This document shows, in pieces, positions 1 through 64,000 of a stretch of 64,000 nt of DNA. A model generated the notes under the pieces. The model was not told the origin of the DNA. It saw nothing but the letters and a program-made list of their open reading frames with translations, and did no database searches. How positions within the stretch are numbered: the first letter of the stretch is position 1; the number at the start of each line of letters is the position of its first letter. Origin of the DNA: Nitrosarchaeum sp. (lineage in GTDB: Archaea; Thermoproteota; Nitrososphaeria; Nitrososphaerales; Nitrosopumilaceae); the NCBI GenBank assembly GCA_021414365.1, contig JAIOOR010000003.1, positions 47,014-111,013 on the forward strand. Direction: 5' to 3'. Both the position numbers and the translations under genes were made by a program.

Positions 1-56
1 TTCCATACCTAAATTAACTACAGTGGATTTATTTTGGTTTGTATTGTGGATTCATT

Positions 57-1136
57 ATGCCTGAAATTTGGTTAAATTATGGTATCACTGACGTTGTTTT
101 AGATATTCGAGCAGAGAATTTAGATCAAAAAATTGATTCTGATGGTAAAATTCTAGATGACCTTGAGATCAATGAAAAACTGAGTTCCCTCGATTTAACA
201 AAACCCATAGAAATCGTAGTTTTACACAACTCAAAATCCATTCAAAAAATTATCTCATCATTATTTACAATATGCGAACAAAAATCGTTACCATTTCCTA
301 AAATTTTATCTGATAAAAAAATAATGAATCTTGTAAAATCCGGATTGCCAGAAGGAAGCTCTATTAATGAATTTGATCATATGACTCCTAACTCTAATCT
401 TGTTTTTATTGGAGAAATGGAATTTGATGGTTTATTTGGATATGAAACCGTATCTACCAGATTAATTAAAAAATTTGGTCAGGAATCAATGCTTTCAGCA
501 TATGCTAAAAGAAAGAGCAATCAGCCCTCTCCTGGACAACTAACAGAAAGTTTTGATGAAGCAAAAAAATTTGCTGATAATTTTGAAATTAAGGCAATTG
601 AAATCATTGCAAATTCTCAAGGCATTGTTGATTTTACGATAGGTCATCCTTCAGAAACCATTTCATCTACAAAAACTCTAGAATCCATCGCAATCAAAGA
701 CATAGGTCACCACAAATCCATGATAATTAGTACTGGAAAAGATTCAAGCAATGATAATCTTGGAAAATCTCTTTCATCTCTTTGGAATTGCGCTAGTGCA
801 ATACAAAATGGTGGATTATCGATTTTGGTAGCAGAGTGTAAATCCGGTTTGGGTTCAGATGCACTCCAACAATACATTGAAGGTCGATTAAATCTTGAAC
901 AACTTAAAAATCCAACCAAGTATATTTCTGGAATGGAAGATTTACTATTCTTATCTGAAATACAAAAGAATTTTCAAATTGGTTTGGTTTCTGTTCTTCC
1001 GGAATACTATGTAAAAAAATTGGATATGATTTCCTTATCTGGGATAAAACCATCTTTAGATTATATTCTAAAAACTCAAGGTGCTAGACAAAAAGTTGCA
1101 GTTGTTATAGATGGTTCTAGAGTTTTACTAAGGTGA
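57..1136 (+). CDS. LarA/DUF2088-like (lactate racemase-like) protein
   Basis: ORF track; N-term IWLNYGITDVVLDI and C-term GGLSILVAECKSGLGS resemble LarA-like family; start set at MPEIW. Confidence 0.5.
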   Translation: MPEIWLNYGITDVVLDIRAENLDQKIDSDGKILDDLEINEKLSSLDLTKPIEIVVLHNSKSIQKIISSLFTICEQKSLPFPKILSDKKIMNLVKSGLPEGSSINEFDHMTPNSNLVFIGEMEFDGLFGYETVSTRLIKKFGQESMLSAYAKRKSNQPSPGQLTESFDEAKKFADNFEIKAIEIIANSQGIVDFTIGHPSETISSTKTLESIAIKDIGHHKSMIISTGKDSSNDNLGKSLSSLWNCASAIQNGGLSILVAECKSGLGSDALQQYIEGRLNLEQLKNPTKYISGMEDLLFLSEIQKNFQIGLVSVLPEYYVKKLDMISLSGIKPSLDYILKTQGARQKVAVVIDGSRVLLR

Positions 1137-2234
1137 AAATCCACTCAAAAAATTTGATGGTATTGGTGCACACAAAATAGCCAATCCTATGATTGCAACA
1201 TATGCCAGTTTTCTTCTTTTTGATAATGGAGAAACGTCATCTAGTGGCATTGCACTAGGATTTCTTGAACTTAAAACTAGAATTAACATTGCCATTAGCC
1301 AATAATTTAACAAAACTAGAATTGCCATACTTCCAAATGTTGCATATCTATGACGTTTAGCCCCAAGTAGAGTTCTAGCCATGTGACCTCCATCTAACTG
1401 CCAAGCTGGTAATAAATTTAAGAACGTAATTAAAAATCCAATCCAAGCAGCAAAAAGAACTGGTGTCATTATTACTTCATGACCTGCGCCACCTTTTCCA
1501 AACAATGCCAAGCTTGCAGTCATTAGTAATGGTTCTCCTTGATTCCACTCCATTAATTTTGAATCTGCAAAAAGTCCTTGTGCAATATCGTTTTGTAATA
1601 TCGGTGCAGTATATGCTCCATAGATTGAAACTATGATTGCAATTACTAATCCTGCAATTGGTCCTGCAATTGCTACATCAAATAAAATTTCACGATTAAT
1701 TGTTAATCCACGAGATTGAATAAATGCACCAAAAGTTGGAATGCCGATTACTGGTAAGCCTGGTATGAAAAATGGCCATGTTGTTTTTAGTTTATGAGCC
1801 TTTGCTGCAATAATGTGTCCCAACTCATGAATTCCTAAAATTCCTAAAAGTGAAAGTGTGTATACTCCTGCCATTTCTAATGGATCTCCTATATTGATAA
1901 TGGAGTTTGTTCCCGCAGTTCGATAATACCCATCAATCATTACAAAAACAATGACAACTGCAAACAAAATTCGTGGAGTCCAAGATGTGTTTAACCATCT
2001 CTTTTGTTTTTTTGGAAAAAATTTCTGAATGATGATATATTTGCCATCTTCCATTTGTTCAAGTTTACAAACATAATTGATGTTTTCTAATTTTCTAGCC
2101 AAATCCTCAAATTTTGATTTAAAATTAAGATCATTGATTCTAAACTCTAAAGAGTACATTTCTTTGTTGAATTGACTTACTTCAAACAATGAATTAACTA
2201 AGGAAATTACCTCTTCCTGAGTAGGATCGCTCAC
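1128..2234 (-). CDS. Site-2 protease family (M50) membrane metalloprotease
   Basis: HELGH motif plus LLPAWQLDGGH, multiple TM segments. Confidence 0.9.
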   Translation of the reverse strand: MSDPTQEEVISLVNSLFEVSQFNKEMYSLEFRINDLNFKSKFEDLARKLENINYVCKLEQMEDGKYIIIQKFFPKKQKRWLNTSWTPRILFAVVIVFVMIDGYYRTAGTNSIINIGDPLEMAGVYTLSLLGILGIHELGHIIAAKAHKLKTTWPFFIPGLPVIGIPTFGAFIQSRGLTINREILFDVAIAGPIAGLVIAIIVSIYGAYTAPILQNDIAQGLFADSKLMEWNQGEPLLMTASLALFGKGGAGHEVIMTPVLFAAWIGFLITFLNLLPAWQLDGGHMARTLLGAKRHRYATFGSMAILVLLNYWLMAMLILVLSSRNPSAMPLDDVSPLSKRRKLAYVAIIGLAILCAPIPSNFLSGFSP

Positions 2235-2310
2235 AATGCTTACGGCTATTTCTTTCCATTAAATGGTTTTGTGGTTTAAAATTAAATATTGATAATAAAA
2301 TATACTAGAT

Positions 2311-2808
2311 ATGCAAGTAATTCTTAGACAACTAGGTGACTGTAACATACGTCGTGCAGAACCAAGCGATCTAATCCCAGTCATGGAAATTAATCTAAAA
2401 ACACTTCCTGAGCATTATTCTGATTATTTCTATGAAAGTTTACTTGCAGAAATTCCAGAAGCATTCATTGTTGCAGAAATTGGAGGAAAACATGTTGGTT
2501 ACATTATGTGTAAAACCGAATATGGTTTCTCTAATTTCAAAAAACTGGGATTTGTAAAAAAAGGACATGTGGTATCAATTGCAGTTCTTGACGAACATAG
2601 AAAAAAAGGAATTGGTAAAGCACTAGTTGAAGAATCTGTAAACGGTGTCAGATTAAAAAAATGTGATGAATTTTATCTTGAAGTTCGATGTAGTAACAAT
2701 GATGCTGTAAGATTGTATGAAAAACTAGGCTTTGTTATTAGACAAAAACTAAATGCGTATTACCGTGATGGTGAAGATGCATATCTTATGGCAATTGAAC
2801 TGGACTAA
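2311..2808 (+). CDS. rimI: Ribosomal-protein-alanine N-acetyltransferase (RimI-like GNAT)
   Basis: GNAT motifs HRKKGIGKALVEE, NNDAVRLYEKLGF. Confidence 0.85.
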   Translation: MQVILRQLGDCNIRRAEPSDLIPVMEINLKTLPEHYSDYFYESLLAEIPEAFIVAEIGGKHVGYIMCKTEYGFSNFKKLGFVKKGHVVSIAVLDEHRKKGIGKALVEESVNGVRLKKCDEFYLEVRCSNNDAVRLYEKLGFVIRQKLNAYYRDGEDAYLMAIELD

Positions 2809-2846
2809 TTCAAACTAATAAATAACTCACATCTAACTTTACCAGA

Positions 2847-3065
2847 ATGAATAAACGTAAAGGAATGGGAATTACTATTTTTGTTTTATGTATTACAGCA
2901 TTCTTTCTTTATGCATATTTGTTGATGTTATCTGAATGGAGTCCTATCGTATTACAATTATCTATTTTGATGATTGCGGGTGGAATCCTTGGGGTAGTAG
3001 CTTGGATTGGATATGTGATGGCAACAACAAAACCTTCATCTGCATCAATTTCATCAGATGATTAA
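2847..3065 (+). CDS. Small two-TM membrane protein, unknown
   Basis: ORF with two hydrophobic helices. Confidence 0.6.
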   Translation: MNKRKGMGITIFVLCITAFFLYAYLLMLSEWSPIVLQLSILMIAGGILGVVAWIGYVMATTKPSSASISSDD

Positions 3066-3902
3066 TTATTTTGTAATCTTTACATCAACAACTGTTTGAT
3101 AGTATCTGGGACCGACAGCTCTTACTATTTTTGATCGTAAAATTTCTGATTTTACTGGTGTTACTTGTAAATAATGATCTTCAGAAAGTTTTCCAGCATT
3201 TGATTTTTTGTCTGCATGAATGTGAGAATAATAATGAATTATTCCTCCACTTTTTGTTGCATTAATTGCAGATTGTAAGAATTCATCTGATCTTTCAGGA
3301 AGCAGCATTAAAGTTCTATCTGATTTATTTTCTAATTGATCATGGATTATTTTTGCTGCATCTCCATTAATTGAAATAACATTTCCTACAATTTTATTTG
3401 AAATAATATTTTTTTCACAAAGTTTTGTTGCAATTGGATTAATGTCTATGCTGTACACGGTACATTTTTTCTTTTTTGCACTCATGATTGAAAACATGCC
3501 CACTCCTGCAAACATGTTGACTACAATTTCCCCATCTTGAACCAAATTGGAAATTCTTTCTCGCTCTGTAGATAATCTAGGTGAAAAAAATGCATTTTCC
3601 ACATCTACTGTAAACTTACAGCCGAATTCTTTGTATTCTGTTTCTGTCTTATCTTCACCTGCTATATTCTCTAAATTTCTAGTACGAAAATCCCCCTCAA
3701 CAGGTGAAGATTGATAAAAAACACTTTTTGCAATTTTTACTTCATTTAGAAGAGTTTCACCAATAAGTTTCTTTTTTGTTAACAGTGAATCTGGGATTCT
3801 TACAATGATTATATCTCCAATTTGATCAAACGATGAAATCAGTTCTTGACTTTCTTGTGGGGTAAGTATATTTTCCAATGACTTTTTTAGCATCCGTGTC
3901 AA
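3066..3902 (-). CDS. Class I SAM methyltransferase, Trm5/TYW2 family
   Basis: DGEIVVNMFAGVGMFSI, VYSIDINPIA; overlaps ABCE1 by 4 nt. Confidence 0.85.
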   Translation of the reverse strand: MTRMLKKSLENILTPQESQELISSFDQIGDIIIVRIPDSLLTKKKLIGETLLNEVKIAKSVFYQSSPVEGDFRTRNLENIAGEDKTETEYKEFGCKFTVDVENAFFSPRLSTERERISNLVQDGEIVVNMFAGVGMFSIMSAKKKKCTVYSIDINPIATKLCEKNIISNKIVGNVISINGDAAKIIHDQLENKSDRTLMLLPERSDEFLQSAINATKSGGIIHYYSHIHADKKSNAGKLSEDHYLQVTPVKSEILRSKIVRAVGPRYYQTVVDVKITK

Positions 3903-5686
3903 TTTTTGTAATAGAAATTTCCTGAGCTTTTTTGTTCTTTATCCAATCTACTTTCTAATTTGTTTACACGTGGTCTCATACTTTTTTCATCTCTTCTAAA
4001 TGATATGTCCAGAGATTTTAAGAATCTGTTCATTGCATCTGCTTTTGGCATTGGAGATGTTGCATGTCCAGATAATCCAGATACTCCCTCAAAAATTATC
4101 ATAGAGTCTGATATAAGATCCATCAATTGTATGTCATGATCAATTACAATGGCAGTTTTTCCAAATGATCTAACAAATTTTTGTAAAAATTTTGCAATAG
4201 TTATTCTATCTTCAACATCTAAGAATGCAGATGGTTCATCTAATGCATAAAGATCCACTTTTTGTAAAAGACAGGAAGCTACTGAAATTTTTTGTAATTC
4301 CCCTCCTGATAAATTCTTTATTGATTTATTGTATAGTTTTTTAATTTTTAATGGTTCTAAAATTTGCTCTTCTTCCTGACTTCCTTCAATTGAATTTCCA
4401 TTTGCTTTTTCTAGCAGAACAATGACTTCAGCATCAATATCATTTTGAAGATATTGTGGTTTGTATGCAATTTTTATTTTTTTATCAATATTTCCTAAAT
4501 CTGGTTTTTCTACGCCTGCAATCATTTTCATCAGGGTTGTTTTTCCAAGTGCATTTGCACCCATTATTCCCAATACTTCTCCTTTTCTTACTCTACCAGG
4601 CTCAATAGTAACTGAAAATGATGCATATTTTTTCTCTAGTTTTGGGTATGACATAATTTCACTTCCCTCCTGAAACTCATTAGTAGATGAAGAAGATACA
4701 TCAAAAGAAAATTTCTTATCTCTGAATCTAACATTTTCTGTTGGCAGATAACCGTCAAGGAAAACATTGATTCCAATTTTTGTTGATAATACACTAGAAA
4801 CTATTCCATATGCTGCAGGTTCTCCATAAAGCACTTCGATATAATCACTAAGAAAATCAAGTAATGTTAAATCATGTTCTACAACCATTACACTTTTTCC
4901 AATCTTGGCTAAACTTTGAATTACTCTTGCTACACTTTTTCTTTGAAAAACATCATTATAAGATGAAGGTTCATCAAAAAAGTAAAATTCTGAGTCTTTT
5001 GATGCAACAGCTGCTATAGCTAATCTTTGAAGCTCTCCTCCGCTAAGCTCTTTGAGATTTTGTTCCATTGAATTTTCTAATCCCAATTCTTTGATTAATT
5101 CTCTTGATATTCCACGCTCATCATATTTTTCAATTAACTCTTTTCCAGTTCCATCAAACGTTTGTGCCACATGATGTACTTGTTGTGGTTTAATTGCTGC
5201 ATGAACTTGTTTATTTTTGATTTTTTCAAAATGAGATTTTAATTCAGTTCCACTATAATATTTTAAAATTTCATCCCATTCTGGTGGATTTTCATATCTT
5301 CCCAAATTTGGTTTTAAATTTCCAGATAGAATATTTACTACAGTACTTTTTCCCATTCCGTTTCTACCTAATAGTCCAACAACTTCTCCTTTTCTCGGCG
5401 TAGGTAATTTGTATAATCGAAATGAATTTGGACCATATTGATGAATTTTATCTGATGCTAATTCTGATGCTAAATTAACAATAGTTATTGCTTCAAATGG
5501 ACATACTTTTACACAAATACCACATCCATTACAAACATCTTCATCGATTTGGGCCTTTTTTGTTTCTTCGTTTAATACAATGCAATCAGCCCCAGATTTG
5601 TTGACTGGACAATACTTTATGCACTCTAAACCACATTTCTTAGGCTGACAAAGGTCCATATCTAATACTGCTACTCTATGCGTCAT
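3899..5686 (-). CDS. ABCE1/Rli1 ribosome-recycling ATPase
   Basis: N-term 4Fe-4S (CNGCGICVKVCPFEAI) and two ABC cassettes with LSGGELQR/LSGGELQK. Confidence 0.97.
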   Translation of the reverse strand: MTHRVAVLDMDLCQPKKCGLECIKYCPVNKSGADCIVLNEETKKAQIDEDVCNGCGICVKVCPFEAITIVNLASELASDKIHQYGPNSFRLYKLPTPRKGEVVGLLGRNGMGKSTVVNILSGNLKPNLGRYENPPEWDEILKYYSGTELKSHFEKIKNKQVHAAIKPQQVHHVAQTFDGTGKELIEKYDERGISRELIKELGLENSMEQNLKELSGGELQRLAIAAVASKDSEFYFFDEPSSYNDVFQRKSVARVIQSLAKIGKSVMVVEHDLTLLDFLSDYIEVLYGEPAAYGIVSSVLSTKIGINVFLDGYLPTENVRFRDKKFSFDVSSSSTNEFQEGSEIMSYPKLEKKYASFSVTIEPGRVRKGEVLGIMGANALGKTTLMKMIAGVEKPDLGNIDKKIKIAYKPQYLQNDIDAEVIVLLEKANGNSIEGSQEEEQILEPLKIKKLYNKSIKNLSGGELQKISVASCLLQKVDLYALDEPSAFLDVEDRITIAKFLQKFVRSFGKTAIVIDHDIQLMDLISDSMIIFEGVSGLSGHATSPMPKADAMNRFLKSLDISFRRDEKSMRPRVNKLESRLDKEQKSSGNFYYKN

Positions 5687-5780
5687 GTCGTAATTCGATT
5701 ATTCCTTGCTTTATACCTCTTTTTAACTGTCTAAAATAAGGCGTTACCTTAATAGATGAGAATTTGTCAACATTGTTCAA

Positions 5781-5896
5781 GCCGGCCATAGCGTTAGGGT
5801 GCGACCCAATCCCATTCCGAACTTGGAAGTCAAACCTATCGTCGCTGTTGTGCTACTAAGATGCGAGAGCTCTTGGGAAGCAACAGTGCTGGCATT
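5781..5896 (+). rRNA. 5S rRNA
   Basis: GCCGGCCATAGCG...ACCCAATCCCATTCCGAAC...; 5' gccggc pairs with 3' gctggc. Confidence 0.93.
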
Positions 5897-5952
5897 TCTA
5901 TTCTGTTTACAATCAATCTTTTAATATGGACTTTGTGGTTTGTATTTTAATT

Positions 5953-6081
5953 ATGGTTAACTGCGTTGTCTGTGGACAGCAATTTTCAGATGATATTCGA
6001 TTTCTAAATCATATGATGGATAAACATGGTTTTAGAAATCCAAATACCGATAAACCAGACAGGAACAGCAGGGGTTACTAA
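5953..6081 (+). CDS. 42-aa single C2H2 zinc-finger microprotein
   Basis: Read by eye: MVNCVVCGQQFSDDIRFLNHMMDKHGFRNPNTDKPDRNSRGY; C-x2-C...H-x4-H. Confidence 0.65.
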   Translation: MVNCVVCGQQFSDDIRFLNHMMDKHGFRNPNTDKPDRNSRGY

Positions 6082-6266
6082 TCTAATTCTTTTAAAATAT
6101 CCCTAAGTGTTGCTATCTCATCTTTTAGAAAATCAACAGTTGCAATTACACTTGTTTTAGCACTTTCTGATATGTTGTATTTCAATTCTTTTTGAATTAA
6201 CTCTGTTAGCTCCTCACGTTCCATTATGAGATCACTTAATCGCATAATTGCATTTTCAACAGTCAT
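6078..6266 (-). CDS. Small helical protein, unknown
   Basis: 62-aa ORF, charged helical composition. Confidence 0.5.
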   Translation of the reverse strand: MTVENAIMRLSDLIMEREELTELIQKELKYNISESAKTSVIATVDFLKDEIATLRDILKELD

Positions 6267-6473
6267 TATTTTTCTCCAATATTATGTATGTAACCATCTG
6301 GATGTATGCACTGACTCCCCACGTGCTTGTAGTGAATGTAATCGTGACCTGTATGACGTATATCATTACAATGACAGGAACTTTCTTTTGTCATGTGTTA
6401 TTGATGTTATTTTTGTATAATAATATAGAAACTGATTTTCAGAACTGATATTGAACAATTTGTATTTTTGAAT

Positions 6474-7949
6474 TTAAATATTTTGTAAGTAATCTAAAAT
6501 CAATCTTACTCCAAAACCTGTAGCTCCTTTTGGATTATAGGGTTTGTCTTTTGTTGCTACCTGTGTCCATGCGACACCTGCAATATCGATATGAACCCAA
6601 GGTGTGTCTCTAATTGCATTTCTTAAAAATGCTGCAGCGGTAATTGTGCCTGCGGCTCTTCCAATTCCAACGTTTTTCATATCTGCAACATCTGATTTTA
6701 TCATGTCCATATAGTCATCATTTAATGGAAGCTCCCAAACCTCTTCTGTTGTTCTTTTTGAAGATTCTTTGATTTTCTGTGTTAATTTATCATTATTTGA
6801 AATCATACCTGCTACGTTTGTACCTAATGCAATTATACAAGCTCCAGTTAATGTTGCAAAATCAATAATTGCTTTTGGTGAATACTGTTTTTCTCCAAAT
6901 GATAATGCGTCTGCTAAAATTATTCTGCCTTCCGCATCTGTGTTTAATATCTCTGCAGTTTTTCCGTTGTATAATTTTATAATATCTCCAGGTCTATACG
7001 ATTCCCCACTTGGCATATTTTCAACTGATGGAATAATTCCTACTAGATTAATTGGCAATTTTAATTCTGAAACCGCTTTCATTATTCCTATAACCGTGCA
7101 TCCACCACATTTATCAAATTTCATCTCATCCATTTTTTCACCAGGCTTTAATGAAATTCCACCCGTGTCAAACGTTACTGCCTTACCAACTAATACAATC
7201 GGTTTTTCATTTTTAGTTCCACCATTGTACTCTAACGCTATTAGTTTAGGTTCATTTTTACTTCCTTGCCCTACTGCAATAATTCCCCCAAATCCTTTCT
7301 TTAAGAGATCTTTTTTTGAAATAACGTTACATTTCATATTGTTCTTTTTTGATATATTCCTTGAAAAATTCGCCAGTGTTGAAGGTATGCATTCGTTTGG
7401 CGGCAGATTTGCAATGTCTTTTGTATATAGAACTCCGTCAGAAATAATACTTGCAATTTTTATTGCTTTTGAAATCTTATCTGATTTAGAAACTAAAATA
7501 GTGAGATCTGGAATGTTGTTTTCTTTTTTTGATTTATATTTTTCAAATTTGTAAAGAGACATTTTACATCCTTCAACAATTTGAGATACTGATGAAATAG
7601 ATTCAATTATAGAACTTGGAGGAGCTACTATGGTAAATTCTTTTAGCTTTAACTCTCTAGCTTTTTGAGCAATTTTACCTGAAACAAATCTTATGGTATC
7701 ATTATTGAATTTCTCTTTTTTACCTAATCCTGCTAATAGTATTCTTTGTGATGTTGTTTTAGATGCAATAGGAATTATTACTATTTTTCCAAATATTCCA
7801 CCCATATCATTTATTGATTGTTTTATTAATGGAATAATTTTGGAATCTATTTTATTTAATCCTAATATTTTATCTGAATCTTCTAAGACAAATCCACAAA
7901 GCATGGTTGTTTTCTTAGTATTATTTTCACCGTCTACTCTTATTTTCAT
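6474..7949 (-). CDS. pepA: Leucyl aminopeptidase (M17, PepA)
   Basis: VGKAVTFDTGGISLKPG, NTDAEGRIILADAL, M17 metal ligands. Confidence 0.95.
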   Translation of the reverse strand: MKIRVDGENNTKKTTMLCGFVLEDSDKILGLNKIDSKIIPLIKQSINDMGGIFGKIVIIPIASKTTSQRILLAGLGKKEKFNNDTIRFVSGKIAQKARELKLKEFTIVAPPSSIIESISSVSQIVEGCKMSLYKFEKYKSKKENNIPDLTILVSKSDKISKAIKIASIISDGVLYTKDIANLPPNECIPSTLANFSRNISKKNNMKCNVISKKDLLKKGFGGIIAVGQGSKNEPKLIALEYNGGTKNEKPIVLVGKAVTFDTGGISLKPGEKMDEMKFDKCGGCTVIGIMKAVSELKLPINLVGIIPSVENMPSGESYRPGDIIKLYNGKTAEILNTDAEGRIILADALSFGEKQYSPKAIIDFATLTGACIIALGTNVAGMISNNDKLTQKIKESSKRTTEEVWELPLNDDYMDMIKSDVADMKNVGIGRAAGTITAAAFLRNAIRDTPWVHIDIAGVAWTQVATKDKPYNPKGATGFGVRLILDYLQNI

Positions 7950-7987
7950 CGATATATCGATGAGTTTTGATCTATTATTTAGATTTA

Positions 7988-8365
7988 CTAGAGATCTATT
8001 TTTTTACTATTTGAGAATAAACTTGCAGATCTTATAAAAACTGATATTACTGTTTTACATTCTTGTTGACATTTTTCATCCACTTTAATTTTGTTCATTT
8101 TTTTCTTTTTTGTTGTAATGATTACTTTAATCAATGGTAAAAGTGCAGCTCTACCACCAAATGCTGTTTTGTTATCTATTAACCAAAACATTTCTAATGC
8201 TGATTCTCCCAAAGTTGTTTTTCTAAGTTTTTCACCGATTTCTGAATAGTGACCAATCATTGTTAAATTGCCTCTGGTAAGAAATTCAACTGTTTTTGCA
8301 AATTTTACACACAAATAACATTGATTGTCATATACTACTATTGGTATTGTCTCTTTGATATCCAT
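7988..8365 (-). CDS. DCC/DUF393-like thiol-disulfide family protein
   Basis: VVYDNQCYLCVKFA near N-terminus. Confidence 0.5.
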   Translation of the reverse strand: MDIKETIPIVVYDNQCYLCVKFAKTVEFLTRGNLTMIGHYSEIGEKLRKTTLGESALEMFWLIDNKTAFGGRAALLPLIKVIITTKKKKMNKIKVDEKCQQECKTVISVFIRSASLFSNSKKIDL

Positions 8366-8444
8366 AATACCACTTAGTATACACCAGATTAAAATTTTAC
8401 AGAAATAGATTTTTATTAAAATTGCAAAGTGTTGTAATTTAGAA

Positions 8445-10112
8445 ATGGGGCTTAATTATTATCAAATCAAGAAAAATGTTCTACGTGCTCGTAAATTAGT
8501 TATTCAAGCAACAAATAATGCTGGTTCCGGTCATCCCGGAGGTTCTTTTTCAATGGCTGAAATTTTAGGTTGCTTATTTTACAAACATTTGCAATATGAT
8601 CCTAAAAATCCACAATGGGACAAACGAGATCGATTAATCTTGTCTAAAGGACACGCTGCACCTGGTTTGTTTTCAAATATGGCTGTTGCAGGCTATTTTC
8701 CAGAATCTGAACTTGAAACTTTAAGAAAATTTGGTAGTAAATTACAGGGACATCCTGATCTAAAATGTCCTGGGGTTGAATTTTGTGGAGGTTCTTTGGG
8801 AACTGGATTATCTTATTCTATCGGGGTTGCACTTGCTGCAAAAATTGATGGCAAAAGTCATCATGTCTATACTATAATGGGTGATGGTGAATCTGATGAA
8901 GGACAAGTATGGGAAGCTGCAATGACTGCTGCAAAATACAAGGTAGATAATCTTACAGCTTTTTTAGATAGAAATTTTATCCAACAAGATTCTTACACTG
9001 AAAAAATTATGCCTTTAGATGAAAAGTTGGAGGGTGATGATATTTCTGAAATGTGGAAAGACGCATCAAGATGGAAAACTGGTGATAAATGGAGATCATT
9101 TGGTTGGAATGTAATTGAAATCGATGGACATAGGATTGAACAAATTGACGCTGCAATTACTAAAGCAAATTCAACAAAAGGTATCCCATCAATAATCATC
9201 GCTAGAACAATTAAAGGAAAAGGTGTTGAACATATGGAAGATAATCCACAATGGCATGGAAAAGCTCCTGATTCTGATGTATTGCCATTAATTAATTTAG
9301 AACTTGATTCTCAGTTTATGATTGCACCGTCAATCATTGCAGGTGATATGACAAATCTAGAAAATGAAGTAAAAAGATGTGTTGCAGGAAGAGCCGATTA
9401 TATTCATCTTGATGTAATGGATGGACAATTTGTTCAAACTAAAACTTTTGATCATAGAAAAATAAAGGAACTACGATCTCTGACTGTAATTCCATTTGAT
9501 GCTCATTTAATGATTAATGAACCTGTAAAACATGTTAAAGAATATGTTGAAGCAGGATGTGATATTATTACAGTTCATGCAGAAGTTTGTGATGGATCAA
9601 GCTTTGGTGAAATTCATGATTTGTTAAAAAATAATCAAGTTGGAGTTGGTCTTGCAATTAATCCTGGCACTGAACTTCCTCATTGGTCTTACAAATTCAT
9701 ATCTTCACTTGATCAACTCATTGTGATGTCTGTCGTTCCTGGAAAATCAGGTCAAAAGTACATTGAAGAAACCCATGAAAAAATGAATAAATTAAATATA
9801 ATTCTAAATGAACAAAAGTTTTCAGGCTGCATTGAAGCTGACGGTGGTGTAACTTTGGACAATATTGGCTCCTGTTTTATAGATGGTGCTAGATCTTTTG
9901 TGGGTGGCAGTGCAATTATTGGAAAACCAGATGTACGTACTGCAATCAGAGATTTTAGGAATCAAGTTCTTAAAACTAAACGAAAAATCTTGATTGATAA
10001 GGCAAATGAACTGGGAGGTCATGATCTTGTAAAGAAATGGATTGGACTACACATAGTTGGTGAAAAACATGAACAAATTAAGAAAATAGCAGAAGAGGCA
10101 GGTTATCTTTGA
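8445..10112 (+). CDS. Fusion: transketolase N-terminal subunit + ribulose-phosphate 3-epimerase
   Basis: TPP region GDGESDEGQVWEAAM...N then Rpe motifs IAPSIIAGDMTNL, DYIHLDVMDGQFVQ, GCIEADGGV in one uninterrupted ORF. Confidence 0.93.
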   Translation: MGLNYYQIKKNVLRARKLVIQATNNAGSGHPGGSFSMAEILGCLFYKHLQYDPKNPQWDKRDRLILSKGHAAPGLFSNMAVAGYFPESELETLRKFGSKLQGHPDLKCPGVEFCGGSLGTGLSYSIGVALAAKIDGKSHHVYTIMGDGESDEGQVWEAAMTAAKYKVDNLTAFLDRNFIQQDSYTEKIMPLDEKLEGDDISEMWKDASRWKTGDKWRSFGWNVIEIDGHRIEQIDAAITKANSTKGIPSIIIARTIKGKGVEHMEDNPQWHGKAPDSDVLPLINLELDSQFMIAPSIIAGDMTNLENEVKRCVAGRADYIHLDVMDGQFVQTKTFDHRKIKELRSLTVIPFDAHLMINEPVKHVKEYVEAGCDIITVHAEVCDGSSFGEIHDLLKNNQVGVGLAINPGTELPHWSYKFISSLDQLIVMSVVPGKSGQKYIEETHEKMNKLNIILNEQKFSGCIEADGGVTLDNIGSCFIDGARSFVGGSAIIGKPDVRTAIRDFRNQVLKTKRKILIDKANELGGHDLVKKWIGLHIVGEKHEQIKKIAEEAGYL

Positions 10113-11083
10113 ATCCTCCTATAATGACCGACATGCGTTCAGAGTACTCAAAAACTCTAATTGAACTTGGAAGAGAAAACCCAAACATAGTGGTTCTCGG
10201 TGCTGACACAACTGATTCTCTAAAAACTTCTGGATTTGGTAAGCTGTTCCCAAATAGATTCTTCAATGTAGGAATCGCAGAAGCAAATTTGGTTTCAATA
10301 TCTGCTGGTCTTGCCGCTTCTGGAAAAATATCCTTTGCCAGCACTTATGCAATATTCTTACCTGGACGTGCTGTTGATCAAATACGAAATGGCATTGCTT
10401 ACCCATCTCCTAATAACAAAAAAGGCCTTAATGTAAAATTAGTTGTCTCTCATGGTGGATTATCTGTTGGACCTGATGGTGGTTCTCATCAGCAAATTGA
10501 AGATATTGCAATTATGAGGGTAATTCCAAATTTTCGTGTATTCATACCTGCTGATACTTTTGCAGTTTCAAAATTAACTAGATTAATGGCAAACGAATAT
10601 GGTCCATTTTATATGCGAATGGCAAGATCAAATACCCCTGTAGTCCATTCTGAATCTCAAGATTTCCAAACTGGTAAGGGAATTACAATTCGTGATGGCT
10701 CTGATTGTACAATAGCTGCTTGTGGGATAACAGTAAGAATGGCTCTTGAAGCGGCTGAATCCTTACAACAAGAAGGAATTTCTTGTAGAGTTTTAGATAT
10801 ATTTTCAATAAAACCAATTGATGCTGAACTTTTGGAAAAAGCAGCAAGAGAAACTGGATGTATAGTTACCTGCGAAGAACACAATATTATGGGAGGTATG
10901 GGTTCTGCAGTTGCAGAATCTGTTTCTGAGAGATACCCAGTACCGATAAAACGAATAGGCGCTCAAGACATGTTTGGTGAATCTGCTAGAGATAACGAGA
11001 TTCCTATGCTTTTAGAAAAACATGGAATAACATCTTTTAATATGGCAAAACAAGTCAAAGAAATAAGGAGTAGAAAATTATGA
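10109..11083 (+). CDS. Transketolase C-terminal subunit
   Basis: FNVGIAEANLVSISAGLAASGK, EEHNIMGGMGSAVAE; 4-nt overlap with upstream gene. Confidence 0.93.
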   Translation: MNPPIMTDMRSEYSKTLIELGRENPNIVVLGADTTDSLKTSGFGKLFPNRFFNVGIAEANLVSISAGLAASGKISFASTYAIFLPGRAVDQIRNGIAYPSPNNKKGLNVKLVVSHGGLSVGPDGGSHQQIEDIAIMRVIPNFRVFIPADTFAVSKLTRLMANEYGPFYMRMARSNTPVVHSESQDFQTGKGITIRDGSDCTIAACGITVRMALEAAESLQQEGISCRVLDIFSIKPIDAELLEKAARETGCIVTCEEHNIMGGMGSAVAESVSERYPVPIKRIGAQDMFGESARDNEIPMLLEKHGITSFNMAKQVKEIRSRKL

Positions 11084-11730
11084 AAATTTTTCTTGACACT
11101 GCAAATTTAGAAGCAATTCGAAAATTCAATGATATGGGATTGTTAGATGGAATTACCACAAATCCTTCATTAATGTCTAAAGAAGGTGGTGATCCAAAAA
11201 AGGTCATGGAAGAAATTACAAAAATCATCAAAGGCGATGTTAGTCTGGAAGTTGTAAGTACTCAATATTCTGGAATGATCGAAGAAGGTAAACGTTTACG
11301 TCAATACGGTGAAAATGTCATTGTCAAAGTTCCAATGACTCCTGATGGTTTGAAAGCATGCAAATACCTTTCATCACAAGGAATACCTGTAAATGTCACA
11401 TTGGTTTTTTCTCCAAATCAAGCATTACTTGCAGCAAAATCAGGCGCAAAATATGTCAGTCCATTTATTGGAAGATTGGATGATGTTGGTCAAGATGGAA
11501 TGTCTTTGATTCAAGATATTAAAAAAATATTTGATAACTATAATTTTGGAACACAAATTCTAGTTGCAAGCATTCGCCATCCAATGCATGTTGTTGAGGC
11601 TGCAAAAATTGGAGCTCATGTTGTCACTTTACCTCCTGCAGTTTTAGATAAAATGTTGCAACACCCTCTTACTGATATTGGATTAGAAAATTTCCTGTCT
11701 GACTGGAAAAAACTAAAAGCAGGAATCTAA
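11080..11730 (+). CDS. Transaldolase (TalC/FSA type)
   Basis: [36 protein letters not shown]. Confidence 0.95.
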   Translation: [216 protein letters not shown]

Positions 11731-11779
11731 CATAAAAATTAAAATCTATAATTCTATTTTTGTGATTTTTTTCTATGAA

Positions 11780-12205
11780 TTATTTTACTATAGTAATTGG
11801 TATCTTTGATTTATGAAGTAAATAATTTGAAACACTTCCAAGAAATACTTCTGAAGCTGGATCCGGTCCTCTTGAACCTATTATGATTAAATCAAATTTC
11901 CCCTCTTTTAAAAAATCATTAATTGTTTTACCTATGTTTTCTCCTTTTAGGATTTTTCCCGCAAATGAAACCCTATTTTCTTTTAAACTCTTTTGAGCCT
12001 CTATAATTATTGCTTCAGCTCCTTTGATCTGTTTCTGCTTTATTTCAGATGAAACTGGAAATTGAAATCCTAGAGAATATCTGACAACATTTATGCCTAT
12101 AATTTTTGCATCTATTGGTTTTGCAATGATTGAAGCCAATTTCAATCCTCTCAGAGATGATTTTGAACCGTCAAGTGGAACTAGTATATTTTTAATTTTT
12201 TTCAT
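11780..12205 (-). CDS. Universal stress protein family (UspA)
   Basis: ILVPLDGSKSSLRGLKLA ... IIGSRGPDPASEVFLGSVSNYLLHKSKIPI. Confidence 0.92.
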   Translation of the reverse strand: MKKIKNILVPLDGSKSSLRGLKLASIIAKPIDAKIIGINVVRYSLGFQFPVSSEIKQKQIKGAEAIIIEAQKSLKENRVSFAGKILKGENIGKTINDFLKEGKFDLIIIGSRGPDPASEVFLGSVSNYLLHKSKIPITIVK

Positions 12206-12310
12206 AAAGATACAAAATTGTATTGATAATTAAAGATGTTTTTCACACTATTCCCTATATTTTTTGAATAGTATGTACTAATGATGTATTTAAAAATGAA
12301 AAATGAGGTT

Positions 12311-12580
12311 TTATGATCCTTTATTTGTGCTCTTTCTTGAACCAGTGCCTCTACCTGTAATTCTGGTCATTCCTTCAGTTGAAGGTCTTGGTTTTACATC
12401 TGGCAAATCGCCTAATCTTTTTGCACCAGTACCTCTACCTGTGTGAACCATTCTATTTGCCGCTTGTTTTTTCTTTTCCTCTTGGATTTTTTTGTATGCG
12501 TCTCCCGCCCAAGATTTTTCTCCATCATCTACTTCCCTGGTTCCAGTACCTCTACCTGTTCTAATTCTAATTTTTCCCAT
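12311..12580 (-). CDS. Small basic protein with three TGRGTG repeats, unknown
   Basis: RTGRGTGTR, HTGRGTGAK, ITGRGTGSR. Confidence 0.75.
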   Translation of the reverse strand: MGKIRIRTGRGTGTREVDDGEKSWAGDAYKKIQEEKKKQAANRMVHTGRGTGAKRLGDLPDVKPRPSTEGMTRITGRGTGSRKSTNKGS

Positions 12581-12729
12581 AATTGCTATTATTTTATCTT
12601 GTATTTATTTAAGCTCATTTTATTATGAGCAATTATATTTTGAGAAATATGGGATATTCAATTAATTATTGTGCTAATCCAATTAGATATTTTGATACCT
12701 TCATAACTTCTATAGAATTGTGATTGTAT

Positions 12730-13551
12730 GTGGTTAAAAAAAATAAACTGTATTTCTTACTTCCCATAATTGCTGTTATTCTTATTTTTGTTAACGAATC
12801 TTTTGGGGATTCTATATTTAGTTCTCCTTATGGTCAGGCTATTAACAAATACTCTGTCTATGTTCATTTTCAACCTGAATGGAAAAGCTATCCTGGAAGT
12901 ATACTATATGATATTACAAACGTGTGGTCAAACCCTAATAATTCACAAACTAAAGAATTAAACTATGATTATTTAGACAACCCTGTAATTACAGATTATA
13001 ACTCTAATCAACTAGAATATCAAAAGCAAAAATCATTTGTTGAATTAAAACATGGATTTAGTAATTGTGAATCTAGTTGGAAACCACCTCTCTATAGATA
13101 CACAGTTGATAGTGTTCGTAATGGAATCGAAGTACTACAAGGAACTCAATTAAATAATGATCCTTACATTTCAATTTATCCAAATATTCCAAATGATAAA
13201 TACAATTTAGAAAAGCAAGCAGAAATAATAAAGCAAGGATATGCTCAATTCATACCTGTTTGTACTTCAAAAGATTCGACTTCTTATGAATTTGCAGTTT
13301 CAATAAATGACAAAAACACTGCATTTGACGTTTATTTTGTACCGTCAGAAACTGAATTACACAATTATCTAGATGATAATTCTTTTATCTCTTATGAACA
13401 AAAAGGATGCTTTGCAATTAATCATTATAGTTTTAGTGGTATTTGTAATAATGTGGGGAAAAATTCAGGATTACTGATTATAATACCTGATAATTTAGAA
13501 TTGTCTTTAACTAAAGTAAAAGTCAGTCTACATGAAAAATTATCTGATTAG
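12730..13551 (+). CDS. Secreted/membrane-anchored protein, unknown
   Basis: N-terminal hydrophobic signal; likely GTG start (VVKKNKLYFLLPIIAVILIFV). Confidence 0.65.
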   Translation: MVKKNKLYFLLPIIAVILIFVNESFGDSIFSSPYGQAINKYSVYVHFQPEWKSYPGSILYDITNVWSNPNNSQTKELNYDYLDNPVITDYNSNQLEYQKQKSFVELKHGFSNCESSWKPPLYRYTVDSVRNGIEVLQGTQLNNDPYISIYPNIPNDKYNLEKQAEIIKQGYAQFIPVCTSKDSTSYEFAVSINDKNTAFDVYFVPSETELHNYLDDNSFISYEQKGCFAINHYSFSGICNNVGKNSGLLIIIPDNLELSLTKVKVSLHEKLSD

Positions 13552-13556
13552 TAATT

Positions 13557-14582
13557 TTAATTACTAATCCAACCGAGTTTTCTAAAATAAATAAACATTA
13601 ATGCTACTGGTATTAATGCTACCAGAATTAATATTATGAATGAAGTATAAGGTCCCAAAAACGTTGAAGTATTATGAATATCTGTAATTCCACCTGGTAA
13701 AGTTACGTTCATCCCATAAAATGTTGCAACAGCTGTTCCAGGAATTGAAAATGTGAAAATTATTGTTAACACTGCGAGTATTTTGTTTGTTTTTTCGGTA
13801 CTGAGCATGAAATCTGTATCTTTGTAAATTTCCATTGTTTCTCTAGACTCTTCAAGAGTCTCAATAACTTTGTCAATGTGATCAATTACATCGTCAAAAT
13901 ATAATGAAAGATCTTCCTCATCTGAAAATCTTTTGATATTTTTAGCAATCTCTAATACGAATTTTTTTAATGGGTTTACTATTCTTCTCATACTGTTAAT
14001 ATCTCTTCTAAGTAATGCAATGCTTCTTGCCACTGATTTTGTCTCATCAAACACTTCGTCTTCAAGGTCATCTAAATTTGCAATTACCTTTCTTGATATA
14101 TGTAACAGATCATCTACCAAAATGTCTATTATTTCATGTAGTAGATTTCCTGTTGATTTTCCAAGTAATCTTTCTTTTCTATGTTGATCCAAATCGTTTT
14201 TACAAATATTCATTAAATCTACCAGTGGTTTTAAATCACCTTGATGGATAGTAACTAGAAAATCCCTCCCTACAAATATTGAAAGCTGACTGTTTCTTGA
14301 AATTCCAGGTTGTCGTAATAATGAAGGAAAATGCAATATTACAAAGAAATGATCATCATAACTATCTAATTTTGGTAGTTCAGATTTAGTCATACAGTCT
14401 TCAATATTTAATGTATTCCAATGATGCTGCAAAGCTAATTTTTCAATATCACTTCTATCTGGATTTTGTAAATCAATCCATTGAAATTTTTTACCTTGAA
14501 TTGTTTCTACACTTCGAGCTACGGTTATTCCAACTGGTTTTTTTCCAACATGTAATCGATTAGTAATGAATCCCTTTTTCAT
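13557..14582 (-). CDS. corA: CorA-family Mg2+/Co2+ transporter
   Basis: C-terminal FYGMNVTLPGG and two TMs. Confidence 0.95.
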   Translation of the reverse strand: MKKGFITNRLHVGKKPVGITVARSVETIQGKKFQWIDLQNPDRSDIEKLALQHHWNTLNIEDCMTKSELPKLDSYDDHFFVILHFPSLLRQPGISRNSQLSIFVGRDFLVTIHQGDLKPLVDLMNICKNDLDQHRKERLLGKSTGNLLHEIIDILVDDLLHISRKVIANLDDLEDEVFDETKSVARSIALLRRDINSMRRIVNPLKKFVLEIAKNIKRFSDEEDLSLYFDDVIDHIDKVIETLEESRETMEIYKDTDFMLSTEKTNKILAVLTIIFTFSIPGTAVATFYGMNVTLPGGITDIHNTSTFLGPYTSFIILILVALIPVALMFIYFRKLGWISN

Positions 14583-14680
14583 GTTGAATGGAAACCTGTT
14601 CCAACAAATTTAAAGCGATCGATTTATTGATAACAGATTCTCACAATTCAATTAGAATTAATTATTTGATGACTTTCAGA

Positions 14681-14764
14681 TTATTTCATCCATGGAAGTA
14701 AGTAATTAACTCCAACCCATGTGAGTCCAACGGTTATTGCCATGGCTATCCACCAAAATCTCAT
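14681..14764 (-). CDS. 27-aa single-TM micropeptide candidate
   Basis: Read by eye: MRFWWIAMAITVGLTWVGVNYLLPWMK*. Confidence 0.5.
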   Translation of the reverse strand: MRFWWIAMAITVGLTWVGVNYLLPWMK

Positions 14765-14861
14765 GATTGTAATTTCAACTGCTTAATAATAAATCTACAG
14801 GCTCATTCTTGTTATATTAAAATCAAAGATTATTACAGGATAAACGATTTTTTATTTTTGT

Positions 14862-14934
14862 GGCCCTCGTAGTACAGTGGCTAGTATAGGGGACTGTGGA
14901 TCCCCGGACAGGGGTTCGATTCCCCTCGAGGGCC
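14862..14934 (+). tRNA. tRNA-His (GTG)
   Basis: GGCCCTCG...CTGTGGAT...GGTTCGATTCCCC...CGAGGGCC; encoded G-1 opposite C73. Confidence 0.95.
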
Positions 14935-14944
14935 TACATAATTT

Positions 14945-15292
14945 TTAAAAAATACCGTATTTGCTAGATTCCATTTCTTCTTTAATGGCTAGTTTGAATC
15001 GTGGAGTCTTGCCTTCTATCTTGTTTGTAAGCCATGTGAGAAATTTTTTTTCCATTCCCTTTCCTTTTAATTTATCAAAATCTAATCCCATCTGATCAAC
15101 TAGCTTTTCTACTAGTGCTTTGTTGACACTTACAACAAAAAAATGCCATCCAAAAGCAAATTCCGAATCCGTCATTACAAAATCTTCTTGACCATGAACC
15201 ATTTCTTCTAACAGAGTAAGCTGATGTGATATTGCCTTGCTTGTTTTATCATAATCTATGGCAGATACATTGATGTTTATTCTATCTATCAT
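14945..15292 (-). CDS. Conserved hypothetical
   Basis: 115-aa ORF. Confidence 0.6.
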   Translation of the reverse strand: MIDRININVSAIDYDKTSKAISHQLTLLEEMVHGQEDFVMTDSEFAFGWHFFVVSVNKALVEKLVDQMGLDFDKLKGKGMEKKFLTWLTNKIEGKTPRFKLAIKEEMESSKYGIF

Positions 15293-15331
15293 GATTGTAT
15301 ATGGTTAACACAAAATAAAAGGATTCCATAA

Positions 15332-16090
15332 TTATTTTAAAAGATGTCCAAAATCTATATCAAAATGTGTTTTCATGATGTCTATGTAAGTCTGAATGGA
15401 TTCAGGAATTTCTTCTCCGCAAGAGACTCCTAAATTTTTAGCGTTAATCCAAATTATTAGAGTCTGAATGATTGTTAAGAATCTATCATTTCCAATCTCA
15501 GGTGTACTAATTGCTTTTGTATATCTCTCAGCAAATTCCCACGCAGTTACAAAATTTACACATTTTACTCCAAAAACTGCCAAGACTTGTTCCTGTAAGC
15601 TATTTGCTTTTCTGAAAGGAGTTTGGTTAATTATGTATGGGAATTCTACTTTTTCAGGAATACAATTTGGTAGAGGTCCCCAAATTGTTATTATTTTTGT
15701 ACCTGGTTTTAGATCTTTGAATTTATTCATCATGTGATTAATAATTTCTTCATCAGTAAACCAAAACAAAATCACTGTGGCATCTGAAATATCCGCATTC
15801 TGAATGTCTTTACAGATTAATTCTCCTAAAAGATCTTCCTGATTTAGAGTCTCTTTTGCTAGTCTGATCTTATCTAGATTATTATCTATGCCGACGGCTC
15901 TTTTTACGTTATATTCTTTTAAAGCTAATGCAATTCCTTTTCCATCCCCACACCCAAGATGATAAAAAATATCCAATTTTCCTAAATTTAAAAAATTAAA
16001 AATCTCTCTAAATGATTTATCTGGTAATTGTACATCTTCACCATTGACTATGTTTTCTGGTAGTAATTTTAGATACTCTTCTATTTTCAA
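15332..16090 (-). CDS. Class I SAM-dependent methyltransferase-like protein
   Basis: DIFYHLGCGDGKGIALALKEYNVKRAVGIDNN. Confidence 0.75.
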   Translation of the reverse strand: MKIEEYLKLLPENIVNGEDVQLPDKSFREIFNFLNLGKLDIFYHLGCGDGKGIALALKEYNVKRAVGIDNNLDKIRLAKETLNQEDLLGELICKDIQNADISDATVILFWFTDEEIINHMMNKFKDLKPGTKIITIWGPLPNCIPEKVEFPYIINQTPFRKANSLQEQVLAVFGVKCVNFVTAWEFAERYTKAISTPEIGNDRFLTIIQTLIIWINAKNLGVSCGEEIPESIQTYIDIMKTHFDIDFGHLLK

Positions 16091-16115
16091 TATTGAAATT
16101 AAATAAATGTTGAAT

Positions 16116-16385
16116 TTATTCCCTTATGCTTTCAAGTTTTGATACTGCTTGCCATAATTGTGTTCTTACATACGAAGGCATGTTAGGATCTTGTGTTACA
16201 TCATCTAACAAACTAATTGTATTGTTGGCTCTTACCGATAAGGAATATTCCTCATTATTCAAATCTGTTATTATGTCTGTGATGGCTTTTTTAATTGTCT
16301 TTGGTGTAGAATGATTTGTAGTAATTTGATTTAATGTTTCTATTGCTTCCCTCATTGTTTCTTTGTTTTGTTTATCGTCAGCCAT
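16116..16385 (-). CDS. UPF0147 family protein
   Basis: TPKTIKKAITDIITDLNNEEYSLSVRANNTISLLDDVTQDPNMPSYVRTQLWQAVSKLE. Confidence 0.85.
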   Translation of the reverse strand: MADDKQNKETMREAIETLNQITTNHSTPKTIKKAITDIITDLNNEEYSLSVRANNTISLLDDVTQDPNMPSYVRTQLWQAVSKLESIRE

Positions 16386-16421
16386 TTTTTACACCATTTA
16401 TTCACAATTTGAAGTATATAG

Positions 16422-16730
16422 TCACATCTCTACAAACACGTTATCTGATTCTACAGAAACATTGTATGATGCTAAATCTCTAATTTTAGCGGGAAATTTA
16501 ACTAATTTACCTGTTTTACAATCAAATTCAGCTTTATGCCATCCGCAAATTACATTACATCCATCCAATTTTCCTTCCGAAAGACTTGCTCCTGAATGAG
16601 TACAAGAATCATCCGTGGCACAATAAACACCATCAATATTTGCAACCATTACCTCTTTACCATCCACAGATACTTTAATCATTTTTCCAGGAATAATATC
16701 AGATGTTTTTCCGGCTATTATTTTACCCAT
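16422..16730 (-). CDS. Rieske [2Fe-2S] ferredoxin-like protein
   Basis: CTHSGASLSEGKLDGCNVICGWHKAEFD. Confidence 0.9.
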   Translation of the reverse strand: MGKIIAGKTSDIIPGKMIKVSVDGKEVMVANIDGVYCATDDSCTHSGASLSEGKLDGCNVICGWHKAEFDCKTGKLVKFPAKIRDLASYNVSVESDNVFVEM

Positions 16731-16769
16731 TATGGTTTTTAGTCTATCATTCTTAATATTTTTTCGTAT

Positions 16770-17555
16770 ATGGAACCAATGATTCGAGATGCTAGAAATT
16801 CTGATAAATCTAAAGTATTGAATTTTTGTAAAAATACATTTTCATGGGGTGATTACATTGAATATGTCTGGGACTATTGGATATCTGAGGGTGGCCTGTT
16901 TGTTGTTGAAAATCCAAATCCTATTGGCATATGTCATACGTTTTTCTCCGAAAATCAAGTATGGATTGAAGGAATTAGAATAAACTCTGATTTTCGTAGA
17001 CAAGGATTAGCTTCAAAATTAATCAAATACGTCGAATTAATCTCTAAAGAAAAACATGCCTCTTTTTCATTCATGCTAATTGATACTGAAAATCTATCGT
17101 CACTTCTAATGGCTAAAAATCTTAATTATAAAATATTTCAAACATGGAATTTTTATTCTCTTTTACCTCAAATTAATAATAATCATAAAATTCAATTTGC
17201 AAAAAATCTTAATCAGACAAAAATTTCTCACTATGTAAAATCATGGAGATGGTTAGTTTTAGATAAAGAGACATCGCTTTCATTATGTGATCAAAATAAA
17301 ATTATTTTTTCAGACGATTCTGGTGATATTTCAATAGCTATTCTTTCTGATTCAGAACATTTTGATAAAACTTTGATTGTGACTTTATCTTCTGGTTCAC
17401 AAATCAACACTTTGGAGCTTATTTCATACATCCAAAATTTTGGAGCAGAAAAAAATTATCAAAAAATACAAATCTTAACTAAAGAAAAATTACCTTTGAC
17501 AAATACTCTAGAACATAAAATTGCATTTAATTTAATGAAGAAGTTTTTACACTAA
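16770..17555 (+). CDS. GNAT N-acetyltransferase
   Basis: IRINSDFRRQGLASKLIKYVE. Confidence 0.8.
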   Translation: MEPMIRDARNSDKSKVLNFCKNTFSWGDYIEYVWDYWISEGGLFVVENPNPIGICHTFFSENQVWIEGIRINSDFRRQGLASKLIKYVELISKEKHASFSFMLIDTENLSSLLMAKNLNYKIFQTWNFYSLLPQINNNHKIQFAKNLNQTKISHYVKSWRWLVLDKETSLSLCDQNKIIFSDDSGDISIAILSDSEHFDKTLIVTLSSGSQINTLELISYIQNFGAEKNYQKIQILTKEKLPLTNTLEHKIAFNLMKKFLH

Positions 17556-18433
17556 CACTCATTAACAAATTTTATTGTATTTTTTAAAATTCCTAATTTT
17601 TCAATCTCCATTTCTATTTTATCGCCATTTTTAAGAAACACTGCATTTGGCTTGTTTAACATAACTCCTGCAGGTGTTCCAGTTGAAACGATGTCTCCTT
17701 TTTCAAGAGTCATCACTTTACTTAATTTAGACACTATTTCTGGTATTTTTATGAACATGTTATTTGTAGATGAGTTTTGTCGTAGTTCTCCGTTAATCTT
17801 AGTTGTTAATTTTAAATTCTGTGGATCTTTGATTTCATCCACTGTTGTTATCCATGGTCCAGATGGTGCGAATGTATCGAAACTTTTTCCTCGTGTAAAT
17901 TGTTTATCTTTAAATTGAATATCTCTTGCTGAAACATCATTTAAAATCATATATCCAAATATTGCTTCTTTGGCTTGTTCCTCGTTGATATTTTTGCAAT
18001 TTTTGCCTATTATCAAGGCTAATTCTACCTCGTAATCTAACTGAGTCACAAAATCTGGACAAACAATATCTGAGTCTGTCCCGTTTAGAGTTGTTCTGGG
18101 TTTTAGAACTATTGCCGGTTCTTCAGGGGGTGCTAAATTCTGTTCTTTGGCATGATCAATGTAATTAAAAGCTAAACAGATAATCTTATTTGGATTTGGA
18201 ATCGGACTTAGCAATTTGAATTTTGAAATATCTTCTTTGTATGGTAAAGTATCTATTTTGTCTTTGATTTCATCATACCATCCATCAAAAAGAAAATCTT
18301 TGATACTTTGAGGAATTGGAACTCCTGTTTGATAAGTAATTTCATCTTTTGTAGCGATCTTATCTCCTTTCACAAAACCGTATGTCTCACTATTTTCATG
18401 TAATAGTCGTGCTATTTTCATAATTTCATTCAC
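17552..18433 (-). CDS. Fumarylacetoacetate hydrolase family protein
   Basis: KIICLAFNYIDHAKEQ, DYEVELALIIGK, GDIVSTGTPAGV. Confidence 0.93.
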   Translation of the reverse strand: MNEIMKIARLLHENSETYGFVKGDKIATKDEITYQTGVPIPQSIKDFLFDGWYDEIKDKIDTLPYKEDISKFKLLSPIPNPNKIICLAFNYIDHAKEQNLAPPEEPAIVLKPRTTLNGTDSDIVCPDFVTQLDYEVELALIIGKNCKNINEEQAKEAIFGYMILNDVSARDIQFKDKQFTRGKSFDTFAPSGPWITTVDEIKDPQNLKLTTKINGELRQNSSTNNMFIKIPEIVSKLSKVMTLEKGDIVSTGTPAGVMLNKPNAVFLKNGDKIEMEIEKLGILKNTIKFVNEC

Positions 18434-20139
18434 TTATGTGTAAAAATTGCTTGATTTTGAGAATCTTTTCTACAATACCCGAATCTGACAAATTGAATTT
18501 CTTCACCATCTTTTAATTGTAAATAATACGGTTCTGTATAAACCTCCAACTCTTCTAAACTATTTTCGTTGAATTTATCATCAATAAACAATTGTTTTGG
18601 AATAAGAATTTTAATTATGTGAGCATTTTTTTGAGGAACCCATTGAATTTTTTGTACATTTATCATATCTCCATTTTCTATAAACTCTCCTTCTAATACA
18701 TCACTAATTTTTGATATCATTACATTGCCTAATCCTAATAGTCTGATTTGAGTTCCTTCTTTGATGTTTTCTGCATCTTCTCCTGAAATGTATATATTTT
18801 CATCCAAATCGATTTTTCTTTTTCCAATATCTTTTACTGGATGATTTGAAATTTCTACAAACGGAAATGGTAGTTTTTTTATTCTAAGTTTTTTTGGTTT
18901 ATTCACCATAAACAATCTGATGCTATCCGCATCAACAAATTTTCTATTAAATGATTCAAGTGCATCAAATGGTGCAAGTGTGTTTGCTTTAGTTAATCCT
19001 AAAGACAAAATGAATTTTTTTATTGCTTCTGGCTTGATTCCTCTTCTTTTGAGTGATTCCAAAGTAGGTAATCTTGGATCATCATACCATGATACTTTTC
19101 CTTCCTCTATCAATGGCTTTAGGATTCTCTTAGAAATTGGCATTCCCTTGAATTCGAGCCTGGAAAAGAAGTCTTGATACGGCTTTCGCATTTTTAGAGC
19201 GTCTAAAATTGCATCAATTAGCTCCTTTCTTAGTTCAAATTCTTTTGAACGAAATGCATGAGTAACCCCATCAATACTATCTTCGATTGCTACTGCAAAA
19301 TCATAGCTTGGCCATACTCGATATTTGTTTCCTAAAGTATAGTGTTTTTCATCAATTATTCTAAATAATACTGGATCTCGCATTACTGCATTATCTGCAG
19401 TCATATCCCCTCGAAATCTTATGATTGCATCTCCCGGTTTAAATTTGTCAAACATTTTTTCCCATCCTTTGATATTTTGCTTGATATCTCCTCTACTACA
19501 TTTGCATGCTATTCTTTCTTTTCTATTATTGCTAATATCTTCTCTCTTACAAATACAGACGTAAGCTTTTCCAGAATTGATTAACTCAATTCCTTTTTTA
19601 TAAAATATTTCCATATCGTCTGAAGTATTTTTTATTATGTCGAATTTTATTCCTAACCAGTCTAGTCCAACTTTGATTGCTGCATGATACTCCATTCTTT
19701 CAGCTTCTGGATTTGTGTCATCCATTCTTAAGATAAATTTGCCCCCATACATTTTTGCATACTCTGCATTAATGATAGCTGCCTTAGCATGTCCTATGTG
19801 TGGATATCCATTAGGTTCTGGTGGGAATCTTGTTATGACTTTTCCTTGTTCTGCTCCTTTTAATGGAGGTAATCCTTCTCTCTCCTCAATTTTTTCCTTT
19901 GGGATTAGAATATCTGGAAAATTTTCTTCTATTTCCTTTTTTTGCTCATCAAATGAAATTTTATTTATTGAAGAAACAATTTCTGCAATATCTACGATGA
20001 TTTCTTTTGCCTTATCTCTAAATTCTGGTTTGGTTCCAAGAATTTTTGCTAATACAATTTTATCTTGAGTTTTTCCTTCGTGTTCAAATGCATTTTGTAG
20101 TGCTATTTTTCTAATTTCTTTTCTAATCTCTTCATCCAA
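18430..20139 (-). CDS. gltX: Glutamyl-tRNA synthetase (archaeal type)
   Basis: FPPEPNGYPHIGHAKAAIIN, MPISKRILKPLI. Confidence 0.96.
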   Translation of the reverse strand: MDEEIRKEIRKIALQNAFEHEGKTQDKIVLAKILGTKPEFRDKAKEIIVDIAEIVSSINKISFDEQKKEIEENFPDILIPKEKIEEREGLPPLKGAEQGKVITRFPPEPNGYPHIGHAKAAIINAEYAKMYGGKFILRMDDTNPEAERMEYHAAIKVGLDWLGIKFDIIKNTSDDMEIFYKKGIELINSGKAYVCICKREDISNNRKERIACKCSRGDIKQNIKGWEKMFDKFKPGDAIIRFRGDMTADNAVMRDPVLFRIIDEKHYTLGNKYRVWPSYDFAVAIEDSIDGVTHAFRSKEFELRKELIDAILDALKMRKPYQDFFSRLEFKGMPISKRILKPLIEEGKVSWYDDPRLPTLESLKRRGIKPEAIKKFILSLGLTKANTLAPFDALESFNRKFVDADSIRLFMVNKPKKLRIKKLPFPFVEISNHPVKDIGKRKIDLDENIYISGEDAENIKEGTQIRLLGLGNVMISKISDVLEGEFIENGDMINVQKIQWVPQKNAHIIKILIPKQLFIDDKFNENSLEELEVYTEPYYLQLKDGEEIQFVRFGYCRKDSQNQAIFTHK

Positions 20140-20140
20140 A

Positions 20141-21121
20141 TTATAGACTCCTTCTTACCACAAAATCTAAAAGATCTGTTAATTCTGTTTTAGCAGAACC
20201 GGAATATTCGGAAAGTGATTTTTTTGCCATTTCTGCATATTTTAGAGCCTGTGTTCTTACTTCTTCTTCTATCCCAAGTGAACGAATCACATCTACTGCG
20301 TTTTTTAGGTCCTTTTTAGTTGCTTTTGAATTTCCAAATGCTTTGAGGATCACTTTTCTGTCATTCCCTTTGGATGATTTTATTGCCATAAGAATTGGAA
20401 GTGATTTCTTGCCCTCTCTTAGATCATTTCCAACAGGTTTTTTTGTAATTTTTGGATCTCCCATTACTCCAATAAGATCATCTGTAATTTGAAAAGCAAT
20501 TCCCAAACTTTTTCCAAAATTTGATAAATTTGAAATATCTTTTTGATTATTTGTAGCACAAATTGCACCCATTGAACATGATACATCAAATAACGCAGCA
20601 GTTTTTTTTCCAATCATTGCAATGTACTCTTTTTGTGTAGGAATTCTTTTCTCTTCGGCCATTTTTACATCTAATAATTGACCTTCACATACATCTACAC
20701 ATGCTTTTGCTAATCTTGAAACTAGTTGTACTTTTGCATCATTAGATAATTTTGAATCTGAGATTATTTGATATGCCTTTGAAAATAATACATCACCTGC
20801 TAGTATTGCAATGGGCATTCCAAATTTTTTATGAACTGTAGGTACACCGTGACGCATTTCATCATTATCCATAATGTCGTCATGAACCAAAGTAAAATTA
20901 TGAATCATTTCTACTGCGCTAGCTGCTGGTGTTGCAGTTGTTATTGTTCCACCTAAAATTTGACAACTCTTTATCACCATGTGAGGTCTAAGTCTTTTCC
21001 CCCCATGAACAATGAGATGTGCTGCTGCATCATAAAGCATTTTGGGATTTCCTTTTAGTTTGGAATTTAGGTATCTGTTTACAATTCTTGCATTTTTTTC
21101 AATTGTTTTTGATTTTTTCAT
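20141..21121 (-). CDS. Polyprenyl (geranylgeranyl) diphosphate synthase
   Basis: LVHDDIMDND and FQITDDLIGVMGD Asp-rich motifs. Confidence 0.95.
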   Translation of the reverse strand: MKKSKTIEKNARIVNRYLNSKLKGNPKMLYDAAAHLIVHGGKRLRPHMVIKSCQILGGTITTATPAASAVEMIHNFTLVHDDIMDNDEMRHGVPTVHKKFGMPIAILAGDVLFSKAYQIISDSKLSNDAKVQLVSRLAKACVDVCEGQLLDVKMAEEKRIPTQKEYIAMIGKKTAALFDVSCSMGAICATNNQKDISNLSNFGKSLGIAFQITDDLIGVMGDPKITKKPVGNDLREGKKSLPILMAIKSSKGNDRKVILKAFGNSKATKKDLKNAVDVIRSLGIEEEVRTQALKYAEMAKKSLSEYSGSAKTELTDLLDFVVRRSL

Positions 21122-21759
21122 TCAACCAATCTCCATTTGTCTTCTGAAAGATGAACTTTGATTGCTTTTTGCAATTCTTTTTGTAATTCTGGGTTAATCC
21201 ACAATGATAAAATATCTTTATGTTTTTCAAACATTTTCTTTTCTGATTTGTCTAGAAATTTCAATGCAATTAACATCCATGGACAATATATTTTTGGATT
21301 ATTTTTAATTTCAGAAAGAAGTTCATTTGCCGAAAGCCATTTGATTTGATCAATTTCTTCTTCAACAATTTGAAATTTGGTGGATTTATCTACAATCCCA
21401 ATTAGAGTGCCACATATCTCATTTTCAGAGCCTATGTCTTTGTATGGCACGTGATACTCAAATTTCATCAAATAATCCATTTTACATGAGACTCCTAATT
21501 CTTCAGGCATTCTTCTCTCTGCTGATGATGTATACGTCTCTCCTTCTCTTGGATGGCTAGCAACTGTTCCATCCCAGTCTTCAGGCCATAACATCTTCTC
21601 TTTGGCTCTCCTAGTAAGGACAAGCCTACCCTTATCATCAAATAATAATGCTGTAAATGCTCTGTGAAGCTTTCCATTTGGTAAATGACATTTCACTTTC
21701 TCCTCTGAACCTATTGGATTATCATTTCCATCAACTAAAATTACATATTCTTCAGACAT
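21118..21759 (-). CDS. idi: Isopentenyl-diphosphate delta-isomerase, type I (Nudix)
   Basis: LHRAFTALLFDDKGRLVLTRRAKEKMLWPEDWDGTVASHPREGETY; start at MSEEYV. Confidence 0.9.
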   Translation of the reverse strand: MSEEYVILVDGNDNPIGSEEKVKCHLPNGKLHRAFTALLFDDKGRLVLTRRAKEKMLWPEDWDGTVASHPREGETYTSSAERRMPEELGVSCKMDYLMKFEYHVPYKDIGSENEICGTLIGIVDKSTKFQIVEEEIDQIKWLSANELLSEIKNNPKIYCPWMLIALKFLDKSEKKMFEKHKDILSLWINPELQKELQKAIKVHLSEDKWRLVE

Positions 21760-22504
21760 TTCTTTTACCTCTAAACAATGTTCCTTCATATTTCTTATTT
21801 TTAATCGCTTTCACAATCCTTTCTGGTTTGTTGCCATTTACAAAAAATACATTCATGCCTAACTTTGCAATGTTTGTTGCCTCTTCTATTTTTCTAGTCA
21901 TTCCTCCTGTTACATCCATTTTATTTTCAGAAATTTTCGGGTTTTCTCCTTTTAGCTCATAGATTAATTTTTTAGTTTTTAGATCTGAATAAACTCCATC
22001 CTCATTTAAGACAAAAATTATCAATCTCGGTTTTAGGATTTTAGATAAATATGTCGTTATTTTATCTCCTGATAAAATGTATGTTTTTTTGTTTCCATAC
22101 CAAAGTACATCTCCGTAAGTAACTGGAATTAATCCTGATTTTGCAATATTTCCAATTTCTTTTATCTTCTTGATAATTGGTTTGTTTCCTGATATAAAAT
22201 CAGTTGGAGGAATAGAGTATGGATTTAATTTATTTTTTGTAAATATGTCTAAAATTATTTTGTTGAGTTCAATCATTGAATTTTTAACAATTGCTACTCC
22301 ATGCATATCATATTTTTTTGGTTTAGTGTGCATATCATATTTTACAGACCAATAATGCCCATAAGAACCACCACCATGTACAACAATCATTGGCTCGTTA
22401 ATTTTTTTTAAATTTTTAACAATATTTTCAACAACTTTTTTTCTAGGACTGATTGGTTTTTCTTTATTCGTAATAATTGAGCCTCCCAATTTTATGATAA
22501 TCAT
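21752..22504 (-). CDS. Isopentenyl phosphate kinase
   Basis: MIIIKLGGSIITNKEK, VVHGGGSYGHYWSVKY, DVTGGMTRKIEEA. Confidence 0.93.
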   Translation of the reverse strand: MIIIKLGGSIITNKEKPISPRKKVVENIVKNLKKINEPMIVVHGGGSYGHYWSVKYDMHTKPKKYDMHGVAIVKNSMIELNKIILDIFTKNKLNPYSIPPTDFISGNKPIIKKIKEIGNIAKSGLIPVTYGDVLWYGNKKTYILSGDKITTYLSKILKPRLIIFVLNEDGVYSDLKTKKLIYELKGENPKISENKMDVTGGMTRKIEEATNIAKLGMNVFFVNGNKPERIVKAIKNKKYEGTLFRGKRNV

Positions 22505-22527
22505 GCTGTCACCAAATATCTAGTACA

Positions 22528-23475
22528 TTAAAAAGTATCCAATCCTTTAAAATCAATTTTTACAGAAAAGCAATCATAGTTTCCCTCTCTTAATTTTAGG
22601 ATGGTTTTTTCTAAATTTGACTCATCAGTTAAAGCAATAATACATCCACCACCGCCTGCACCTGTAATTTTTGCCCCAAACGATGTATCTTCTGCCATCT
22701 TTATCATCTCACGTAATTTCTCATTAGATATGCCTATAATTTCTAGAAATTTTTGATTGTCATGCATACATTTGCCCAATCCCCTCAAATCATTATTTTT
22801 CAACATTATACTAACCTGTTTAACCAATTCTGATTCTTTTTGACATAAATTCAAAAACTTCTCCTCATTTTTTTCTTTGAATTGTCCGACATTTGACACT
22901 ACCACATCTGTTGAATGCTCGATGTTGGAGTTTGCGATTACTAGATTAAAGTTTGAATCTGATTCAATTTGCGAAAAACCTCTTTTTTTGTCATACTCCA
23001 TCAATCCTCCAAATGTACAAACAGTACAATCTGCTCCTGATGTATTTTCAAAAATAGTTCTTTCTGCTTCTATAGCTAATTCTAAAATTTGCTCTTTACT
23101 GGTTTCTTCAAATAATCTGGATATTGAGGCTGCGCCTGCAACACAACACGCAGATGATGATCCTAATCCTACTCCTAATGGAATTTCTGATTCTACAAAA
23201 ATCTTAATTCCTGTTTTTTGATTATGTTTCTCAATCATTTTATTTGCAAGATAATAAAACGGTTTTAGAGGAGAGTTTATCTCTGAAATTGGTTTTTTTA
23301 GAGGAGCATCTAATTCCCCAATATTTGATTTAATCAAAATTTTGTTTTGAGGAATCTTTTCAGCAGTTACTGTAACTCTCTTGTTAATAGCACACAGAAT
23401 TGCTTTTACTCCATACACAACAAAATGTTCCCCGAAAAGAATTGCCTTTCCTGGCGCAGACGCTTTAGACATCAA
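22528..23475 (-). CDS. mvk: Mevalonate kinase
   Basis: SAPGKAILFGEHFVVYG, PLGVGLGSSSACCVA, GAKITGAGGGGC. Confidence 0.95.
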   Translation of the reverse strand: MMSKASAPGKAILFGEHFVVYGVKAILCAINKRVTVTAEKIPQNKILIKSNIGELDAPLKKPISEINSPLKPFYYLANKMIEKHNQKTGIKIFVESEIPLGVGLGSSSACCVAGAASISRLFEETSKEQILELAIEAERTIFENTSGADCTVCTFGGLMEYDKKRGFSQIESDSNFNLVIANSNIEHSTDVVVSNVGQFKEKNEEKFLNLCQKESELVKQVSIMLKNNDLRGLGKCMHDNQKFLEIIGISNEKLREMIKMAEDTSFGAKITGAGGGGCIIALTDESNLEKTILKLREGNYDCFSVKIDFKGLDTF

Positions 23476-24305
23476 GTGAAAACAATCGACCCATATCCGA
23501 CAACAGAACTCTTATCTCCCATAATGTCTCCACTTGTAGCATATTTTAACAACTCTCCTTTTGTTGCCCCAAGATCTTTACAAGCAATCATCGTTGATGC
23601 AATAGCACCATATCCACATGCACTGACATTTCTTTTTTCTAAAACATCATAGAATTTATCAACATCCAGTTTTAAAATAGGCTCAATTAACGCCTTATCT
23701 TGTTCATGAGCAACTTCATTTTGTTCGTAATGTGTAAAATCTGAAGAACCAATAATCATGACTTGCTTTTTTCTAGCAATTTTTGACATTGCTAAACCTA
23801 CTTGGTGAGCAACTTTTTTACTTTGATTGATTAATGCAATGGGAACTATTTTGAAATCTGTGTACATTTCTTGCAATATTGGAATTTGTACTTCTAAACT
23901 GTGTTCTCTTGAGTGAGAAAAATTATCTATTTCTATAACATTTGCTATTTTTGAAATTTCTTCTGCAGTTTCAGAATCAACTTCAACTTCTCCAAGAGGA
24001 GTTTGCCATTTACAGTCTTTCATAGTAGCTACACTGCTTCCTATCCCCCAATGATTAGGGCCTACAATTATGAATAATTCTGGGGAGTTTGAAGAAATTT
24101 CATAAAATGAATGACATGCAATGGGACCTGAATACATGTAACCTGCATGTGGACAAATAATTCCAAAAATTTTCTTTTGAATATTTGACGGTGGAATTTT
24201 ACCCGGACCAAATTTATGTAAAAAACAATCTCTAATTGATTTTTTTAATTCTTTTTTTTCACCGGAATAGAACATTCCGGCTACAGCCGGTGTTCTAATT
24301 TGCAT
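23472..24305 (-). CDS. MEMO1 family protein (AmmeMemoRadiSam B)
   Basis: RTPAVAGMFYSG, CPHAGYMYSGPIA, GSSDFTHY. Confidence 0.95.
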   Translation of the reverse strand: MQIRTPAVAGMFYSGEKKELKKSIRDCFLHKFGPGKIPPSNIQKKIFGIICPHAGYMYSGPIACHSFYEISSNSPELFIIVGPNHWGIGSSVATMKDCKWQTPLGEVEVDSETAEEISKIANVIEIDNFSHSREHSLEVQIPILQEMYTDFKIVPIALINQSKKVAHQVGLAMSKIARKKQVMIIGSSDFTHYEQNEVAHEQDKALIEPILKLDVDKFYDVLEKRNVSACGYGAIASTMIACKDLGATKGELLKYATSGDIMGDKSSVVGYGSIVFT

Positions 24306-24928
24306 TACTCTATTTCCTCTTCCGTTATCTTTGTTTCAAAATCGTCTATTTCGTATTTCATCGGTTCATCTTCTTTTAACTCTCCTCTTTCTATGAGAAT
24401 CTGACGAACCAATAACCAATAAACTGTAGCAAGAGCCTTTCTCCCTCTATTATTTGCTGGAATAATTACATCTAATTTCGATGTAATGTTATCCGTATTT
24501 GAAATTCCAATTACTGGAATACCTGCATTGGTTGCTTCAGTTATTGCTTGGACATCTACTTGAGGATCAGAAATTAAAACCAATTTTGGTTCAATGTAAT
24601 ATGGTAATGATGGATTAGTAAGAGTACCTGGCATGAATCTACCTAATAATTTTTTAGAGCCTAGCATTTCACAAAATTTCTCAATTGGGGTATTTGCATA
24701 TTGCCTGGCAGAACACACAATGAGTTTGTCTGTCCCAAGGCGATTGATGAATTTAGCTGCAGTTTTGATTTTTTCTAACGTTATATCAATATCTAGCATG
24801 TATAGCCCCTCAGGACTAGCTTTTGTGATAAACGGTGTCATGAATTTTGTTTTTACAGGTGTTCCAACCCTGATTCCTGTCGATAGAATCTTCTTTTTAA
24901 TATCTGTGGATTCTGCTTGTTCACTCAT
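24305..24928 (-). CDS. rps2: 30S ribosomal protein uS2
   Basis: GRFMPGTLTNP, EPKLVLISDPQVDVQAITEATNAGIPVIGISNTDN. Confidence 0.95.
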   Translation of the reverse strand: MSEQAESTDIKKKILSTGIRVGTPVKTKFMTPFITKASPEGLYMLDIDITLEKIKTAAKFINRLGTDKLIVCSARQYANTPIEKFCEMLGSKKLLGRFMPGTLTNPSLPYYIEPKLVLISDPQVDVQAITEATNAGIPVIGISNTDNITSKLDVIIPANNRGRKALATVYWLLVRQILIERGELKEDEPMKYEIDDFETKITEEEIE

Positions 24929-24935
24929 AGCGATT

Positions 24936-26174
24936 TTAAATCTCTGCCATACCGCATATTAAATCATGCTCTGATAGACGTATAAGCTCATTTAGTTTTG
25001 CCACTCTTTCTCCACCAACTACGCCAACTTTGAGCATTTTTGATTTTGTTGCTAGTCCTATATGAGAAATATGCGAATCAGTTGATTCTCCAGATCTATG
25101 TGATGTGATTAATTTTATATTATTTTGATTCGCTACTTTGGCAAATTCAAAGGCATCATAAAGGCTACCCGCTTGGTTGACTTTGAGAATTGCGGCATTA
25201 CAAGATTTTAAACTAATTGCTTTGACTAGGATATCCTTATTGGTAACAGTTAGATCGTCTCCTGTTACTAACGTGTCTGGAAATTTTGCAGTTAATTCTG
25301 CCATGTCGTTAAAAGCTTCTTCATGAACCGCATCTTCTGCATAAATTAATTTATATTTTTTAATAATGTTTGCAGCAAATTCAATTTGTTCTTCTGATGA
25401 ATTGACAAAACCTCCTCTTTGGTAAACATACTTTTGTTTTTCTTCATTCCATTGAGTAGATGATGCAAAATCAACTCCTAATGCAACTTCTTTTCCCAAC
25501 GTAAACCCTAAATTTTCACAAGCTTTTGCTGAAAGTTCTAATGCCATCTCATTTTTTAATTTCGGTGCCCACCCACCTTCATCACCACGCCCATTGGTAA
25601 AACTAGGATCCTCCTTTTCTAAAATACGCCTCAATTCTTTATGAACCGCTAAATTTGTTTCAATGGCATCTCGAATTGTTTTTGCACCTATGGCACAAAT
25701 TAAAATCTCCTGAATGTCCGGTGTTCCAGGTCCTGCATGGGCTCCACCTCCTAAAATATTTCCTAATGGAAATGGAAATTTGAAAGATGCTTCTTTTGAT
25801 AATATCTGAAATAATGGTATGTCTAAAGATTTTGAAGCCGATTCAATTGATGCAATAGTTACTGCAAAAGCTAGTGCCCCACCGATTTTTGCATAGTTTG
25901 TAGATTGATCAATACTTCTTAACGTGTCATGGATTGTCTTAAGATCCGATGATTCTAGACCGATGAATTTTTGACGATTTTCATTTAATACTTTTAAACT
26001 CTCTTCAGGTTTTTCATTTGGAAAACTTACTGCTTCGTATTTTCCAACACTGGCTCCAGATGGTGCACATACTCTACCTAGAAATTTATTATCAGATATA
26101 ATGTCAACTTCAATAGTTTTACTTCCGCGGCTATTGTAAATGATACGTCCTTTAATGGAAGTTATCTTTGACAA
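24936..26174 (-). CDS. eno: Enolase
   Basis: SRGSKTIEVDI, GDDLTVTN, LITSHRSGESTDSHISHI. Confidence 0.97.
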   Translation of the reverse strand: MSKITSIKGRIIYNSRGSKTIEVDIISDNKFLGRVCAPSGASVGKYEAVSFPNEKPEESLKVLNENRQKFIGLESSDLKTIHDTLRSIDQSTNYAKIGGALAFAVTIASIESASKSLDIPLFQILSKEASFKFPFPLGNILGGGAHAGPGTPDIQEILICAIGAKTIRDAIETNLAVHKELRRILEKEDPSFTNGRGDEGGWAPKLKNEMALELSAKACENLGFTLGKEVALGVDFASSTQWNEEKQKYVYQRGGFVNSSEEQIEFAANIIKKYKLIYAEDAVHEEAFNDMAELTAKFPDTLVTGDDLTVTNKDILVKAISLKSCNAAILKVNQAGSLYDAFEFAKVANQNNIKLITSHRSGESTDSHISHIGLATKSKMLKVGVVGGERVAKLNELIRLSEHDLICGMAEI

Positions 26175-26175
26175 A

Positions 26176-26412
26176 CTATTCTAATTCAGATTGGACTTCT
26201 TGATGTCTTCTCTGTATTGCTTCATAAAATGGAATTACTTGTTGAATTGTTTCAACTGTTGTCAATAACATTCTTCTGCAACAATATCTGCTTATTCCCA
26301 AAGAATCTAATCCTTTAGCTGGATCTTCTCCAGATTTCACTTTATTTTGATATTCTTCATACTTATCAGCAATCAAGTTTCCACAAGTAAAACATCTTAC
26401 AGGAATTAACAT
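26176..26412 (-). CDS. rpoN: DNA-directed RNA polymerase subunit N
   Basis: MLIPVRCFTCGNLIADKYEEY...LGISRYCCRRMLLT; start at second Met. Confidence 0.95.
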   Translation of the reverse strand: MLIPVRCFTCGNLIADKYEEYQNKVKSGEDPAKGLDSLGISRYCCRRMLLTTVETIQQVIPFYEAIQRRHQEVQSELE

Positions 26413-26464
26413 ACGTACAAAAAAGTAATCAAGGATTATAAAAACCATGCAAGAAATTTTCTTT

Positions 26465-26549
26465 GCGGGTGTCGCCCAGCCTGGCCAAAGGCGCTAGCTT
26501 GAGGGGTTAGTCTCTTAGGAGTTCGTGGGTTCAAATCCCACCACCCGCA
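26465..26549 (+). tRNA. tRNA-Leu (GAG), class II
   Basis: GCGGGTG...CTAGC-TTGAGGG-GTTAG, long variable arm, GTGGGTTCAAATCCCAC, CACCCGC A. Confidence 0.93.
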
Positions 26550-26572
26550 TTTGATCTCACTTTATACACATT

Positions 26573-27187
26573 CTATTTTTGTATTTTGTTTAATGCTTTG
26601 ATTAATTCAGAACGTCTTTTTTCTTCTGTTATTGCTCCTCTGACATCATCAACTAAAATACGATCAACATCCATTTTCCTTCTAGCTTCTTTTAGCACTT
26701 TATCATACATTGAAAATGGATACAAATGTAAATACAAATTTTCCATTATCTCAAAAACTCTTAAGGCATTATCTATATCGCCAATTCTAATTTTATCAAA
26801 AGTCATTCTTTTTAATTCCCCCACACAATCCATTAATCCTAAAACATATGATTCTGGCATCACGCCTAATTTTATTTCTGAAGGAATTTCCTTTTTTTCA
26901 ACAATTGCAATTAAAGATGCTGCCTCCACAAACTCCTGCTCTGGAGTAATCATATATCTTAAAAGATCTGGTGTAGCCTTTTTTTTATATTTTTTAAGTA
27001 ATACATCTGCTTGTCTGAGATTATTGTTTGCTAATTTTATATCTCCACTATGTACTGAGATGATGGATTTGCTACAAAGAATTATTATTTCTCTAGTATT
27101 TTTTAGCAAAAATTCTCGGGCATCTTGAACTTCCGTTAAAGATTTTGCAATTTTATTCAAAGATGGTTTTACATTTTTTAATGTCAT
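26573..27187 (-). CDS. Translin family protein
   Basis: FLLKNTREIIILCSKSIISVHSGD...LMDCVGELKRMTFDKIRIGDIDNALRVFEIMENLYLHLYPF. Confidence 0.85.
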   Translation of the reverse strand: MTLKNVKPSLNKIAKSLTEVQDAREFLLKNTREIIILCSKSIISVHSGDIKLANNNLRQADVLLKKYKKKATPDLLRYMITPEQEFVEAASLIAIVEKKEIPSEIKLGVMPESYVLGLMDCVGELKRMTFDKIRIGDIDNALRVFEIMENLYLHLYPFSMYDKVLKEARRKMDVDRILVDDVRGAITEEKRRSELIKALNKIQK

Positions 27188-27260
27188 GTCCAGATATGGA
27201 TAAAATCTAGGTTAAATCGTTTGCCAAAGCTCTTATTTTGGAATGTTTTTCTTGTAAATT

Positions 27261-27908
27261 GTGGAAATTACTGTAGATCAAATGTATCAAATTGAAAATA
27301 ACGGACATGCTATTGGTTTTTTAAAAAAATTTATGATGGAAAATGCAGGAGCTGCTGCTGTAAAAAGACTGGTTGAAAAATTAGGAAATATTGAATCAAA
27401 AAATATTTTAATTTTTGTCGGTATGGGTAATAACGGTGGTGATGGACTGGTAATGGCCAGACATCTTGCTGGTTATGGTGCCAAAGTAACAGTCCATCTT
27501 TTAGGAACTCCTGATAAAATAAAGACTGAAGAGAGTTCTTGGAATTGGTCGATTCTGGAAAAAATGCCTTCTGTAAAGTTACTTGGAAGTGAAAATTTTA
27601 ATTATGATTTTGTTCCAGATGTTATTGTCGATGCAATCCTAGGAACTGGAATATCTGGTGAAATCAAAGATCCATATGCATCTGCAATCAAATTCATCAA
27701 TAATACTAACTGTTTCAAGTTTGCAGTTGATGTTCCCTCTGGACTGGATCCACAAACTGGAGAAACTGCAAACATCTATGTTAAATCTGATATGACTGTA
27801 ACATTTCATAAAATGAAACAAGGTATTCCAAAAAGAAAAGATTTGACAGGTGAATTATATGCAGAAAAGATAGGAATTCCACCCGAGGCAGAAGAGGGTG
27901 TTCTATGA
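27261..27908 (+). CDS. nnrE: NAD(P)H-hydrate epimerase (YjeF N-domain)
   Basis: IFVGMGNNGGDGLVMARHLAGYGAKV. Confidence 0.9.
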   Translation: MEITVDQMYQIENNGHAIGFLKKFMMENAGAAAVKRLVEKLGNIESKNILIFVGMGNNGGDGLVMARHLAGYGAKVTVHLLGTPDKIKTEESSWNWSILEKMPSVKLLGSENFNYDFVPDVIVDAILGTGISGEIKDPYASAIKFINNTNCFKFAVDVPSGLDPQTGETANIYVKSDMTVTFHKMKQGIPKRKDLTGELYAEKIGIPPEAEEGVL

Positions 27909-28516
27909 AAGTTCATCAGATCCTAGTAGGAAACATGCAAAATTTCACATATATTGTCGAAGACGAAAACACCAATGAAGGAATAATAATTGATCCATCA
28001 TGGGATCTTGATCAAATTGAACGAGTCATAACACGAAATAATTTAAAAATAAAATACATTATCAATACCCATCATCATTTTGATCATACATTGGGAAATG
28101 AGGGAATAGTAAAATCTACAAATGCAAAAATAATCCAACATGAAAAATCTGAATTAAAACATGATATAGCAGTCAAAAATGGTGATGTAATTGAATTTGG
28201 AGATTCAAAATTGACTGTTTTGCATACGCCTGGTCACTCTAAAGATAGCATGTGTTTGATTGGAGACGGAAAATTTTTTTCTGGTGATACACTTTTTGTA
28301 GGAAATTGTGGCCGTGTAGATCTACCAGGAGGCAGTGCAAAAGAACTGTATCATAGTCTTTTTGATATTCTTTATTCGTTAAATGATGATCTTATTCTTT
28401 ATTCTGGGCATAATTATGGACATTCTCTAATATCTACAATAGGTCAGGAGAAAAAAACTAATCTTGTCATGCAAAAGCGAACTGAGCAAGAGTTTGTTGA
28501 AATGATGGGACAATGA
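27905..28516 (+). CDS. MBL-fold metallohydrolase (glyoxalase II-like)
   Basis: IINTHHHFDHTLGNEGI, HTPGHSKDSMC, GDTLFVGNCGRVDLPGG. Confidence 0.93.
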   Translation: MKVHQILVGNMQNFTYIVEDENTNEGIIIDPSWDLDQIERVITRNNLKIKYIINTHHHFDHTLGNEGIVKSTNAKIIQHEKSELKHDIAVKNGDVIEFGDSKLTVLHTPGHSKDSMCLIGDGKFFSGDTLFVGNCGRVDLPGGSAKELYHSLFDILYSLNDDLILYSGHNYGHSLISTIGQEKKTNLVMQKRTEQEFVEMMGQ

Positions 28517-29586
28517 CATATTTAGATAATTTGGAATTTTTTGGTAATATCAACAAGGCTCATGATTTTGTTGACTCACTTAAATCTGGAAATTTTTTAT
28601 TCTCTCTTGTAATATCTTATACTGAAACATGTGAAATATCAGGTATAACATTTGCTGGCGCTGATAAAGACTCGATAAAATTTACTCCTCCAGCAGACGC
28701 AGAGTATCTTTACTATGGTTATTGTAAGACAATTGCTAAAATTCCAATGACTCCTGATGGTAAACCAACTCCTGCACTACTTACTAAAACTGCCTTGGAG
28801 TCATGTAGCATACCTCATATTGTGATTAATGCTGGAAGTAAAATTCAACCTCAATTACCATTCATCCAAACTGGTTTATCCTATGGAAGAAATATTTCCG
28901 TTGATTCTGCAATGAGTGATTCTCAGGTATCGCAAGCAGTAGATTATGGAAGAATGGTTGGAAGAAATCTTGCATCTATGACTAACTGCTTGATAATAGG
29001 AGAAAGCATTCCTGGTGGTACTACAACTGCTCTGGCTGTATTGAGAGGATTAGGATTCAAAGCTAAAGTAAGTTCTAGTATTCCAAATAATCCTGTTGAA
29101 CTAAAAAATCAAATTGTTAATTCCGCATTAGAGCGATTAACCTCCAATGATCCATATCATATTATATCTAAAGTTGGTGATCCAATGATTGCTTTTGTAG
29201 CTGGAATGTTGAGTGCTGCATCTGAAGTCACTAAAGTAATGTTGGCAGGCGGTACTCAAATGACTGCAGTTTTAGCTTTTGCTTCAAAAATTGGATTTAA
29301 TGAACAAAATACTGCTATCGGAACCACTTCTTACATTACTGCTGATCCCAGCGCAAATTTCAAATCTCTTGTTTCTGAAATTGCAGATATTCCTGCAATA
29401 GCTGTTAATCCAGGACTAGAGAATTCCAAATTTTCCGGACTCAAAGCATTTTCACAAGGATTTGCAAAAGAAGGTGTTGGTGCAGGAGGTAGCATAATAG
29501 CATCTATGATTAAATCTGGAAATGATCCTGCTCGTTTTTTAACATTAGCCGAAAAAGAATATCATCGACTTTTTACTTCACTGTAA
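28513..29586 (+). CDS. CobT-like / UPF0284 nicotinate-nucleotide-dimethylbenzimidazole phosphoribosyltransferase family
   Basis: Family resemblance: PHIVINAGSKIQPQLPFI, GESIPGGTTTALAVLRGLGF, VMLAGGTQMTAVLAF. Confidence 0.82.
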   Translation: MTYLDNLEFFGNINKAHDFVDSLKSGNFLFSLVISYTETCEISGITFAGADKDSIKFTPPADAEYLYYGYCKTIAKIPMTPDGKPTPALLTKTALESCSIPHIVINAGSKIQPQLPFIQTGLSYGRNISVDSAMSDSQVSQAVDYGRMVGRNLASMTNCLIIGESIPGGTTTALAVLRGLGFKAKVSSSIPNNPVELKNQIVNSALERLTSNDPYHIISKVGDPMIAFVAGMLSAASEVTKVMLAGGTQMTAVLAFASKIGFNEQNTAIGTTSYITADPSANFKSLVSEIADIPAIAVNPGLENSKFSGLKAFSQGFAKEGVGAGGSIIASMIKSGNDPARFLTLAEKEYHRLFTSL

Positions 29587-31333
29587 CTGACTTGGCCAAA
29601 TTTCTTGGATAATCAGGATCTGCATCTTTTTCAAGTGCCGCATAATATGAAAGCAATTGTATTGGAATTGTTTCTGAAATAGGATATGCTAACTCATTTG
29701 TTTTTGGAATTTCAATCCAATAATCATAAACATCGCTTTTTTCATCAGATATACCGATAATCTTTGCACCACGTGCTTTGATTTCCCTAGCACTCGTTAA
29801 TGTGTCTGAATATGTTGAATCATTTGGATTAATTATGATCACAAATACATTAGTATCCATTAGTGCTAATGGGCCATGTTTTAATTCTCCTCCAGGAATT
29901 CCCTCAGCATGAATGTAGGTTAGTTCTTTTAATTTTAAAGCAGACTCTATTGCTATTGGATAGTGAATACCTCTTCCTAAAACATAGATGTCTGAAATTT
30001 CTTTAATCTCTCTAGCAATATGCCTGATTTGATCATGGTTTTCAAGAATTTTTGAAATTGATTCTGAAATTTCTTTATAGTCGATCTTGAACTCACCATT
30101 GCTTATTTCTTCTAAAATTTTGTATATTACAATCATCTGTGATGTGAAACTTTTTGTAGCTGCAACACCTATTTCTGGACCGCAATTCATCCCAATTACA
30201 ACATTTGATTCTCTTGCTAAAGACGATGTGAGTGAATTTACTATTGAAATAATCTTACAATTTAATTTCTTTGCAATATTTACTGCATCTAATACATCTG
30301 CACTTTCACCGCTTTGAGAAATTGCAATTAATGTTGAATTGGGTTCAATTATGTCTGAAGAAAATTGTAATTCACTTGAAATGATTGCATCTGCTTTTAT
30401 TTTTGCATGTTTAGCTAAAACTTGTTTTGCAATTAATGCTGCATTATAACTAGTTCCACTACCTGTTATGTAGATGTTATTTGAATTTTTAATGTATTTT
30501 GCTGCATTTTTAATCGCATCTTTGGTATTTTCTCCTGCCTTGAATATTGTATCTGGTTGTTCTGAAATTTCTTTTAATGTAAAATGAGCATAGTCACCTT
30601 TGTATGCATCTGCAAATTCTTTTGAAACTTTAGTAATTTGCTGCTTTACAATTTCTCCGTTAAAATCTAAAATTTGTAATTTATCTTTATCAATTATGAC
30701 AAAATTTCCATTTTCAATGTAAATTGCATTATCTGTCTGTTCGATAAATCCTAAAACATCGCTTGTGAGAAAATAACTGCTTTTTCCAATTCCTACAATT
30801 AATGGTTCATGGAACCTTGCAGCTGCTAACTGTCCATTCTCAAACATTGCAACAAACGCATAGTGGCCCTTTAATTCTGAAACTGTTTTCATTATGGCCT
30901 TTTTGACATCCTTTGTCATCTCATAGTTTTTTTGAAGAAGATTTGCTATTACTTCACTATCTGTTTCACTTTTGAAGATATATCCATTTTTTTCTAATTC
31001 TTTTTTTAATTGTTCAAAATTTTCTATTATTCCATTATGAACAATTGCTAATTTTCCAGAATTACTTGGATGTGGGTGTGCATTTACATCCGTTACTCTT
31101 CCATGTGTTGCCCATCTTGTATGTCCTATTCCAATTTTTCCAGGCAATGTATCTAGTTGAACATTGGAGTTTACTTCTTCTACTTTTCCAACTCCTTTTT
31201 TTAATTCTATATGACTATTTGATTCAGTTGCAACCCCAACACTATCGTATCCACGATACTCCATCCTCTTTAGCCCTTTAACTATAATTGGTGCTGCTAT
31301 TTCATTTCCATAGTAGCCGATAATTGAACACAT
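29573..31333 (-). CDS. glmS: Glutamine-fructose-6-phosphate aminotransferase
   Basis: MCSIIGYYGNE N-terminal Cys, SIS domains, C-term NLAKSVTVK. Confidence 0.97.
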   Translation of the reverse strand: MCSIIGYYGNEIAAPIIVKGLKRMEYRGYDSVGVATESNSHIELKKGVGKVEEVNSNVQLDTLPGKIGIGHTRWATHGRVTDVNAHPHPSNSGKLAIVHNGIIENFEQLKKELEKNGYIFKSETDSEVIANLLQKNYEMTKDVKKAIMKTVSELKGHYAFVAMFENGQLAAARFHEPLIVGIGKSSYFLTSDVLGFIEQTDNAIYIENGNFVIIDKDKLQILDFNGEIVKQQITKVSKEFADAYKGDYAHFTLKEISEQPDTIFKAGENTKDAIKNAAKYIKNSNNIYITGSGTSYNAALIAKQVLAKHAKIKADAIISSELQFSSDIIEPNSTLIAISQSGESADVLDAVNIAKKLNCKIISIVNSLTSSLARESNVVIGMNCGPEIGVAATKSFTSQMIVIYKILEEISNGEFKIDYKEISESISKILENHDQIRHIAREIKEISDIYVLGRGIHYPIAIESALKLKELTYIHAEGIPGGELKHGPLALMDTNVFVIIINPNDSTYSDTLTSAREIKARGAKIIGISDEKSDVYDYWIEIPKTNELAYPISETIPIQLLSYYAALEKDADPDYPRNLAKSVTVK

Positions 31334-31406
31334 AACTTATCTGTCTATAATAAAGAGGGGTTATTTACTGTTAAAGTTATTTCTTGTAATTATTCAATTA
31401 AACTTT

Positions 31407-31976
31407 TTACTCTTTAGTTTCAGATTCGCTTTCAGCTGTTTCTGCAACGTTGATTTCTGGTTTTGATTCTGGTTTAACACTTTCCAACATGCTTGGAATC
31501 TTAGATTCTGGTGAAAAATGAATGTTTTTTTCTTCTTCTAATGTTACAACATATGATGGAATGTTTATTTTTCTATCCCCAATCATAATGTGTCCATGAA
31601 TTACTGCCTGTCTTGCTTGATACGGTGTTTTAAATCCAAATTTTCTTGATACTATAGTTTGTAATCTACGTGAAAGTAAATCATTTACTTGAAGATTGAG
31701 AACATCATCCAATGTTGATTCATTACTTACTAATCCTATCCTTGATAGTGATTTCATTAAAATTGGTTCTTTCTCTAGTCTGACCTCTTGTCTCAAAGCA
31801 AGCAATGATCTTGCTTGATGCCTTACTCGAGATAATTCTGTATGTGCTTTCCATAATTCTCTTTTTGATCTTAAACCAAATGTTCCAAGAGTTTTTAGCT
31901 CTTCCATTTTTAATTCATAATTAAGTGGTCTCTTTGGTTTTCTCCACATTCGTCTTGGATATTTAGGATCTCCCAT
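31407..31976 (-). CDS. rps4: 30S ribosomal protein uS4
   Basis: MGDPKYPRRMWRKPKRPLNYELK; S4 domain QARQAVIHGHIMIGDRKINIPSYVV. Confidence 0.95.
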   Translation of the reverse strand: MGDPKYPRRMWRKPKRPLNYELKMEELKTLGTFGLRSKRELWKAHTELSRVRHQARSLLALRQEVRLEKEPILMKSLSRIGLVSNESTLDDVLNLQVNDLLSRRLQTIVSRKFGFKTPYQARQAVIHGHIMIGDRKINIPSYVVTLEEEKNIHFSPESKIPSMLESVKPESKPEINVAETAESESETKE

Positions 31977-31986
31977 TACATTTCAC

Positions 31987-32550
31987 CTATTTCTTTTTCT
32001 CCGCAGGAGCTGCTTTCTTTGCTTCAGCAGGTTTTGCAGCTGCTGTTGGTGCAGCTGCTGTTGGTGCGGCTGCTGCTTGTGCAGGAGCTGGTTTGCCAGC
32101 TTTTGCAACACCTACTGCTCCTCCTTTTCTACCTGTAGTTCTAGTACATTGTCCTCTAACTTTTAGTCCATACATGTGACGATAACCTCTCCAACTATTG
32201 GTTATTCTCTCTCTTTCAATATCATTTCTCAAAGTAAAAGGAATGTCTGATGTTAAGAGATGCATGTTAGAACCTGTTTCAATATCTTTTCTTCTATTGA
32301 GAAACCATGTTGGAAAATTTCCTGCTACCGGATTGGTAATTAATTTTTCAATTGATTGAACATCTGACTCAGATAAAAAACCGATATTTGTGTTAGTATT
32401 AATTTTTAGAGTATCTAAAATTGCAGTGGCAAAATTATATCCTATTCCTTTGATCTGGGTTAATCCCACTATGGCCTTTTTAGCTCCTGGAATATCATTT
32501 CCTACAATTCTTACAATGTGTCTATATTCTTGTGTGCTCAAGTATTCCAA
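31987..32550 (-). CDS. rps13: 30S ribosomal protein uS13 with Ala/Lys-rich C-terminal extension
   Basis: [57 protein letters not shown]. Confidence 0.95.
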
Positions 32551-32693
32551 AATTCTTAGTTACCCCGATAAAAACCATGCTAGGCGTCAATTAGATGTGT
32601 ATTGAAGAGAATTATCATTAGCATATGTTCTAATTGTTATCATAATTGTCTTTTTTAGCCTCAGTTCAGACATATCGCATAAAATTCTAAAAT

Positions 32694-32846
32694 TTATCTA
32701 AAGTCTGAAACTTCGGTCCAATCTTTACCTTGAACATTCCATAGGTTGCATTTGCAGCATCTCTTTACTCCTCTTTGAACGTCTATGTCAATGCAAAAAC
32801 AATGTTCTCCCTTTCCAGATGTATCCTTAATACATAATTTCTGCAT
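32694..32846 (-). CDS. 50-aa Cys-rich (putative zinc-binding) microprotein
   Basis: Read by eye: MQKLCIKDTSGKGEHCFCIDIDVQRGVKRCCKCNLWNVQGKDWTEVSDFR. Confidence 0.6.
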   Translation of the reverse strand: MQKLCIKDTSGKGEHCFCIDIDVQRGVKRCCKCNLWNVQGKDWTEVSDFR

Positions 32847-32947
32847 TTTTTGTAATTATTTTATTTTATTAATTATCTTATTGGTGTTAATTCACATGGA
32901 ATTTTTAATTAGAAAAGTTAAATTCACATAAAAACTGACAAACAGAA

Positions 32948-33259
32948 ATGGAAGATGATTTTGATAGAGAAATGGTGGTAGATTGCATGTTTGATCCTAT
33001 TACATCATCTATTTTATCTGAATTAGAAGATGGTGAAAAACAATGCTCCTTTCTGGCAGCAAAATCAATGATATCTGAGAATGAAGTTTTTGAAAGACTC
33101 TCATATTTAATAGATCACGGGTTTATTTTTAAAACTTCTACTAATGGAAAATCTGTATTTTCTGCAAATACTGAAAAATTAAATCAAATTATAGAAAATA
33201 GTGATACCTTTAATGCGACTATTGAAGGATTAGAAAAAATGGATAGTTATCTTAACTAA
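32948..33259 (+). CDS. Winged-helix-like small protein
   Basis: Helical, FDPITSSILSELEDGEKQCSFLAAKSMISENEVFERLSYLIDHGFI. Confidence 0.5.
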   Translation: MEDDFDREMVVDCMFDPITSSILSELEDGEKQCSFLAAKSMISENEVFERLSYLIDHGFIFKTSTNGKSVFSANTEKLNQIIENSDTFNATIEGLEKMDSYLN

Positions 33260-33755
33260 AAGATTTTTTACGATTTTTTATTACATAAATTGTTACTATT
33301 ACCATTCCAGCCAAACCAATTACGAGAATATACAATGAAATAAATCCTAATGATTTCTTACCTGCATCTGGCTCAGGTCCTATTACTCCAAATACTTTGA
33401 TTTCATTTTCATCTGAGTTTTCTATAACTAGTTTGTATGTTCCCGGTTCTTCAATTTTAAATTGTCCCTCAAAAACTTCTTGATTGATTGTTTGTGATTC
33501 TATTTTTTTATCAAATGGATCTAATATCTTTGCAGTGACTCCTTTTTTAAAATCAATTATTTGAATTGCATAAATTCCATTTTGAGTTTTTATACTGTTA
33601 AATTCTATTGGGATTACCAAATTTTCTCCAGATTTGACTTGTCCCTCTCCTTTTATCAAATCTTCAAAAATTATTTGGTTTCCATAAAATGATAATATTA
33701 TTCCTAAACCTACAATGCCTCCTACAATAACAAAAAGTATGCCTGTTTTTTGCAT
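33252..33755 (-). CDS. Secreted beta-rich protein with N- and C-terminal TMs
   Basis: Hydrophobic termini; extracellular-type domain. Confidence 0.6.
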   Translation of the reverse strand: MQKTGILFVIVGGIVGLGIILSFYGNQIIFEDLIKGEGQVKSGENLVIPIEFNSIKTQNGIYAIQIIDFKKGVTAKILDPFDKKIESQTINQEVFEGQFKIEEPGTYKLVIENSDENEIKVFGVIGPEPDAGKKSLGFISLYILVIGLAGMVIVTIYVIKNRKKSFS

Positions 33756-33818
33756 GATCCATTTGTAATATTCTTTAGTTTAAACCTAATTTTTTAGAAA
33801 GAGGTTTAGGTTGATCAC

Positions 33819-35192
33819 TCAAATAGGTTCTGGATGTATCGTAATTACCGCATTTTTAATTTTAGTTCTTATCACGTGTTCAATTTCTGATGTTATGTCA
33901 TGAACTTTTTCAATAGATAGTTCTTTGTCAAATGAACAATCAATGTCAATTTTAAGAATATTTTCAAAATTCAGCGAAACTATCCGACCTATTTTTTTTA
34001 TCACTGTGTATTTTTTTAAAATCTCTCTTATTTTTTCTTCAGTGACTTTATCTTCCACGTTTAAATCTACAGGAACTGTAAGAAATGGCTCAAGATGGAT
34101 AGTTACATGCTCAATTTCAGGTATGTTTTCTTGAATTTTTTGTTCTATCTCCTCTGATATTTTATGAGCAGAATATAGGTTGATTTCACTGTCTACCATA
34201 ACATGTAGATTTGAATATGTTTTACCTTTAGTTTTATGAGATATGATATTGTGAACTTCCTTTACACCACCTACGCTTCTTGCAATATCGTTTATCTTTG
34301 CATCTAGGGGAACATTTTTCCAGTCTGGTTCAAAATGAACTGTAATTGCGGCATTTACTATCTTGTTTTTAATATTATTCTCAACCCTGTTGCTGATTTC
34401 ATGTGCTCTATCAAAACTTGTATCTCCTCTCAAAGATATAGTGACATCAGTAAATATTGTATCTCCGGATCTTCTCATCAAAATTGTTCCAACATCTATT
34501 ACTCCTTCCGTGTTTATGATGATCTCTTTTACTTTTTTTACAAGTTCTGGAGATATGATGTCTGTTAAATCTAATGCTGTTTTATGAATTAACTTTAAAC
34601 TAAGAATTACTAAAAGAATCCCAAGAATTAATGCTGCAATAAAGTCTCCATTGTAGAATCCATATGTTACTAACACAATTCCTACAATTGCAATTATTGT
34701 TGAACCAAGATCCATAAATGCATGATAAAAATCCGCTTTGAGTGTTGATCCTCCAATTTTTTTAATTGATTTTTGCAAAAGGACTATTCTAAAAACATCA
34801 ATTCCTATTGTGTATAGCCCACCGATAATTGCAAAGATTCCTGGTAATACGCTTGGAACGGGACTTTGTAATCTCTCAATTGCCTCATAAATGAAAAATA
34901 CTGCTATTAGAAAAATTGCGATTCCGCCTAACATTCCTCCAAGTGATTCAATTTTTCCATGACCGTAAGTATGCTCCGCATCTGGAGGTTTGATTGCCAA
35001 TCTAGCTGCTAAAAGTAAAATTGCTGTAACAACACTATCAAGTAATGCATGAACACTGTCTGTAATCAAACCTAGACTGTTAGAAATTAAACCAAAAACT
35101 AATTCTACAACAAATGCAGAAAATATGGCAATTAGTGAAATCTGTAAAATTTTTGTTTTCTGAATAAACATTACTATTTTAGAAACTATCAT
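33819..35192 (-). CDS. Cation diffusion facilitator transporter with extended C-terminus
   Basis: DSVHALLDSVVTAILLLAARLA, HTYGHGKIESLG, HAFMDLGSTI; repeated VTIHLEP/AITVHFEP/VITIHPEP domains. Confidence 0.93.
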   Translation of the reverse strand: MIVSKIVMFIQKTKILQISLIAIFSAFVVELVFGLISNSLGLITDSVHALLDSVVTAILLLAARLAIKPPDAEHTYGHGKIESLGGMLGGIAIFLIAVFFIYEAIERLQSPVPSVLPGIFAIIGGLYTIGIDVFRIVLLQKSIKKIGGSTLKADFYHAFMDLGSTIIAIVGIVLVTYGFYNGDFIAALILGILLVILSLKLIHKTALDLTDIISPELVKKVKEIIINTEGVIDVGTILMRRSGDTIFTDVTISLRGDTSFDRAHEISNRVENNIKNKIVNAAITVHFEPDWKNVPLDAKINDIARSVGGVKEVHNIISHKTKGKTYSNLHVMVDSEINLYSAHKISEEIEQKIQENIPEIEHVTIHLEPFLTVPVDLNVEDKVTEEKIREILKKYTVIKKIGRIVSLNFENILKIDIDCSFDKELSIEKVHDITSEIEHVIRTKIKNAVITIHPEPI

Positions 35193-35249
35193 GTATTACA
35201 AGTATTCTAAAGATAATTCATACGACAGGATTATTTGTGATGAGTGTGA

Positions 35250-38200
35250 TTGATTGCTATGATGCACAGAAAATCCGTCTTTTTACTTATTCTTGCTTTA
35301 CCTATGTTTTTAATTCCTGTTATCCAGGCAGAAGCCTCTAGTAACCCTAATCTATTTGTTTCAGCTGAAAATTCTCAGTTTAACAATCATTTTTCTGGCT
35401 CTATGGTAATTGAAGTCGTAATTCGTGATCCAAATTTACATGATACAGATCAAGGAAAAGGCGAACCAGATGTTACACTTAATGGAAAATCTTTACGAAT
35501 GATTCAATCTGGAGATGGTAATTGGTATGCATATTTTGCAAATGTTGACAAGGCAAAAACAGCTGACTCTACTCAATCGTCCACATCTGGTAAAGGTTTG
35601 GACTTTGGTGTTTTTTGCAGTAGGGATACTCCATCATCTGTTTTTGGAATATCATTATCTGAAACTGATGGCTTTGCAGTTCCAAAAAATACACCTAGCT
35701 CCACAAATGGTGAAGAGTCATTTGATCAATGCACTGGATCTCCAACAGGTTCTAATCTTAATAATGTTGTAAGACACGCAAGATCAATTAACACAAATTC
35801 AAATGTACCTTCTGGACAAATTGGATTGGATTCAAATGCATGGCCATTAATCCAACTATTTTCATTTGGAAGCAATGTAAAAATCCAATATAATGCTGGA
35901 GGAAATCCTCAAAGTGTTACTCTTCAATATGATGATAGTGCAAATATTTCTCTGAATTTGGATAAAAGTGAATATCCGCAAAATTCTGAAGTTTTTCTCA
36001 CCTTAAATGATTTTCAATTAAATCAAGATCCTACTGCTGAAGACTCTTGGACATTTAATATTAGTTCACCCCTTGCAATTTTTTATCAAGCATATGATAC
36101 ATCTGGTTCTGATTCTGCTAACGGTAATGCTGGATTGGTAAATTTAGTTCCGTCTCTTTCTAATTTAGGTTTTAAAAATAATGGAAAACTTACAATTGAT
36201 TTAGGAAATATTATGAAATTAAAATCAAACAATAAACAATCTGGCACTACTGTAAGTGATGGTTCTGGGAATACATTTTCACAAATTGTTACACTTGTAG
36301 AAAATGGCCCTAACTCTGGAATATTTGAAAGTGCTGATAATGGCGATAAATCTACAATTTCGATCCTTGATAATGCCCCAAGAGGTCAGACGGGGAAAAT
36401 AGAATATAACAATCAAGCTACATCTGTCCTTACTGGTTCTTTCACATCTTCTATCTCAATTAATCAGCCCGCTCTAACTGTTGGTGATGGTTCCAAATCA
36501 TTAGAACCTGGAACAAAATTCCCTGTAACTCTTTTTGATCCTGATCAAAACATCAATTCTGGGATTAGAGAGCATTTAGATGTTTTTAGAGATACATCAC
36601 TAGTGCCTACACTAAAGATTGGAAATCCGATAACTCTTGGAAAAGCATCTGATGTAAAATATTATACCTCATCTACTCTTCTAACCCCTGCCTTTACATT
36701 GAATTCCTCAATTCCTGACAAAAATTCAGAAAGGCTATTCATTGACACAAACGCAATAACTGCAAATTTTAAACAAATATCAATGAATCTTGGAATTTCA
36801 GCATCTGCCTTACAATCTTCCCTCATAGATTCTTCACGTCCAAACACTAGTGGAACTAATTGGCTAAACTATGATTTGAGATCCTTTGAAAAGGATTTTG
36901 GAATTACAGATTTTACTACTACTTCAATAACTCTCTCGTTTGGCACTTTAGGTAGTTCACCTATTACTATAATTCATTCAGGAGATTTATCTTCTTCACA
37001 AGGATTAATTCAATTGGCTGATTCAGATGTCCAACAACTATCTACTAAAAATGGAAATGTGTATCTTGTAGTAAATTTTGGTTTTGCTATGGGCAGTATA
37101 TCTGCTGAAAAAAACAAACAACCTATAATAATTGATTTGTTTTCATTTGGACTAAATAATAACAATGATGTCAGTAATGGAATTTACAGATTTGAATTAG
37201 AAGAGACAAGTGATAACTCTTCTACATTTGTTGGTTCTATTGAATACACTGTTTTTAATCAACTCAATATCTCAGATCCTACTTTCATTAAAACAATGAG
37301 ACCCATAGATAATGATGTTAAATTCATCATATCTAATAGACTAATTAATGAAAATGCAGTTGCAATTTCTTATTCTGATTTAGATAAAGTTGGAGTAACT
37401 ACTACAACTTCTACAAAATCTACATTGTCTACAAATTCTGGTATTATGTCATCTGATTCAACTTCATATCGATTTGGTCAGCCAGTAACAATAACACTCA
37501 AAGATCCTGATTTGAATTTAAATAATGATGCAGTTGATATTTACTTGGTAAACAATGATCCAAATTCTTCAAATATAGATACTGTTGGTAGTGGCGACAA
37601 TATTTTGTTAGAGGTTTTAATTAAAGACATTCGGTACAAGCGATGCACCATTAATGGAATTGAATATGGTGGGTTGGCTTCTACTGGGTTTACGCTAGTT
37701 GAGACCGGTTCTAACACTGGTGTGTTTCAAGGTTCATTCAAAATGCCTTCACAAATTTGTGATAAATCTGGAATGTCTCTGATTTCATCTGCTGGAGGAA
37801 GTCTTGATGCAAAATACCATGATGCTAGAGATGCTTCTGGAAATGCAAACATATTCAGTCTGTTAGGAAATAAATCTACTTCACAATATTCCACTATGCC
37901 ACAATTAAGTGCTAATAAAATTACAATTCCCTCATCTGGTAATTCTGAAGATATAATTTTATCTGGTAGCATAACTAATTATAAAAAAGGCATTCCTTTA
38001 ACTATCACCTTAACACGTCCTGATGGTGTTGTTCAAAATTTTGTTGCTGTCTTAACTGCTAATGGTAATTATCGTGCAGCATTTTCGATAACTCAAAATT
38101 CTTTACCCGGAGTTTATAAAATTCAGTTATCTCATAATGGGGTTAATGTTGGACAAGTTTCATTTACTGCAACTCAAAATATACCTGATTGGATCAAAAA

Positions 38201-38423
38201 TAACACAAAACGGTGGTCTTCTATTTCAGATTCTGAATTTGTCGATGTGGTAAACCAATTAACTAAAGACAAAATCATAGTGTCTCCAAAGACAAGTACA
38301 ACAAATGATAAAATAATCCCAAGCTGGGTCAAAAATATTGCAATATGGTGGTCTAATCACCAAATTTCAGATGATGACTTTATAAAATCGATCCAATACA
38401 TGGTCAAAAAAGGTATTATTTGA
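35250..38423 (+). CDS. Large secreted surface protein with two C-terminal W-rich repeats
   Basis: Signal peptide, beta-rich repeats, IPDWIKNNTKRWSS.. and IPSWVKNIAIWWSNHQISDDDFIKSIQYMVKKGII. Confidence 0.8.
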   Translation: MIAMMHRKSVFLLILALPMFLIPVIQAEASSNPNLFVSAENSQFNNHFSGSMVIEVVIRDPNLHDTDQGKGEPDVTLNGKSLRMIQSGDGNWYAYFANVDKAKTADSTQSSTSGKGLDFGVFCSRDTPSSVFGISLSETDGFAVPKNTPSSTNGEESFDQCTGSPTGSNLNNVVRHARSINTNSNVPSGQIGLDSNAWPLIQLFSFGSNVKIQYNAGGNPQSVTLQYDDSANISLNLDKSEYPQNSEVFLTLNDFQLNQDPTAEDSWTFNISSPLAIFYQAYDTSGSDSANGNAGLVNLVPSLSNLGFKNNGKLTIDLGNIMKLKSNNKQSGTTVSDGSGNTFSQIVTLVENGPNSGIFESADNGDKSTISILDNAPRGQTGKIEYNNQATSVLTGSFTSSISINQPALTVGDGSKSLEPGTKFPVTLFDPDQNINSGIREHLDVFRDTSLVPTLKIGNPITLGKASDVKYYTSSTLLTPAFTLNSSIPDKNSERLFIDTNAITANFKQISMNLGISASALQSSLIDSSRPNTSGTNWLNYDLRSFEKDFGITDFTTTSITLSFGTLGSSPITIIHSGDLSSSQGLIQLADSDVQQLSTKNGNVYLVVNFGFAMGSISAEKNKQPIIIDLFSFGLNNNNDVSNGIYRFELEETSDNSSTFVGSIEYTVFNQLNISDPTFIKTMRPIDNDVKFIISNRLINENAVAISYSDLDKVGVTTTTSTKSTLSTNSGIMSSDSTSYRFGQPVTITLKDPDLNLNNDAVDIYLVNNDPNSSNIDTVGSGDNILLEVLIKDIRYKRCTINGIEYGGLASTGFTLVETGSNTGVFQGSFKMPSQICDKSGMSLISSAGGSLDAKYHDARDASGNANIFSLLGNKSTSQYSTMPQLSANKITIPSSGNSEDIILSGSITNYKKGIPLTITLTRPDGVVQNFVAVLTANGNYRAAFSITQNSLPGVYKIQLSHNGVNVGQVSFTATQNIPDWIKNNTKRWSSISDSEFVDVVNQLTKDKIIVSPKTSTTNDKIIPSWVKNIAIWWSNHQISDDDFIKSIQYMVKKGII

Positions 38424-38483
38424 ATATGAACAGGTCAATTTTTCTTTCATTGAATACATAAATACCCTCAAGCCTGATTCCAA

Positions 38484-39548
38484 ATGAAAATGAAACTTGT
38501 GTGGTTTATGTTGTTGTTACTGGTATCTTTAACATCTTATGGATTTGTTGGTTTTGCACATGCTGTAACTGCAGCTGATTGTGCAGATGGTCAATTATTT
38601 GTAAATGGTACATGTGCTGACACAGGCTGTGGAGCAAATGAAGTTTATCAAAATAATCAATGTATCCCTATTACTATTACTTTGAAAAATGATCTGAATT
38701 TACAAACTGATAAAACACTTTATGCTCAAGGAGGTATAGTCTCCGTTACAGGTTTAGTCAAAAATATTGAAAATCTTACTCCTGGTGATGTCTCGGTAAT
38801 TGTTCGAGCTCCAGATAATAATATTGTCACAATATCTCAAATCCATCCTAATGACGATGGTTCTTTTCAAATGAGCTTTAAAGCAGATGGCCCACAATTC
38901 AAAACAGCTGGTGACTATACTATCCATGCAGTATTTTCTGGAATAAAATCTGATATCACATTTAAATTCACAGGTGGTACTGGCGCAATTGTATCTGGTG
39001 GTACCCCACAACCAACACCAAAACCAACCCCAGAACCAAAACCAACCCCAGAACCAGAACCAACCCCAGAACCAGAACCAATCCCAGAACCACCACCAAC
39101 TTGTGGTGCAGGAACTGAATTGGTAAATGGTATATGTCAAGTAGTTAAAACGGAAAAACCAAAGGGCGGTGGATGCTTAATTGCAACTGCTGCATATGGT
39201 ACAGAGTTGGCTCCTCAAGTGCAATTCCTTAGAGAAGTAAGAGACAATACTGTAATGAGTACTTCAGCTGGAATGGCATTCATGAGCGGTTTCAATCAAT
39301 TCTACTATTCATTCTCCCCAACAATCGCTGATATGGAAAGAGAAAATCCAATGTTCCAAGAAGCTGTAAGAGCTTTTATCACTCCAATGATTTCTACACT
39401 TTCTATTATGACATTGGCTGAAAATGGTTCTGATGCTCAAGTGTTAGGATTGGGAATATCTGTAATTGTCTTAAACTTGGGAATGTATATCGCAGCACCT
39501 ACAGTAATTGGATTCAAAGTTCATAAACATTTGAAATCTAGAAAATAA
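38484..39548 (+). CDS. Secreted protein: Ig-like domain, Pro/Glu-rich linker, GCLIATAAYG box and C-terminal TMs
   Basis: Signal peptide, (PTPEPEP)n, GGGCLIATAAYGTELAPQVQFLREVRDN (CFI-box-CTERM-like). Confidence 0.75.
   Translation: MKMKLVWFMLLLLVSLTSYGFVGFAHAVTAADCADGQLFVNGTCADTGCGANEVYQNNQCIPITITLKNDLNLQTDKTLYAQGGIVSVTGLVKNIENLTPGDVSVIVRAPDNNIVTISQIHPNDDGSFQMSFKADGPQFKTAGDYTIHAVFSGIKSDITFKFTGGTGAIVSGGTPQPTPKPTPEPKPTPEPEPTPEPEPIPEPPPTCGAGTELVNGICQVVKTEKPKGGGCLIATAAYGTELAPQVQFLREVRDNTVMSTSAGMAFMSGFNQFYYSFSPTIADMERENPMFQEAVRAFITPMISTLSIMTLAENGSDAQVLGLGISVIVLNLGMYIAAPTVIGFKVHKHLKSRK
38995..39100. repeat. Short tandem repeat ccaaccccagaaccagaa encoding Pro-Thr-Pro-Glu linker
   Basis: Directly visible repeated hexamers/18-mers. 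Confidence 0.85.
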
Positions 39549-39652
39549 CTCGTAATTTTTATAATAATTAATACAAATTCTAATTAAACGACAAAACGTT
39601 CTCAACGTTTTTTATCTGGTATTTGAAACAAATTATCGCTCGGTAAAGAAAC

Positions 39653-40303
39653 ATGAAAAACAATTCGAAATTAATTCTATTTGGTTTCATCTTACTATTC
39701 ATTTTATTACCAAATAATGTATTTGCACAAGAATCTGATACAGATGGTGACGGCATCTCTGATTCTACTGATTCTTGTCCAACTGAACCTGAAACCATTA
39801 ACGGATTCCAAGACACAGACGGTTGTCCTGATGTAGTTCCACCATCTGATACAGATGGTGACGGCATCTCTGATTCTACTGATTCTTGTCCAACTCAACC
39901 TGAAACCGTTAATGGATTTGAGGATCTTGACGGTTGTCCTGATGCCCTAGCCCCAAAAGATTCAGATCATGATGGCATCATGGATGATTTTGATTCTTGT
40001 CCAACTCAACCTGAAACAATAAACAATTATCAAGACACAGACGGTTGTCCTGATGTAGCTCAACCAACTGATATTGATAGTGACGGAATTCCAGATTCAA
40101 TTGATTCTTGTCCTACTCAAGCTGAAACCATTAACGGATTCCAAGACACAGACGGTTGTCCTGATGTAGTTACTGGAATTGATACATCAAAATCAGAACC
40201 TGAGCAAAATAACTCCCTCTTGCAATGGACAGCTGTCATTGCTTCTGCCATTACCGCTGTAGGAGCTATAAGTGCTGCAAAACTCCGAAAATCTTCTTCT
40301 TGA
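39653..40303 (+). CDS. Secreted thrombospondin type-3 / Ca-binding repeat protein with C-terminal TM anchor
   Basis: Four DTDGDGISDSTDSCPTEPETINGFQDTDGCPDV-type repeats. Confidence 0.88.
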   Translation: MKNNSKLILFGFILLFILLPNNVFAQESDTDGDGISDSTDSCPTEPETINGFQDTDGCPDVVPPSDTDGDGISDSTDSCPTQPETVNGFEDLDGCPDALAPKDSDHDGIMDDFDSCPTQPETINNYQDTDGCPDVAQPTDIDSDGIPDSIDSCPTQAETINGFQDTDGCPDVVTGIDTSKSEPEQNNSLLQWTAVIASAITAVGAISAAKLRKSSS

Positions 40304-40629
40304 TCTTTTACTTTTTTGTGGTTTTTTTTGTATTTGCTAACCTCTATTACTTAACCAAACATTTAATGCTGAAAATTCTTTTTATGAAAATAATTGGTTT
40401 GCACGCCAAGAATTGTTGAGTGAAAATTGGCTAGGCACGAATTTACATTATTTTCCATCAATCAATTTTTCTATGTATATCGAAAATTATTATAACAAAA
40501 AGAATTTTTTTCAAAAAATAGTTTCATTATCTTCATGCATTGACTTATCGCATCAACACTAAATGCGTAATTACAAAAAATTTGAAATGTTAAATTTGGG
40601 AGTTAAAAAATGGAAAAAGATTCAAAAAA

Positions 40630-41109
40630 TTAGAATCTTGGAATTGCGAATCCTAGTGTTTGGAAGATTTCCATTAATCTTTCAATTGATTGATCTCTGT
40701 TTGGGTTTTTTGAGAGATTTGAAATTATGCTTTGAGCTTCATTGAGTGCATCCGTTTTTGTTATTAGTGTCGCACCAAGTGTTTTACCCTCTTTTGCTTT
40801 CATTACTGCACCATAGTAAGAACACTCTCCTTTTGGAATTACTTGATTAACTCCAAGAGTTACTTTTTCTACGTCTGATTTTAGATCAATCATTGAGACT
40901 GCTAGAGCATAATCTGTTGCACATGCCTTTACAATATAGCTCCAGTAAGGAGAACCTATTTTGTATTGTTTTACAAGTGTCTTAGTTAGATATTTGCTAA
41001 CAGAACCATCATTACCTGCATAAGTTTGAGCTTCACTGGTATGTAATGGGGCTAAGATCAATGAACCTACTAGTGCACTAAATGTAAAGAAAATTATTTT
41101 TTTATTCAT
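40630..41109 (-). CDS. Secreted protein, unknown
   Basis: Signal peptide; preceded by SD-like GGAGGTGA; ATGA overlap with upstream zinc protein. Confidence 0.65.
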   Translation of the reverse strand: MNKKIIFFTFSALVGSLILAPLHTSEAQTYAGNDGSVSKYLTKTLVKQYKIGSPYWSYIVKACATDYALAVSMIDLKSDVEKVTLGVNQVIPKGECSYYGAVMKAKEGKTLGATLITKTDALNEAQSIISNLSKNPNRDQSIERLMEIFQTLGFAIPRF

Positions 41110-41429
41110 AAATTCACCTCCTTGGTTTTTTGACGAGTGTAACGTATGCCTTTTGCAAAAAAAATCAAAGTACTACAAGATAAATGAGTACCTGTGATGA
41201 TGTGTCTCTGGCAATGAAGACATTCCCTCATCGTTGCTCTTTTACACACTACACATACAGCGATAGGGGTCAGAGGACCATCACAGTTTTCACACGCATA
41301 CAAAAAATTGCATGGAAAATTTGAAGAGACAATATCCTGTTGCCTGATTTCTGCTCGGGATGATAAAAAGTCAGGAGAATTGGGACTCTTTGAAAGAAGG
41401 CTTTGGTTTTGCTCTTCGGTATTACTCAT
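41106..41429 (-). CDS. Zinc-knuckle protein (CxxC x3 + H/C)
   Basis: CENCDGPLTPIAVCVVCKRATMRECLHCQRHIITGTHLSC. Confidence 0.7.
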   Translation of the reverse strand: MSNTEEQNQSLLSKSPNSPDFLSSRAEIRQQDIVSSNFPCNFLYACENCDGPLTPIAVCVVCKRATMRECLHCQRHIITGTHLSCSTLIFFAKGIRYTRQKTKEVNL

Positions 41430-41472
41430 TGAATTGTATTTTACAGTTTGATATTAGGGAATAACTTATCGT

Positions 41473-41484
41473 TTGTGGCATGCC
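41473..41484 (-). promoter_or_regulatory. GGCATGCCACAA element (site A)
   Basis: Exact 12-mer, 44 nt from ATG at 41429. Confidence 0.8.
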
Positions 41485-41536
41485 TTAATTTCAATTGATT
41501 TTAAAACAGTTTAAATCATTGAGTGACTGCTTTGTT

Positions 41537-43447
41537 GTGAATTCATTGAAGTTATCCACCACATTAATTATTGGAACATTTGTAATCTTTCTAATTTTTG
41601 GAATTTATGGATATTATTCATTTTCGATTTCCATTCAAGAAGTCAATAAATTACTTGCATCAAGGAATGAAGGATTTGCATTCAACATGATGCAGGATCT
41701 TGATGAGCATATTGATAAAAGAATTGGGGATTTTAGGCAGATAACTCAATTATCAGTTGTTCAAGATTCATTAAAAACATCAAATGAAAAATTTTCTCAG
41801 ATTACAGACGTACAAAAAGTAATTGAACAACAAGATATAATTAACAAAGAGAAAAATCAACCGTTTATTCCATCCAGTGATGTTGAGCTTACATCAGAGC
41901 TAACTGATTTAATAAATTTATATAGAACAGAATATGACTATGATGTCATTTCTGAGTTATACATTACAAATGCATATGGTGCAAATGTTGCAATTGGTTC
42001 TGGAACTTCTGATTACAGACACGATGATGAGACATGGTGGCAAGAAACAAAATCAAATGGAGTGTACATTGGAGATATTGAATTTAATAAAAAATACAAC
42101 AACTATGCAACAACAATTGGTCTGAGAATTAATGATGAGGATGGAAATTTTCTTGGAATCCTCAGTGTTACTTTGACACTAAATGATTTGATTCATGAAT
42201 TTATCAATGATGCAGAAATTATCAGTATACAAAACCGATCTATTCTTTTAATAAACGAAAAAGGGCAAATAATTTACTTTAACGGCATTCAGGATTTCAA
42301 AGATTTACAACCTGTACCATATTTTGAAAAGATTCAATCCTTGAAAGACGTTGGGACAATAGATATTTCCAGTAACACTGATGAGCTAAGATTGATTTCA
42401 TACTCAAAATCCACTGGGTATAAGCAGTTTGAGGGTTTTGGGTGGACTGCAATAGTAGATCAAACAAGTTCTTCTTTTACTGAGGAATTCATTGATCTAA
42501 AAAATTCATTCCTAGTGATATCTGCTTTGGGAATGACATCCTCAGTAATAATTGGCCTTGTAATGTCGTATTTTATTTCACGACCTTTGCGTTCATTGAG
42601 TCAAATGGCAAAGCAGTTCTCAGTAGGAGAATTTAATTCAAAATTCAAGGACTCAAAAATATCTGAAATCAACATGATTGGCAAATCATTTGACCAAATG
42701 GGAGAATCTTTAAAAAAATTAATTGAAACAGAAAAAAAATTAGCTGAATCTCATGTCAAGATGAAAAACGAACGCCTAGGGGCAATAGGACAGCTTTCTG
42801 CAAGCATGGCACATGATCTGAAAAATCCTCTTGCAACAATTAGAACATCGTCAGCTATAATTCAAAAATTTGGAGACAATAAAGATCCTGAAGTTAAAAA
42901 AGCAATACAAAGAATGAACAGAGCAATATTTCGAATGTCTCACCAGATTGATGACGTACTTAATTTTGTAAGAATGACTCCATTGACTGTGTCTGAAAAA
43001 AAATTATCTGATATCCTCAATAACTCCATTGATTCTCTAGAAATTCCAAAGAACATAAAATTGGAAATCAAAGATTCTGATTTTATCATTTCTTGTGATT
43101 ACAAAAAAATGGAAACTGTATTTTCAAATATTATATTAAATGCTATTCAGGCAATTGGAGATTCGGCTGGAAGTATTCTTATAATATCAAGATCAATCAA
43201 TGGAGAAATCGAGATAAAAATTTCTGATTCTGGCCCAGAGGTAACACAAGAAATTCTAGAAAAAATATTTGAGCCACTTTTTACTACGAAACAAAAGGGA
43301 ACTGGACTGGGATTATCGTCTTGTAAAAACATTATAGAGCAACACGGTGGAAGCATCTCTGTTCAAAACAATCCCACCACTTTTACTATAATTCTTCCAA
43401 AAAAGGACAATAAAACAGTAAGAGATTTTAACGAAAAATCAGAGTAA
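41537..43447 (+). CDS. Sensor histidine kinase (Cache-like sensor, HAMP, HisKA, HATPase)
   Basis: Two TMs; MAHDLKNPLATIRTS H-box; GTGLGLSSCKNIIEQHGG; GTG start favoured by TATA-like TTTAAA 25 nt upstream. Confidence 0.88.
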   Translation: MNSLKLSTTLIIGTFVIFLIFGIYGYYSFSISIQEVNKLLASRNEGFAFNMMQDLDEHIDKRIGDFRQITQLSVVQDSLKTSNEKFSQITDVQKVIEQQDIINKEKNQPFIPSSDVELTSELTDLINLYRTEYDYDVISELYITNAYGANVAIGSGTSDYRHDDETWWQETKSNGVYIGDIEFNKKYNNYATTIGLRINDEDGNFLGILSVTLTLNDLIHEFINDAEIISIQNRSILLINEKGQIIYFNGIQDFKDLQPVPYFEKIQSLKDVGTIDISSNTDELRLISYSKSTGYKQFEGFGWTAIVDQTSSSFTEEFIDLKNSFLVISALGMTSSVIIGLVMSYFISRPLRSLSQMAKQFSVGEFNSKFKDSKISEINMIGKSFDQMGESLKKLIETEKKLAESHVKMKNERLGAIGQLSASMAHDLKNPLATIRTSSAIIQKFGDNKDPEVKKAIQRMNRAIFRMSHQIDDVLNFVRMTPLTVSEKKLSDILNNSIDSLEIPKNIKLEIKDSDFIISCDYKKMETVFSNIILNAIQAIGDSAGSILIISRSINGEIEIKISDSGPEVTQEILEKIFEPLFTTKQKGTGLGLSSCKNIIEQHGGSISVQNNPTTFTIILPKKDNKTVRDFNEKSE

Positions 43448-43453
43448 TTTGTA

Positions 43454-43819
43454 TTGAGTCAGAAAAAGGTCATTCTTATTGTTGATGACGATGTAGATCT
43501 TTTGGAAAATACCTCGTTTTTAATCAAAAGCAGTGGGTATGATGTGGTAATGGCTCAAAATGGTGTTGAGGCAGTTCAAAAATACAAAGAAACAAGCCCA
43601 AATCTAGTCTTAATGGATGTGAGAATGCCAATTCTTGATGGATATGATGCGTTTTTTAAAATAAAGCAATTTGATCAAAATGCCAAAGTCATTTTAATTA
43701 CAGCTTATGCTCATGATGAAAAAAAACACATCAAGGCAAAAAGCCTCAATCTAATTGATACAATTTCAAAGCCATACACAATTGAGCAGCTAGAAGATTC
43801 TATCTCAAAGTATAGTTAG
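43454..43819 (+). CDS. Response regulator receiver (CheY-like)
   Basis: ILIVDDDVDLLENT, VLMDVRMPILDGYDA, SKPY. Confidence 0.93.
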   Translation: MSQKKVILIVDDDVDLLENTSFLIKSSGYDVVMAQNGVEAVQKYKETSPNLVLMDVRMPILDGYDAFFKIKQFDQNAKVILITAYAHDEKKHIKAKSLNLIDTISKPYTIEQLEDSISKYS

Positions 43820-44664
43820 GATTTTAGCTTCTTTATCTGCTTGAATCTGTTTGTATAAAACGATATTGCTTCATCGACAAACCTGTAATACCATTTTTTC
43901 AAGCCAGGATCATTATCGAGTAATTTTTTCCATCTTTTTGATTTATCATTAGTTGATCTCTTTGAAGATATCAGAAGATTTGTGTAAAACCAATATGATA
44001 TCTGGTCTGCAAGATCTTCTTCATTTATCTGCTCAAAGTTACTTTGATATTTTACATTAAGATATGTCATCAATTCATAAATTGGCAAGGCTGTAATATT
44101 TGAGATCTGAATATTATCCATAAACATTCCAGATGCTAGCGTCTTTAGTCTGTCTGTATCATTACCAATAGTTGATTTTAGATATGTCCATCTACCAAAA
44201 ATTTGTGGCAATACATCTGAATATTTTTCTGCCATTTTTTCAATTTCTTTTTCTGAGAGATTGAGCACGTCAAGGCAATACAATATTCCGTGGAGTGATA
44301 ATCTGTAAATATCAGCTGGAGCCTTTTGTAGACTTTTTCCGTCCTTTACTACCAATCCCACATCAAGCAAACCCATAGTGTGTTTTCCCCTTGCCATTCT
44401 TCCTACTAGTAATCTTCTGTAATCTTTTTCTTGAGTTCTAATGTTTGAAGTATCTGAGAGATGTGTTTTTGCCATTCCCCAAGTTGTTAGTCTGCCGTTA
44501 ACTGCAAGTATCTCTAGTAATTTTTGGATATTTTCATGATGTTTTGGTCCTGCCCGATTTCTGTACGAGTATTGTCCAAAGATTTTCTGAGCTGTTGGTC
44601 GTGTATACTGCTTATATGCTAAAAGATTCCCATACACTGCACCCTGTTCTTTTACCGATGGCAT
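43816..44664 (-). CDS. Hypothetical protein, winged-helix-like N-terminus
   Basis: 282-aa ORF; HHENIQKLLEILAVNGRLTTWGMAKTH. Confidence 0.65.
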   Translation of the reverse strand: MPSVKEQGAVYGNLLAYKQYTRPTAQKIFGQYSYRNRAGPKHHENIQKLLEILAVNGRLTTWGMAKTHLSDTSNIRTQEKDYRRLLVGRMARGKHTMGLLDVGLVVKDGKSLQKAPADIYRLSLHGILYCLDVLNLSEKEIEKMAEKYSDVLPQIFGRWTYLKSTIGNDTDRLKTLASGMFMDNIQISNITALPIYELMTYLNVKYQSNFEQINEEDLADQISYWFYTNLLISSKRSTNDKSKRWKKLLDNDPGLKKWYYRFVDEAISFYTNRFKQIKKLKS

Positions 44665-44671
44665 GCCACAA
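44660..44671 (+). promoter_or_regulatory. GGCATGCCACAA element (site B)
   Basis: Exact 12-mer, 43 nt from ATG at 44714; overlaps start codon of divergent 43816..44664. Confidence 0.8.
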
Positions 44672-44713
44672 TCTTATGTTTATCATCATATAATAACATA
44701 CAATATCCAATTT

Positions 44714-44815
44714 ATGCGAAAAACATCGGACATCTTTTTTTTACAATCTATGCCTTATTTTGGAAATATTGGGCACAAAATTGACCTATTTTCAAACTCT
44801 AGGAGGAATCTATGA
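44714..44815 (+). CDS. 33-aa leader-like/small ORF
   Basis: Read by eye: MRKTSDIFFLQSMPYFGNIGHKIDLFSNSRRNL; ATGA overlap with next ORF. Confidence 0.4.
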   Translation: MRKTSDIFFLQSMPYFGNIGHKIDLFSNSRRNL

Positions 44816-44952
44816 CTCCTGGTCAGATGGAAGCAAGAAAAAAGAAAATGGCAAAAGCCATGAACACTCCTCCAAACTACATGTCTAAAAAAGCTGTTGC
44901 TGATCAAAAGAAATGGAAAAATATCAAAGACGATGGATTGCCAAGGTATTAA
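44812..44952 (+). CDS. 46-aa Lys-rich small protein
   Basis: AGGAGG SD then MTPGQMEARKKKMAKAMNTPPNYMSKKAVADQKKWKNIKDDGLPRY. Confidence 0.6.
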   Translation: MTPGQMEARKKKMAKAMNTPPNYMSKKAVADQKKWKNIKDDGLPRY

Positions 44953-45050
44953 AAATTTTGATTAACCATTTGTAAATAAATTAGTGTACAGATTGATAGA
45001 CTTAGAACAATGACTTACTCTAACATCAAAACATTTGTATCTCGTTACTT

Positions 45051-45350
45051 TTATTTTGATATTGCGAATTTTAATATTGATGTAGAATTGGATAAATATT
45101 TTTGATCAATCAAATCTTTTCCTATGAAATTCCAATTTTGATCATGAAATAATTTTAAACAAATATCCATTATTCGATAATGAGGATATCTTTCAAGCAT
45201 TTTCTTTTCACCCATTATTTTGAATTTTTCATACATGTATGTACAACGTATTTCATCTATTTTTTTTACTGATATCTTAGCTAGAGATTCATGCGTGATA
45301 TAATTTGAAAATATCAATATGATCAAAATTAAAATAAGAATTTTTTTCAT
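45051..45350 (-). CDS. Secreted small protein, unknown
   Basis: Signal peptide-like N-terminus. Confidence 0.5.
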   Translation of the reverse strand: MKKILILILIILIFSNYITHESLAKISVKKIDEIRCTYMYEKFKIMGEKKMLERYPHYRIMDICLKLFHDQNWNFIGKDLIDQKYLSNSTSILKFAISK

Positions 45351-45356
45351 ATCAAT

Positions 45357-45452
45357 TCAGAACAGAGTATTCTTTATCTGAAAAATAGTGAATGCTTGTT
45401 TGTTTTTATTGAAAACTATTTGATTTATGCTTACTTTTACCATTAGACCCAT
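45357..45452 (-). CDS. 31-aa small ORF candidate
   Basis: Read by eye: MGLMVKVSINQIVFNKNKQAFTIFQIKNTLF; positioned 42 nt from site C with TATATAA between. Confidence 0.3.
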   Translation of the reverse strand: MGLMVKVSINQIVFNKNKQAFTIFQIKNTLF

Positions 45453-45493
45453 ACGTCAAAAATCTAAAATTGTTATATAATAATAGGTGAGAA

Positions 45494-45505
45494 TTTGTGG
45501 CATGC
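45494..45505 (-). promoter_or_regulatory. GGCATGCCACAA element (site C)
   Basis: Exact 12-mer. Confidence 0.75.
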
Positions 45506-45602
45506 CATGCGTTCATTTGTATTGCTTTTGAATTCTTTTACTAAATACATGTCTTGGTTCTTTGCTGTTTTTCACAGAAAATCTGATTGACATGATAGAT
45601 AT

Positions 45603-45776
45603 CTAGTAATCATCCTCAAAAAATACCCATGATAGTCCTACCATGTCCATAGCAGAAGTGTTTTGCCTTGAGATTATCTCTAAGTATAGTTTTTCATCCT
45701 CTTTTACTGGGATACTGTCAACCAGAATTTTTGTAGCCTCGGAGTGGCTGTTTCTAACATATTGAATTTGTTGCAT
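45603..45776 (-). CDS. KILVDSIPV-family small protein (paralog 1)
   Basis: MQQIQYVRNSHSEATKILVDSIPVKEDEKLYLEII...MVGLSWVFFEDDY. Confidence 0.75.
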   Translation of the reverse strand: MQQIQYVRNSHSEATKILVDSIPVKEDEKLYLEIISRQNTSAMDMVGLSWVFFEDDY

Positions 45777-45822
45777 TTTCAAAATTATTAGGGTATAGAG
45801 ATATTTGTCAATAGTTTCATGT

Positions 45823-45834
45823 TTGTGGCATGCC
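45823..45834 (-). promoter_or_regulatory. GGCATGCCACAA element (site D)
   Basis: Exact 12-mer, 47 nt from ATG at 45776. Confidence 0.8.
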
Positions 45835-45887
45835 ATCTAGATAAATGGCGTTTTCAAAATCATGAAATACTGGAATTTAGATCTGAT

Positions 45888-47174
45888 TTATTGTCTGTAT
45901 GCCCGATACAGTATATCATTGTAATCGTCTTTGAGGGAACTGATCTGACCTCTCAGATCTATAATCTTTTTAGTGTGCATTTCCATTTGGTCATTGAAAT
46001 CAGATTTTTTATTTTTGTCATTGAGTAGTGTTCGTATCATATCTCTTTCATCTTGTATCTGTTTTTGCAGATTGTTAATTTGGTTTTCAAGATCAGGTAT
46101 TTTATCCGACTCTGTGTTTCCTGCCATCTTTACAGAAATTGTATCTGGGTTGATAGCTGTTATCTTTGCTGAAGTCATCTGACAAGTGTTTGCTGAAATT
46201 TTGTTTCCAATCTTTACATTAGATGATTCCTTATCTGAAGATATCATTACTATTGGAAGAGTAATTTGGTTTTTGCCTGCACATGCTTCAAATATTGTAT
46301 CATATGTGTTGGGTGTGCTGATTGATTTTTTTGCAGTTATCAATTTGGCTGAATCTCCTTCTATAGGTTCACCTGTAAATGATAGTTTTTGAATGTTGTA
46401 TTTTTCAGTGGGTACTGCATACACAGTAAAGTATAATCTGTAAAGATCCTCTTTTGCATCGTTTATCTGTTTTCTAAGATCTATTATCTTTAAAATCTGA
46501 CTGGTGTCTGGAGATGATGGATCACCCAGTAATTTTTTTGCAGTATCTAGTTCTTGCTGAAGTGATGCTATCGTTGCTTCTCCATCTGATAATGTCTGAG
46601 AAATATCGCCCTTGTTTAGCAGTGTAACTGTAATGCTATCGGGGTTTGATGCCTTGATAAAAGTGGCACTTAGGACACAGCTATTTTTTTCAATGTTTTC
46701 TGGGATCTCATAGTGTTGTGTTTCACTATCTGATTTTACTATGATATCTGGAACATAGATTTTAAGAAATGATGCACATACTTCAAATGCAAAATCATAT
46801 CCGGCTATAGCACCACTTGAAGACACTGTCCCCGTTTTAGCCTTTATTGGTTGTGCATACAGTTTGTTTATAGTTGAAAATACTGTGGCATCTTGTTTTA
46901 CTTGTGCATCCAAATGTTCTTGTTTGACTGGTTTTGCCCAACCATTTGCTATTAGTTGAATAACATGACTTATTTTTACACATGCAGGAGTACTTGTTGT
47001 TTCTTTGATTAGCTTAAATGTTCCAGTTTCACATGATATATCATCTGCAGATATTCCCAAAGCAATCTGCTTTTTTGGTGGAATAATGTCTGCAAATGCA
47101 TTATGTAGGCTAGAGCCTGATATCATAAAAGATACTGCAAGTAGAGTGAAAATAATTAGAATTTGTTTGTGCAA
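45888..47174 (-). CDS. Secreted coiled-coil protein with internal domain duplication
   Basis: Signal peptide; two FE(V/A)CA...NPD(S/T)I(T/S)V + IIDLR coiled-coil units. Confidence 0.75.
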   Translation of the reverse strand: MHKQILIIFTLLAVSFMISGSSLHNAFADIIPPKKQIALGISADDISCETGTFKLIKETTSTPACVKISHVIQLIANGWAKPVKQEHLDAQVKQDATVFSTINKLYAQPIKAKTGTVSSSGAIAGYDFAFEVCASFLKIYVPDIIVKSDSETQHYEIPENIEKNSCVLSATFIKASNPDSITVTLLNKGDISQTLSDGEATIASLQQELDTAKKLLGDPSSPDTSQILKIIDLRKQINDAKEDLYRLYFTVYAVPTEKYNIQKLSFTGEPIEGDSAKLITAKKSISTPNTYDTIFEACAGKNQITLPIVMISSDKESSNVKIGNKISANTCQMTSAKITAINPDTISVKMAGNTESDKIPDLENQINNLQKQIQDERDMIRTLLNDKNKKSDFNDQMEMHTKKIIDLRGQISSLKDDYNDILYRAYRQ

Positions 47175-47262
47175 TTATTTTTATAGTTTTTAATAGTATT
47201 TAAAACTTGAATTCATATTAGTTGTAATTTTTATTTTCTACAAATTTTATATTTGATTTTTA

Positions 47263-47274
47263 GGCATGCCACAA
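47263..47274 (+). promoter_or_regulatory. GGCATGCCACAA element (site E)
   Basis: Exact 12-mer, 44 nt from ATG at 47318. Confidence 0.8.
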
Positions 47275-47317
47275 TTGTCTAACTATTGTATAATATTTGA
47301 TGTATCATTATTTTATC

Positions 47318-47533
47318 ATGAGTCAAATCTATTTACAACCAAGGCAACCTGAGCCTTCAAAAATACTGGTTGATAGTATCCCAGTAAAAAAAGGTGAAAA
47401 ACTTGAAACAGTACAAGTAAGATGTTTGGATTGTTCTTCACAAACAATACCACATGTTTACACCCGATATTCAGTCCCACTTGTGCTCAAATGCACTAAT
47501 TGTGGCCGCAAGTCCTGGGCTAACGCATCCTAA
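47318..47533 (+). CDS. KILVDSIPV-family small protein with zinc ribbon (paralog 2)
   Basis: MSQIYLQPRQPEPSKILVDSIPVKKGEKLETVQVRCLDC...LKCTNCGRKSW. Confidence 0.8.
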   Translation: MSQIYLQPRQPEPSKILVDSIPVKKGEKLETVQVRCLDCSSQTIPHVYTRYSVPLVLKCTNCGRKSWANAS

Positions 47534-47545
47534 GGCATGCCACAA
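47534..47545 (+). promoter_or_regulatory. GGCATGCCACAA element (site F)
   Basis: Exact 12-mer, 43 nt from ATG at 47588. Confidence 0.8.
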
Positions 47546-47587
47546 ACCCACATCTATGCCCAAGTATGTGTTTGCAGATGATATTCT

Positions 47588-47887
47588 ATGAAACAAACAC
47601 TCTATCTGAAAATAAATTCCACATTTAACCCGTCATTGATTGTACAAACTTCTGAGGCAGCATATCTACAAATTCTACTTGGAGAATTATCTCAAAAAGA
47701 CTACAAAATATTCAAACAAATTATAATTGCAATAAAAACAAACAGTGACACTCAAAGTGTGATACTTGCCTCTGAATTGGCAAGAATAAGAATTCTGGAG
47801 AAAAATATTTGTATGACTTTGGAATTATTGCAGCATTTCAAAACAAAAAATTTGTGTTTATTGGCATATCATGGAATCAAGAAATAA
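47588..47887 (+). CDS. Hypothetical 99-aa helical protein
   Basis: ORF following site F. Confidence 0.6.
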   Translation: MKQTLYLKINSTFNPSLIVQTSEAAYLQILLGELSQKDYKIFKQIIIAIKTNSDTQSVILASELARIRILEKNICMTLELLQHFKTKNLCLLAYHGIKK

Positions 47888-48068
47888 ATTTATTCTCACT
47901 ATAACAATAAGCATTGTTATAGTTATTGTCGGATTTTTTATTTTAGGTCTAGATAAAGTATTAATCAAACCTCTTATTCTCAAAGATTATGCAATTTCAA
48001 ATACGTCTCTCATTTTAGATAGATCAAAATCTCTTATTCAAGTTTCTCAAATGTCCACTACACATTGA
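47871..48068 (+). CDS. Small membrane-anchored protein
   Basis: One N-terminal TM (FILTITISIVIVIVGFFILGL). Confidence 0.5.
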   Translation: MESRNKFILTITISIVIVIVGFFILGLDKVLIKPLILKDYAISNTSLILDRSKSLIQVSQMSTTH

Positions 48069-48138
48069 ATATGAAAAATAAACAAAATATTACAATTTAT
48101 CAACAATGTTTATCAGGCAATGAAATGATGATTTTCTT

Positions 48139-49140
48139 ATGAAGTTTATTTTTATTTTGTTTCTAGTATTTGCAATGACTTATCCAATAACTATTTTTGC
48201 AGAGCCTTCTATCACACTAGACAAAACATCTTACACTACAGATCAAACCATCAAAGTTTCTGGAAAAGTTGTTTTTCAAGAGAATACCTCTCTTGTTATC
48301 CAAATTCGTAGCTCATCAGATATTGTTGCAATTAAACAACTCACCCCATCAAAATCGGGATCATTTTCAACCAGTTTTGATGCAACTGGTCCAAAATGGG
48401 CAGAATCAGGCACATATACCATAATTGTTTCATATGCAGGTGAAAAATCTGAAAAAACATTTGAGTTTTCTATTATCAATGTGTCTGAAAGTGAAACAAA
48501 GATTGAGCCCACTCAAAAGCAGGAACCTCAAAAAACCGAACCTATTCAAGATACACAACCTCAAAAACCCACCCTAAAGATTTCAATGGTGGGCTTTCCA
48601 GATCCCACACTATCACCAAATTATTACATTGACTTGTACAATACAGACTCTGTTTTTAAAAAATTATTTGACACGTCATTTCCAGGATTTAAAATCCAAG
48701 AAATAGTGGGATACAAACCGACTCATATTCCAGGATTTCCAGATTCGGCTCTATCCCCCCAATACTATATTGATAGATATTCCAATGAGACACGATTCAA
48801 GATATGGTTTGATTCACAATTCCCAGATAACACTATTTATGATATTGTTGGAATATCAGATAAAACAAAACAATCGATCCCAAGCTGGATTAAACAGTAT
48901 GCCCAATCATGGTCAAAAGATGAAATTACAGATTCACAATTTGCATCAGGAATTGCAGAGTTAATTCAAGAAAAAATACTTTTGATAAATGGCGATATTG
49001 TAAAAACAAAAAATCAAAATGGAAGCATCCCTTCGTGGTTTAAGAATACTGCTTTATGGTATTCAGAGGGGGTAATCACAGAGGATGATTTTCTACTTGG
49101 ATTACAATACTTGATTGAAAAAGAGATCATAGTAATCTAA
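48139..49140 (+). CDS. Secreted protein: Ig-like domain, two GFPDxxLSPxYYID repeats, two W-rich C-terminal repeats
   Basis: Signal peptide; GFPDPTLSPNYYIDLY / GFPDSALSPQYYIDRY; IPSWIKQYAQSWSKDEITDSQF / IPSWFKNTALWYSEGVITEDDF. Confidence 0.8.
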   Translation: MKFIFILFLVFAMTYPITIFAEPSITLDKTSYTTDQTIKVSGKVVFQENTSLVIQIRSSSDIVAIKQLTPSKSGSFSTSFDATGPKWAESGTYTIIVSYAGEKSEKTFEFSIINVSESETKIEPTQKQEPQKTEPIQDTQPQKPTLKISMVGFPDPTLSPNYYIDLYNTDSVFKKLFDTSFPGFKIQEIVGYKPTHIPGFPDSALSPQYYIDRYSNETRFKIWFDSQFPDNTIYDIVGISDKTKQSIPSWIKQYAQSWSKDEITDSQFASGIAELIQEKILLINGDIVKTKNQNGSIPSWFKNTALWYSEGVITEDDFLLGLQYLIEKEIIVI

Positions 49141-49195
49141 ACATTTTGAATCTAATTATATCAAACTCACAGATGCTTTCCGGATAAAAATTTAA

Positions 49196-49207
49196 GGCAT
49201 GCCACAA
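49196..49207 (+). promoter_or_regulatory. GGCATGCCACAA element (site G)
   Basis: Exact 12-mer, 43 nt from ATG at 49250. Confidence 0.8.
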
Positions 49208-49249
49208 AACACTAGTTATGACAATATATTTCTAAACTCAAAATCTATC

Positions 49250-49420
49250 ATGTCTACAATCTTAACTCACAGGCAACCTGAGCCTTCAAAAATACTGGTT
49301 GATAGTATCCCAGTAAAAAAAGGTGAAAAACTTGTAACCAAACAAAGCCCAATGCAATTCACATGTGAAGATCTGATCGGGCTCACATGGGTTCTATTTG
49401 ATAAGGGAGATGAGATTTAG
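49250..49420 (+). CDS. KILVDSIPV-family small protein (paralog 3)
   Basis: MSTILTHRQPEPSKILVDSIPVKKGEKLVTKQSPMQFTCEDLIGLTWVLFDKGDEI. Confidence 0.75.
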   Translation: MSTILTHRQPEPSKILVDSIPVKKGEKLVTKQSPMQFTCEDLIGLTWVLFDKGDEI

Positions 49421-49816
49421 TTGGAAAGCAAGCAAGTTTGTTTTTATGATTATGCTTGTAATCAAATGAGTCAAAATAACTGTATAAGATTTGCAGTAAT
49501 CATTAACAATAAAGGAAGAAAAATTGCTGGAGGTTTTAATCCCAAAATAACTCCATTAGAAAAAGACACGCAAAAAATGGAGATGTTATTTATGGAAATA
49601 GCACTTGATCTGTCAATGAAAAAGGAATTTGACAACTCATTGGGAACCATAAATGCCATAGTATCATACCGAAACAAAGTCAACATCATCACCATCCCAC
49701 ATAAGGATAGTTTTATGTTGATTTCTTCTGAAATAGGCTTAGATCCTATCAAAATAATTCAAATAGCATACCAAAATCTCAGATCAATGAAAATTATTAA
49801 GGTAATGACCAATTAG
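49421..49816 (+). CDS. Conserved hypothetical
   Basis: TTG start directly after preceding stop; 131-aa globular ORF. Confidence 0.6.
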   Translation: MESKQVCFYDYACNQMSQNNCIRFAVIINNKGRKIAGGFNPKITPLEKDTQKMEMLFMEIALDLSMKKEFDNSLGTINAIVSYRNKVNIITIPHKDSFMLISSEIGLDPIKIIQIAYQNLRSMKIIKVMTN

Positions 49817-50048
49817 CACAAGAAATCTTCATCAAGTATTAACATCATAAAAGGAACTTAAAAAACAATCTGTATTTTTTGATCAGACACTATTTTAGAT
49901 AGAATTTCTTATTGCATTATTTTAATGAAAAAATTAATATCAAATATTTTGCAATTAACACAATTTCAAAGTATGACTATGATTTCATTGTTAACATGTT
50001 CATGGCATACAAATAAAAACTCCAAATACATTCATAGTCGATCTCTAA

Positions 50049-51116
50049 ATGTCTGATAAATTAGATTATTTTCATACCACCAACATGGACATTTATCGTG
50101 AACTCTATGAAAATTCACTGATACTTTTTAGAACAACAAATTTGAAAGGTGAAATAATTAACTGCAATAAAGCATATTCTGATACTTTGGGTTATACTAA
50201 AAATGAGATTATTGGGCAGAGCATATTTTCTCATACTGCTAAAGAAAGCCTTGATGAGATGAATGATATGTTTAACACGTGGAAATCAGGAGTGGCAGTC
50301 TCAAATAGAGAAATATGGCTAAAGAAAAAAAATGATGATGAAATTTTGGGATTGTTTAGTGCAAATAATCTCTATGATGATGGTGTCCTCGTTGGAAGCA
50401 ATACTGCAATTCAGGACATAACTGAAATTACTATGCTAAAAAAAGAGTTCAAAACTCTAAAGAGAAAAAGACAGGAGATTATGGGGGAGTTATCCGGTAG
50501 AATAGCACATGATCTCAAAAATCCTTTGAGTGTTATTAAAAATTCCATACAAATAATGCAAATGAAAGACGACTTGTTAGTTCAGAAACATTTGAGTTTG
50601 TTTAAGGCAATTGATCGTTCAATATTTCGAATGGATCATCAAATTAATCAGGTGTTAGATTTTGTAAATCCAAAACCTTTGAATCGTAATGTGTGCTCTA
50701 TTAAAAAAATAATTGAATGCATCATTAATGATGTGATAAATCCTGAGAATGTAGCCATAGAATTACCTAAAAACGATGCCATGATTAGTTGTGATAAAGA
50801 AAAATTAGAAATTGTATTTGAAAATCTATTACTAAATGCAATTCAGGCAATGGGAGGAAATGGAACACTTGATATATCATTGGAGGAAATCCAATCATAC
50901 ATTAAAATACAAATTAAAGACTCTGGACCTGGAATACCAAACGAACTAATTCCAAAAATTTTTGATCCTCTATTTACCACAAGGCAGATTGGGACTGGTT
51001 TGGGATTGCCAAGCTGTAAAACAATTATTGAGCAACATGGAGGGAACATATCATTTGAAACTAAAATTGGACATGGAACAATTTTTGAAATATCGCTACC
51101 TAGACATTCACTTTAG
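50049..51116 (+). CDS. PAS-domain sensor histidine kinase
   Basis: PAS (RTTNLKGEIINCNKAYSDTLGYTKNEIIGQSIFS), RIAHDLKNPLSVIKNS, GTGLGLPSCKTIIEQHGG. Confidence 0.92.
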   Translation: MSDKLDYFHTTNMDIYRELYENSLILFRTTNLKGEIINCNKAYSDTLGYTKNEIIGQSIFSHTAKESLDEMNDMFNTWKSGVAVSNREIWLKKKNDDEILGLFSANNLYDDGVLVGSNTAIQDITEITMLKKEFKTLKRKRQEIMGELSGRIAHDLKNPLSVIKNSIQIMQMKDDLLVQKHLSLFKAIDRSIFRMDHQINQVLDFVNPKPLNRNVCSIKKIIECIINDVINPENVAIELPKNDAMISCDKEKLEIVFENLLLNAIQAMGGNGTLDISLEEIQSYIKIQIKDSGPGIPNELIPKIFDPLFTTRQIGTGLGLPSCKTIIEQHGGNISFETKIGHGTIFEISLPRHSL

Positions 51117-51249
51117 TTAAGCAATTAGATTTTGAACAATCTCAGATAATTTATTGTTGATATATGAAAATAAAAAGTATATTTTTGATTTTCACACCTA
51201 TCTGTGTCCATTTTATTCTCTATAGTAAAAGTCAAATCAAATGTATTTG

Positions 51250-51438
51250 TCATTTTGTTCTCAGTATGGGACTTTCAAACTGGTAGATGTGTTCAATTAC
51301 CATGCATTGAGAATGAATCTGCTTGATGGCAGTATATCCACAATTATGACAAAAAAACTCATTTGCCTGTTTGCAAATTTTGCAATTTTCATTTACTTCT
51401 AATGTTTTGCCACATTTTCTACATGAATCAATTCTCAT
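51250..51438 (-). CDS. Small zinc-knuckle protein, paralog of 41106..41429
   Basis: CRKCGKTLEVNENCKICKQANEFFCHNCGYTAIKQIHSQC. Confidence 0.75.
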   Translation of the reverse strand: MRIDSCRKCGKTLEVNENCKICKQANEFFCHNCGYTAIKQIHSQCMVIEHIYQFESPILRTK

Positions 51439-51472
51439 GATTGTGTTGCATCTTTTTAATACATTATACTTG

Positions 51473-51490
51473 GTAAGCTAACTAGCTTAC
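51473..51490. promoter_or_regulatory. Perfect inverted repeat GTAAGCTA-AC-TAGCTTAC between divergent genes
   Basis: 8-bp arms directly visible. Confidence 0.6.
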
Positions 51491-51538
51491 TCGTATTGTA
51501 GGTAGTTTACCACACCCTATCATTTGCTATGTCATATA

Positions 51539-51691
51539 ATGATCATGAAAACCCAAACAATTCAGAATCGCACCTGGAACAAAATGGTTCATGCTCCATT
51601 CAGAAAGGTCGTAAAATTCGATCTTATTTGTATGGGATTGGGAATCTTAATGGGCATGGGAATAGGTGCTTACTTGGTTGCAGGAGCATAA
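51539..51691 (+). CDS. 50-aa small single-TM protein (Gly/Met-rich helix)
   Basis: MIMKTQTIQNRTWNKMVHAPFRKVVKFDLICMGLGILMGMGIGAYLVAGA; preferred over track ORF 51529..51717 in another frame. Confidence 0.65.
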   Translation: MIMKTQTIQNRTWNKMVHAPFRKVVKFDLICMGLGILMGMGIGAYLVAGA

Positions 51692-51734
51692 CTCCTCAAC
51701 TTACTTTTTTATGTTAGAGTATGGTATATTGGAT

Positions 51735-52691
51735 ATGATGTTTTCTAGAGTAGAGCCTGCATATACGACAAAAGATGGTTGTAGATTGGTTTGGCAAGGA
51801 ACTGATGAGGATGATACAGATACAATAATACTAAATAAAAAAGAATTTGAATCACTCCTTGAGATTTTACAAAAAGATTCTACAGGTACAATAGAATTAG
51901 AAGATCAAATGAGCACCATACTAGTAAATTCTGATACAATTCAATTCAGTCTGAAAGATCATACCCCACTTGAAGCACAAACATTTGAATTTCAAAAAAA
52001 GATTCTTGAATATGCCCAAATTCCTCATGAACCCCAATATGTCTACATAAGCCCAAAAGAATTCTATCCTTCTGTTTGGATTAGAAAAGATGATACAGAA
52101 AAAAAAGATGTCAAAGATAACATTCCAAAACAATCATTACTTCATACGATTTTATCAACAACTCTTCAAACATCTGATAATTCTGATTTATTTCGAATAA
52201 TGTCTACACGACGTTCTACAAGAAAATTCAATAAAACCAAAGTAGAGGATTGGAAAATAGATAAAATCTTAGCAGCGGCTGATACTGCTCCTACGGCTGG
52301 AAATTTTCAGGGGTTTGAAGTTTTTTACATAAAAAATCCAAAAACAAAGGAAGCACTAGTTGAAGCTGCAAACAAACAGCCCTATGTTAACGCACCAGTA
52401 GTTTTGGTATTTTGTATGGATCCATCTAGAATAAAACTTAATTTTCCACAAAACATCTTAGAAAAATTTTCAATGCAAGATGCAACACTTGCAGCATCTT
52501 ATTCACAATTTGCAGCATCTGGTGTGGGACTAAGCTCCATTTGGATAGGCATGTTTGATGAGGAAAAGATCAAATCAATTCTAGGAACAAATTTGAGACC
52601 TTCTTCAATTCTCTGTATTGGTTATCCAGATAAGAAAAGACCTCCAAAATCTAGAAGAAAACTAAAAGAACTCATAAGAATAATTGAATAA
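51735..52691 (+). CDS. Nitroreductase-family protein with ~130-aa N-terminal domain
   Basis: IMSTRRSTRKFNKTKVEDWKIDKILAAADTAPTAGNFQ; start at MMFSRV. Confidence 0.8.
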   Translation: MMFSRVEPAYTTKDGCRLVWQGTDEDDTDTIILNKKEFESLLEILQKDSTGTIELEDQMSTILVNSDTIQFSLKDHTPLEAQTFEFQKKILEYAQIPHEPQYVYISPKEFYPSVWIRKDDTEKKDVKDNIPKQSLLHTILSTTLQTSDNSDLFRIMSTRRSTRKFNKTKVEDWKIDKILAAADTAPTAGNFQGFEVFYIKNPKTKEALVEAANKQPYVNAPVVLVFCMDPSRIKLNFPQNILEKFSMQDATLAASYSQFAASGVGLSSIWIGMFDEEKIKSILGTNLRPSSILCIGYPDKKRPPKSRRKLKELIRIIE

Positions 52692-52734
52692 ATCCGCCCA
52701 ATTATTTTTAACCAGCAATAAGGATGAATAACTT

Positions 52735-53535
52735 GTGTCTGACCTTATTGATAAAACTGCAAATTATGTTTTAGATCTTGCCAGTCCTCAACGCCTTAAT
52801 ATTTTATTTAAATTATTAAGCAAAGATTCTACCCCCACTGAAATAGCAAAGGAATTAGAATCTACAAAACAAGAAGTTCATAGAAATTTTATTCGATTAG
52901 AAGAAAGTGGGCTTATTGAAAAAAAGAATAATGGTAAATACAGCACTACAACATTTGGCGAATCGGTTTGTACACAGGTTCCAACAATTGTGTTTTTCTC
53001 ACAAAACCAAAAATATTTTGAAGAGCATACTTTTGGAGACATTCCTTACAAATTCAAACTTAGGTGTGGGCAACTCGCAACCAGCCAACACATCAAAGGT
53101 ATCTCAAAGGTATTGGAGCAATGGAAGTCAATATACAAAAATTCTGAGCAATATGTTTATGAAATATTATCTGAAGCCCCTCTTGATTTGATAGAGCCAC
53201 TAGTCAAACAAATTAAAAAAGGAATAAAATTTCAGTATATTTTTTCTGAATCTGCAGTAGTTCCTAAAGGAAGAAAAGCATTATTGAACAAATTAGGATT
53301 TGATAATCTCATTGAAAAAGGACTAGTAGAAAGAAAGATGACAAAAAATGTTCAGACAATAATAGTGCTAAATGAGAAAGAAGCGTGTGTTTTATTTCCA
53401 ACAAATGATGGCGAATCTGATCTTACTGAAATGTTTTACAGTGATGATTCAATGTTTCATGAGTGGTGTCTTGACTATTTCAGATACTGTTGGTATGGTT
53501 CAGATGAATTTATGGAAAGTAAACTAAAGGAATAA
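52735..53535 (+). CDS. wHTH transcriptional regulator with FilR1/DUF1724-like C-domain
   Basis: LASPQRLNILFKLLSKDSTPTEIAKELESTKQEVHRNFIRLEESGLIEK. Confidence 0.82.
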   Translation: MSDLIDKTANYVLDLASPQRLNILFKLLSKDSTPTEIAKELESTKQEVHRNFIRLEESGLIEKKNNGKYSTTTFGESVCTQVPTIVFFSQNQKYFEEHTFGDIPYKFKLRCGQLATSQHIKGISKVLEQWKSIYKNSEQYVYEILSEAPLDLIEPLVKQIKKGIKFQYIFSESAVVPKGRKALLNKLGFDNLIEKGLVERKMTKNVQTIIVLNEKEACVLFPTNDGESDLTEMFYSDDSMFHEWCLDYFRYCWYGSDEFMESKLKE

Positions 53536-53564
53536 TTTTTGGTTTTACATACATTTCAGTCGTC

Positions 53565-53596
53565 CATTTTTATCCCCAAACTGGTTAAGTGAGTCC
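53565..53596. repeat. Intergenic element copy 1 (ATTTTTATCCCCAAACTGGTTAAGTGAGTCC)
   Basis: Shared core with 63027 and 63769. Confidence 0.65.
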
Positions 53597-53637
53597 CTGT
53601 AATATGGACTCAAATCACTGGTTAATCACTTAATATG

Positions 53638-53755
53638 ATGCAGAAGCATATCTGGGAAATTCATCACACCTATGTCTTAGGCAGAAATGAAAACTAGTCT
53701 CGAATGTATAGCAACTTGCATTTTTCCCTTGGAGTAGATACGCTTGCTTCTGCAT
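53638..53755. ncRNA. Candidate structured RNA closed by an 11-bp perfect stem
   Basis: ATGCAGAAGCA / TGCTTCTGCAT plus inner GGGAAA/TTTCCC; no ORF. Confidence 0.4.
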
Positions 53756-53942
53756 TAACGTATTTTTTTATTTTTCTTATTTAGGTGATGCTTAACATTG
53801 TTAATCTTTTGACAGGTGTCATTTTTAATAATTCTAAAAATTTAGATTTTTAAAAATTATTTCTTATTGTATGTCTTTAATAATGAATTTAGGGTAATGT
53901 TTCATTAGCGGTTAAAAATTATGTTTGTTACTCAGTTAATAG

Positions 53943-54104
53943 TCATGAATTTTTAGTCATATTTTCAGTATGACCATGATCGTTTTTTACTGCTTCTTGT
54001 ATTCTTTTAGTAAGTCCTGCTAGGTAAGCATCTTTACAAATTTGAGAACAAAACTTTTCATTATCATCTTCAAAAACGATGCCACAGTAACTACAAGTCT
54101 TCAT
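53943..54104 (-). CDS. 53-aa zinc-binding (FCS/TRASH-like) microprotein
   Basis: MKTCSYCGIVFEDDNEKFCSQICKDAYLAGLTKRIQ... Confidence 0.7.
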   Translation of the reverse strand: MKTCSYCGIVFEDDNEKFCSQICKDAYLAGLTKRIQEAVKNDHGHTENMTKNS

Positions 54105-54169
54105 TTATACCCAAATCCAATTTTCTGTACTTTTAAGCTTAACTTTCATTTGTTGAGGTGGATGATTAA

Positions 54170-54319
54170 TTATTTCAAATCTTTTCTTATTGTTTCATTG
54201 ATAACTTTGGAAAAACTCACTGATTTAGAATCAGCTTGAATCATTTTTGCTTGTATTAGTCTTAATTTTTTTATCAGATCATCATCTAACATGATTGTTA
54301 CTCTTTCTGCCTTTTCCAA
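54170..54319 (-). CDS. 49-aa ribbon-helix-helix (CopG-like) regulator
   Basis: TTG start; EKAERVTIMLDDDLIKKLRLIQAKMIQADSKSVSFSKVINETIRKDLK. Confidence 0.7.
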   Translation of the reverse strand: MEKAERVTIMLDDDLIKKLRLIQAKMIQADSKSVSFSKVINETIRKDLK

Positions 54320-54414
54320 GATATGTAAAAATAATTTTTCATATATTAAAACATGATCTAACTACTACCAAAAATGGAAACAAGTCAAATCAGATAAACC
54401 AATTACTATTAGGA

Positions 54415-54732
54415 TTATATCTTAAATCCTAAATCTCTTAGTTCATCACGAATGTTTTGTTTCATTTGATCAAGTTCTGTTTTTGGAATATCAAAACTGA
54501 TCATTTTTCTTATCTGGTTTAGCATTACTCTACCATCTTGATCATCTGATAATTTCTGACCCGATTCTTCAAATGTATAATATGCCTTCATGATTTCCAA
54601 TCTTTGATTTCTGTCATCTTTTTCTGGATTTTTCATCCACTGATCAATCATGATACGTAAATCCTGTTGTGTTACCGGCGGAATCGGTTCTTTTGCATTA
54701 GAAATTCCAAATGCTATGGCAATAATCAACAC
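54415..54732 (-). CDS. Secreted/anchored hypothetical
   Basis: N-terminal hydrophobic segment. Confidence 0.5.
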   Translation of the reverse strand: MLIIAIAFGISNAKEPIPPVTQQDLRIMIDQWMKNPEKDDRNQRLEIMKAYYTFEESGQKLSDDQDGRVMLNQIRKMISFDIPKTELDQMKQNIRDELRDLGFKI

Positions 54733-54774
54733 TGCAATTACCCCCTACAGGTATCAGGTACATTTTTCTAGTTT

Positions 54775-55128
54775 TCATTTCTCTAAGTTTTCTCTGATCT
54801 TTTCCTGTATTTTGTTTTTTATTGATTCATTTACAGACAGTACTATTCTCTTGTAGAATCCGTTTTTGAGCTCAATTATCAGAAACGACTTGTTTCTTGT
54901 GGTATACCAAAACTCTCTTCCCCTGTTTGTAAGGTATGTTCCTGCCTTGATAATTCCGGGAAAAAATGTTCCAGGCATTCGAATCTCCCTTAGGGACTGG
55001 ACTGGCCTCTCATAACTAATCTCAGAAATGGTATCTAGTGGAATTGTAAATGACCAGTGAACTCCCAAAATTTTCTCCAAAGTACTAAATTTTATGTACA
55101 TGTTATTATCATCTGAAAAAATCTGCAT
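54775..55128 (-). CDS. PH-like (bacterial/archaeal bPH) domain protein
   Basis: IPLDTISEISYERP...PGIIKAGTYLTNRGREFWYTTRNKSFLIIEL. Confidence 0.55.
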   Translation of the reverse strand: MQIFSDDNNMYIKFSTLEKILGVHWSFTIPLDTISEISYERPVQSLREIRMPGTFFPGIIKAGTYLTNRGREFWYTTRNKSFLIIELKNGFYKRIVLSVNESIKNKIQEKIRENLEK

Positions 55129-55313
55129 CTATGCCTAAAGGGAATAATTACAATAAAAGAAATTCTATTGAATTGTAGTATTTAGAAAAACTTTCTAATA
55201 GTGTATGTATTGTATATTCACTCTGATCTGAAATTGAAGCTATAGATACCAAACAAGATCTAAAATAGAAATTACAATAATTTTTCTAATTGCTTTATTA
55301 AGGATTTAGAGTC

Positions 55314-55436
55314 TCAAGAAAACCACTTGTAAATTAAAATCAAGGCAATTACTCCCAGAATTACAGGCAAGAAAAACCACGGAATATTCCTTGGTTTTGA
55401 GTTAGAAAATATAGAACCATCATCGGTTGGTTTCAT
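55314..55436 (-). CDS. 40-aa C-tail single-TM micropeptide
   Basis: MKPTDDGSIFSNSKPRNIPWFFLPVILGVIALILIYKWFS. Confidence 0.6.
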   Translation of the reverse strand: MKPTDDGSIFSNSKPRNIPWFFLPVILGVIALILIYKWFS

Positions 55437-55548
55437 GAATCATAATGGTTTTCTAAAAACTTAAGGATTTAGGAAAATCAAATGTTCATCTGAATCACTA
55501 CAAATGTAACTCAATTAGGATTTGATTCTACGTACTCTACGATAGACA

Positions 55549-55620
55549 TTATTTTACCCATGTTCTGCCGTGGCCATAACTTTTGTGTTTGCCGTGTTTT
55601 TGAGTATTATCCATACTCAT
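55549..55620 (-). CDS. 23-aa His-rich peptide candidate
   Basis: MSMDNTQKHGKHKSYGHGRTWVK. Confidence 0.3.
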   Translation of the reverse strand: MSMDNTQKHGKHKSYGHGRTWVK

Positions 55621-55856
55621 AAACAAGAGATTTTCATTATCAAGTGGAATTGTAACTCGCTTGATTTTTTCATAAGATGCTATGGTATACAGACCATGTC
55701 CAACTTTATCCATAATGTCAAGTCATTCCTAAATTTAAAATCTGAAATGCAAAAATTAGATCGTTTCAAGAATTTAAACAGAATGAATAATCTAGACATA
55801 CAACACTCCATTAATCCATCAATGCAATAATCATGTATCATCGATAACTCAAGAAT

Positions 55857-55877
55857 ACGTCGTAACTCTTACGACGT
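55857..55877. promoter_or_regulatory. Perfect inverted repeat ACGTCGTAA-CTC-TTACGACGT
   Basis: 9-bp arms, 3-nt loop. Confidence 0.6.
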
Positions 55878-56082
55878 CTCCCTTTGGGGTCTATATACGT
55901 GATGTAGAACAGGGATAATTTCTTTTCCAAAACTGGGATATTACATACAAAGTTAATCACTTTCAACAGTTTTCAAAATTATGACAAAACTAGTCAAAGC
56001 TAGATTGACTTAACTTTGGAATTAATTTAAAATTTAATTTTCATGTCTAATTAATCACTGAAATATCTAATTAATCACAATT

Positions 56083-56457
56083 TTATTTCCATGAGTTAAT
56101 CTTGTATTTTTCCATTAACACTTGTTTTATCTCACTTTGCTTAAATGGCTTACATATTACTGCAGTTATGTCAAGTTCTCTTAGCCTATTTTGAGTTTCA
56201 GCTGAAATATCTGCAGTAACTGCAACAATTTTTGCATGCGGATCGAATTCTTTGATTTTTTTGATACCATAAAACCCGTCGGCGTTTGGCATCATGATGT
56301 CTGTAAATACTATTTCAGGACGATATTTCATGTATAATGATATGGCATCGTTTCCATCATATCCTTGTGCAAGTACGTCTAATCCCATAAGTTCTAGAAG
56401 ATCAGAGAATACTTTTGTGGTATTCAAATCATCATCAATGACAATACACGTGATCAT
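56083..56457 (-). CDS. Response regulator receiver (CheY-like)
   Basis: CIVIDDDLNTTKVF, IVFTDIMMPNADGF, CKPF. Confidence 0.93.
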   Translation of the reverse strand: MITCIVIDDDLNTTKVFSDLLELMGLDVLAQGYDGNDAISLYMKYRPEIVFTDIMMPNADGFYGIKKIKEFDPHAKIVAVTADISAETQNRLRELDITAVICKPFKQSEIKQVLMEKYKINSWK

Positions 56458-56562
56458 AACTCTAGCAAATTATGTTATTATTTAAACAAAGATCTGGTTT
56501 GAATAAATACTGATTAAATTTTTATTTATTGACCAAAAGATTATGAGTTTAATAAGTAACAT

Positions 56563-58098
56563 TTGTTGGAAATCATGATGCTCTCTAATGAAAAAATAAA
56601 ATTAATTGTAGGTTTTTTAATTATTTTATCAACTATTGTATTGTATGAGTTATCCGTTAGCGAAATAAAAAAAATGCCCTTAGATTATCAGTTGATTTCT
56701 GAACATGAAGGGCAGGATCGTATACTGGATCATATCGATGGCAATCTATCTGAACCGTTTTTGATAAGAGAGACTCTGAGGCAAAATGTTATTGGTGTTA
56801 ATGGTGATGCTTTAGAAATTAAAGCAACTGTTGTGGGAATTGATCCTTCAACAAACAATGTGGTCTTTAACAGCGAGCAGACATTTTCAGTAGATCGAAT
56901 CTCGAGGAAGCACTCGCAATCAAATGATTACTTTGCATTTCCACCAAATGTACAAAAACAAAATTATGAATTTGTACATCCTATGATTTTTACAAAGACA
57001 ACTTTTGTCTTTGATACAGTAAGTAAAGTAGGAGATCTTGATGTATATGATTTTTCTTGTAAATATAGTGGCACCGATGTCTCTATGTCTTTTCCACAAT
57101 TTCCAACAAAAAAGATACTTTCTGATGGAAAATGTAAGGTATCTGTAGAGCCAATCACTGGCATAGTTGTATATTTTTCAAAACAGTGGGATGACTATTT
57201 TGTTGACGACGAAAAAAGAGGGGCTCAAGTTGAGTTGGGAGGCAAACAAACCACAGAATATTCTAAATCAATATTAGTCAGTAATGCAAAATCTACAAAA
57301 TCTCTCTATTCCTTCTTTGATGTTATTCTTCCAATTTTGATTACACTGATTGGTGTGATAATATTATTGGTGATGATTCTCTTTGAAAAAACAAGAAATC
57401 AAACTAAAATGATCATCCAAGCACAAAGTGATTTGATAAAAAAAGAAAAACTTTCCATTGTTGGAGAATTGACAGCAAGGATATCACATGATTTACGAAA
57501 TCCTTTGAGTGTTATCAAATTGACAGTGGATAACATGGAATCAAGAATAAGTAAAAAATTAGATCCAAAACTAGAAGAGTACATTCCGGTGATAAACGAT
57601 TCATTATCCAGAATAAATTACCAAATAAATCAGGTATTGGGTTTTGTCAAGCCGACTAATATTGACATGAAACTTGTCTCAATTTTAAAAATTCTTGAGG
57701 AATCAATTAAAAATACAAATATTCCAAATAATGTCTCCCTTACTTTTCCTAAGAATGATTTTTCATTGATTGCAAACAAAGTCCAATTAGAGGCAGCGTT
57801 TAGCAATCTATTATCAAACTCTGTGGATGCAATAGGTGAAAACAACGGAAACATTACAATCCGAGCAAGAAATGAAAAAGACCAAATAATTTTAGAATTT
57901 GAGGATTCCGGAATAGGAATACCAAAGGAAAACCTTGAAAAGATCTTTGAGCCTCTATTTACAACAAAACAGAGAGGAACTGGGTTAGGACTTGCAAGTG
58001 TGAAATCAATTATTGACACACATGGCGGGACTATATCTGTAAAATCACCGCCTACTGTTTTTACAATAACTCTACCGCAAAATCATGTCTTAAATTAG
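56563..58098 (+). CDS. Sensor histidine kinase with DUF3068/PorA-like extracellular domain
   Basis: RISHDLRNPLSVIKLT, GTGLGLASVKSIIDTHGG; ectodomain between TMs. Confidence 0.85.
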   Translation: MLEIMMLSNEKIKLIVGFLIILSTIVLYELSVSEIKKMPLDYQLISEHEGQDRILDHIDGNLSEPFLIRETLRQNVIGVNGDALEIKATVVGIDPSTNNVVFNSEQTFSVDRISRKHSQSNDYFAFPPNVQKQNYEFVHPMIFTKTTFVFDTVSKVGDLDVYDFSCKYSGTDVSMSFPQFPTKKILSDGKCKVSVEPITGIVVYFSKQWDDYFVDDEKRGAQVELGGKQTTEYSKSILVSNAKSTKSLYSFFDVILPILITLIGVIILLVMILFEKTRNQTKMIIQAQSDLIKKEKLSIVGELTARISHDLRNPLSVIKLTVDNMESRISKKLDPKLEEYIPVINDSLSRINYQINQVLGFVKPTNIDMKLVSILKILEESIKNTNIPNNVSLTFPKNDFSLIANKVQLEAAFSNLLSNSVDAIGENNGNITIRARNEKDQIILEFEDSGIGIPKENLEKIFEPLFTTKQRGTGLGLASVKSIIDTHGGTISVKSPPTVFTITLPQNHVLN

Positions 58099-58140
58099 AA
58101 TAAATCGATTCTTTTGGAAACTCTAAACTTTATTTCACAA

Positions 58141-58350
58141 CTAAGACAAGAATCCAAAGATCTTTTTTAACCCAAGTCTAGCAGAAATAATCAACAATAC
58201 AACTCCAATTATCATTAGCAAGATCATAACAAGTGCATTATTTGTAGGATCTTTTATCCTATCTGAGAATGTTATTAAAGTGGAAGATATTACCAGTGTT
58301 ACTCCAACTACAAACATTGTCAAAAGTACTTTGTTAGAGTCAGACATCAC
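58141..58350 (-). CDS. Two-TM small membrane protein
   Basis: Two hydrophobic helices. Confidence 0.6.
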   Translation of the reverse strand: MMSDSNKVLLTMFVVGVTLVISSTLITFSDRIKDPTNNALVMILLMIIGVVLLIISARLGLKKIFGFLS

Positions 58351-58376
58351 AATTTTGTCAGAAAATACATTAAAAA

Positions 58377-58535
58377 TTAATGGTTAATCAAATAGGGCAT
58401 TTTGTCTTTAGTATCTAGAGTTGGATTTGCACACTGCCCACATTTTGGACGAATTATTTCCGCATCAAAATCTACCTCACCTATTGGCTTGTCACAAACC
58501 ACACATCTGATTGTTCTAGTATCATAAATATTCAA
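58377..58535 (-). CDS. 52-aa zinc-ribbon microprotein (TTG start)
   Basis: NIYDTRTIRCVVCDKPIGEVDFDAEIIRPKCGQCANPTLDTKDKMPYLINH. Confidence 0.6.
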   Translation of the reverse strand: MNIYDTRTIRCVVCDKPIGEVDFDAEIIRPKCGQCANPTLDTKDKMPYLINH

Positions 58536-58538
58536 ATT

Positions 58539-58697
58539 CTATCCTCCAGTAACTGCATCAAATAGTACACATTCACAACCATCTCTTTTTCCACAGTATG
58601 GACACTTGCAATGACAGTGTGCTAGTGAGACATGGCATTTATTACAATCAGTATAAGGATCAGTTCTCTTTTCTAAAATTATATTTGATGGATTCAT
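58539..58697 (-). CDS. 52-aa Cys/His-rich microprotein
   Basis: MNPSNIILEKRTDPYTDCNKCHVSLAHCHCKCPYCGKRDGCECVLFDAVTGG. Confidence 0.7.
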   Translation of the reverse strand: MNPSNIILEKRTDPYTDCNKCHVSLAHCHCKCPYCGKRDGCECVLFDAVTGG

Positions 58698-58816
58698 ATC
58701 TCCAAAGATTCTACCCAACCACCGCATGAAAGACAAATTAGTATCCCATCTTCATTTTCATATCTTTCTAAGCCTGGAGGACACTCACATTTTAGAATCT
58801 CTTGCATGTATTTCAT
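58694..58816 (-). CDS. 40-aa zinc-finger microprotein
   Basis: MKYMQEILKCECPPGLERYENEDGILICLSCGGWVESLEI; ATGA overlap with next ORF. Confidence 0.65.
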   Translation of the reverse strand: MKYMQEILKCECPPGLERYENEDGILICLSCGGWVESLEI

Positions 58817-58943
58817 ATACAATACTGATATTATAGTTCTAATTTAGAAATCTAAAAAAACATCCATTATTTTCAATAATTACTTGATATTTGTTCATGT
58901 TTTGTATAATCGATAATAAATTTCATCATTACCATATTATGTC

Positions 58944-59282
58944 ATGAAAGAATTGGCTAGCATTTACCAACAAATCTATGTTACATGTTTGGATAGAGAA
59001 TTTGAGACTGTCCTGATTAATCTTTTAGAATACAACAGCTCCAAATATGTCGAAATCCCAATACGCAGATTTTTACACAAGTATATCACAACACGTGAAG
59101 AATTTTGGTGTCAATTTAGGAAATGCAGCTCATTTGATGATGCGTTTAATCTGTACTACCAGTATGAAAAAAACAAATGCGAATTAATTGATTCGCTTTG
59201 GGATGATTTGAGTTTTGCACTTGATAATGGTCCATTAAGATGTGACTTGGGAATAATTATGAAAGATAGTATGACATTCTAA
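58944..59282 (+). CDS. Hypothetical helical protein
   Basis: 112-aa ORF. Confidence 0.55.
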   Translation: MKELASIYQQIYVTCLDREFETVLINLLEYNSSKYVEIPIRRFLHKYITTREEFWCQFRKCSSFDDAFNLYYQYEKNKCELIDSLWDDLSFALDNGPLRCDLGIIMKDSMTF

Positions 59283-59310
59283 CCAAACTAGAATCAAAAC
59301 TGTGATTAAT

Positions 59311-59415
59311 CTATCTATTCTGATACCTTTTTCCACATGGTGCAAAAAACACTATTGCAAGTGTTATTGCTCCGCCTACCACTGCACCATACGCTGTCAT
59401 ACTAGCTACTACCAT
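59311..59415 (-). CDS. 34-aa single-TM micropeptide
   Basis: MVVASMTAYGAVVGGAITLAIVFFAPCGKRYQNR. Confidence 0.5.
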   Translation of the reverse strand: MVVASMTAYGAVVGGAITLAIVFFAPCGKRYQNR

Positions 59416-59652
59416 GATTCTATTAGTATAAAAATATCAATAAACATGATGGTTACAAAAAACATGTTTGATTTTATTTTTTTAAATTAAACAGATGAAA
59501 TATTCTTAAAATTTTGTTTATTTGTTTTAATTTGTTTAATAATGTTAAAAATAGTAAATGAATGTAAATGATCCACTAGATGATATTTTTATTTCATAAT
59601 GTGATGTTGTTCTTTAGGTAGTAATCAATCTGTAAAAACATCAATGCATCTA

Positions 59653-59687
59653 CAGTGATGTTCGAGTCAGAGTACGAGTTGTCACTG
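59653..59687. promoter_or_regulatory. Inverted repeat CAGTGA..TCG...CGA..TCACTG upstream of TFB
   Basis: 6-bp outer arms with inner TCG/CGA, about 20 nt upstream of TATA-like CCTAATATT. Confidence 0.45.
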
Positions 59688-59740
59688 GATAACTAGTTGA
59701 TTTTGATTACTGCCTAATATTTTCAAGGCTTAGGGTACCT

Positions 59741-60643
59741 ATGGTTCAAAAAATGATTGAAGACAAAGGAGATTTTCTCTTATGTGCTCAGAGTATAGTA
59801 ATTACAGATTTTGAAACAGGCGAATTGATATGCTCAAAATGTGGAAAAGTATTACAGGAAAAAACTACAGATACAAGAAAAGAGTGGACCTCAACTGCAG
59901 ATCACAGTATGCCAACATCAATGACGATGCATGATATGGGACTATCTACTGTCATTGGAAGATCCAACCATGATTTTGGGGGAAAACCATTGGGATATAC
60001 AATGAATCAATCCATGAGGAGAATGAGATTATGGGACTCTAGAAGTCAAGCACACATCCCCTCTGATAAAAATCTAAAAACTGCATTATATGAAATGGTA
60101 AAACTCAAAGAAAAACTGGGCCTCTCTGATGCTGTAATTGGCAGGGCAGCATACCTTTACAGAAAAGCCTCAAAGGCACATCTGGTACGTGGCAGAACCA
60201 TCAAATCTGTAGTAGGAGCATGTATGTATATTGCTTGCAGAGACATGGAGACCACTCGTACAATTACTGACATTGCAAATCATCTGCAAGAAAAACGAAA
60301 AACAATAGCAAAATCTTACAGAATACTGTTTCAAAATCTAATGCTATCAGTTATTGTGGCAGATCCAATTAATGATATTGTAAAATTTGCAAATAATCTA
60401 CAACTTCCTGAAATCACTAAACGGGAAGCCATAAGAATTTTTAATATTCTAAAAGAAAAAGAACTTGTTGCAGGGAAAAATCCTCACGCGGTTGCTGCTG
60501 TACTATACATTGCAGGAATCAAAACTAATGTTCCCTTGTCTCAACACAACATTACTCAAGTTTCAGGAATAACTAGTGTTACCATTCGTAATAGACTACA
60601 TGATTATAAAAAACACAGAGTGTTATCTGAATTTGGATTATAA
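59741..60643 (+). CDS. Transcription initiation factor TFB (TFIIB) with degenerate zinc ribbon
   Basis: ETGELICSKCGKVLQEK, two cyclin-fold repeats. Confidence 0.92.
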   Translation: MVQKMIEDKGDFLLCAQSIVITDFETGELICSKCGKVLQEKTTDTRKEWTSTADHSMPTSMTMHDMGLSTVIGRSNHDFGGKPLGYTMNQSMRRMRLWDSRSQAHIPSDKNLKTALYEMVKLKEKLGLSDAVIGRAAYLYRKASKAHLVRGRTIKSVVGACMYIACRDMETTRTITDIANHLQEKRKTIAKSYRILFQNLMLSVIVADPINDIVKFANNLQLPEITKREAIRIFNILKEKELVAGKNPHAVAAVLYIAGIKTNVPLSQHNITQVSGITSVTIRNRLHDYKKHRVLSEFGL

Positions 60644-60711
60644 TTTATAATAAAAATATCGTTACTTGATTTCATAGAATTTTAGATTATATAAAAAACA
60701 ATCCAGACATA

Positions 60712-60825
60712 TTACTTTAAAAATAATGCCACTATCGCCATTGTAGATATTATTCCTATAAAAATCAAAGTATTCCTAATTCTATGGTGGTCTGCAATCA
60801 TTTCACTCATGAGTGATTTTGGCAT
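60712..60825 (-). CDS. 37-aa single-TM micropeptide
   Basis: MPKSLMSEMIADHHRIRNTLIFIGIISTMAIVALFLK. Confidence 0.5.
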   Translation of the reverse strand: MPKSLMSEMIADHHRIRNTLIFIGIISTMAIVALFLK

Positions 60826-60905
60826 TTGTTGAATTTAAATCACATTTGAGATTGTCTTAAAATTCATTTAATAATCTGCTATAAAATAAAAATGTGTCTT
60901 TGATG

Positions 60906-61349
60906 TCATAATAGACGAAAATCTTCCTTTATGGTATTTAGTACAATATGTGTTTCCGTGTTTTCCACATTAGGTATTGTCGATAAACTTTTTACAAAAA
61001 TGCTTAGCTCAGCCCGACTTTTGAATTTACATATTACTGAAATATCATAATGACCTGTAATGTCATAAACACCACAGACATTTTCACTTTCTGCAATCTT
61101 GCCTTCTATTTCTAACATTTTTCCTTTGGCTGTCTTGATTTCAATTATTGCTGTAATGTCATAACCAAGTGTTTGGTGATCAAGTCTTGCCATGTATCCT
61201 GTAATTACTTTTTTTTGCTCTAGTTTTTTTATTCTAGTAAGTACTGTAGCTGTGGATAGTCCAAGTTTGTATCCTAGCTGTCTTGCAGATAGTCTTGCAT
61301 CAACTAGCAAATTTTTGATAATTTTTGTATCAATCTCATCAAATTCCAT
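60906..61349 (-). CDS. Lrp/AsnC family regulator
   Basis: FDEIDTKIIKNLLVDARLSARQLGYKLGLSTATVLTRIKKLEQKKVI + RAM domain. Confidence 0.95.
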   Translation of the reverse strand: MEFDEIDTKIIKNLLVDARLSARQLGYKLGLSTATVLTRIKKLEQKKVITGYMARLDHQTLGYDITAIIEIKTAKGKMLEIEGKIAESENVCGVYDITGHYDISVICKFKSRAELSIFVKSLSTIPNVENTETHIVLNTIKEDFRLL

Positions 61350-61454
61350 GAATTATTATGTATAAATAAATATTTAAGATTTTATGATATATGTGAATAG
61401 ATATAAAGATATTATAAAATATTCTTTATATTTATCAAAGCATATGACAATACA

Positions 61455-62168
61455 ATGACAATGCTGATTAATGCAGATCCGGTTCTTGGCAAGTTTCAAA
61501 AGCATATTGAAGACTAAGGGATTAGATCTAAAATTCCAGAACAAAAACTAGATTTTGAATCTGATTATGCGGAATCACATCTCTTGGGATATCGTGATGG
61601 AATTGGAAGTGCAGGGTCATTAAAACTATCTGGATCACCAATCGATTATATCCATCTAGTCAAAAAACAAAAACTTGCAAAATGTGATTTTGCAGTTGGT
61701 GGGCACGTTGGAATGGGAGTTCACATGCACTCTTGGTGGAAACTCAGATTCTTTCTTTCCTTTCCTGAGTCAATTAAACTTGGACCATTTGATATGGGAA
61801 CTATCATTACTGTAAAAAAAGGAATGTTTCATTCCAAAGTTGAAAGTTTTTTTTGGAGTGGATACCAAAAATTAACTACCTTACCACCTGGTTTGGTGCG
61901 AGATAATGTATCTGATGCATTGTATTCAAATCAAATGTTGCAACGATTAATGTTAAAATGTCTACTAAAAGAAAGAACAATTACTGTCTCAAGATATTCT
62001 CCAAAGATTGAATCAAACACAACTCCAACTCACTGCAAAGTTGTAATAGAATCCGCATGGAAGTTACAAAAAGATCTACTTGTAGATGAAGACACAATCC
62101 ACATGTATGAAAAGATTGCAGATACGGTAAAACGTACTGTGAATAATTTGAAATATCATTTGAGGTAA
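61455..62168 (+). pseudogene. ORF interrupted by an in-frame TAA (61515-61517); longest intact part 61584..62168
   Basis: MTMLINADPVLGKFQKHIED*GIRSKIPEQKLDFESDYAESHLLGYRDGIGSAG... same frame across stop. Confidence 0.5.
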
Positions 62169-62630
62169 ATGTCTGTTTCAGAATTAAAGATATCTGATAT
62201 TTTTTTAAAAAAAATTCTTGAAGCGCCATTAGGACAAGTAGTGACAGTACTTGGCGAGAATCTCAACTGTAAAATCAGTCTTGACTTAATTGAGCAAAAC
62301 ACGCCAAAACCAGGCACGGAGTTTGAAAGAAAAATTGTCGTATCTGCAGACGGTTTGCCATTGATCAGAGCAATCATAAAATTTGATCGAAATGTATTGC
62401 CGCAGTCTATCTTAAATGATCTTCTGCAAAAAAGAAGCTTGGTCGGAACAATTCTCAATAGAAACAAAATTAAAAATAAAAAAAATGTAATCTACCTTGA
62501 TCTAGACTCTAATGGTAAAAAAATTCTTAGAGTCTATGAGATTCGAGACAAGGACAGTGTCTTATTTGAAGTATCTGAAGAAATCAGGCTGGATCATTTA
62601 GATGCTATTAGAACAAAATATCAAATATGA
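62169..62630 (+). CDS. Hypothetical protein (chorismate lyase-like fold possible)
   Basis: 153-aa ORF immediately following. Confidence 0.55.
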   Translation: MSVSELKISDIFLKKILEAPLGQVVTVLGENLNCKISLDLIEQNTPKPGTEFERKIVVSADGLPLIRAIIKFDRNVLPQSILNDLLQKRSLVGTILNRNKIKNKKNVIYLDLDSNGKKILRVYEIRDKDSVLFEVSEEIRLDHLDAIRTKYQI

Positions 62631-62871
62631 CCTTGATATGATTTTTGCCTTGAGATATTGTAAATCTGATATGGTCATCTGTCAAAAAACCCGTCATTAT
62701 TTCCGATGTTAAATTAAAAACTCTTCATACGAGTTAATAGGAAATTAAGAAAACTATACACAGATCATGTATGACAGATCTAAATCTCCTGAGATATAAT
62801 CAAATATTTGGAAAATAGGGGCGATCTATACACAAGATACATGCAATAAGATCAATTTTTTATTTGAGAAA

Positions 62872-62988
62872 GTGCATATAGTATTGTTGAGATTGGCAAA
62901 AGAATGCATTATTTGTGGAAAGGATTTCATTGGGTTTGAAAAATACTGCAGTACAACTTGTCTTGAAGAAACATACAGTAAAAAATAA
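62872..62988 (+). CDS. Zinc-binding FCS/TRASH-like microprotein
   Basis: GTG or TTG start; LAKECIICGKDFIGFEKYCSTTCLEETYSKK. Confidence 0.55.
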   Translation: MHIVLLRLAKECIICGKDFIGFEKYCSTTCLEETYSKK

Positions 62989-63026
62989 TTCTTTGATTCA
63001 AAACTATTTTCATGCCTACCTGCGTC

Positions 63027-63056
63027 ATTTTTATCCCCAAAATGGTATGCGAGTCC
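63027..63056. repeat. Intergenic element copy 2
   Basis: ATTTTTATCCCCAAAATGGTATGCGAGTCC. Confidence 0.65.
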
Positions 63057-63128
63057 ATATGATGTGAGATAGAACATTATTCTTTCTCCAAAAATTATTT
63101 TTAAATACATCCTAAATTTGATAGTTTT

Positions 63129-63713
63129 ATGATGTTAAAAAATCAAATTTTATTTGGATTGTTTTTTGGATTGATTGCAGTAATTGTACTTTATTCTGTC
63201 TCATTTGAAAGTGTATATGCTAAAGAAACAAATGAATTTGAGGAACAATTTAGAGAACTCGAAAGAAACTACGAACGAAGTATTTCAGAACACACACAAA
63301 ACTATGAAGAGCAAAAAAGCCAACTTTACGAACAACTAAAAGCTAGTAATGAATCAGATGTTGAGATTGGAAAAAAACTTGATTCCCTCTATGAAAGTTT
63401 TAATCAAAAGAGTTTCCAATTAAAAGCAGAATATCTAAAGCAATTAGATACGTTGGAACAGAAATATGGTCAAAAGTGGACTGACATTGCATCAAAACCT
63501 TATGATGATTCTGAAATAAAATCTAAATCTGATGAACCAAATTCCAATTCAGATGAAATTGTCAAACTCAACCAACGAATCAATGAATTAGAGCAACAGA
63601 ATCTGGAACTTATGGATAGAATTGCCTCCTTGGAGAAAAGTCTTCAAGATGCAAATGCACTAGTAATGGAACAAGTAAAAATAATCTATGAGTGGGTTAT
63701 TCATCAAAAATAA
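63129..63713 (+). CDS. Secreted coiled-coil protein
   Basis: Signal/TM then Glu/Lys/Gln-rich heptads. Confidence 0.7.
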   Translation: MMLKNQILFGLFFGLIAVIVLYSVSFESVYAKETNEFEEQFRELERNYERSISEHTQNYEEQKSQLYEQLKASNESDVEIGKKLDSLYESFNQKSFQLKAEYLKQLDTLEQKYGQKWTDIASKPYDDSEIKSKSDEPNSNSDEIVKLNQRINELEQQNLELMDRIASLEKSLQDANALVMEQVKIIYEWVIHQK

Positions 63714-63768
63714 TTCTGTATGTTATAAAATATCCGTAAATTAGTTAATTTTCACGCCCTACCTGCAT

Positions 63769-63798
63769 ATTTTCATCCCCAATTTGGTAGGTGAGTCC
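63769..63798. repeat. Intergenic element copy 3
   Basis: ATTTTCATCCCCAATTTGGTAGGTGAGTCC. Confidence 0.65.
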
Positions 63799-64000
63799 AT
63801 GTGGAGTTGAACCAAATTGTGGTATTCTACTAAAAGTTTGATACTCTCATTTCAAAACATCACAAGTTCTATCAATTTTGTTTGATACTCCAAGATTCAA
63901 ACTGTTTAAGAGTATTAATGCTAAATTTTTCAAAATGTAAAATCCCAAAAAATACACTTTTAATTAAGAGTTTGAAAATTCAATACGGTTTGCACGCCAA

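Follow-up and report, generated by a model that had tools for sequence, protein, structure and literature searches.

A conserved operator and its candidate three-protein signalling system in the archaeal family Nitrosopumilaceae

Receiver-only proteins account for about 75% of the response regulators of Thaumarchaeota, according to a census in which the functions of most receiver-only regulators could not be inferred and an interaction between response regulators and helix-turn-helix (HTH) proteins stood undemonstrated (PMC5847659). A kinase and a receiver are linked to archaeal HTH transcription control in FilI/FilR1/FilR2 of Methanosaeta and in LtrK/LtrR of Methanococcoides, and thaumarchaeal receiver-only regulators are also found beside ArsR (HTH_20), arCOG03067, that is, next to the gene of a predicted DNA-binding protein (PMC5847659). 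The TrmB regulators of Thermococcales and haloarchaea are winged-helix proteins with a palindromic operator, which gives activation where it lies upstream of BRE/TATA and repression where it lies over the start (PMC4158304).

The sequence GGCATGCCACAA, which recurs in the stretch of 64,000 nucleotides analysed here (the window), is probably the operator of a three-protein system of the Nitrosopumilaceae, whose members are a histidine kinase with a Cache domain, a receiver-only regulator and a winged-helix protein that stands alone. The genes of these proteins in the window are:

41495..43447, forward strand: sensor histidine kinase, dCache-HAMP-HisKA-HATPase (Pfam; conserved cassette), with its start probably at about 41537
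43454..43819, forward strand: receiver-only response regulator of 121 aa (PF00072, E = 1.7e-25; conserved cassette)
43816..44664, reverse strand: winged-helix protein of about 282-285 aa, the proposed regulator (AlphaFold2 model, VIA fold matches, co-occurrence, start codon inside an operator)

Matches to HisKA (PF00512, 1.9e-13) and HATPase (PF02518, 3.8e-22) within 41495-43447 identify a histidine kinase, and the PF00072 receiver encoded with it, in a cassette that is kept in relatives, is as expected of a two-component system. The 121-aa protein consists of the receiver only and carries no fused output domain of the kind found in a classical transcriptional response regulator. The genes follow in the order kinase, receiver and winged-helix, the latter two being placed tail-to-tail with a 4 bp overlap of their 3′-ends. 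By tblastn, the receiver gene adjoined the winged-helix gene in 33/33 loci and the kinase gene in 32/33 (the exception was G087), counting paralogs and all loci with about 3.8 kb of flank. The constancy of this gene neighbourhood leads us to infer that the winged-helix protein is under the control of the kinase-receiver pair, and control by the receiver is likely. From what is established for the Cache family, the signal may be a small molecule outside the cell.

Like the TrmB regulators, the system would combine a winged-helix protein with a palindromic operator, and the same element is proposed to repress over a start and to activate upstream of BRE/TATA. It differs from them in that the protein has no Pfam TrmB match and is encoded with a kinase and a receiver, and in that the operator sequence is unrelated. 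Whereas HTH and receiver are fused in FilR1 and LtrR, they are separate proteins here, and the winged-helix family is without a profile match. The arCOG03067 pairs are divergent and include HTH_20; the genes described here are convergent, include the kinase and lack an HTH_20 match, and both an operator and a regulon are defined.

For the winged-helix protein, no credible match was obtained with sequence profiles from Pfam, NCBIfam or the PDB. The MarR, PadR, ArsR and TrmB profiles of Pfam and NCBIfam did not match the protein of the window, and they were absent from the Pfam matches of 58 relatives. An AlphaFold2 model made with 58 diverse sequences reached a pLDDT of 86.8 and a pTM of 0.87, against a pLDDT of 44.5 with seven close sequences. 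In this model residues ~18-139 aligned with winged HTH (wHTH) regulators by VIA, and the predicted fold is that of MarR, PadR, ArsR and RosR, although Z was only 5.5-6.5, no sequence match accompanied it and an extra helical C-terminal domain is present. MarR was matched with an rmsd of 1.8 Å over 77 residues and Z 6.5, and RosR, PadR and CzrA were also found. Nearly all of the 50 VIA matches listed were wHTH regulators, with middling Z, while Foldseek alone returned nothing for the model at E < 0.001.

Exact copies of GGCATGCCACAA occur seven times in the window, all inside 7.7 kb:

41473..41484, reverse strand: operator site A, exact match, ATG at +55; drives the zinc-knuckle operon, and the kinase gene is also downstream
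44660..44671, forward strand: operator site B, exact match; its GGCATGCC holds the opposite-strand start codon of the winged-helix gene
44688..44695, unstranded: TATA-like box of site B, ATATAATA, read from the sequence, conserved in position and placed for both directions
45495..45506, reverse strand: operator site C, exact match
45823..45834, reverse strand: operator site D, exact match
47263..47274, forward strand: operator site E, exact match
47534..47545, forward strand: operator site F, exact match, weak TATA
49196..49207, forward strand: operator site G, exact match

The preliminary description had reported these seven copies and none elsewhere in the window, as an exact-match search confirmed; six of its coordinates were right and the third copy was moved from 45494-45505 to 45495-45506. 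Dinucleotide-preserving shuffles of the window contained no GGCATGCCACAA, against the seven observed. The distance from the first base of the motif to the ATG was 55, 54, 54, 58, 55, 54 and 54 nt at sites A to G, which agrees, within a coordinate slip, with the fixed spacing of 42-47 nt from the motif end claimed before. A scan of the whole genome (1,875,056 bases) found the exact motif only in its seven window copies, and ATG stood at +54 or +55 in 42 of 60 composite sites measured, so that the scatter without a preferred distance to starts that had been named as grounds for rejection was not seen. We regard GGCATGCCACAA as almost certainly a real, conserved operator. No description of the motif was met in the papers searched.

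Among 250 genomes from this GTDB family (Nitrosopumilaceae), 53 had an exact copy of the 12-mer, and a reversed control was nearly absent. We discounted, as chance or artefact, the exact matches in G132, many of them near position 40 at the ends of contigs, and those in GC-rich sequence. Around the motif a composite promoter is seen, in which GGCATGCCACAA is followed after 19 bp by a partial GGYAT, then by a TATA-like stretch at +28..+35 and, mostly at +54/55, by an ATG. In 95 AT-rich sites, information outside the 12-mer was found at −2/−1 (AA), at +22/+23 (AT), at +28..+35 (TATA-like) and weakly at about +54. The AT-rich stretch that had been noticed before the ATG is thus real across relatives, and its weakness at site F (47534) was seen again. 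Positions +19..+23 often read GGYAT, the first half of the palindrome repeated 19 bp on, or about two helical turns; of 70 composite sites, 18 had GYAT at +20, and no other offset had it more than 4 times. Among 84,980 species, the composite pattern was found in thaumarchaeal records and in scattered unrelated bacterial contigs, the latter in about the number expected by chance, as an estimate and not a computed control.

Relative to the A of the ATG (+1), the operator occupies −54..−43, upstream of BRE/TATA. The centre of the TATA-like box is about 22-23 nt from the ATG of the targets, and the review of TrmB places TATA at −26/27 (PMC4158304). As the spacing falls 3-4 nt below the textbook 26-27, the transcription start may differ from the exact ATG; a simple TATA profile over 43 ORFs of the window was too sparse to give the usual TATA-to-ATG distance. 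Leaderless transcription appears likely at the operator-driven genes.

The genes placed under the sites, most of them small, are:

41106..41429, reverse strand: 107-aa zinc-knuckle protein, target of site A; in other genera, too, the motif precedes its orthologs
40630..41109, reverse strand: 159-aa secreted-type protein, encoded second in the operon of site A (ORF)
44714..44815, forward strand: 33-aa ORF at +54 of site B, which may be only a leader (ORF)
44812..44952, forward strand: 46-aa protein MTPGQMEARKKK..., downstream of site B; its orthologs in G001, G015 and G017 also follow the motif
45357..45452, reverse strand: 31-aa ORF at +54 of site C, which may be only a leader (ORF)
45051..45350, reverse strand: 99-aa secreted-type protein encoded behind site C; in G230 the start of a relative is directly at +54
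45603..45776, reverse strand: 57-aa KILVDSIPV / MGLSW family protein, target of site D (family search)
47318..47533, forward strand: 71-aa KILVDSIPV protein with a zinc ribbon, target of site E (ORF)
47588..47887, forward strand: 99-aa truncated ESCRT-III (CdvB-like) hairpin protein, target of site F (NF041005, ortholog profile)
49250..49420, forward strand: 56-aa KILVDSIPV / GLTW protein, target of site G (ORF)
49421..49816, forward strand: DUF6659 protein (PF20364), directly 3′ of the site G gene, an order kept in G002

From its position, the DUF6659 gene is probably co-transcribed with the site G gene. The zinc-knuckle and KILVDSIPV proteins had already been named as targets; two other entries were amended, the ATG of site B opening the 33-aa ORF that is followed by the conserved 46-aa ORF, and that of site C opening the 31-aa ORF that is followed by the 99-aa secreted-type ORF. 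The families recurring under the motif are the KILVDSIPV/MGLSW proteins, the zinc-knuckle protein, a zinc-ribbon version, secreted proteins of 95-197 aa, the 46-aa protein and proteins of 94-99 aa. KILVDSIPV/MGLSW proteins of 48-60 aa were present in 66 of 250 genomes.

The site F target resembles the N-terminal hairpin of CdvB: NF041005 matched the ortholog in G001 at 1.1e-5, and a profile built from five orthologs picked up CdvB paralogs of the genome itself (2e-12, 5e-11 and 4e-8). The likeness stops short of a full-length ESCRT-III core, the site F proteins being shorter than 100 aa and matching model positions ~33-102 of 212. The CdvB likeness of this 99-aa protein had gone unseen in the preliminary description, as had the candidate regulator (43816-44664), the overlap with its start codon, the kinase-receiver cassette and the half-site at +19.

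Across the 250 genomes, 19 held both the composite motif and the winged-helix orthogroup, 7 the motif only, 1 the protein only and 223 neither (Fisher p = 9e-22, a value that overstates independence since the genomes are related). The one genome with the protein only, G031, has three copies of GGCATACCACAA in the vicinity of the gene, and targets follow two of these copies at the expected distance. The seven genomes with a composite-like motif and no close ortholog probably include chance matches or remnants; two of them, G155 and G157, hold paralogs only. In the complete genome of G001 the sites are located at 311, 330, 944 and 1207-1214 kb, and linkage alone therefore does not explain the co-occurrence of motif and protein.

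The ATG of the winged-helix gene lies inside GGCATGCC of site B on the opposite strand, and the start region reads GTGGyATGCC in 18/19 close orthologs. This conservation could partly reflect coding (CGMP), yet the other sites are not explained by it. In the genus g16, the start codon region of the ortholog is TTGCGGyATGCC, from which the operator there was predicted to be GGCATRCCGCAA. The predicted sequence was found in clusters of 3-6 copies around the gene in G214, G215, G222 and G230, four of the five gene-bearing g16 genomes. Most copies were followed by a TATA and then by an ATG at +54-56, mostly +54, and several stood before genes orthologous to those of the zinc-knuckle and MGLSW proteins. 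Paralogs whose start carries GGCATACCGTAA are divergent to MGLSW-family genes with the geometry unchanged, and a further class with ACCATACCGCAA is divergent to ribbon-helix-helix-like genes; each paralog may thus be self-regulated through its own operator variant. Residue 91 is Ala/Ser with the ACAA operators and Asp with most of the GCAA/GTAA ones, a pattern that would fit direct recognition of the operator by the winged-helix protein, and which is not taken as proof because it may be a single change on the tree.

That the winged-helix protein binds the GGCATGCCACAA operator is probable, judging from these comparisons. The signal would pass from kinase to receiver by phosphotransfer and on to the winged-helix protein, which would stand in for the output domain that response regulators usually have. 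Binding to the palindrome GGCATGCC may be as a dimer, and may extend in part to the second half-site GGYAT, two helical turns on and abutting BRE/TATA. At the small-protein genes, the site bound upstream of BRE/TATA would most likely recruit TBP/TFB and activate leaderless transcription; at the regulator's own gene, where the site covers the start, binding would repress its synthesis. At site B, a single element with a shared TATA box may both activate the target and repress the regulator gene. Activation of the targets and repression of the regulator's own gene would follow from the TrmB position rule, and by this analogy activation at the targets is somewhat favoured. The preliminary reading survived the tests made in all its parts and is considered supported: an operator upstream of BRE/TATA, transcripts that are probably leaderless, a regulator that acts as a dimer, and small proteins as its regulon.

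The 12-mer might instead be bound by some other transcription factor that is unlinked, with the winged-helix gene just another target; like a target, that gene has a site of its own. We find this improbable, given the co-occurrence computed above for the winged-helix orthogroup and operator variants that change with the clade of the gene, and because a putative DNA-binding protein constantly beside the sites is at hand in this undescribed winged-helix protein. Repression might also predominate, the protein blocking TFB/TBP at all promoters from a position upstream of and against BRE (GGYAT at +19) until the signal releases it. The second half-site abutting BRE/TATA and the site over the regulator's own start both fit such a mode, but the strongest element lies at least 16 bp upstream of TATA, the usual position of an archaeal activator, and general repression is on balance unlikely.

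Lastly, the motif could owe its spread to a repeat, a mobile element or the duplication of small paralogs and be without regulatory meaning. The three paralogous targets and the clustering of the copies in the window genome would agree with this, but the flanks of the copies are unlike each other apart from the promoter elements, unrelated gene families carry the motif, and its conservation extends across several genera and, in G001, to scattered loci. As for an origin from viruses, the composite pattern was matched in one viral contig, and no viral contig was found to encode the winged-helix protein. Spread without function is largely refuted and, in our judgement, extremely improbable.

With an operator read by the winged-helix protein as the preferred interpretation, the cassette offers a candidate DNA-binding partner for the receiver, a defined operator, a promoter architecture and a list of targets, and may show how ammonia-oxidizing archaea convert outside signals to gene expression. 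As cassette, operator and targets are concrete, this step from signal to transcription becomes testable in vitro without genetics. More speculatively, and with considerable doubt, such split response regulators may form a lineage-specific family with separate kinase, receiver and winged-helix proteins, in which each paralogous cassette has its own operator variant over the regulator start, shared with a divergent small gene. The ACAA-class regulon, with its truncated ESCRT-III, zinc-knuckle and MGLSW micro-proteins, might then adjust the Cdv (ESCRT) machinery to an outside signal. Shorter relatives of the CdvB-like target are found divergent to the regulator gene in G231 and G232.

Among the close orthologs and paralogs compared for the regulator, the winged-helix protein proposed to read the operator, residue 91 is the second residue past the conserved GR motif. 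Regulators with ACAA operators carried Ala or Ser at this position, and most of those with GCAA or GTAA operators carried Asp. Residue 91 is a candidate specificity residue, or else may reflect a single ancestral change. The genome of the window also carried a second winged-helix paralog:

G000:C18:25855-26640 (loci L219 and L243), second winged-helix paralog, start codon inside AACCATACCGCAAA

A gene for a 47-aa ribbon-helix-helix-like protein lay divergent to this paralog, and the pair was also present in other genomes (L213, L214, L216, L221, L227 and L229).

Genes compared between the window and other loci were the following:

Window 47588-47887, L102:5405-5689 and L103:7186-7470, ESCRT-III (CdvB-like) hairpin-only protein, 94-99 aa
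L103:7611-8565 (genome G002), operon of conserved order: MGLSW-family protein, DUF6659 protein, two small zinc-ribbon proteins
Window 49250-49816, MGLSW-family and DUF6659 genes, the first two of the G002 order, retained
Window 51250-51438, zinc protein, on the strand opposite to this pair

The CdvB-like gene was located under or adjoining an operator at all three loci, and the ESCRT-III hairpin constituted the entire protein, which might cap or modulate CdvB polymers.

In genome G132, many contigs carried the operator 12-mer at a constant distance from their ends (positions about 39-52), and the context was GC-rich at the one locus read; these copies are probably assembly or contaminant end sequence.

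Two further genes were observed in the window:

Window 50049-51116, second histidine kinase (PAS-HisKA-HATPase), immediately beyond the cluster and without an operator site of its own
Window 39653-40303, secreted-type repeat protein, unit DTDGDGISDSTDSCPTxPETINGFQDTDGCPD

The units of the latter resemble calcium-binding type 3 repeats.

Follow-up and report, generated by a model that had tools for sequence, protein, structure and literature searches.

A predicted local two-component regulon with a fixed-spacing promoter element and modular small proteins in Nitrosarchaeum sp.

Introduction

REC-only proteins make up about 75% of thaumarchaeal response regulators (Galperin et al., 2018, PMC5847659). 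Some of their genes adjoin genes for predicted ArsR-type DNA-binding proteins (arCOG03067), most lie in no conserved neighbourhood, and the functions of most of the proteins could not be inferred; archaeal systems seemingly work through protein contacts and not by direct transcription (PMC5847659).

Here, a 64,000-nucleotide stretch of DNA (the window) from the ammonia-oxidizing archaeon Nitrosarchaeum sp. was analyzed. Like the REC-only systems described in PMC5847659, it encodes a histidine kinase and a stand-alone REC protein in a thaumarchaeon; unlike them, the REC gene stands beside a gene for a 282-aa protein in which Pfam finds no HTH, the arrangement recurs in dozens of loci, and a defined operator and targets accompany it. 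The FilI/FilR1/FilR2 system of Methanosaeta (cited in PMC5847659) likewise has a histidine kinase, a stand-alone REC protein and a winged helix-turn-helix (wHTH) output, except that FilR1 combines wHTH and REC in a single polypeptide, whereas separate genes are found in the window.

As far as our tools show, both the conserved module, taken together with its operator and targets, and the modular small-protein family found with it (here called KILV) are new; REC-only regulators, like a wHTH-REC output, were already known. Because the conserved module comes with a candidate output factor, a precisely defined operator and few targets, the action of a REC-only protein on gene expression becomes testable, and with it one way in which an archaeal sensor could control genes. 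In these widespread nitrifying archaea a modular small-protein family and a predicted truncated ESCRT-III protein are apparently co-regulated. The features of the locus are listed in Table 1.

Table 1. Genes and predicted operators of the locus (window positions)
Feature	Position	Strand	Basis or remark
Predicted secreted protein	40630..41109	-	Signal-like N-terminus by eye; ATG overlaps end of 41106-41429
107-aa protein, three CxxC pairs	41106..41429	-	Homologues behind operator in several genera
Predicted operator, 41106-41429 gene	41473..41484	-	55 nt to ATG
Membrane histidine kinase, dCache-HAMP-HisKA-HATPase, proposed sensor	41495..43447	+	Pfam; conserved neighbourhood
REC-only response regulator	43454..43819	+	Pfam Response_reg 1.7e-25; stop codon overlaps stop of 282-aa gene
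282-aa proposed winged-helix transcription factor	43816..44664	-	AF2; start codon inside palindrome GGCATGCC
Predicted operator over start codon of 282-aa gene	44660..44671	+	Also 54 nt upstream of ATG 44714
Predicted secreted protein	45051..45350	-	Relatives at L078 and L130 directly behind operator; kinship of window copy by eye
Predicted operator upstream of secreted-protein gene 45051-45350	45495..45506	-	54 nt from ATG 45452
KILV protein 1, GLSW-tail type, 57 aa	45603..45776	-	ORF, block and tail
Predicted operator, KILV protein 1	45823..45834	-	58 nt to ATG
Predicted operator, KILV zinc-ribbon protein	47263..47274	+	55 nt to ATG; TATA-like TATAATAT at about 47291
KILV zinc-ribbon type, 71 aa	47318..47533	+	ORF; N-block profile
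Predicted operator, mini-ESCRT-III gene	47534..47545	+	54 nt to ATG
Predicted mini-ESCRT-III, CdvB-like helical fragment, 99 aa	47588..47887	+	Profile against CdvB paralogues and PDB
Predicted operator, KILV protein 3	49196..49207	+	54 nt to ATG
KILV protein 3, GLSW-tail type, 56 aa	49250..49420	+	N-block DNA identical to 47318

The proposed sensor module

The HisKA and HATPase_c domains of the window kinase were identified with Pfam, as were those of 8 of 9 kinases from other loci, the ninth being split over two ORFs. A dCache match was obtained in most kinases scanned, mostly under the curated cut-off. Across 44 loci, a histidine kinase gene lay near the gene for the 282-aa protein in 42-43 and a REC gene lay beside it in 42 (gaps of -13 to +35 nt), nearly always tail-to-tail. 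In two distant paralogous loci (L153 and L161) the REC and 282-aa genes have the same orientation.

Homologues of the 282-aa protein were found in 69 of 252 genomes of the family. The protein itself belongs to no Pfam, NCBIfam or PDB family; a Pfam scan of 48 homologues gave nothing consistent, PDB sequence searches with its profile returned chance matches only, and a profile of the proposed DNA-binding part retrieved no wHTH from the PDB. The AF2 model is confident (pLDDT 84.9, pTM 0.86) and has, at residues 41-122, a wHTH-like order of elements (H41-56/H61-66/H72-87 plus strands). No fold match was significant (best E about 0.1), the matches being mostly MarR-type regulators. A winged helix is therefore likely only so far as the model and a reading of the sequence go, and remains unproven. 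The start codon of the gene lies inside the operator in 43 of the 48 homologues; a literature search for GGCATGCC together with archaea found nothing relevant.

The KILV small proteins

The first-pass annotation had drawn attention to three small ORFs with one N-terminal block, swapped C-termini and a common upstream site. This observation was confirmed, and proved larger than first noted. All three ORFs are present with the ends then given. Their block reads EATKILVDSIPVKEDEKL in the first and EPSKILVDSIPVKKGEKL in the second and third; the first ends in GLSWVFFEDDY and the third in GLTWVLFDKGDEI, and the second runs on into CLDC-n-CTNC. This CxxC...CxxC arrangement resembles that of zinc-ribbon proteins (S27e, zinc_ribbon_6), with sub-threshold matches only; it differs from them in staying under all curated cut-offs and in being fused to the KILV block.

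No KILV copies other than these three ORFs were found in the genome at E<=10, and homologues were found in 45 of 252 Nitrosopumilaceae genomes. Four kinds of C-terminus are fused to the N-block (the GL[ST]W tail, two zinc ribbons and a helix), across which the pattern LVxxxPVKxxxK defining the family recurs. An N-block HMM built from GLSW-type members only gave E-values of 1e-14 to 6e-9 for the zinc-ribbon proteins of the window's genus and of 1.5e-8 and 4e-5 for the helical ones, so the C-termini have indeed been swapped. The first-pass reading of a modular family is thereby supported at the level of sequence; its picture of a common tag with variable effector ends may misplace the emphasis, because among GLSW members the tail (D-x-x-G-L-S/T-W; G, L and W invariant, D nearly so) is more conserved than the N-block.

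The inability to assign these proteins to a known family was borne out, in that the GLSW type is covered by no family in Pfam, NCBIfam, PHROGs or PDB. Modelled alone with AF2, a GLSW-type protein gave no confident fold (pLDDT 65.5, pTM 0.24), which would suit a flexible, peptide-like adaptor without proving one.

The predicted promoter element

The 12-mer GGCATGCCACAA does precede all three KILV ORFs. Seven exact copies were found in the window and the same number in the whole 1.88-Mb genome, all of them confined to 7.7 kb of the window. The reversed 12-mer, used as a control, had 0 matches in the genome, and with 2 mismatches allowed the window held 12 matches against a shuffle mean of 3.3 (maximum 10); the site is on these grounds beyond chance. 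The first-pass annotation had not included four of the copies (41473-, 44660+, 45495- and 47534+), nor the spacing described below, the adjoining sensor module and the identity of two N-blocks over 60/60 nt. The site also precedes genes without a KILV block.

From every copy the distance downstream to an ATG is 54, 55 or 58 nt, and a TATA-like box stands in the interval; the ATGs served are 41429(-), 44714(+), 45452(-), 45776(-), 47318(+), 47588(+) and 49250(+). Since an ATG follows at 54-58 nt from 10.7% of all window positions, this spacing at 7/7 sites has a probability of ~1.6e-7, assuming independent sites. An eighth site with 1 mismatch, on another contig, has the ATG spacing unchanged. 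Relaxed patterns applied to the whole genome yielded one credible extra promoter (C4:111305), other correctly spaced matches not being individually followed. A further relaxed match, C2:83193, was rejected as apparently inside coding sequence. In genomes G134 and G163, contig-end sites were disregarded as apparent assembly effects.

A logo was drawn from 67 distinct sites of the family. The consensus was GGCAT(A/G)CC(A/G)CAA, followed by a weaker (G/C)(C/T)AT around +21..24 and a TATA-like AATAAT at about +29..+36. The ATG was at exactly 54 in 38 of the 67; sites entered the set only if they fitted an operator pattern and had an ATG at 54-58, so the spread of this distance is set by the selection. 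From the position of the TATA-like box, leaderless transcripts starting at the ATG are suggested, by inference. In the absence of expression data, GGCATGCCACAA is a predicted promoter element of fixed spacing, in many species; the proposed co-regulation of the KILV genes holds to that extent, at the level of sequence.

Other genes behind the operator

The profile of the mini-ESCRT-III protein matched the genome's own CdvB paralogues (probability 96, E 4e-9, 34% identity over 70 columns) and, in the PDB, CdvB (3e-7) and CdvB2 (1.7e-6); the NCBIfam CdvB1/B2 match of the window protein was 0.007. Homology to the Snf7 helical core is thus seen at the profile level, single members not reaching the threshold against Pfam Snf7. 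The alignment takes in the helical N-terminal part of archaeal CdvB (ESCRT-III) paralogues. In contrast to CdvB, the window protein corresponds over only about 70 residues; the remainder of the Snf7 domain is missing, as is the C-terminal tail, and a full core with a C-terminal MIM is absent from the members, which are 66-99 aa long and align over no more than about 70 columns. By profile comparison, the 47588-47887 product is a truncated ESCRT-III protein.

Secreted proteins follow the operator in some genomes. Because of the overlap between its ATG and the end of the upstream gene, 40630-41109 likely forms one operon with 41106-41429.

Association of the 282-aa protein with the operator

The variant of the operator tracks the clade of the 282-aa protein, and the target operators share that variant in most loci seen. 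Where the start region of the homologue reads TTGCGGT-ATG or TACGGT-ATG, the operator at targets close by is mostly GGCATACCGCAA or GGCATACCGTAATACGGTATC instead, and some genomes have two factors and two operators, e.g. G177 (L078 and L080). The 282-aa protein was detected in 38 of 45 KILV genomes against 69 of 252 overall (Fisher p 3e-19, relatedness uncontrolled). In the remaining 7 genomes KILV genes are present without a detected 282-aa homologue; those inspected (L031, L032 and L034) lack the operator and have other upstream sequence.

Sequence-specific DNA binding by the 282-aa protein is inferred, on the indirect basis of the operator at its own start and the clade-linked variants. Residue 91 of the protein matches operator base 9 perfectly in 43 sequences; as evidence of contact this covariation was set aside, being a single evolutionary change on the tree.

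Discussion

We consider it probable, though not firmly established, that an archaeal two-component system acts here through a separate DNA-binding protein and that the locus is its local regulon. An external signal would be sensed by the membrane histidine kinase and the REC-only regulator phosphorylated, phospho-signalling being inferred here. By a protein contact that is likewise inferred, the REC protein would act on the 282-aa winged-helix protein, whose gene is the tail-to-tail neighbour of its own. The winged-helix protein would bind GGCAT(A/G)CC(A/G)CAA ~54 nt upstream of presumed leaderless starts, just upstream of BRE/TATA, and activate a set of small genes; at the operator over its own start codon it may repress itself. 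KILV proteins would be the main small output. Their N-block would form a flexible linear motif through which they probably dock on a single common partner, and the tails attached to it (GL[ST]W-acidic, zinc ribbon, helix) would be interchangeable. The physiological role can only be inferred: the mini-ESCRT-III and secreted proteins in the regulon suggest an output at the membrane, envelope or division machinery. The fuller scheme, in which a kinase and REC-only relay with a winged-helix factor of a new family switches on modular adaptors and a truncated ESCRT-III, and the tails pick cargo for a common membrane or division partner, is put forward as speculative.

Against the two-component reading count two of the seven sites (44660 and 45495), which have very short, poorly conserved ORFs downstream, and genome G087, where the 282-aa protein is present and yet one KILV gene (L039) lacks the operator. 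The REC protein could also act elsewhere.

It is possible, if doubtful, that the KILV proteins are not effectors with a separate partner but feedback peptides that bind a component of the module itself (kinase, REC protein or 282-aa protein), as small connector proteins do in bacterial two-component systems. In many genomes the GLSW-type gene and that of the 282-aa protein form a divergent pair, and the GLSW-type product is tiny, with no confident fold alone. The KILV genes in the 7 genomes without a detected 282-aa homologue, and the variation of the tail, speak against this role without excluding it, and on the present evidence the two roles, adaptor for a common partner and feedback peptide of the module, cannot be told apart.

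The direction of regulation is also inferred, from spacing alone. Blocking of TBP/TFB or RNA polymerase is a common mode of repression in archaea, and the site covers the start codon of the 282-aa gene itself; the protein might then be a repressor of these promoters that is relieved by phosphorylated REC. We regard this as rather unlikely, because the target sites stand at a fixed distance upstream of the TATA-like box and not over it or the start, a placement that, by inference, is more typical of activation.

Less likely still is that another regulator (another wHTH, a TFB paralogue or REC itself) binds the operator and that the 282-aa protein is only a neighbour or target. A start inside the operator is what would be expected of a mere target, the 282-aa protein has no significant fold match, and other regulators are close by, such as an HVO_A0261-type wHTH at 52735. 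The clade-linked operator variants and the winged-helix-like AF2 model argue for the 282-aa protein, as does the finding that genomes with at least 3 exact sites have a close homologue of it, except G134, where the sites are clustered at contig ends.

A mobile or duplicating promoter cassette, whereby small genes were copied together with the promoter in front of them and the common site reflects recent copying only, is already disfavoured and seems very improbable. In its favour, N-block DNA is identical between 47318 and 49250, and another contig has an additional, diverged copy of the TF-type promoter. Against it, the stretches separating operator, TATA and ATG vary from site to site although operator and spacing are constant, and the site is kept across genera and ahead of unrelated genes. 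In four sister species the same gene pair has block identities of 48-51/60, so the 60/60 match in the window reflects recent homogenization of the two genes, pointing on sequence grounds to what may have been a recent gene conversion.

KILV genes

The DNA encoding the common N-block of the KILV small proteins was identical at 60/60 nt between two window paralogues (47318-47405 versus 49250-49334), as against 48-51/60 nt for the corresponding pair in four sister species, from which recent gene conversion in the window pair is inferred. The KILV genes of three loci (L031, L032 and L039) have a different upstream sequence, common to them (AATAAC-n-GTT, then AGAATC), and are perhaps under another regulator.

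Operator variants and paralogues of the 282-aa protein

Besides the copy in the window, the 282-aa protein has a distant paralogue, at 45% identity, elsewhere in the window's genome (G000:C18:25855-26643, locus L153); the start of this second gene bears its own operator variant, CCATACCGCAA, and HK and REC genes adjoin it. An additional TF-type promoter copy (G000:C4:111271-111325) is followed by a short ORF (MRKSHGKRDSKSKIIFHFDT...). At L047, L049 and L051 (genomes G023, G033 and G040) the operator-TATA promoter is conserved without a clear ORF downstream (15-aa frames), and a non-coding RNA is possible; G040 carries this promoter without a 282-aa homologue. At L145, a 1689-aa protein (11999-17065), presumably resembling an S-layer protein, is encoded 60 nt downstream of an operator variant, with two 282-aa paralogues adjoining its gene.

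Other window genes

Coordinates of further genes in the window
Product	Position	Remark
HVO_A0261-type wHTH regulator	52735-53535	adjoins nitroreductase-family gene
Nitroreductase-family protein	51666-52691	adjoins wHTH regulator gene
Secreted protein	39653-40303	repeated DxDGDGIxDxxDxCP motifs, which we take to be thrombospondin type 3-like
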